In this document: positions 1-21,221 of the stretch, in pieces | Layout: every line of letters begins with the position of its first letter | Numbering within the stretch: the stretch's first letter is position 1 | Virus record (IMG/VR): IMGVR_UViG_3300045135_001604 | Coordinates: 1 to 21,221 of that record | DNA: 21,221 bases | Source of the DNA: a virus | Reading direction: 5' to 3' (one strand) | Notes under the pieces: model-generated | Databases searched by the model: none | What the model was told of the DNA's origin: nothing | Seen by the model: only the letters and a program-made list of their open reading frames with translations | Program-made: the position numbers and the translations under genes

Positions 1-1
1 T

Positions 2-388
2 GATACCTTGTTTAAAGAAATGAGTCCAGTTGAATACCTAAAGATTAGTAAAGCGGCTAAGTGGATAAAATTTAAAAGTGGTGAAGTAATAACTACACAG
101 AAAAGTCCAGTAAAAGATTTAGTGTTGATATACAATGGAACTGTAGATGTAGCTGTAGATGAAAAGAAAGTAGCAGATTTAAGAGATGGACAATTTGTTG
201 GAGAGATGTCTTTCCTTACAGAGAAACCAGCAACTGCTACTTGTATAGTAAAGCATGATAGTGAATGTTTAGTATGGAAACAAAATGAATTTAAAGAGTT
301 GTTAAAAAGAAATCCATCTTTATATTTCTCAATACAATCTCTATTAAGTGCACAAGTATCAAGTAATTTGGTGAAGAGTACAACATGA
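2..388 (+). CDS. Cyclic nucleotide-binding-fold protein, 5'-truncated
   Basis: The reading frame is open to the left edge of the window, so the true start probably lies upstream; a TTG at 8 and an ATG at 23 are the only in-window start candidates. The visible 129 residues match the beta-roll of the cNMP-binding (CRP/PKA regulatory) fold: a K-S-G-E-V-I turn, an I-Y-N-G-T-V strand pair, then G-Q-F-V-G-E-M-S-F-L-T-E-K-P-A-T-A-T, which aligns with the phosphate-binding cassette (F-G-E...R-[TAS]-A). The cassette arginine that normally contacts the cyclic phosphate is missing (K-P-A-T-A-T), so canonical cAMP/cGMP binding is doubtful. No DNA-binding helix-turn-helix follows, so this is not a CRP-type transcription factor. 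The stop overlaps the ATG of the next small gene. Role in the phage unknown. Confidence 0.75.
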   Translation, partial: DTLFKEMSPVEYLKISKAAKWIKFKSGEVITTQKSPVKDLVLIYNGTVDVAVDEKKVADLRDGQFVGEMSFLTEKPATATCIVKHDSECLVWKQNEFKELLKRNPSLYFSIQSLLSAQVSSNLVKSTT

Positions 389-531
389 TGAATCATTTAA
401 AAGAAAATAATATGGGTTACTGGGAGCATTGGTTGAGAGCCATGAAACTTAGTTTAGCTCTTTACATTCACGCTTGGTTACCAGATGTTTTATCAGATTA
501 TGCGTCAAAGGAATTGAAAGATGAAAATTAA
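388..531 (+). CDS. Small conserved-type protein, DUF6356-like candidate (47 aa)
   Basis: A 47-residue ORF starts at the second of two overlapping ATGs, directly on the stop of the preceding gene (ATGATGA), and ends 11 bases inside the following gene. The protein contains M-G-Y-W-E-H-W-L-R-A-M-K-L-S-L-A-L-Y-I-H-A-W-split by no gap into a membrane-associating helix, then L-P-D-V-L-S-D-Y-A-S-K-E-L. This W-E-H...H-A-W/L-P...Y-A-S-K pattern resembles the DUF6356 family of short proteins known from bacteria and phages; that assignment is from memory of the family and is tentative. Tight coupling on both sides supports a real gene. Function unknown. Confidence 0.6.
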   Translation: MNHLKENNMGYWEHWLRAMKLSLALYIHAWLPDVLSDYASKELKDEN

Positions 532-2242
532 AGTTCCAAACGATATAAAAAAAATATATAAACTATTCAAGAAGAATGGAAAACAACTATACATAGTAGG
601 TGGTGCAGTTCGTGATGCCATTTTAGGTAAGACACCAAAAGATTTTGATTTAACAACAGATGCTAAACCAGAAGAAGTTTTAGCTATTGCTAAAAAAGGT
701 GGATTCAAATCTTTAGAGTTGGGAAAAGCATTTGGTGTAGTTGTTATTGGTGGACATGAGATAGCAACATTTAGAAAAGATATAGGTAAAGGTCGTAGAC
801 CAGACGCAGTAGACTTTACAGATATTAAAGGTGATGTAAAAAGAAGAGACTTAACTATAAACGCATTATTTTACGATATTGGTAGAGAAGAAATAGTTGA
901 CTTGGTTGGTGGAATAAAAGATTTGAAGAAAAAACAAATTCGTACAGTCGGAACAGCAGAAGATAGATTTGATGAAGACCCATTAAGAAAACTTAGAGCT
1001 TTAAGATTTACTGCTAGTGTTGGTGGTAGGATGCATCCAGACACATTGAGTGCACTTAAAAAAGACCCAAGTATAAGTGGAGTAAGTTCTGAAAGAATCA
1101 GAGATGAGTTTGTAAAAAGTATTAAGAAAGCTAAAAATCCATCAAGTTATTTTAAACTAGCAGATAAATTAGGAATGTTATCACAGATATTACCTGGACT
1201 AAACATAAATAAAAATTTTATAAACACAAATGATTACATTGTTCAATTAGCTAATTTACTAAAAAATAATAAACCAGCTAAGTTACCATCAAAATTAAAT
1301 TCATTAAAGTATTCGAACAATGAAGTTGCTGATATTACATTCTTAGTATCGTTACAAAATTTTGATGGAAAACAAATATATCTTTATAAAAAAATGCAAG
1401 ATAAAACTAAACTATCTGTAGAACAAGTTAAAGAGTTTGGTAAAATTATTGGAAGAGAAAAAGAATTAGTTAAGATGTTTAACTTTAAGTTATCAGTTAC
1501 TGGTAAAGATGTACCAAAAGATTTAAAAGGAAAAGAGATTGGTGACAAAATTAAAGATTTAGAAAAACAAAAATTTCTAAAAGAAAATGAATTAAAGTTG
1601 ATACGTAAAGTTCTGTCACAATATGGTAGAAGTGCAAAAGAAGTTGAAAATATAATAAAGAAACATTATAAAAAAGTGAAGAAAAAATTTAGAGGTGATA
1701 CTGCAAGAGACAAAGCTATGGCTATGTTAGGATATGCCGTGTTAACAACTGAAATAGCGGCTAGACCTAAACCTAAAAGATTTAGAGATATCTATAGTGC
1801 TCTTCCAATTGATTTAAAGAAGAGAGTTATGAATCTTAAAAATTATGACCAACGAAGAGACCATCACCCAGAGGGTAACGTTTTAAAACATACTATAGCT
1901 GTAACTAACAGAGCATTAAAAACTGGTGACATAGATTTTGCACTAGCCGCTTTATTTCATGACATTGGTAAAGACTCTACCGCTAAGATACATCCAAAGA
2001 AAGGATTTTGGACACACTATGGTCACGAGAAAGTTTCTGCTAAGTTAGTAAAGAAATATGCTACTTGGATAAAATCAATGGGTGGTAACGTGTTAGACAT
2101 TTATTATATAGTAAGTCAACATACAAGAATGAAAGTCTTCGACCAGATGAAATGGCAAAAACAAGATAAGTTAAGTAAGTTCAGAGCGTTTGGTAAACTA
2201 AAGAAATTTTCTGATACGATGGACGTTGGTGGTAGAAGATGA
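521..2242 (+). CDS. cca: CCA-adding tRNA nucleotidyltransferase fused to HD domain
   Basis: This 573-residue protein has the class II tRNA nucleotidyltransferase/poly(A) polymerase signatures: V-G-G-A-V-R-D (26-32), the catalytic D-F-D (41-43), R-R-D-L-T-I-N-A-L (108-116) and D-P-L-R-K-L-R-A-L-R-F (153-163). A later V-T-G-K-D-V segment with K-E-I-G-D-K-I matches the C-terminal body of CCA-adding enzymes. After about residue 370 there is a basic linker and then an HD domain (about 445-540) with H-H-P-E-G-N-V-L-K-H and L-F-H-D-I-G-K-D. The expected role is building or repairing the 3' CCA of tRNAs, with the HD part possibly a phosphohydrolase. The downstream tRNA-Cys at 3757 lacks encoded CCA, giving it a local substrate. 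RBS-like AAGGAA lies just upstream of the ATG; the stop overlaps the next start. Poly(A) polymerase activity cannot be excluded by sequence alone. Confidence 0.9.
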   Translation: MKIKVPNDIKKIYKLFKKNGKQLYIVGGAVRDAILGKTPKDFDLTTDAKPEEVLAIAKKGGFKSLELGKAFGVVVIGGHEIATFRKDIGKGRRPDAVDFTDIKGDVKRRDLTINALFYDIGREEIVDLVGGIKDLKKKQIRTVGTAEDRFDEDPLRKLRALRFTASVGGRMHPDTLSALKKDPSISGVSSERIRDEFVKSIKKAKNPSSYFKLADKLGMLSQILPGLNINKNFINTNDYIVQLANLLKNNKPAKLPSKLNSLKYSNNEVADITFLVSLQNFDGKQIYLYKKMQDKTKLSVEQVKEFGKIIGREKELVKMFNFKLSVTGKDVPKDLKGKEIGDKIKDLEKQKFLKENELKLIRKVLSQYGRSAKEVENIIKKHYKKVKKKFRGDTARDKAMAMLGYAVLTTEIAARPKPKRFRDIYSALPIDLKKRVMNLKNYDQRRDHHPEGNVLKHTIAVTNRALKTGDIDFALAALFHDIGKDSTAKIHPKKGFWTHYGHEKVSAKLVKKYATWIKSMGGNVLDIYYIVSQHTRMKVFDQMKWQKQDKLSKFRAFGKLKKFSDTMDVGGRR

Positions 2243-2763
2243 TTAAATTAAAAGATTTACTTTTAGAAAAAAAGTTAAGAGTTTTTGATTTTGATGATAC
2301 GTTGGTAAAATCTAATTCTAAAGTATACGTAATAAATAAAGGAAAAAGAAAAACTCTAACACCTGGAGAATTTGCAGTTTATAAACAAAAATCTGGTGAT
2401 GAGTTTGACTTTTCTGATTTTGATAAAGTTATAGAACCTAAACAAATAAAAACAATGTTTAATGTATTCAAAAATATTTACAACGCTAGTGGTAGTAGAA
2501 GATTAACGATACTAACTGCTAGAGCGGCTTATAAACCAGTTAGGAAATTTTTAAAGGATGTTGGATTCAACGATGTGTACGTTATAGCTTTAGGAGACGC
2601 TAATCCACAAAAGAAAGCTGATTGGATTGAAAGTCAAATTAAAAAAGGTTATAATGATATTTTATTTCTTGATGACTCTGCTAAAAATGTAAGAGCTGTA
2701 AAAGGATTAAAAAAGAAATATCCAGCAATTAAGATGGACGCTAGAGTAGTGAACTATGATTAA
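2239..2763 (+). CDS. HAD-superfamily phosphatase
   Basis: The 174-residue protein carries the HAD motifs in order: D-F-D-D-T (17-21, nucleophile D17), I-L-T-A-R (91-95, motif II threonine), a lysine at about 135-136 (motif III), and L-F-L-D-D-S-A-K-N (142-150, motif IV acid pair). The layout with a short cap is like small acid phosphatases and the 3'-phosphatase half of polynucleotide kinases; no kinase P-loop is present. The first ten residues, M-I-K-L-K-D-L-L-L-E, form a short amphipathic leader ending in L-x-E, a pattern resembling capsid-targeting leaders of T4 internal proteins. It starts by ATGA overlap with the CCA-enzyme gene and overlaps the following membrane protein by 8 bases. Substrate unknown; a tRNA-end or nucleotide substrate is a guess from context. 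Confidence 0.82.
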   Translation: MIKLKDLLLEKKLRVFDFDDTLVKSNSKVYVINKGKRKTLTPGEFAVYKQKSGDEFDFSDFDKVIEPKQIKTMFNVFKNIYNASGSRRLTILTARAAYKPVRKFLKDVGFNDVYVIALGDANPQKKADWIESQIKKGYNDILFLDDSAKNVRAVKGLKKKYPAIKMDARVVNYD

Positions 2764-3028
2764 TCACATAATATTATTTTTAATTCAATTGTCACATTGG
2801 ATATTTCTTGTTCTTGCTGGAGTATCAGTACCATTGGTTTTAATTTGTGAACCATTTTACATTTCATTTCCAATATGTGCTTGGATTATGCATTTATCTT
2901 TTAGTAGAACATTAGATTGTCCTTGGACAAGATTAGAAAATGTATATAGAAGTAAGTGTGGTAAACAAGAGATAGGTGGATTCCTATCACATAATTTAAG
3001 GTTATTGGGTCTAAAGAAGAAGAAGTGA
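2756..3028 (+). CDS. Small membrane protein, DUF2784-like
   Basis: This 90-residue protein has two hydrophobic segments (about residues 4-31 and 33-48) separated by a charged/proline break, then D-C-P-W-T-R-L-E-N-V-Y-R-S-K-C-G and G-G-F-L-S-H-N-L, ending in a lysine cluster. The C-P-x-T-x-L-E...R...G...G-F motif after hydrophobic helices recalls DUF2784 membrane proteins. The match is partial and made from memory. The gene overlaps the HAD gene by 8 bases and its own TGA overlaps the GTG start of the next gene, so it belongs to the same transcript. It is expected in the inner membrane of the infected cell; function unknown. Confidence 0.6.
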   Translation: MINHIILFLIQLSHWIFLVLAGVSVPLVLICEPFYISFPICAWIMHLSFSRTLDCPWTRLENVYRSKCGKQEIGGFLSHNLRLLGLKKKK

Positions 3029-3399
3029 TTGATAAAATAAAACAAAAGTGGAAAGATATTACGATTGTACTAGCCTTACCAATGATGATAGTGAACACTG
3101 CACTTGATTACTACAATGGTTGGGAGTCAAGAACAGAATCAAGACTTGAAGATTATAGACTAAGATGGTTTATATTAGCACATGAACATGATGAAGATGG
3201 AGAAGTTGATTGGAGCGACATTAGAGAAAAAGGATATGGTGATATGATTCCAAGCCCAACAGATAGTTTTACACCAGAAGTAAAGGTGGATAGTTTTCTA
3301 TCAAAAATATTTCAACCAATAAAAAATCAAGTAGATAGATTTAGTAATTGGTGGAGAGAGTTATTTAAAGAAGAAATGATAAAAGATATAAGAGGATAA
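3025..3399 (+). CDS. Hypothetical protein with hydrophobic N-terminal segment
   Basis: The 124-residue ORF starts with GTG overlapping the previous stop (GTGA), which is the reason for choosing this start. Residues about 12-28 (I-T-I-V-L-A-L-P-M-M-I-V-N-T-A-L-D) are hydrophobic and may be a membrane anchor. The rest is charged and tryptophan-rich, with an acidic stretch (H-E-H-D-E-D-G-E-V-D-W) and a C-terminal amphipathic part. No family was recognised. It is the last gene before a non-coding stretch carrying promoter-like sequences, so it probably ends the first transcription unit. Confidence 0.65.
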   Translation: MIDKIKQKWKDITIVLALPMMIVNTALDYYNGWESRTESRLEDYRLRWFILAHEHDEDGEVDWSDIREKGYGDMIPSPTDSFTPEVKVDSFLSKIFQPIKNQVDRFSNWWRELFKEEMIKDIRG

Positions 3400-3515
3400 A
3401 ATAGCTCTTGACTCATATACTGCTTTATGATTACATTTAGACAATATGAAAACGAGAGAAAAAAAAATAAAAAAAGCTCTTGACTTTATCAAAAATTCTT
3501 TGTATATTATATAGT
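3400..3515 (+). promoter_or_regulatory. Intergenic region with two copies of AGCTCTTGACT
   Basis: No convincing gene is seen in this 116-base gap. The 11-base word AGCTCTTGACT occurs twice, at 3403-3413 and 3475-3485, 72 bases apart, and each copy contains TTGACT, a near-consensus sigma-70 -35 box. Only the downstream copy is followed by a strong -10 element. Poly-A tracts lie between the copies. The arrangement suggests a duplicated promoter element feeding the SWIM/tRNA-Cys unit. Confidence 0.45.
3480..3508 (+). promoter_or_regulatory. Sigma-70-type promoter for SWIM gene and tRNA-Cys
   Basis: TTGACT (3480-3485) and TATATT (3503-3508) are separated by exactly 17 bases, a near-consensus host sigma-70 promoter. 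The predicted start of transcription, about seven bases past the -10 box, falls at or next to the ATG at 3516, so the SWIM message would be leaderless or nearly so. The promoter would also serve the tRNA-Cys and the genes behind it. Confidence 0.6.
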
Positions 3516-3782
3516 ATGAATAATAAAGAATTATTAGATTATATAATTAAGAAGTTCGATGGTGTTTTGGTAGATGACTATGATATTTATCATTATAAGA
3601 TAGAGGGTAAACCTTACGACATAAGGTTTGATTCCAATAGAAAAGAATGGTCATGTAGTTGTCCAGCGTTTACCTTTAGACACCGATGGAAAAAAAAGTT
3701 TTGTAAACATATAGTAGAGATGAAAAACAAAGCATTCAAATATCATCTTCATGGCCGAGATGGTGTCCGAATGGCTAGGTAA
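3516..3782 (+). CDS. SWIM zinc-finger protein
   Basis: The 88-residue reading starts at ATG 3516; an extension back to an ATT/TTG-type start near 3480 would lie inside the promoter and is not favoured. The protein has a short alpha/beta N-terminus followed by W-S-C-S-C-P-A-F (45-52) and F-C-K-H (62-65), the CxC...CxH zinc signature of SWIM domains, here with a 13-residue spacer. SWIM domains bind nucleic acid or protein partners in recombination and transposition-related proteins; the partner here is unknown. The last nine codons lie inside the tRNA-Cys gene, so processing of the tRNA out of a common transcript would destroy the 3' end of this message. No clear Shine-Dalgarno sequence precedes the start. 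Confidence 0.72.
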   Translation: MNNKELLDYIIKKFDGVLVDDYDIYHYKIEGKPYDIRFDSNRKEWSCSCPAFTFRHRWKKKFCKHIVEMKNKAFKYHLHGRDGVRMAR

Positions 3783-3827
3783 CGGATTGCAACCCCGTGT
3801 ATGTGAGTTCGAATCTCACCCATCTCT
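3757..3827 (+). tRNA. tRNA-Cys (anticodon GCA)
   Basis: A full cloverleaf can be drawn. The acceptor stem GAGATGG (3757-3763) pairs with CCATCTC (3820-3826), and the T stem GTGAG/CTCAC (3803-3807, 3815-3819) closes a TTCGAAT loop. The anticodon stem 3782-3786/3794-3798 has one loop-closing A-C mismatch, and the loop TTGCAAC places GCA at 3789-3791. The discriminator base is T (U73), as expected for cysteine tRNAs. No CCA is encoded (CAA follows), so maturation needs a CCA-adding enzyme, which the phage encodes at 521-2242. The D stem is short. The gene overlaps the 3' end of the SWIM ORF by 26 bases and is followed two bases later by the RBS of the next gene. Confidence 0.93.
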
Positions 3828-3840
3828 CAAGGAGAAGTAA

Positions 3841-4077
3841 ATGAATATAACAAAGTTAGTAAACCTATTAGAAGAAGCAGAAACGTCATTAAATCATAAA
3901 GATTATCAGAGAGCCAAAGATATAATAGGTTATCTAATTGATGATGTTATAGAATTTGAAATGAAACACTCAAAAGATTTCGAAATACTCCAAGAAGTAG
4001 TAAAACGGGTCAGAGGTAATACTGATGAACTTACAAAGACTCGATTACTAAGTGGAGATATAGTAGGAGAAGCTTAA
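3841..4077 (+). CDS. Small helical hypothetical protein (78 aa)
   Basis: A strong RBS (AAGGAGAAG, 3829-3837) lies just past the tRNA-Cys end and fixes the ATG start. The protein is acidic and predicted mostly helical, with heptad-like leucine/isoleucine spacing across residues 1-50 (L-V-N-L-L-E-E-A-E, then I-I-G-Y-L-I-D-D-V-I), and no cysteines or known motif. No family recognised. It is the first gene of a run of small genes downstream of the tRNA. Confidence 0.65.
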   Translation: MNITKLVNLLEEAETSLNHKDYQRAKDIIGYLIDDVIEFEMKHSKDFEILQEVVKRVRGNTDELTKTRLLSGDIVGEA

Positions 4078-4095
4078 ATAAAAAAAAGAGGTTAT

Positions 4096-4506
4096 ATGAA
4101 AGAAACTAATACAAATACATATGTAACTATACCTTGTCAAAAATGTGGAAGGTTAGTTGAAAATTGTGGAGAACATGCGGTTAAAGCTACTTGTTCTTAT
4201 TGTGTTTTAGCTATTGTTGGTATGCCAGAAGATAAGAAAAATACATACGTACCAACTGGTAGACCAGCCGGATGGCATTGGATGAAAGAATTTGTTGATA
4301 AAGATGGAACTGTATATCACAATGGAAAAGAAGTTCCTAAACTGAAGGGCACGCTACCACCTACTAAGGTGAAACCCAAAAAGAAAACTACTAAACGTAG
4401 GACTAAGGAACAGATTCTTCTTGATAGGAATAAAAAGAAGAAAGAAGCTCTTAAAAAGGCTAGACAAAAACAGAAAGATTTTTTAAACCACCAATTTGGA
4501 GACTAA
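4096..4506 (+). CDS. Zinc-ribbon-like basic protein
   Basis: The 136-residue protein has four cysteines in the N-terminal third (C-Q-K-C, then a distant C-S-Y-C) arranged like a zinc ribbon, an aromatic middle (G-W-H-W-M-K-E-F) and a strongly basic C-terminal tail of lysine and arginine runs (about residues 90-130) that is likely a nucleic-acid-binding helix. The name describes visible features; a family was not identified. The start is preceded by AAAGAGGTTAT, nearly the same leader as that of the HD gene at 9010. It is separated from the next ORF by no spacer at all, consistent with translational coupling. Confidence 0.68.
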   Translation: MKETNTNTYVTIPCQKCGRLVENCGEHAVKATCSYCVLAIVGMPEDKKNTYVPTGRPAGWHWMKEFVDKDGTVYHNGKEVPKLKGTLPPTKVKPKKKTTKRRTKEQILLDRNKKKKEALKKARQKQKDFLNHQFGD

Positions 4507-4689
4507 ATGAAAAAATCAGAATGGTTATCAGAACAAGTTGTATGTGATGAGTGGGGAAGACCACCATCATTAGCAGATGTTCCACTTACTATAATGACGA
4601 GGGAACAAGCACTACTTAAACAAGGTGGTAATGCTAAATCAATTAACAAGTTATACAAGGAGACATTCAATGTCAAAAAAGAAAAGTAG
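4507..4689 (+). CDS. Hypothetical small protein (60 aa)
   Basis: The ATG directly follows the previous stop (TAAATG). The protein is short, polar, with W-L-S-E-Q-V-V-C-D-E-W-G-R-P-P near the N-terminus and a lysine-rich end. Its last 20 bases overlap the next small gene, whose own RBS (AAGGAG) lies inside this ORF. No family recognised. Confidence 0.55.
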   Translation: MKKSEWLSEQVVCDEWGRPPSLADVPLTIMTREQALLKQGGNAKSINKLYKETFNVKKEK

Positions 4690-4795
4690 TCAATGGAAAG
4701 ACTATAAAACATTCACTTTGAGTGATGGTACTAAGTTCTTAGCTCGTGATGAGAAGGACGCTAAACTCTACAAACAAAAGGTAGGTGATAAGTAA
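4670..4795 (+). CDS. Hypothetical very small basic protein (41 aa)
   Basis: The ATG is preceded by AAGGAGA (4657-4663) at good spacing. The 41 residues start M-S-K-K-K-S-S-Q-W-K-D-Y and are basic, with a middle L-S-D-G-T-K-F-L-A-R-D-E-K-D-A that resembles a short beta-hairpin/helix unit. Overlap with the genes on both sides (ATG inside the previous ORF; TAATG junction with the next) and the RBS support it as real. Function unknown. Confidence 0.5.
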   Translation: MSKKKSSQWKDYKTFTLSDGTKFLARDEKDAKLYKQKVGDK

Positions 4796-4872
4796 TGTTT
4801 GAGTTCTTATGTATATGTCTATTAATCTATATAGCGTATTTACTTGAACAAGGAAACAGACCTAAGTGGTAA
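4795..4872 (+). CDS. Very small membrane peptide (25 aa), tentative
   Basis: A 25-residue ORF begins on the TAATG junction with the previous gene and encodes M-F-E-F-L-C-I-C-L-L-I-Y-I-A-Y-L-L-E then a polar tail. The first 18 residues could span or insert into a membrane. It is supported only by overlap-coupling and composition, so a leader peptide or chance ORF is possible. Confidence 0.35.
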   Translation: MFEFLCICLLIYIAYLLEQGNRPKW

Positions 4873-4875
4873 ATT

Positions 4876-5040
4876 ATGAGTAATTTTGAAAAAGCGGCTA
4901 TGAGAATTATGGGAGTAATACTAATTGGTTGTTTGATAATTTTATATCTACAACTTCTTGGTTGTGCTCCCAATCCACCAAAGAAGGAAGAACCAATTCG
5001 AGATTATATTGATGATGTAAGTATGGAGAACTATGCGTAA
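4876..5040 (+). CDS. Small lipoprotein candidate (54 aa)
   Basis: This 54-residue ORF encodes a hydrophobic segment (about residues 9-29) ending L-L-G-C at residues 27-30, then [10 protein letters not shown]. The L-x-G-C lipobox followed by a proline-rich stretch is the layout of small phage lipoproteins, including Rz1-type outer-membrane spanins, although the -2 position (L) is not the favourite. The stop lies 8 bases inside the deformylase gene, an overlap that supports coupled translation. Whether it is a lysis protein is inference; no partner inner-membrane spanin is evident next to it. A plain membrane-anchored peptide is the alternative. Confidence 0.5.
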
Positions 5041-5626
5041 AGTTATAGATTGTTTTCAAGAACATAATCCATTAATAAACAAGAAACTAAAAAACGTTTC
5101 TGTTGAAGAAGGAATGAAAATTGCTACAGAACTATTTGAGATACTTAACGAAAGAGGAGATGGAATTGGTTTGGCGGCTAATCAAGTTGGGATTGACGCG
5201 AATGTTGCCGTGGTTAATGTTAGGGAGCCTCTTATTCTCATAAACCCAGTTATAAAAGAACAATGGGATGAAGTAGATTATTACGAAGGTTGTTTATCTT
5301 GGCCTAAGAAAGGTGTTCACACAAAACGATTCAAAAACGTAATAGTGAAAACTGAACAATCAGAAAGTGAATGGTATTTTAGTGGTGTTGAAACTACAAT
5401 GGAAGGTAAAGGTCAATGGGAACAAGAAGGAAAAAAACAAGAACAAGAAGATAGGTTGTTAGAAGCTATTTGTGTTCAACATGAGATAGACCATTTAAAT
5501 GGAATAAGTTGTATTGACAAAGAAGTAAAATTAGAACCAATTGTCATGGATAAAAAAGTTGGTCGTAATGACCCGTGTCCTTGTGGTTCAGGTAAAAAAT
5601 ATAAAAAGTGTTGTTTGAGGAAATAA
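5033..5626 (+). CDS. def: Peptide deformylase with C-terminal SEC-C zinc motif
   Basis: The 197-residue protein has the three deformylase motifs: G-I-G-L-A-A-N-Q (44-51), E-G-C-L-S (85-89) and Q-H-E-I-D-H (149-154). The metal ligands Cys87, His150 and His154 and catalytic Glu151 are all present, so it should remove N-formyl groups from nascent peptides at the ribosome. Residues 177-194 form a SEC-C motif ([18 protein letters not shown]) with zinc-ligand cysteines 182, 184, 193 and 194, like the C-terminus of SecA. A charged Gln/Glu/Lys-rich insertion at about 116-142 separates motifs 2 and 3. The gene overlaps the upstream lipoprotein candidate and its TAA overlaps the ATG of the MazG-like gene. 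Phage deformylases are known from marine myoviruses; the SEC-C tail is the unusual part. Confidence 0.93.
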
Positions 5627-5901
5627 TGGAAAAACAAAGTACAATAAATAAGAAGTTAGATTACGAAACTGAATTATTAGTTATAACAATGGAAGAGTGT
5701 GGTGAGATGATTGAAGCGTGTTCTAAAGCTATACGTTGTGAAGACTATAAAGATAATGACAGACTCATAGAAGAAGTAGGTGATGTTTTGTGTATGATAG
5801 AATTGATGAAAAATAGAGGGATGTTAAGTAGTAGAGATTTGAACAATAGAGTTCAGTTGAAAAAGATGAAGTTAATGAAGTGGAGTAATCTAATCAAATG
5901 A
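5626..5901 (+). CDS. MazG-like nucleotide pyrophosphohydrolase
   Basis: The start chosen is ATG 5626, overlapping the deformylase stop (TAATG); an upstream in-frame TTG at 5608 would sit inside the deformylase tail. The 91 residues include E-E-C-G-E (23-27) and, about 22 residues later, E-E-V-G-D (49-53). This is the ExxE...ExxD metal-binding pattern of all-alpha NTP pyrophosphohydrolases (MazG/MazG-like). The expected reaction is hydrolysis of (d)NTPs to monophosphate and pyrophosphate, in phages usually linked to nucleotide pools or alarmone control. The protein is a single minimal domain. Its TGA overlaps the ATG of the IMPDH gene. Confidence 0.82.
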   Translation: MEKQSTINKKLDYETELLVITMEECGEMIEACSKAIRCEDYKDNDRLIEEVGDVLCMIELMKNRGMLSSRDLNNRVQLKKMKLMKWSNLIK

Positions 5902-7088
5902 GAAAAACATTAACATATGACGATATAAACATTCTACCTAAATATTCAGAAGTTTTATCTCGTGAGGATGTTGACCTATCTACAAGGTTTACCAAGAACA
6001 CCACATTGAGTATACCAATAGTATCTTCACCAATGGATACTGTAACTGAATTAGATATGGCAAAAGAAATGTTGGATATGGGTGGAGTTGGTGTTATACA
6101 TAGATTTCAGAGTATTGAAAAGCAAACTCGTATGATGAAGTTGTTACACTATGAATGGGATAGATGGTACAACATAGGTGGAGATAAAGATAGAACAGAC
6201 CATACACAAGTATTTGATGAATGGTATAAAAATATAAGACATTGGAATAGTCCGCCAACAAAATCTGATTACGAAGACTTACACGAATTACTTTGGTTTG
6301 CAGATGAAGCTAAGAAAGATGAAGATTATTGGAGTAAAAGACCCTTATGTGCAGCCGTTGGAGTCAAGGGAGACTACTTAGAGAGAGCTAAAGAATTGGT
6401 AAATAATGGTTGTAATGTACTATTTATTGATATAGCACATGGACATCATAAACTGATGAAAGATGCTATCAATAAATTGAAAGGGGAAAACAATGTCGAA
6501 ATCGTTGCAGGGTCAGTTGCCACCGCAGAAGGAGTACGATTCCTATGTGAAAATGGAGCGGATTCGATTAGAGTCGGAGTGGGAAATGGAAGCTTATGTG
6601 AAACGAGAATTAGAACGGGTGTTGGTATGCCTCAAGTTACTGCTCTTCTTGATTCTGTCTCCGTTGCTGATGATTATAATGTTCCTATCATTGCTGATGG
6701 TGGTATTCGTACTATCGGTGATGTGTGTAAAGGACTTGCTTGTGGGTCTGATTCGGTTATGTTGGGCTCCCTTTTATCAGGTACAAAAGAAAGTCCAGGA
6801 GATATTGAAAAAATAGGTCAATGGCCAAACGAGAAGTTATTTAAAAAGTATAGGGGTTCTGCTTCAAGGGATTCCAAGAGGAGTAATAAGAATGTTGAAG
6901 GCAATCACAAAGTTATACCATATAAAGGGAAAACCTTTAGAATACTATCAGATATTAAGGATGGAGTTCGTAGCAGTTTCAGTTATGTTGGGGCTAACAA
7001 TCTTTCTGAGTATCATAGTAAAGTAGAATTAGTAGAAATAACAACGGCTGGACAAATAGAAGCTCGTCCACATTTATTAAATGACTAA
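5898..7088 (+). CDS. guaB: IMP dehydrogenase-type enzyme lacking CBS domains
   Basis: The 396-residue protein has the IMPDH/GMP reductase TIM-barrel signatures: [10 protein letters not shown] (5-14), S-S-P-M-D-T-V-T (43-50), the catalytic loop [11 protein letters not shown] (227-237) with nucleophile Cys234, then T-G-V-G-M-P-Q (240-246), A-D-G-G-I-R (266-271) and Y-R-G (318-320). The place normally filled by two CBS domains (after about residue 83) holds only a roughly 65-residue tryptophan-rich, charged segment without CBS features. The reaction would be IMP to XMP with NAD+, the committed step to GTP; GMP reductase is the main alternative, since both share the catalytic loop. It sits immediately after MazG, pointing to purine-pool control. 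An internal + strand frame at 6493-6816 is a shadow of this gene. Confidence 0.88.
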
Positions 7089-7111
7089 TATTTATAAGTA
7101 GGAGAAAATAA

Positions 7112-7651
7112 ATGCCTGATATAAATGACAAAAATACTATTATGACTATTCTTCACGAAGCTATTATGGAAGCTGATGAAGATAAAGCAAACACAGCACT
7201 ACTTTTACTAAAAAAATACGAAGAAGAGTATGTAGAAGAAGAAGTTCAGATGTTAGATTCTATAGAAGATACTGAAGAGTTACCAGAAGAAGTTAAAGAA
7301 GTTGTAAAAGACCCAGAGGTAGCAGACTTAGTTAAACAATTCAAGAAGCAAGAAGTAAAACCTACTGTTGAAAAGAGTCTTGTTGATTTAGATGAGATAA
7401 TTGAACAACCAGAATTAGAAGTATCAGATAAACAAGAAAAACTTGATGGATTAAAAGAGGTATCTGCTAAACTTATTGCTACTGATTCTAAAGAAAGTAT
7501 GGCTATTGTACAAGAAGTTGGTATAAAAATGAAAGAGCTTGAGGAAGACATAAAAATTGACCAAGAACTTATCAGTAACCTTTACTCTAAAGGTGCTTCA
7601 GCGTCAGTTGGAAAGTCAGCATCTTCAAGTAGACGTAGGAGACGTTACTAA
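7112..7651 (+). CDS. Acidic coiled-coil protein with arginine tail
   Basis: A clear RBS (TAGGAGAA, ten bases upstream) precedes the ATG. The 179-residue protein is very acidic (runs of Glu/Asp at about 37-75 and again at 140-155), predicted mostly helical/coiled coil, and ends abruptly in a small Ser/Ala/Gly linker plus S-S-S-R-R-R-R-R-Y. The contrast of an acidic body with a basic tail suggests self-assembly or nucleic-acid contact, as in scaffold-like or prohead-core proteins, but no homologue was recognised. The stop codon overlaps the ATG of the next gene, which has the same kind of tail. Confidence 0.68.
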   Translation: MPDINDKNTIMTILHEAIMEADEDKANTALLLLKKYEEEYVEEEVQMLDSIEDTEELPEEVKEVVKDPEVADLVKQFKKQEVKPTVEKSLVDLDEIIEQPELEVSDKQEKLDGLKEVSAKLIATDSKESMAIVQEVGIKMKELEEDIKIDQELISNLYSKGASASVGKSASSSRRRRRY

Positions 7652-7998
7652 TGAAAAACTTACCAGATATAATTCAATACGTAGAAAGAGCTTTATCAAC
7701 AAAACAAGTTAGTGATTTGCAAGTAGCTTATGAAATAATGTTGGTAAACCAAAGAAATGAAGCTTTACAACCTGAAGTTAAAGCAGATATACCAGCAGAA
7801 GTTAAAGATTTTGAACAAGACGCTGTAGCTGTTGAGAAACAACGTCAAAAAGAAGAAAAAGAAATTAAAAAAGAATTTGTAAAGATTGAAAAAACTATGA
7901 CATCATTCCAATCGTCACCTGGTAAACCATCAGTAAAACCAGCTCCTAAACCTGTAAGAAGGACAAGGACAAAAGCTCGGTCAAGACGTAGAAGATAA
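7651..7998 (+). CDS. Charged protein with arginine-rich tail
   Basis: The 115-residue ORF begins by TAATG overlap with the preceding gene. It has a helical N-terminus, a central charged coiled-coil region rich in Lys/Glu/Gln (about 65-85), a Pro/Lys linker (about 92-102) and an end of R-R-T-R-T-K-A-R-S-R-R-R-R. The architecture copies the upstream protein (helical body, flexible linker, Arg tail), suggesting the two act together or arose by duplication and divergence. No family recognised. Its stop is three bases before the tmRNA 5' end. Confidence 0.66.
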   Translation: MKNLPDIIQYVERALSTKQVSDLQVAYEIMLVNQRNEALQPEVKADIPAEVKDFEQDAVAVEKQRQKEEKEIKKEFVKIEKTMTSFQSSPGKPSVKPAPKPVRRTRTKARSRRRR

Positions 7999-8001
7999 TA
8001 T

Positions 8002-8408
8002 GGGGATGTTTTGGATTTCGACAGGTGCTATTTGACAATTGAGTGCAACGGAGTTTGAGTAAGACTCGCTATAAAAGACTCACCAAACCTAATTGGCGAT
8101 GAATCGCTAGACGGGTTGGTAATAGATTGGCATTTGGCTGAGTACGATGTACCATCCGAACCAATCGGTGACTACCAACCAACTTACGCATACGCTGCAT
8201 AAGTTACTGAGTTGTCTAACACTCGGTCATAAAATAAGTTAGACACCACTCCTCGATGTTATGAGTATAAAAGAACATACGGAGCTATCCAAAAAAATAG
8301 TCGGTGGTTTGTAAGTAACTTCTCGGAGGGTAGTAACTTAACTAAGTTGTGAATGACTCATTGTAAAATACATTCTGGACGGGGGTTCGAATCCCCCCAT
8401 CTCCACCA
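8002..8408 (+). ncRNA. ssrA: Transfer-messenger RNA (tmRNA), one-piece
   Basis: tmRNA rescues stalled ribosomes by acting first as an alanyl-tRNA and then as an mRNA for a degradation tag. The 5' end GGGGATG (8002-8008) pairs with CATCTCC (8398-8404), giving the G3-U70 wobble that AlaRS recognises. It is followed by discriminator A and an encoded CCA (8406-8408). The T arm is GGGGG-TTCGAAT-CCCCC, and the D-like arm carries the typical GGATTTCGACAGG. Helix 2 is formed by 8029-8044 with 8356-8370 (14 pairs, one mismatch, one bulge). A pseudoknot-type stem TGTCTAAC/GTTAGACA lies at 8213-8220 and 8238-8245. The length of 407 nt is slightly above typical one-piece bacterial tmRNAs. It lies 3 bases after one gene and just before the RBS of the next, so it must be cut from a polycistronic transcript. 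Confidence 0.95.
8113..8202 (+). other. tmRNA tag-peptide reading frame
   Basis: Reading back from the TAA at 8200-8202, an open frame runs to GGG at 8113, directly after TAGAC (8108-8112), the element that usually sits just before the resume codon. This gives a 29-residue tag that starts G-L-V-I-D-W and ends T-Y-A-Y-A-A. If GCT at 8137 is the resume codon instead, the tag is 21 residues starting A-E-Y-D. Either is longer than the usual 8-15 residues, and the end is YAA rather than the common LAA/VAA protease signal. The stop codon and frame are firm; the resume codon is inference. Confidence 0.65.
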
Positions 8409-8427
8409 AAATAGAAAGGAGCATATT

Positions 8428-8955
8428 GTGAATACACACAAATGGGTAGCGTCACTAATAGTGGTGACTCTAATACAAGGATTTTTCTCTGTAAACATAA
8501 TGAAGAAAAATCGAGAAACATATAAAGGTTATATTGATATCTTAAAAACTGAAAATGATTACTTACATAAAGAGTTAAAGACTTTTTATGAACATGGAAT
8601 CTCTGTTGATGTAACGATGTATCAACCAAATACTATTCAATGTGATGATACACCAAACATAACAGCGGATGGTACTCGAATTAGAATACATAAAGCTTCA
8701 GAATACAAGTTTGTAGCTTTATCAAGAAATCTTTTAAAAAGATGGGGAGGCCCATTTGACTACGGAGACTTTATTTTAATTAAGGGAACAAAAACTAAAG
8801 ATGGTGTGTATCAAGTAAGGGATACTATGAATCCTAAATGGGTAAATGTAGTGGATATATTAGAATCAGAGAATGTAATACCATACAAGTATGAAAATGT
8901 ACACATATATCCAATGAAATGGCCAGAGAGGATAGAGTTTGTATCAAATAGTTAA
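8428..8955 (+). CDS. Membrane-anchored 3D-domain protein
   Basis: GTG 8428 is chosen because AAAGGAGC (8416-8423) lies at proper spacing; the longer in-frame reading would begin inside the tmRNA. The 175 residues open with a membrane segment (about 6-24, W-V-A-S-L-I-V-V-T-L-I-Q-G-F-F), then a helix, then a C-terminal domain from about residue 55: T-M-Y, C-D-D-T-P-N-I-T-A-D-G-T-R-I, F-D-Y-G-D-F-I-L-I-K-G, G-V-Y-Q-V-R-D and W-V-N-V-V-D-I-L. These strands and aspartates fit the 3D (RlpA/MltA-like double-psi barrel) domain of peptidoglycan-active proteins. A role at the cell wall, perhaps in lysis, is likely but not proven. It is co-transcribed with the tmRNA just upstream. Confidence 0.75.
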   Translation: MNTHKWVASLIVVTLIQGFFSVNIMKKNRETYKGYIDILKTENDYLHKELKTFYEHGISVDVTMYQPNTIQCDDTPNITADGTRIRIHKASEYKFVALSRNLLKRWGGPFDYGDFILIKGTKTKDGVYQVRDTMNPKWVNVVDILESENVIPYKYENVHIYPMKWPERIEFVSNS

Positions 8956-8962
8956 AAAAATA

Positions 8963-8994
8963 TTGGAATTTAGAAATAGTAAATGATATATATT
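8963..8994 (+). promoter_or_regulatory. Possible promoter before HD gene
   Basis: TTGGAA (8963-8968) is followed 18 bases later by TATATA (8987-8992), overlapping TATATT (8989-8994). Both boxes are imperfect and the gap is only 54 bases of AT-rich DNA, so chance is possible. Confidence 0.3.
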
Positions 8995-9009
8995 AAAAAG
9001 AGGTTATAA

Positions 9010-9798
9010 ATGAAACAATTAAGTCCAGAACAAATCCAAGAAAATTGGCAAGAATTACGTCAATTAATAAACGACACCTTTTCAGGTAAACGTCTTGAAA
9101 ATTTAAACAAGATGTATGATTACTTTGAAGATAGAATGTGTTTAGCTCCAGCTAGTGGTAAAGAACATTATCATAATGCTATGGTCGGTGGTTATGTAGA
9201 ACACGTATTACACGTTACAAAGTTTGCACTACAATTAAAAGAACTTTGGGAAAAGGGTGGAGCTACTATAGATTTTACAGATGAAGAATTAATCTTCGCA
9301 ACTCTACATCACGATTTAGGAAAAGTCGGTGATTTAGACCACGATTATTACATTCCTAACGAATCAGAGTGGCACAGAAAAAACCAAGGTAAGATTTATA
9401 CACATAATCCTAAATTGCAGTACATGACTGTAACAGATAGAGCTCTTTGGTTATTACAAAACTTTAATATTCCAATGAATCAGACAGAGTATCTTGGTTT
9501 GAGACTAACAGATGGGATGTATGAAAAAGCTAATGAGAGTTATTTGATTACATATCAACCAGAATTTTCATTACGTTCTAATATTGCTAGAATTTGTCAC
9601 GCAGCCGATACCATGGCTACCTTTATTGAAGGTGACCAATGGAAAAGAGCTGGTCAAGAGTCAGAAAAAGTGGTAGAAAAGTCTGTAAGTAACATAAAAC
9701 AAGCAGTTAGTGGTGGTAAAACAGATGAACCAGAAGAAGAAAGTGGTTTATCTAAAAAACATTCAGATTTATTTGAAGAATTATTTGGAGAAAGTTAA
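9010..9798 (+). CDS. HD-domain phosphohydrolase
   Basis: The 262-residue protein has an HD domain. H-Y-H-N (53-56) and H-V-L-H (65-68) come first, then the defining H-H-D-L-G-K (100-105) with His101-Asp102, and a late I-C-H-A-A-D-T that can provide the last metal ligand. A conserved-looking G-G-Y-V-E-H precedes the motif. The C-terminal 50 residues are a charged, disordered tail with a helix. HD proteins cleave phosphoester bonds in nucleotides, cyclic nucleotides or nucleic acids; the substrate here cannot be inferred. The start is preceded by AAGAGGTTATAA. It directly abuts the next ORF and belongs to the late-sigma operon. Confidence 0.8.
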   Translation: MKQLSPEQIQENWQELRQLINDTFSGKRLENLNKMYDYFEDRMCLAPASGKEHYHNAMVGGYVEHVLHVTKFALQLKELWEKGGATIDFTDEELIFATLHHDLGKVGDLDHDYYIPNESEWHRKNQGKIYTHNPKLQYMTVTDRALWLLQNFNIPMNQTEYLGLRLTDGMYEKANESYLITYQPEFSLRSNIARICHAADTMATFIEGDQWKRAGQESEKVVEKSVSNIKQAVSGGKTDEPEEESGLSKKHSDLFEELFGES

Positions 9799-10068
9799 AT
9801 GTTTTTAGAAATAGCTCTTGGAGCATGTAGTATTTTGCTTGTAACTTCACTATATGTTAATTGGAATCTTTTAAATAAGAACGAATTACTCGAAGATATG
9901 ATTGATAGTACAAATGAAATGGTAGAAGCTACATATAGAGGAATGAAAAAGATTGATTCAACTGGACATTTTGAAGCAGACGATGAAATTGGTTCGGTTT
10001 TTGAAGGAATAAAATTAACAATTGAAAACTTAAATAATTTTGTAAAAGGAGAAAACGTAAATGGGTAG
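9799..10068 (+). CDS. Small membrane-anchored protein upstream of late sigma
   Basis: The 89-residue protein has an N-terminal hydrophobic segment (about residues 3-22) and a soluble acidic helix, with F-E-A-D-D-E-I-G-S-V-F-E-G-I-K near the C-terminus. The ATG follows the previous stop immediately (TAAATG), and the end overlaps the sigma-factor start by 8 bases. The position just before a gp55-type gene and the FEADDEIG-type motif are reminiscent of small conserved proteins in marine T4-like phages, a recollection that I could not check. Function unknown. Confidence 0.65.
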   Translation: MFLEIALGACSILLVTSLYVNWNLLNKNELLEDMIDSTNEMVEATYRGMKKIDSTGHFEADDEIGSVFEGIKLTIENLNNFVKGENVNG

Positions 10069-10816
10069 AAAAGCCAAAAAAGGAAGTAGTCGTTACTACT
10101 TTACCGATAGAACAGAAGCCGCTATTATAAGGTATAATAATAGTGATAATCCGATTCTAAGGAATAAAATCTATAATGAACATATTCACAAGGCTTTTGA
10201 TAAGTTATGTGAAAATATTATTCATACATTTAAATTTTATTACTTTGATGTTCCAAGTGAAGATGTAAAACACGAAGTTATGTCTTTTCTTGTAATGAAT
10301 ATGCACAAATTCAAAGAAGGTAAGGGAAAAGCTTTCTCATATTTTAGTATCGTAGCTAAAAACTACTTAATTTTACACAATAATAAAAACTATAAAAGTT
10401 ACAAACAGAAAAAAGATGTGTCTTCTTTGGAATATGGTGATAATATGAAGATAACTGAAGATGACTTTATAGATGAAACTGAACAATTCTTAGAACAGAC
10501 TCTAACTTTTTGGGATGAGAACATAAATAAGGTGTTTAAAAGACATCGTGATATAATGGTTGTTGATTCTATCTTAGAATTATTCAGAAGACGTATGTTT
10601 CTTGAAAACTTCAATAAAAAAGCTCTCTATATCCTCATTAGAGAAATGACTGGTTCAAATACACAACACATTACACGAGTTGTGAATACTCTGAAGAAGT
10701 ATCACAAAAGGTTAATGTATGAATATACCAATTTTGGACAAGTTGATGTTAATTATACAGGTTCATTGATAAGTGATGAACCACGTGGTAGGACGGAATA
10801 CACATATAACTTTTAG
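10061..10816 (+). CDS. 55: Late-transcription sigma factor, T4 gp55-like
   Basis: This 251-residue protein matches the layout of T4-like late sigma factors: a short basic N-terminus, then sigma region 2-like helices (about residues 35-110) including D-V-K-H-E-V-M-S-F-L, K-G-K-A-F-S-Y-F-S-I-V-A-K-N-Y-L and a following N-N-K-N-Y-K-S-Y-K basic stretch. The C-terminal half is helical and ends in a Gly/Arg/Tyr-rich tail that could carry the clamp-binding epitope. It directs host RNA polymerase to late promoters of the TATAAATA type, one perfect copy of which lies at 11691 before the structural block. T4 gp55 is shorter (185 residues). It closes the + strand operon at a terminator. Confidence 0.82.
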   Translation: MGRKAKKGSSRYYFTDRTEAAIIRYNNSDNPILRNKIYNEHIHKAFDKLCENIIHTFKFYYFDVPSEDVKHEVMSFLVMNMHKFKEGKGKAFSYFSIVAKNYLILHNNKNYKSYKQKKDVSSLEYGDNMKITEDDFIDETEQFLEQTLTFWDENINKVFKRHRDIMVVDSILELFRRRMFLENFNKKALYILIREMTGSNTQHITRVVNTLKKYHKRLMYEYTNFGQVDVNYTGSLISDEPRGRTEYTYNF

Positions 10817-10834
10817 TTTACGTAACCACTCTAC

Positions 10835-10864
10835 AAAAAAAGGGGAACTAAGTTCCCCTTTTTT
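10835..10864. terminator. Bidirectional hairpin terminator
   Basis: GGGGAAC (10842-10848) pairs with GTTCCCC (10852-10858) around a 3-base loop, flanked by seven A on the left and six T on the right. It therefore has a U-tract in either direction and would end both the sigma-factor transcript and the converging - strand transcript. Confidence 0.9.
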
Positions 10865-10872
10865 GTTTTTTA

Positions 10873-11094
10873 CTACTTCTTGAATAAACCGACCAAGAAT
10901 AGTAGTGCTATTAAACCAGCAAATCCACTATTACCAAATCCATTGATAATATTTGTTAGATTACCGATTACACTAACACCAAATACACCAGAACCAAACA
11001 ATACTTCAACTACTGCACCTACTGCAACAAAGTTTATAAGCATCTCCATGATTCCAGTTACCCATTCGTTTACGGTTTTCATAATCTCTTTCAT
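10873..11094 (-). CDS. Small Gly-rich membrane protein, holin-like
   Basis: The 73-residue protein, read leftwards, starts after AAAGGAGAAA at good spacing. A charged/amphipathic start (M-K-E-I-M-K-T-V-N-E-W) is followed by a hydrophobic segment with A-V-G-A-V-V-E-V-L-F-G and a second, F-A-G-L-I-A-L-L-F-L-V-G-L-F, joined by a glycine/asparagine loop (N-G-F-G-N-S-G) and ending in K-K. Size, two helices and the charged end are compatible with a class II-type holin. However, many small phage membrane proteins look like this, and no lysozyme neighbours it. It converges on the sigma-factor operon at the shared terminator. The + strand ORF on the same stretch is a shadow. Confidence 0.68.
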   Translation of the reverse strand: MKEIMKTVNEWVTGIMEMLINFVAVGAVVEVLFGSGVFGVSVIGNLTNIINGFGNSGFAGLIALLFLVGLFKK

Positions 11095-11145
11095 AGTCTT
11101 TCTCCTTTCGACAAGTTAAGTTAAGAAATCGTATAAATAACTATG

Positions 11146-11177
11146 ATATATATAGGTTTTTCTTAGGCTATATATAT
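11146..11177. repeat. AT-rich inverted repeat (10-bp arms)
   Basis: ATATATATAG (11146-11155) and CTATATATAT (11168-11177) form a perfect 10-bp inverted repeat with a 12-base loop. It sits right at the end of the 51-residue - strand ORF and upstream of the holin-like gene, so it could be an mRNA end or a regulatory hairpin between the two. No U-tract follows on the - strand, so a classic terminator is not supported. Confidence 0.45.
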
Positions 11178-11323
11178 GATTTCTTGTTATATTCACGAAT
11201 ACGTTGAGATAGTGGTTTTCTACTATTTAACCACTCTAAAATTTCATCCTTTTTACTATTAGGATTCCAAAATAACTTTTTTACATCATAAAACAATATT
11301 TTCCATAACAAATTCTTAACCAT
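11168..11323 (-). CDS. Hypothetical small basic protein (51 aa)
   Basis: Read leftwards, this ORF starts at ATG 11323-11321, inside the tail of the MscS-like gene (8-base overlap), and ends at a TAG inside the AT-rich inverted repeat. The protein begins M-V-K-N-L-L-W-K-I-L-F-Y-D-V-K-K-L-F-W and is basic and aromatic, with an amphipathic N-terminal helix. No good RBS is seen; translation would depend on coupling with the upstream gene. No family recognised. Confidence 0.45.
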   Translation of the reverse strand: MVKNLLWKILFYDVKKLFWNPNSKKDEILEWLNSRKPLSQRIREYNKKSYI

Positions 11324-11660
11324 CTTTTTTATATTTACTTAAATCAAGATTGGGTAGAGGTTTTTCTATTTTTAAGTCTTTAAGTTTTGAATTAGCTACT
11401 ACAAGTTTACTACCACCAACAATATTTCCGTTTACAACATGATATATAAAGAACGTAGTCTTCCACATACCCACACGTACAATACGCCCAGGGTCGCCAT
11501 CAACCTCAACGACATCATCTTCGTTGTAGTCGTTACCTAAAAAGACCATTAATCCATCTACCGCTTCTTGTATAGTACTTTGAAAAAGAAGGGCTATAAC
11601 ACCCGTTAGAAATAACCAACCATACTCACCGATAAGGTTCTCAAACATTGATTTATCCAC
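11316..11660 (-). CDS. Miniature MscS-like mechanosensitive channel protein
   Basis: The 114-residue protein has one hydrophobic helix (about 12-40, W-L-F-L-T-G-V-I-A-L-L-F-Q-S-T-I-Q-E-A). A compact beta segment follows: D-D-V-V-E-V-D-G-D-P-G-R-I-V-R-V-G, then T-T-F-F-I-Y, G-S-K-L-V-V-A-N-S-K-L. These line up with the pore helix TM3 and the beta domain of MscS (G-x-x-V-x-V-x-G-x-x-G-x-V...T-T...PNxxL). The other TM helices and the cytoplasmic alpha-beta vestibule are absent; MscS itself is 286 residues. GTG 11660 is preceded by AAGGAA; an internal ATG at 11648 is the alternative start. It lies upstream of a holin-like protein on the same strand, so a role in membrane gating or lysis timing is possible but inferred. 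Confidence 0.72.
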   Translation of the reverse strand: MDKSMFENLIGEYGWLFLTGVIALLFQSTIQEAVDGLMVFLGNDYNEDDVVEVDGDPGRIVRVGMWKTTFFIYHVVNGNIVGGSKLVVANSKLKDLKIEKPLPNLDLSKYKKDG

Positions 11661-11690
11661 AATATTTCCTTAGTTGGTTAGTGTTGTCTA

Positions 11691-11698
11691 TATAAATA
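11691..11698 (+). promoter_or_regulatory. T4-type late promoter for baseplate operon
   Basis: TATAAATA, the T4 late-promoter consensus recognised by gp55, lies 82 bases before the first structural ORF, in the divergent intergenic region. The phage encodes a gp55-like factor nearby. AT-rich sequence makes chance hits possible, but the full eight-base match in the right place is supportive. Confidence 0.6.
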
Positions 11699-11730
11699 TC
11701 ATATATATTAGTCATTTTCCATAAAAAAGA

Positions 11731-11738
11731 TATTTATT
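11731..11738 (-). promoter_or_regulatory. Possible late promoter for MscS-like operon
   Basis: On the - strand the word is AATAAATA, matching seven of eight bases of the T4 late consensus and the relaxed NATAAATA form reported for marine T4-like phages. It is 71 bases before the GTG of the MscS-like gene. It points across the + strand late promoter, so the two transcripts would overlap. Confidence 0.35.
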
Positions 11739-11779
11739 ATTGAGATTTTGGTTATACATCACATTAACAGGAAAATACT

Positions 11780-12166
11780 ATGGCTAATGATTATGAAATA
11801 TTTGAAGGGAAATCCCTATCAGATTTATTTAAAGACATCTATGAGAATACAGAAAAAAATAGAAAACAATTAGATGTGTTGACGAAAGAAATTGTGCAGT
11901 TTATTAAGGATGGTGATACTGCCGTACAAATAGTTCCTATGATAAAAGAATATTTAGAAATAAATGTCAAGAACGATGAACAACTTGTTAAAGTTGCTGG
12001 AATTGTTCAAAGATTGATAGCTTCAGAAAACAAAGGTGGTTCTGAAGACGAATTTGGTTTGACAGAAGCAGAAAAGGAACAATTAATGCAAGGTATTCAA
12101 GATACTGTAGATGATATTCAAAAAACATCAGATGAAATACAAGATGAAATAACAGCATTGAATTAA
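11780..12166 (+). CDS. Small helical protein opening the baseplate operon
   Basis: The 128-residue protein is acidic and almost wholly helical, with a coiled-coil-like C-terminal half (about 90-128, rich in Q-x-x-I-D-D-I heptads). The ATG follows AGGAAAA. It is the first gene behind the late promoter and ends one base before the gp5-like hub gene, so it is probably a virion or assembly protein. No named family was recognised. Confidence 0.66.
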   Translation: MANDYEIFEGKSLSDLFKDIYENTEKNRKQLDVLTKEIVQFIKDGDTAVQIVPMIKEYLEINVKNDEQLVKVAGIVQRLIASENKGGSEDEFGLTEAEKEQLMQGIQDTVDDIQKTSDEIQDEITALN

Positions 12167-12167
12167 T

Positions 12168-13610
12168 ATGGCGTATACAAAAAAGAAAAAACAAAGAGGT
12201 TTTCCTACTTTATCTGGTGGACTATCAAGTTTTACTGGTGTAGCTAACTTAGTAAGTAATTTAACAGAACCAGAAAAGTTTTTTGAATTAGAAGTTGGTG
12301 AAGTATTAGATATTTTATTGACAGAAGAGGATTTGTTAGAAAGACAACCAAACGTAGAAGACTTTCCAGATTCTAATTTCTTATACATTGGTATGTGTAA
12401 GGTAAGATTAGTAAATAGTGAACAAGGAGTACCAGAAGAAACATTAGATTGGGCATTTCCATTAGATAGTAACATAAAAACTTACCCATTGATAGGTGAG
12501 TACGTTATTGTTGCTAGATATTTAGAAACGAGGTTCTATAGTCAGAACGTAAACTTCTTATCTCAAATAAATACAAACTCTGTACCAGGTCTTAGTAGTA
12601 CCGCAACAATACCTGGTAATTCTCAAAGTGATTACTCTGATGTAGATAGTGGTGAAACTGAAGCTACTGATATATCTGATAACGAATTTACACTTGGTGA
12701 GTTCTTTAAAAGAAAAAGATACATCAGGCAATTAAAACCATACGAGGGTGACATAACTATTCAAGGTAGATTTGGACACTCAATCAGATTTGGAAGCGAC
12801 ATAAGTGATGATAGTGATTTACAAAGAACGGGTGTAGGTGATGAAGATGGTCTTGTAGATTCACCAAACATAAAAATGAGAACTGGTCAATTAACAGATT
12901 TAGATAAAAACACCACAAGTGAAGATATAAAATTATTTGAAGAAGAAAAAGAATCTGAAGGTAAGTTTCAACCATACGTAATTGAAGATATAAATGCCGA
13001 TGGTTCTTCTTTTTACATGACGACAAATGAAAAAGTACCATTAAATAGAGCTACAGACCCAGAGTTTTTTGGTGACAATCCAACATATCATAGTGGTCTT
13101 GGTAAACATATAATTTCAAACTTTAATGTTGATTATTCAGAACCACTACCAAAAGAAGCCCCAACAGAATTAGATGGTCAACAAATTCTTTTGTGTACTG
13201 ATAGAATAGTTTTTAATTCTAAATCAAATGGTTTATATTCTTATCAAAATACAGATACATATTTTAGTAGTGGTAACTTTTTTGTAGTTGATGCAAAAAA
13301 TGGTGTTAGTGTAAATACGGCAGGTGTTGTTGGATTTAAATCAGAAAAAGATTTTGAATTGGTTACTAATACAAAAACTGTAATAACAAGCCCTAAAATA
13401 TATCTTGGTGATATACGTAACACAGAACCAGTTGTGAATGGTGTTCAATTAGTAAATTTTTTAAGTGATATGATATCGGTAATAGAAAAATTAATTTATC
13501 CAGGCCCCGCGGGAACATTAGCTAATGGAGTATTGTTTGCACAATTAAAAACAGATTTAGCATTGTTGGAGAAAGCTTCGTTTAATAGTCAAGTAAACTT
13601 TACGAGATAA
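12168..13610 (+). CDS. 5: Baseplate hub protein, T4 gp5-like (no lysozyme domain)
   Basis: The 480-residue protein has a basic N-terminus, a beta-rich domain (about 40-130) and G-D-I-T-I-Q-G-R-F-G-H-S-I-R-F-G-S (194-210), the hallmark of the gp5/VgrG-type OB-fold region of T4-like hubs. A beta-rich C-terminal half follows, with N-S-K-S-N-G-L-Y-S-Y and later G-V-S-V-N-T-A-G-V-V-G-F-K. A final helix pair after P-G-P-A-G-T-L-A completes it. The lysozyme domain found in T4 gp5 is not visible. Gene order (hub, then gp25, gp6) agrees with contractile-tail phages. It would form part of the central spike complex of the baseplate. RBS is weak; the start is coupled to the preceding stop. Confidence 0.82.
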   Translation: MAYTKKKKQRGFPTLSGGLSSFTGVANLVSNLTEPEKFFELEVGEVLDILLTEEDLLERQPNVEDFPDSNFLYIGMCKVRLVNSEQGVPEETLDWAFPLDSNIKTYPLIGEYVIVARYLETRFYSQNVNFLSQINTNSVPGLSSTATIPGNSQSDYSDVDSGETEATDISDNEFTLGEFFKRKRYIRQLKPYEGDITIQGRFGHSIRFGSDISDDSDLQRTGVGDEDGLVDSPNIKMRTGQLTDLDKNTTSEDIKLFEEEKESEGKFQPYVIEDINADGSSFYMTTNEKVPLNRATDPEFFGDNPTYHSGLGKHIISNFNVDYSEPLPKEAPTELDGQQILLCTDRIVFNSKSNGLYSYQNTDTYFSSGNFFVVDAKNGVSVNTAGVVGFKSEKDFELVTNTKTVITSPKIYLGDIRNTEPVVNGVQLVNFLSDMISVIEKLIYPGPAGTLANGVLFAQLKTDLALLEKASFNSQVNFTR

Positions 13611-13611
13611 T

Positions 13612-15279
13612 ATGCCTTTAACAGGAAAAATACCAAAGTTAGATACTCAAAAATTGTTTGATGAAATGGTTGTTTTAGAAAGTGAAGTAGCCGGAATAAT
13701 AGATGGTTCACTTGGACAATTAAGAAATGCAGATAAAACAGATGAGTATTGGGAAATATACACAACAAGATTAGCTAATATGATAGATGATTACATTGTT
13801 GGTAGTGAGTTAGTTGGTAACACAACAGCACCAGATACTAAGTTAGCACCTGGTGTATTAGATACATTTGGTGGTCTTACAACAGCTCCTGGTAGTGTTG
13901 ATGGTGATACACACCAAGGAGAATTTGAAGGTACTTTTATGCACTTAGGTTTCATACCAGGATTTAGTACTAAACATAATAAAGTTGTAGAAACAAATGT
14001 AATGCAAAATCCAGGTGAGTATCTAATAAAAGCTAATGTAATTGAAAATGAAGACCCAGAACCATTTGAAATGCCAAATCCAAGTTATAATGCGGCATCT
14101 GCTTCTTTAGCTCAAAGAGGTAAGAAACCAAAGATAACAAATTTAGATGGTGACAAAATAACTTACAAAAATTTAAATCAGTATTTAGAGGACTATCCAA
14201 AGTCTCAATCAGTAGAGACAGAACCAAAACCAGAAGGTGTACCACAAATGAGTGATATAACTGGTATACATCTTTCAAGTAAAGATAGTAGTGGTAAGAC
14301 ATATGATTTAGCAAAAATACCTGGTAAATCAAAAGTAGAAATAAAACAAGGTGATAGTAAAGGAACTTATGAAATAGAAAGTATAGATGACCTTGGAACT
14401 TATATAACATTTAATTTGAAACCACTTGATACTGATGGTAATTTAATTAAAAGTGGTAACATAAATTTAGATTGGGAATCAACAAGTGGTTCACCAGCTA
14501 AAATACAATTACAAAAAGATTTATTCAAAGTGTACAATCGTCCATCTCCACAAGGTGAGACACCAGAACAAAGTATAGAATTATTTGCTAATGGATTCGC
14601 TGATGCGATAGATAAGTATGTTGCGGCTGGTACTGTCGTTGTTATATCAGACACACCAGATATCAAGATAAAAGGCCCTATATCTAATATAGCAACTGGA
14701 GGGCCAGGAAATACTGCTTTTGGTTCTGTCACTAAGTTTAGTGCTCTACCACCAACATCTATGGGTATTGGAAAAGCTAATGTGGTTGATAGGGAAGACG
14801 CAAAAGAATATTTAATTGAAAATCTTATAAAATTTTTGAGTACAATTGATGGAAGAATTGGGTATTATGGTGAAACAGAAGAGACAATAGACCATTATTG
14901 CAACCAATTAGTAGACTCACTACATATTTATTTAATAATGTGTCCAGTTAAAGGTAAACACATAATACCAGCCTTAATATTTAATCCTGGTGTTACTACT
15001 CAAACAAATGTTTATGTTGGAGTTGCTGTTGTACCAATGGTAGGAGTAACAGTATTACCTTGGCCAATTATACCATTATCTACAATAGGAGATATTGGAT
15101 ATGAAGTGTATGATGGAGCTGGTGGTGGATTTTCTATTGATGAAGATTGGATAACAAAACAATCACCAAAGATTGATATTTGGAATGATACTGTATTTAA
15201 AAATCACAAAGATATTTATGTCATAGATATTGTTGGTGAAGTAGAACAAGTGGTTGTAGCCGCTGGAGTAAGAGGTTAA
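13612..15279 (+). CDS. Large baseplate/tail structural protein, unrecognised
   Basis: The ATG follows the hub stop by one base (TAATATG). The 555-residue protein begins with a helical segment (T-Q-K-L-F-D-E-M-V-V-L-E-S-E-V-A-G), has a Thr/Gly/Asp-rich middle with beta-strand patterns around 215-290, and a C-terminal region with a hydrophobic Val/Pro/Ile-rich stretch (about 460-500) and G-G-G-F-S-I-D-E-D-W. A C-terminal run I-G-E...V-V-V-A-A-G-V-R-G is low-complexity hydrophobic. No family was recognised. Position between hub and gp25 makes a baseplate component most likely. Size and placement agree with gene-poorly-conserved hub or wedge accessory proteins. Confidence 0.66.
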   Translation: MPLTGKIPKLDTQKLFDEMVVLESEVAGIIDGSLGQLRNADKTDEYWEIYTTRLANMIDDYIVGSELVGNTTAPDTKLAPGVLDTFGGLTTAPGSVDGDTHQGEFEGTFMHLGFIPGFSTKHNKVVETNVMQNPGEYLIKANVIENEDPEPFEMPNPSYNAASASLAQRGKKPKITNLDGDKITYKNLNQYLEDYPKSQSVETEPKPEGVPQMSDITGIHLSSKDSSGKTYDLAKIPGKSKVEIKQGDSKGTYEIESIDDLGTYITFNLKPLDTDGNLIKSGNINLDWESTSGSPAKIQLQKDLFKVYNRPSPQGETPEQSIELFANGFADAIDKYVAAGTVVVISDTPDIKIKGPISNIATGGPGNTAFGSVTKFSALPPTSMGIGKANVVDREDAKEYLIENLIKFLSTIDGRIGYYGETEETIDHYCNQLVDSLHIYLIMCPVKGKHIIPALIFNPGVTTQTNVYVGVAVVPMVGVTVLPWPIIPLSTIGDIGYEVYDGAGGGFSIDEDWITKQSPKIDIWNDTVFKNHKDIYVIDIVGEVEQVVVAAGVRG

Positions 15280-15296
15280 TATAATAGGAGTTAATA

Positions 15297-15758
15297 ATGA
15301 AAAAAGAAGAACTTATACGAGTTATAGACAAAATAGTTGAACGAAAAGTTCAACAACAAATCACAAAACTTAAAGAGGAAATATTTATAGATAAGGAAAA
15401 GCCTTTAAGTGTTGAGTCTATACAAGAAGAGTTTGTTCGGAAACCAAAAATTAAAAAGAAGAAAGTACAATACACCAAAAACGAATCTTTAAATAAAATT
15501 TTAAACGAAACTAAAGGTGGAATACAAGGTGGTCATGAACCATATCCAACAATGGGTGGTGGAACATTTGACACTTCAAGAATGGCTGATATGTTGGGTT
15601 ATGGTGGTTCAGACGAAAAGAAAAGAGAAGTAGGAGCCGTACAAACTATGCAGAAAGCTGGTGTAAATGTAGACCAAGTTCCAGACCATGTTACAAGTGC
15701 TTTAACAAAAGATTATAGTAAACTAATGAAAGCTATAGATAAGAAAAAAGGAAAATAA
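15297..15758 (+). CDS. Small basic baseplate-operon protein
   Basis: Preceded by ATAGGAGTTA, a good RBS. The 153-residue protein starts with a charged amphipathic helix (residues 1-35), a lysine-rich segment (K-P-K-I-K-K-K-K-V), then a glycine-rich part G-G-I-Q-G-G-H and a helical end closing in K-K-K-G-K. No family recognised. Co-directional and tightly packed before gp25, so probably an assembly factor or minor virion protein. Confidence 0.62.
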   Translation: MKKEELIRVIDKIVERKVQQQITKLKEEIFIDKEKPLSVESIQEEFVRKPKIKKKKVQYTKNESLNKILNETKGGIQGGHEPYPTMGGGTFDTSRMADMLGYGGSDEKKREVGAVQTMQKAGVNVDQVPDHVTSALTKDYSKLMKAIDKKKGK

Positions 15759-15761
15759 TAA

Positions 15762-16175
15762 ATGGGTGCATTAGAAAATGATTTAAATCCAGATGTTTCG
15801 ATTGGGTTATCTTTACCACTTGGACATTCAGATTCTGGATTTTTTGAACAGACTCAAACCACATTAAAACAAACGTCTACTAACATTAAAAATTTGTTAT
15901 TGACGATGAAAGGGGAACGACCTTTTCTACCAGAGTTTGGGTGTGATATCTATAGTGCACTTTTTGAACCAATAGGTGATGAGACTACCGCTAAAATTGA
16001 AGATAGTATAAAAGATGCTATAGCACAATGGTTACCACACGTGGTTCTAAATAGAGTTGATGTCAATGTTGATATGCAAGTTCCTAATCAAATTAATGTA
16101 GATTTAGAATTTGGTGTTACAATAGAACCAGAAGCTCTTGAAACAATACAACTTGTATTTGTTTCTCAATTTTAG
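15762..16175 (+). CDS. 25: Baseplate wedge protein, gp25-like
   Basis: The 137-residue protein has the gp25/W lysozyme-like fold pattern. An early F-F-E-Q-T-Q-T-T-L-K-Q-T segment leads to N-L-L-L-T-M-K-G-E-R-P-F-L-P-E-F-G-C-D-I (about 42-61), the classic R-P-x-x-P-x-F-G motif, then A-I-A-Q-W-L-P and a strand V-V-L-N-R-V-D-V-N-V. T4 gp25 has 132 residues. It joins the wedge to the baseplate hub and sheath. It is followed nine bases later by the gp6-like gene, as in other contractile-tail systems. Confidence 0.92.
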   Translation: MGALENDLNPDVSIGLSLPLGHSDSGFFEQTQTTLKQTSTNIKNLLLTMKGERPFLPEFGCDIYSALFEPIGDETTAKIEDSIKDAIAQWLPHVVLNRVDVNVDMQVPNQINVDLEFGVTIEPEALETIQLVFVSQF

Positions 16176-16184
16176 GAGATTTAA

Positions 16185-18221
16185 ATGGCTAGTGCGGCGA
16201 AATTACAAAAAAAGGATGTTAAATATTTAGGTAGAGACTTTAGTGCTTTTAGAGAAAATCTAATAGAATTTGCTAAAACATACTTTCCAAATACCTATAA
16301 TGATTTTAACGAGTCAGACCCAGGTATGATGTTCATTGAAATGGCATCTTACGTTGGTGATGTTTTATCTTACTATGTTGATGATAGATTTAAAGAGTCA
16401 TTATTATCTTACGCAGAAGAACTTGATAATGTTTTTGAAATAGCTCAATCATTAGGATATAGACCAAAGTTAGCTACACCATCTTCTACAATAGTTGATG
16501 TGTTCCAAACTGTACCAGCTACTGGTACTGGTGATGATGTAAAACCAGATATGAGATACGCTGTTAATATTGGTGCTGGAATGCAAATAGCTTCGAGAAC
16601 TGGAATAACATTTCGTTCAGAAGAAGATGTAAACTTTGCGTATTCAAGTTCACTCGATAAACGTTCAGTTAGTATTTATGAAACATCGGCTAATGTTCCG
16701 ACAAAATATCTTCTAAAAAAATCTGTTTCCGTTTTAAGTGGTACAATATCAACAGACACATTTACATTTGGTAATGCTAAAAAATATGATAGAGTAGCTT
16801 TGTCTAAACCAAATGTAACAGATATAATATCAGTAACGGATAGTGATGGTAACAAATGGTATGAGGTTGATTTTTTAGCAAAAGACATTGTATTTGATGA
16901 CGTTTCTAACACAAGTTTGTCAGACCCAGAGTTGTCACAATATTCAGATGATACACCATATCTTATTAAACTTATAAAGACACCACGAAGATTTACAAGA
17001 TATATTAGGTCAGATGATAAAGTAGAATTACGATTTGGTGCTGGTGTTTCAGCTGGTGCCGATGAAGACATAGTACCTAATCCAGATAATGTTGGTTCTT
17101 CATTACCTGGTGGAGTTTCTATGTTAGATAAAACATTTGACCCAAGTAATTTCTTAAAGACAAAAGCTTACGGACTAGCTCCAGCAGACACAACATTAAC
17201 TGTAAAATATGCTCATGGTGGTGGTATTGGTCACAATGTAAGTGAAGGTTCTATAACAGAAATTAAAGAGATAGTAACAAACTTAGACCCACTTGGACTT
17301 GATTCTGCTACAGTAACAGCTACTAAAAGTTCAGTTGGTGTTATAAATCCTAATCCAGCTCGTGGTGGTAAATCTAAAGAAACTTTACGTGAAATCAGAC
17401 AAAACGCTTTAGCACATTTTACAGCTCAAGGTAGGTCAGTAACTAAACAAGATTACATAATGAGAGCGTATTCTATGCCTGCTAAGTATGGTGCTATAGC
17501 TAAAGCTTACATAGTTCAAGACGAACAATTAGAGGGAGCACAATATCAATTTCAAAAAGAACTTGGTAATGGTTCAGGTATTTTTACCATTGATAGAGAG
17601 TTATATGGACAAGACGATACACCAGAAAGTGGAGCTCCAAAAGTTCCAACAAGGATACCAAATCCTTTAGCACTAAATATGTATCTACTTGGTTATGACT
17701 ACAACAAACACTTGGTAAGTCTTAATAGAGCTGTAAAAGAAAACTTGAAAAACTATATTGGTCAATATAGAATGGTTACCGATGCTATAAATCTAAAAGA
17801 CTCTTGGATTGTAAATATAGGTGTTGATTTTAAAATAATGACCAAACAAGGATACAATAAAGAAGAAGTATTATTAAAATGTATACAAGTAGTTAAAGAC
17901 TTTTTTGACATTGATAAATGGCAAATTAACCAACCAATTGTTGTTGCTGAGTTGTCATACGCACTATCTTTAGTAGATGGTGTAGCTACATTAATACCAT
18001 TCTCTATAGATTTAGATGGAGATGGCCCAGGTGACCCAATACAATTACCCGTTATGATAAGAAACAAGTGGAGAACGGCTGATGGTTACTCTGGTAACAT
18101 TTATGACATGGGTGCGGCTTACAAAGATGGTATATACTATCCATCATTAGACCCATGTATTTTCGAATTAAAATATCCAGATACTGATATCAAAGGTCAA
18201 GTAATAGGGAGTATAACATAA
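16185..18221 (+). CDS. 6: Baseplate wedge protein, gp6-like
   Basis: TTTTAGGAGATTTAA is a good RBS. The 678-residue protein (T4 gp6: 660) opens with Y-L-G-R-D-F-S-A-F-R-E-N-L and F-N-E-S-D-P-G-M-M-F-I-E-M-A-S-Y-V-G-D, the N-terminal signature of gp6/J-type wedge proteins. The region near 405-445 (Q-N-A-L-A-H-F-T-A-Q-G-R-S-V-T-K-Q-D-Y) is the conserved turn of this family. It builds the inner ring of the baseplate with gp25. Adjacent to gp25 and overlapping the next ORF by one base (ATAATG), it is clearly part of a single late transcript. Confidence 0.92.
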   Translation: MASAAKLQKKDVKYLGRDFSAFRENLIEFAKTYFPNTYNDFNESDPGMMFIEMASYVGDVLSYYVDDRFKESLLSYAEELDNVFEIAQSLGYRPKLATPSSTIVDVFQTVPATGTGDDVKPDMRYAVNIGAGMQIASRTGITFRSEEDVNFAYSSSLDKRSVSIYETSANVPTKYLLKKSVSVLSGTISTDTFTFGNAKKYDRVALSKPNVTDIISVTDSDGNKWYEVDFLAKDIVFDDVSNTSLSDPELSQYSDDTPYLIKLIKTPRRFTRYIRSDDKVELRFGAGVSAGADEDIVPNPDNVGSSLPGGVSMLDKTFDPSNFLKTKAYGLAPADTTLTVKYAHGGGIGHNVSEGSITEIKEIVTNLDPLGLDSATVTATKSSVGVINPNPARGGKSKETLREIRQNALAHFTAQGRSVTKQDYIMRAYSMPAKYGAIAKAYIVQDEQLEGAQYQFQKELGNGSGIFTIDRELYGQDDTPESGAPKVPTRIPNPLALNMYLLGYDYNKHLVSLNRAVKENLKNYIGQYRMVTDAINLKDSWIVNIGVDFKIMTKQGYNKEEVLLKCIQVVKDFFDIDKWQINQPIVVAELSYALSLVDGVATLIPFSIDLDGDGPGDPIQLPVMIRNKWRTADGYSGNIYDMGAAYKDGIYYPSLDPCIFELKYPDTDIKGQVIGSIT

Positions 18222-19354
18222 TGCATTATTTCGAATACGCGACAAAAGATACTACATTATATCAAGGAAGAGCTACTTCAAGTCAGAATACTGGTCTCGA
18301 TGAAATATTAGAAGTACGTAAAGATATGAATGATACTGGAACACAAATCAATGTGTCCAGATTTCTAATAAAGTTTGATTTAAACTACATATCGTCTTCA
18401 TATGCTAGTGGATTGATACCAACAAACGCCGAATATTATTTAAATTTATACGACGCTAATTCAGAAGAATTGGGTTCAAGTGATGTACTATACGCTTACC
18501 CAGTAAGTCAATCTTGGGAGAATGGACAAGGTAAATTTGAAGACTATCCACAAGATTTAGAAGGAGCTTCTTGGAGATATAGAACTGGTGCAACTACAGC
18601 TGACCAATGGGTTACTGGTAGTAACAATAGTGGTGGAACATGGTTCAATGGAGCGTCTACAACACACACGTTAGAAGCTTCGCAGTCATTTACAAACGAA
18701 CCAAGTGACGTTAGAATGAACGTAACTGGTATTGTAAACAATTGGATTACAAGTGGTTCTTCTTATCCAAACGAAGGATTCATAGTGAAGAGAAGTGGTA
18801 GTTTTGACCCAAGTTCTAATACAAGTTTAGCTGAAGCTAACACAACACACCTTGGTCAATTTAAATTTTTCTCAAGAGATACACATACAATATACCAACC
18901 AAAATTAGAAGTAGTTTGGGATAGTTCAACATGGAATACAGGGTCGCTTACACCATTGACTGGTAGTGATTTACATAACTTAGAAGTATACATGAAAGGA
19001 CTAAGACCAGAATATCAAGAGGATGAGAAGGTAAGATTTAGAGTAGTTGGTAGGAATAGATTTCCTGCTAAAACTTGGTCTTCAACAACAACAAATGTTG
19101 TTACACCAAAGTATTTACCAAGTGGAAGTTCATTTTTTCAGATAAAAGATGCTTACACAGAAGACATTATGATTCCATTTGGAAGTGGTTCTGTAATAGG
19201 TTGTGACTCTACTGGAAACTTCTTTGATGTATGGTTAAAGGGTTTTCAACCAGAAAGAAATTATAAAATTAATTTCAAAATAGCTAGTGGTAGTGGTGTT
19301 GGTGAAGTAGTACAGATATTAGATAATGACTTTGAATTTAGAGTGGTGAGATAA
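18221..19354 (+). CDS. Virion protein with DNRLRE-type domain
   Basis: The 377-residue protein begins on the last base of the gp6-like stop. Residues about 1-235 carry a DNRLRE-type beta-sandwich pattern: R-F-L-I-K-F-D-L (47-54), then V-R-M-N-V-T-G-I-V-N-N-W-I-T (161-174) and N-E-G-F-I-V-K-R, close to the [DN]-V-T-x-x-V-x-x-W...N-x-G-F pattern of that family (CBM96-like, usually carbohydrate-binding or extracellular). The C-terminal 120 residues form a second beta-rich domain with V-R-F-R-V-V-G-R-N-R. It lies where T4 places gp7, suggesting a wedge or peripheral baseplate part that may contact the host surface. One-base overlap also joins it to the next gene. Confidence 0.72.
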   Translation: MHYFEYATKDTTLYQGRATSSQNTGLDEILEVRKDMNDTGTQINVSRFLIKFDLNYISSSYASGLIPTNAEYYLNLYDANSEELGSSDVLYAYPVSQSWENGQGKFEDYPQDLEGASWRYRTGATTADQWVTGSNNSGGTWFNGASTTHTLEASQSFTNEPSDVRMNVTGIVNNWITSGSSYPNEGFIVKRSGSFDPSSNTSLAEANTTHLGQFKFFSRDTHTIYQPKLEVVWDSSTWNTGSLTPLTGSDLHNLEVYMKGLRPEYQEDEKVRFRVVGRNRFPAKTWSSTTTNVVTPKYLPSGSSFFQIKDAYTEDIMIPFGSGSVIGCDSTGNFFDVWLKGFQPERNYKINFKIASGSGVGEVVQILDNDFEFRVVR

Positions 19355-20346
19355 TGCCTTATACAACAAAAGAACTTTTAAGTAACGAATATTTTCAATC
19401 ACTTGTTAACGCAGACGAGAAAGAATATAACTTGAAACGTGACGCGGCTATGGTTAAAGCTGACATTAGTGGTTCAAATGTTCCTTTTGAAATTGATGGT
19501 GTTTTACAATCTTATGAAGATGTCAGAACTGGAAGTGGTCTTGAGCAACCAGACCAATATGTTCAGAAACCACTATTTATTAGAAACCATAATATGGAAA
19601 ATAATACATTAGATGAGGTTATTGATAGAGACTTTTCATTAGAAGATAAACCTTTTTTAACAATAAAAGATGGTACTTTTATAAGAAAAGATAACGTTGA
19701 TATCAATAGTGGACGATATAAATTTTGTTTGTATCAAGACGATATGAAGTTTCCAATTAAAAATATATCTGTGATGAGATTGTTTGGAAAAGACATAGAA
19801 GACATACAAATTATATCTAAAGAGTTATATGATTCCATAACTAACGGCCCTAAAATTGATGGTCAACGATTAAGAAATACAAAAGCTTTATTAGGTACAC
19901 ATAGAGACCCAGATTTTATGACACCACTATTTGAAAAATTAGATGAGAATCTTTTAGATTTAGCAAAAGAAAGAATTAAAGAAGGAAAATCAATTGTAGA
20001 AAATTTATATCAAGTTACTGGTCAAGTAGCTAAAACACCTGACCAAGTTGCTATATTAGCTAAAAGTGTTCTTGGTGAACCAATGTTACCTACACCAGGC
20101 GATATAGCAAGAGAAGCCGAAATGAAACAAGCTGAAGAACAATACAATAAAGAATTAATAGACGAAGGAGCTCTTGAAAGAGATGAAATAGTTCTAAGAC
20201 GAAGAGATATTGTTCAGAACAATAAAAATAAATTTAATGAAATTGATGATAATTTAAGAAAAATAACTGGTAATCAGAAACGACCAGCTCCTGTAAAACA
20301 AGGTAATGCAGGTATTAATAAAAATTCGAAACTAATCGGATTCTAA
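19354..20346 (+). CDS. Structural protein of the baseplate operon, unrecognised
   Basis: The 330-residue protein overlaps the previous stop by one base (TAATG). An N-terminal helical piece (T-T-K-E-L-L-S-N-E-Y-F) is followed by a beta-rich middle with C-L-Y-Q-D-D-M-K-F-P, then long charged helices from about residue 190 to 310, including repeated E-x-x-E and K-E-L-I. No enzyme motif. By position it corresponds to gp7/gp8-type wedge neighbours in T4, but similarity to those could not be seen. Virion structural role is inferred from operon position. Confidence 0.62.
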   Translation: MPYTTKELLSNEYFQSLVNADEKEYNLKRDAAMVKADISGSNVPFEIDGVLQSYEDVRTGSGLEQPDQYVQKPLFIRNHNMENNTLDEVIDRDFSLEDKPFLTIKDGTFIRKDNVDINSGRYKFCLYQDDMKFPIKNISVMRLFGKDIEDIQIISKELYDSITNGPKIDGQRLRNTKALLGTHRDPDFMTPLFEKLDENLLDLAKERIKEGKSIVENLYQVTGQVAKTPDQVAILAKSVLGEPMLPTPGDIAREAEMKQAEEQYNKELIDEGALERDEIVLRRRDIVQNNKNKFNEIDDNLRKITGNQKRPAPVKQGNAGINKNSKLIGF

Positions 20347-20356
20347 GGAGTAAGTA

Positions 20357-20620
20357 ATGGCAATATTAGACGAACAACTACCAGGTGGTGGTAATTCTCA
20401 ACCATTTGATGGTGGTGGGAACACAACACAAACAACACCTACGTATAATCCAGTTGGAGATAATCTAACGGAATATTCCGTTAATGTAGTAGCTGTTACA
20501 CCAGGAGTTGTACAAGCAAATACTGGTATAACTATCAGATGGCAGTTAACAGATAACTCTGAAGCTGAAGCTGAACAGGTTGCTGAAGAACAAACCGAAG
20601 AAGATTACGGAGGAAGTTAA
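20357..20620 (+). CDS. Small Gly/Thr-rich virion protein
   Basis: Preceded by AAGGAGTAAG. The 87-residue protein has a Gly/Asn-rich N-terminus (G-G-G-N-S-Q-P-F-D-G-G-G), a central beta-strand pair (Y-S-V-N-V-V-A-V-T-P-G and I-T-I-R-W-Q-L-T), and an acidic Glu/Ala tail (A-E-A-E-Q-V-A-E-E-Q-T-E-E-D). The strands resemble one half of an Ig-like sandwich. The Gly-rich start is shared with the next gene, suggesting related tail-decoration modules. Confidence 0.6.
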   Translation: MAILDEQLPGGGNSQPFDGGGNTTQTTPTYNPVGDNLTEYSVNVVAVTPGVVQANTGITIRWQLTDNSEAEAEQVAEEQTEEDYGGS

Positions 20621-20621
20621 A

Positions 20622-21221
20622 ATGGCAAAATGGACATATGATGAGGGTGGTGAAGGACAAACTGGAGGAGACTCTGGTGGTGGGGGTGGAACACCTGCAC
20701 CAGTTACAGGAAACCAACCAGCTCCAGTTGAATTAAAAATATTTAGATTAGATTCTGAAGGACAGAATAATGTTCTTGTCTTTTCTGATTTTTTAAATCC
20801 ACTAACAAATCAGTTTACAATTTCTGCTGATGATGTAGCAGATTTTGGAGATGGAACATATAGAGCTAGAATTGGTGATGTTTTTAGTAATGACTTTACC
20901 ATAGCTCTAACAGAAATTGTTCCCCCACCAGTACCACAAGGTACTATTAATGCCAAACACTACAAGTTTACACCACAAAGAAATATAGTTGAAACTGTAA
21001 TAAACGAAGTTGTTGGTATAGACAATGGTAAAGTTGATGTACCAGTTCAGTTCAATATGAATTATTCTATATATAATATAGCTCCACCAGGTCAACCAGG
21101 AGCTGGTAGTTTACAAGTATTAGACCAATTACAAGCTCCAGCACCAACACCACAAATGACAGAAGTTCAAGTTGAAACAAATCTAACACCAACAGAATTT
21201 AGTTTTCCAGCTTGGTATGGT
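20622..21221 (+). CDS. Gly/Pro-rich virion protein, 3'-truncated
   Basis: An ATG at 20622, one base after the previous stop, opens a frame that remains open for 200 codons to the window edge. The visible protein starts M-A-K-W-T-Y-D-E-G-G-E-G, passes a Gly-rich linker (residues about 9-25), then beta-strand-rich sequence (V-E-L-K-I-F-R-L-D, Y-R-A-R-I-G-D-V-F) resembling an Ig-like or fibre-associated domain, and Pro-rich linkers (A-P-P-G-Q-P-G-A-G and A-P-A-P-T-P-Q). No specific family recognised; a tail or baseplate-decoration protein fits the composition and position. Confidence 0.62.
   Translation, partial: MAKWTYDEGGEGQTGGDSGGGGGTPAPVTGNQPAPVELKIFRLDSEGQNNVLVFSDFLNPLTNQFTISADDVADFGDGTYRARIGDVFSNDFTIALTEIVPPPVPQGTINAKHYKFTPQRNIVETVINEVVGIDNGKVDVPVQFNMNYSIYNIAPPGQPGAGSLQVLDQLQAPAPTPQMTEVQVETNLTPTEFSFPAWYG

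Follow-up and report, generated by a model that had tools for sequence, protein, structure and literature searches.

What tag would the tmRNA of an uncultivated marine T4-like phage add to proteins from stalled ribosomes, and is it the tag that standard software reports? We addressed these questions for a tmRNA gene on a 21,221-base IMG/VR virus fragment, the whole of which is referred to here as the window. That phages can carry a tmRNA is well known, although few do, as the initial annotation of this DNA had remarked: such genes occur in 402 of 18,146 phages (about 2%; 133 unique) (PMC9004378), and carriers include mycobacteriophages Bxz1 and Wildcat, Bacillus phage G, Streptomyces phage Sushi23 and OM43 phage Melnitz.

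A one-piece tmRNA gene in a T4-like phage

The gene, its structural elements and its immediate neighbours are as follows.

8002..8408, + strand: one-piece tmRNA (ssrA) gene (RF00023, 93.3 bits, E=1.6e-35; ARAGORN)
8002..8008, + strand: 5' strand of the acceptor stem, GGGGAUG, with G3 at 8004 opposite U at 8402 (sequence, cmscan alignment)
8051..8082, + strand: pseudoknot 1, read from the sequence, its position agreeing with the RF00023 alignment
8381..8408, + strand: T arm, 3' acceptor strand and encoded CCA (sequence, cmscan alignment)
7651..7998, + strand: upstream open reading frame of 115 aa, without a family match, ending 3 nt before the tmRNA
8428..8955, + strand: downstream open reading frame of 175 aa with a GTG start (PHROG 21574, unknown function), 19 nt past the tmRNA

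The initial annotation had proposed a one-piece, phage-encoded tmRNA here, and the Rfam comparison that it suggested bears this out, with cmscan (which reports the best match per tmRNA/tRNA clan only) aligning the gene to the full RF00023 model (1-374, not truncated) against a gathering cut-off of 47 bits, and with ARAGORN placing the ends identically at 8002 and 8408. Both programs recovered the unpermuted form rather than the two-piece arrangement of RF01849-RF01851, in which the 3' half comes first and is joined to the rest by an intervening segment. This sets the gene apart from the permuted, two-piece tmRNA of Melnitz and is consistent with the absence of a recent alphaproteobacterial or picocyanobacterial origin, in line with the annotation.

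The elements drawn in that annotation (acceptor stem with a G3-U pair, T arm, encoded CCA and helix 2) are all present in the sequence or the Rfam alignment. GGGGAUG pairs with CAUCUCC at 8398-8404, the T arm occupies 8381-8397 with a TTCGA T loop at 8386-8390 that is retained in relatives, and CCA stands at 8406-8408; the acceptor stem, with its G3-U pair, is of the alanine type. Pseudoknot 1 consists of GAGU (8051-8054) paired with ACUC (8064-8067) and UGAGU (8056-8060) paired with ACUCA (8078-8082). Loss of helix 2 and of the G3-U pair from close relatives had been named as evidence against a tmRNA, and both are retained: helix 2 is found in the Rfam alignment and in the RNAalifold consensus of 65 relatives, and the G3-U pair is kept in aligned relatives, where the A5-U pair has changed on both strands to C5-G. 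RF00023 matches also occur at more than 20 related viral loci.

An encoded CCA is found in 2 of about 54 distinct 3' ends among the relatives, most of which are without one. The window also carries a CCA-adding-type tRNA nucleotidyltransferase (521-2242; PHROG 2244, E=1e-68), and this enzyme could serve tmRNAs that do not encode their CCA.

The annotation's placement of the gene in a protein-coding operon of a T4-like phage likewise agrees with the genes around it. T4-type baseplate wedge genes (gp25 and gp6 PHROGs) lie at 15762-18221, a T4-like B-family DNA polymerase is encoded by a relative (L095, a 165 kb contig), and the spacing described at the tmRNA is as listed above, with an RBS-like AAGGAG preceding the GTG start at 8428. 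The best isolate matches of the gp6-like protein are Microcystis phage Mel-JY01 (47%) and Flavobacterium phage immuto (40%), the latter also retaining the order HD phosphohydrolase, gp25, gp6; a full tmRNA was found in neither of these closest isolates by baseplate gene. The 8428-8955 protein is the commonest downstream neighbour of long-tag and short-tag tmRNAs alike, and a TADGT-like stretch within it resembles a 3D/barrel domain. Elsewhere in the window we observed a peptide deformylase with a C-terminal SEC-C motif (5033-5626), an IMP dehydrogenase/GMP reductase-like enzyme (5898-7088), a MazG-like protein between these two, and a tRNA-Cys (GCA) at 3757-3828 that overlaps the end of an open reading frame at 3480-3782.

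Comparative evidence for the resume codon

The initial annotation had also noted a tag frame. The frame is real, but it runs over 8095-8202 rather than the 8167-8202 given by ARAGORN, whose tag covers just its last third, and the conserved tag of about 35 aa had been missed.

8089..8094, + strand: frame-setting upstream sequence CTAATT, with an A at -4 (8091) that is conserved in relatives and equivalent to E. coli A86
8095..8202, + strand: tag reading frame of 35 codons plus stop, GDESLDGLVIDWHLAEYDVPSEPIGDYQPTYAYAA, open in 63/63 relatives, pN/pS 0.40
8095..8139, + strand: N-terminal tag module GDxSLxGLxIDWHLA, conserved, not in short-tag siblings
8167..8202, + strand: C-terminal tag part GDYQPTYAYAA plus stop, the tag given by ARAGORN, with Q28, P29, Y31 and A34 nearly invariant
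8095..8108, + strand: small hairpin on the resume codon, 8095-8099 paired with 8104-8108

The E. coli tmRNA resumes at a codon 12 nt past pseudoknot 1 and depends on A86, which occupies -4 (PMC2481249). The GGC at 8095 has the same spacing from pseudoknot 1 and stands at tmRNA position 94, with cellular tmRNAs of one marine clade resuming at positions 94-99; an A occupies -4 in 63/63 complete relatives, and the frame that begins there closes on a degron-like C-terminus ending AYAA. Sibling phages with short, 9-aa tags (GNTANFAYA, GNYANVAYA and GTYSNVAYA) begin at the same GGC after ...AATT, so that short and long tags share one starting place. Together, these comparisons establish GGC 8095 as the predicted resume site.

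In the alternative, GDYQPTYAYAA is the whole tag, and 8095-8166 is structural RNA, not coding sequence, inserted between pseudoknot 1 and the point of resumption, as might be suggested by ARAGORN's 8167-type start in the window and in relative L003 (with a similar one in L004) and by the conserved hairpin that lies within the insertion. This appears very unlikely to us. ARAGORN's starts vary among the relatives (136-173, same frame) or are not found at all, and the base at -4 of the 11-codon, ARAGORN-type start is mixed (37 A, 16 T, 6 C and 4 G in 63 relatives), whereas the supposed insertion keeps its reading frame, changes length by codons, accumulates synonymous changes and begins at the very GGC at which the short siblings resume. 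The ARAGORN tag is judged too short because of the resume position, the siblings, the open frame, the codon pattern and the whole-codon indels, the last three of which are detailed below.

The hairpin itself is well conserved, with all five pairs present in 60/60 relatives despite G-U/A-U changes and one C-G to U-A replacement, and it leaves the -4 A outside its helix. Because the resume codon sits in this conserved hairpin, the first tag codons are under constraint at both the RNA and the protein level, and for the same reason not every conserved residue of the tag (G, D/E, S and L codons; GGG TTG) need be protein-selected. A hairpin over the resume codon could also weaken resumption. Within the tag end, CCAACC could form a second pairing with GGGUUGG.

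A two-part tag under protein-level constraint

The 63 tmRNAs in which the tag frame is open were recognised by an in-frame motif, with only 2/65 unrecognised, both of them short-tag forms; across these 63 distinct tmRNAs the two remaining frames are interrupted in 62 and in 63. The pN/pS of the other frames is 1.7 and 1.1, against the low value listed for the tag frame (63 relatives), and diversity by codon position in the conserved N-terminal block is 0.13, 0.07 and 0.35 at first, second and third positions, respectively. Indels in the linker are of whole codons, giving tags of 34-40 aa, with one of 49 aa (...YAYAQVSELSNTRT) where the tag stop codon has been lost, as seen in L161 (5155-5584) and L199.

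Comparing the tags revealed two conserved parts, S-L-x-G-L-x-[IV]-D-W-[HQ] and Q-P-[ST]-Y-A-Y-A(A), separated by a variable linker. In an alignment of 55 tags S4, L5, G7, L8, D11 and W12 are invariant, and H13, L14 and A15 join the C-terminal residues listed above as nearly so; the N-terminal module is thus better conserved than the C-terminal end. Among the 63, the C-termini are mostly AYAA, YAYA, SYAA or YANA, with ALAA occurring once. AlphaFold2 returned no structure for the tag (mean pLDDT 66), which fits a linear motif, as would be expected of one. In one short-tag tmRNA (L016, 336-680) the 5' end (ATCGATTGGCATTTA) resembles the IDWHL-coding DNA of long tags (ATTGATTGGCATTTA), a resemblance that may be due to chance or may hint at duplication.

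The comparisons set out above show that the N-terminal module is coding and conserved. They also speak to the possibility that the gene is a decayed tmRNA of host origin, acquired fortuitously (by imprecise excision, for instance) and not in use. The covariance scores would suit such an origin (93 bits for the window tmRNA vs 135-197 bits for cellular tmRNAs), but the gene recurs in many related phages with its tRNA-like part, G3-U pair and T loop intact, and its tag is under purifying selection, so that disuse seems exceedingly improbable. As a separate observation, the phage tmRNA lies far from the cellular tmRNAs compared. We instead read the locus as a functional-looking phage tmRNA that is predicted to resume at GGC 8095 and to write a two-part, 35-aa tag, and give this reading a probability of roughly 75%.

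Distribution of the long tag

We searched for the long tag by several routes. A degenerate DNA pattern for DWHLAE[YF]D retrieved 57 stretches in IMG/VR, all but one of which were the long tag, and a tag-blind pattern directed at the other end of the tmRNA gave mainly long tags among the matches listed, in several sub-types (e.g., ...DWHLANSEMGFDNFVEP...). Loci picked solely by a neighbouring HD-domain protein comprised 17 with the long tag and 1 with a short one. Altogether the long tag was found in 138 fetched loci, some contigs being counted more than once, and a profile of the tag gave strong matches only inside tmRNAs.

Beyond these phages, the tag module had no match in Pfam, PHROGs or the PDB, and only chance-level matches in 50,697 phage records searched with two sub-types. 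One sub-type searched against 84,980 bacterial and archaeal genomes gave one true match, on a 7.5 kb contig (L145; NHIV01000037.1) that carries a long-tag tmRNA and three tRNAs and is binned with the metagenome-assembled genome bacterium TMED198. TMED198 also has a separate, ordinary tmRNA with the tag ADYGYAAAA. The contig is likely a phage contig rather than the bearer of a host gene, and its binning is a possible hint of the host.

Comparison with known tmRNA systems

In most respects the molecule is a standard RF00023 tmRNA, matching the model over its full length and sharing with it a tRNA-like domain with G3-U, pseudoknot 1, the resume position and the -4 A. It departs from that standard in its tag region, which is about 70-80 nt longer. 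The commonest tmRNA tag length is 10 aa (PMC11915505) and the Sushi23 tag has 11 aa (ANSKFAFALAA), as against the 35 aa found here and the 34-49 aa of the 63 relatives (34-40 aa but for the single 49).

Tag lengths reach about 35 aa in other systems, and the length is therefore at the edge of the known range and not unique; the unusual feature is the conserved module, rather than the length of the tag. The nearest known analogue is the extended, Lon-read tag of Mycoplasma and Mesoplasma, an otherwise ordinary tmRNA with a lengthened tag that ends AFA, in cells without ClpXP (PMC9382460, PMC3985003). Another phage departure from the normal tmRNA is the TLD-only molecule of mycobacteriophage DS6A, which is without a tag frame, and similar molecules inhibit the host tmRNA; the window tmRNA, in contrast, has a full and longer frame. 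We found no report of a conserved long phage tag in the literature searched, in which subscription papers were only partly covered, and thus provisionally regard as new a long, conserved, phage-specific tag whose module is so far found only in uncultivated phages.

A model for the tag module

We propose that the phage tmRNA would be charged with alanine and, together with host SmpB, would rescue stalled ribosomes during infection. SmpB would have to be supplied by the host, as searches with positive controls recovered no SmpB from six related contigs of 94-165 kb. The initial annotation further supposed that the phage RNA could compete with the host tmRNA for stalled ribosomes. Translation would then resume at GGC 8095 and add the 35-aa tag. 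A longer template is mechanically plausible because in E. coli rescue is little affected by alterations to the tag template (PMC2481249). The tag would begin with the conserved, probably unstructured docking module SLxGLxIDWHLA, pass through the variable linker and end in Q-P-[ST]-Y-A-Y-A(A), which presumably plays the usual degron role. The added module would most probably serve to bind a protease, an adaptor or some other factor of host or phage, and proteins tagged in the course of infection may thereby be treated in another way than those that receive the tag of the host tmRNA. Our hypothesis is accordingly phrased for the module as a linear docking motif that alters the fate of tagged proteins; that its partner is specifically a protease or adaptor we consider close to an even chance.

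A narrower version, by analogy with mycoplasmas, is a protease switch in which tagged products would go to Lon (or to a protease of the phage) rather than to ClpXP. The extended mycoplasma tag ending AFA is read by Lon (PMC3985003, PMC9382460), and the phage tags are extended as well, with the alanine-rich endings tallied above and ALAA in 1/63. However, short-tag cellular tmRNAs also end AYA, so the C-terminus alone is no evidence for such a switch, and we regard it as an unlikely, if realistic, variant. A ClpP-like protease (116 bits) was found in only one of the six large related contigs (G003, locus L282), which speaks against the docking model.

The module might instead divert tagged proteins from degradation altogether, towards the virion, a phage assembly site or a titrated host factor. 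The stronger conservation of the N-terminal module over the C-terminal end would be in keeping with this, as would the module's being without a known relative, but the C-terminal end remains rich in alanine and resembles a degron, and the proteins encoded by the 165 kb relative contained no matching motif. We therefore consider diversion improbable and favour the docking motif.

Significance

The module-like, conserved difference in the tag offers a handle on the question of why phages carry tmRNA, as such a module leads one to expect a particular binding partner, and a particular fate, for proteins that bear the tag. Since a standard tool can truncate tmRNA tags, other unusual tags may hide in databases. 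More broadly, and tentatively, a widespread group of marine T4-like phages may reprogramme ribosome rescue, placing a new, phage-specific targeting sequence on every rescued protein such that the products would be rerouted during infection to a protease, adaptor or destination other than the host's own.
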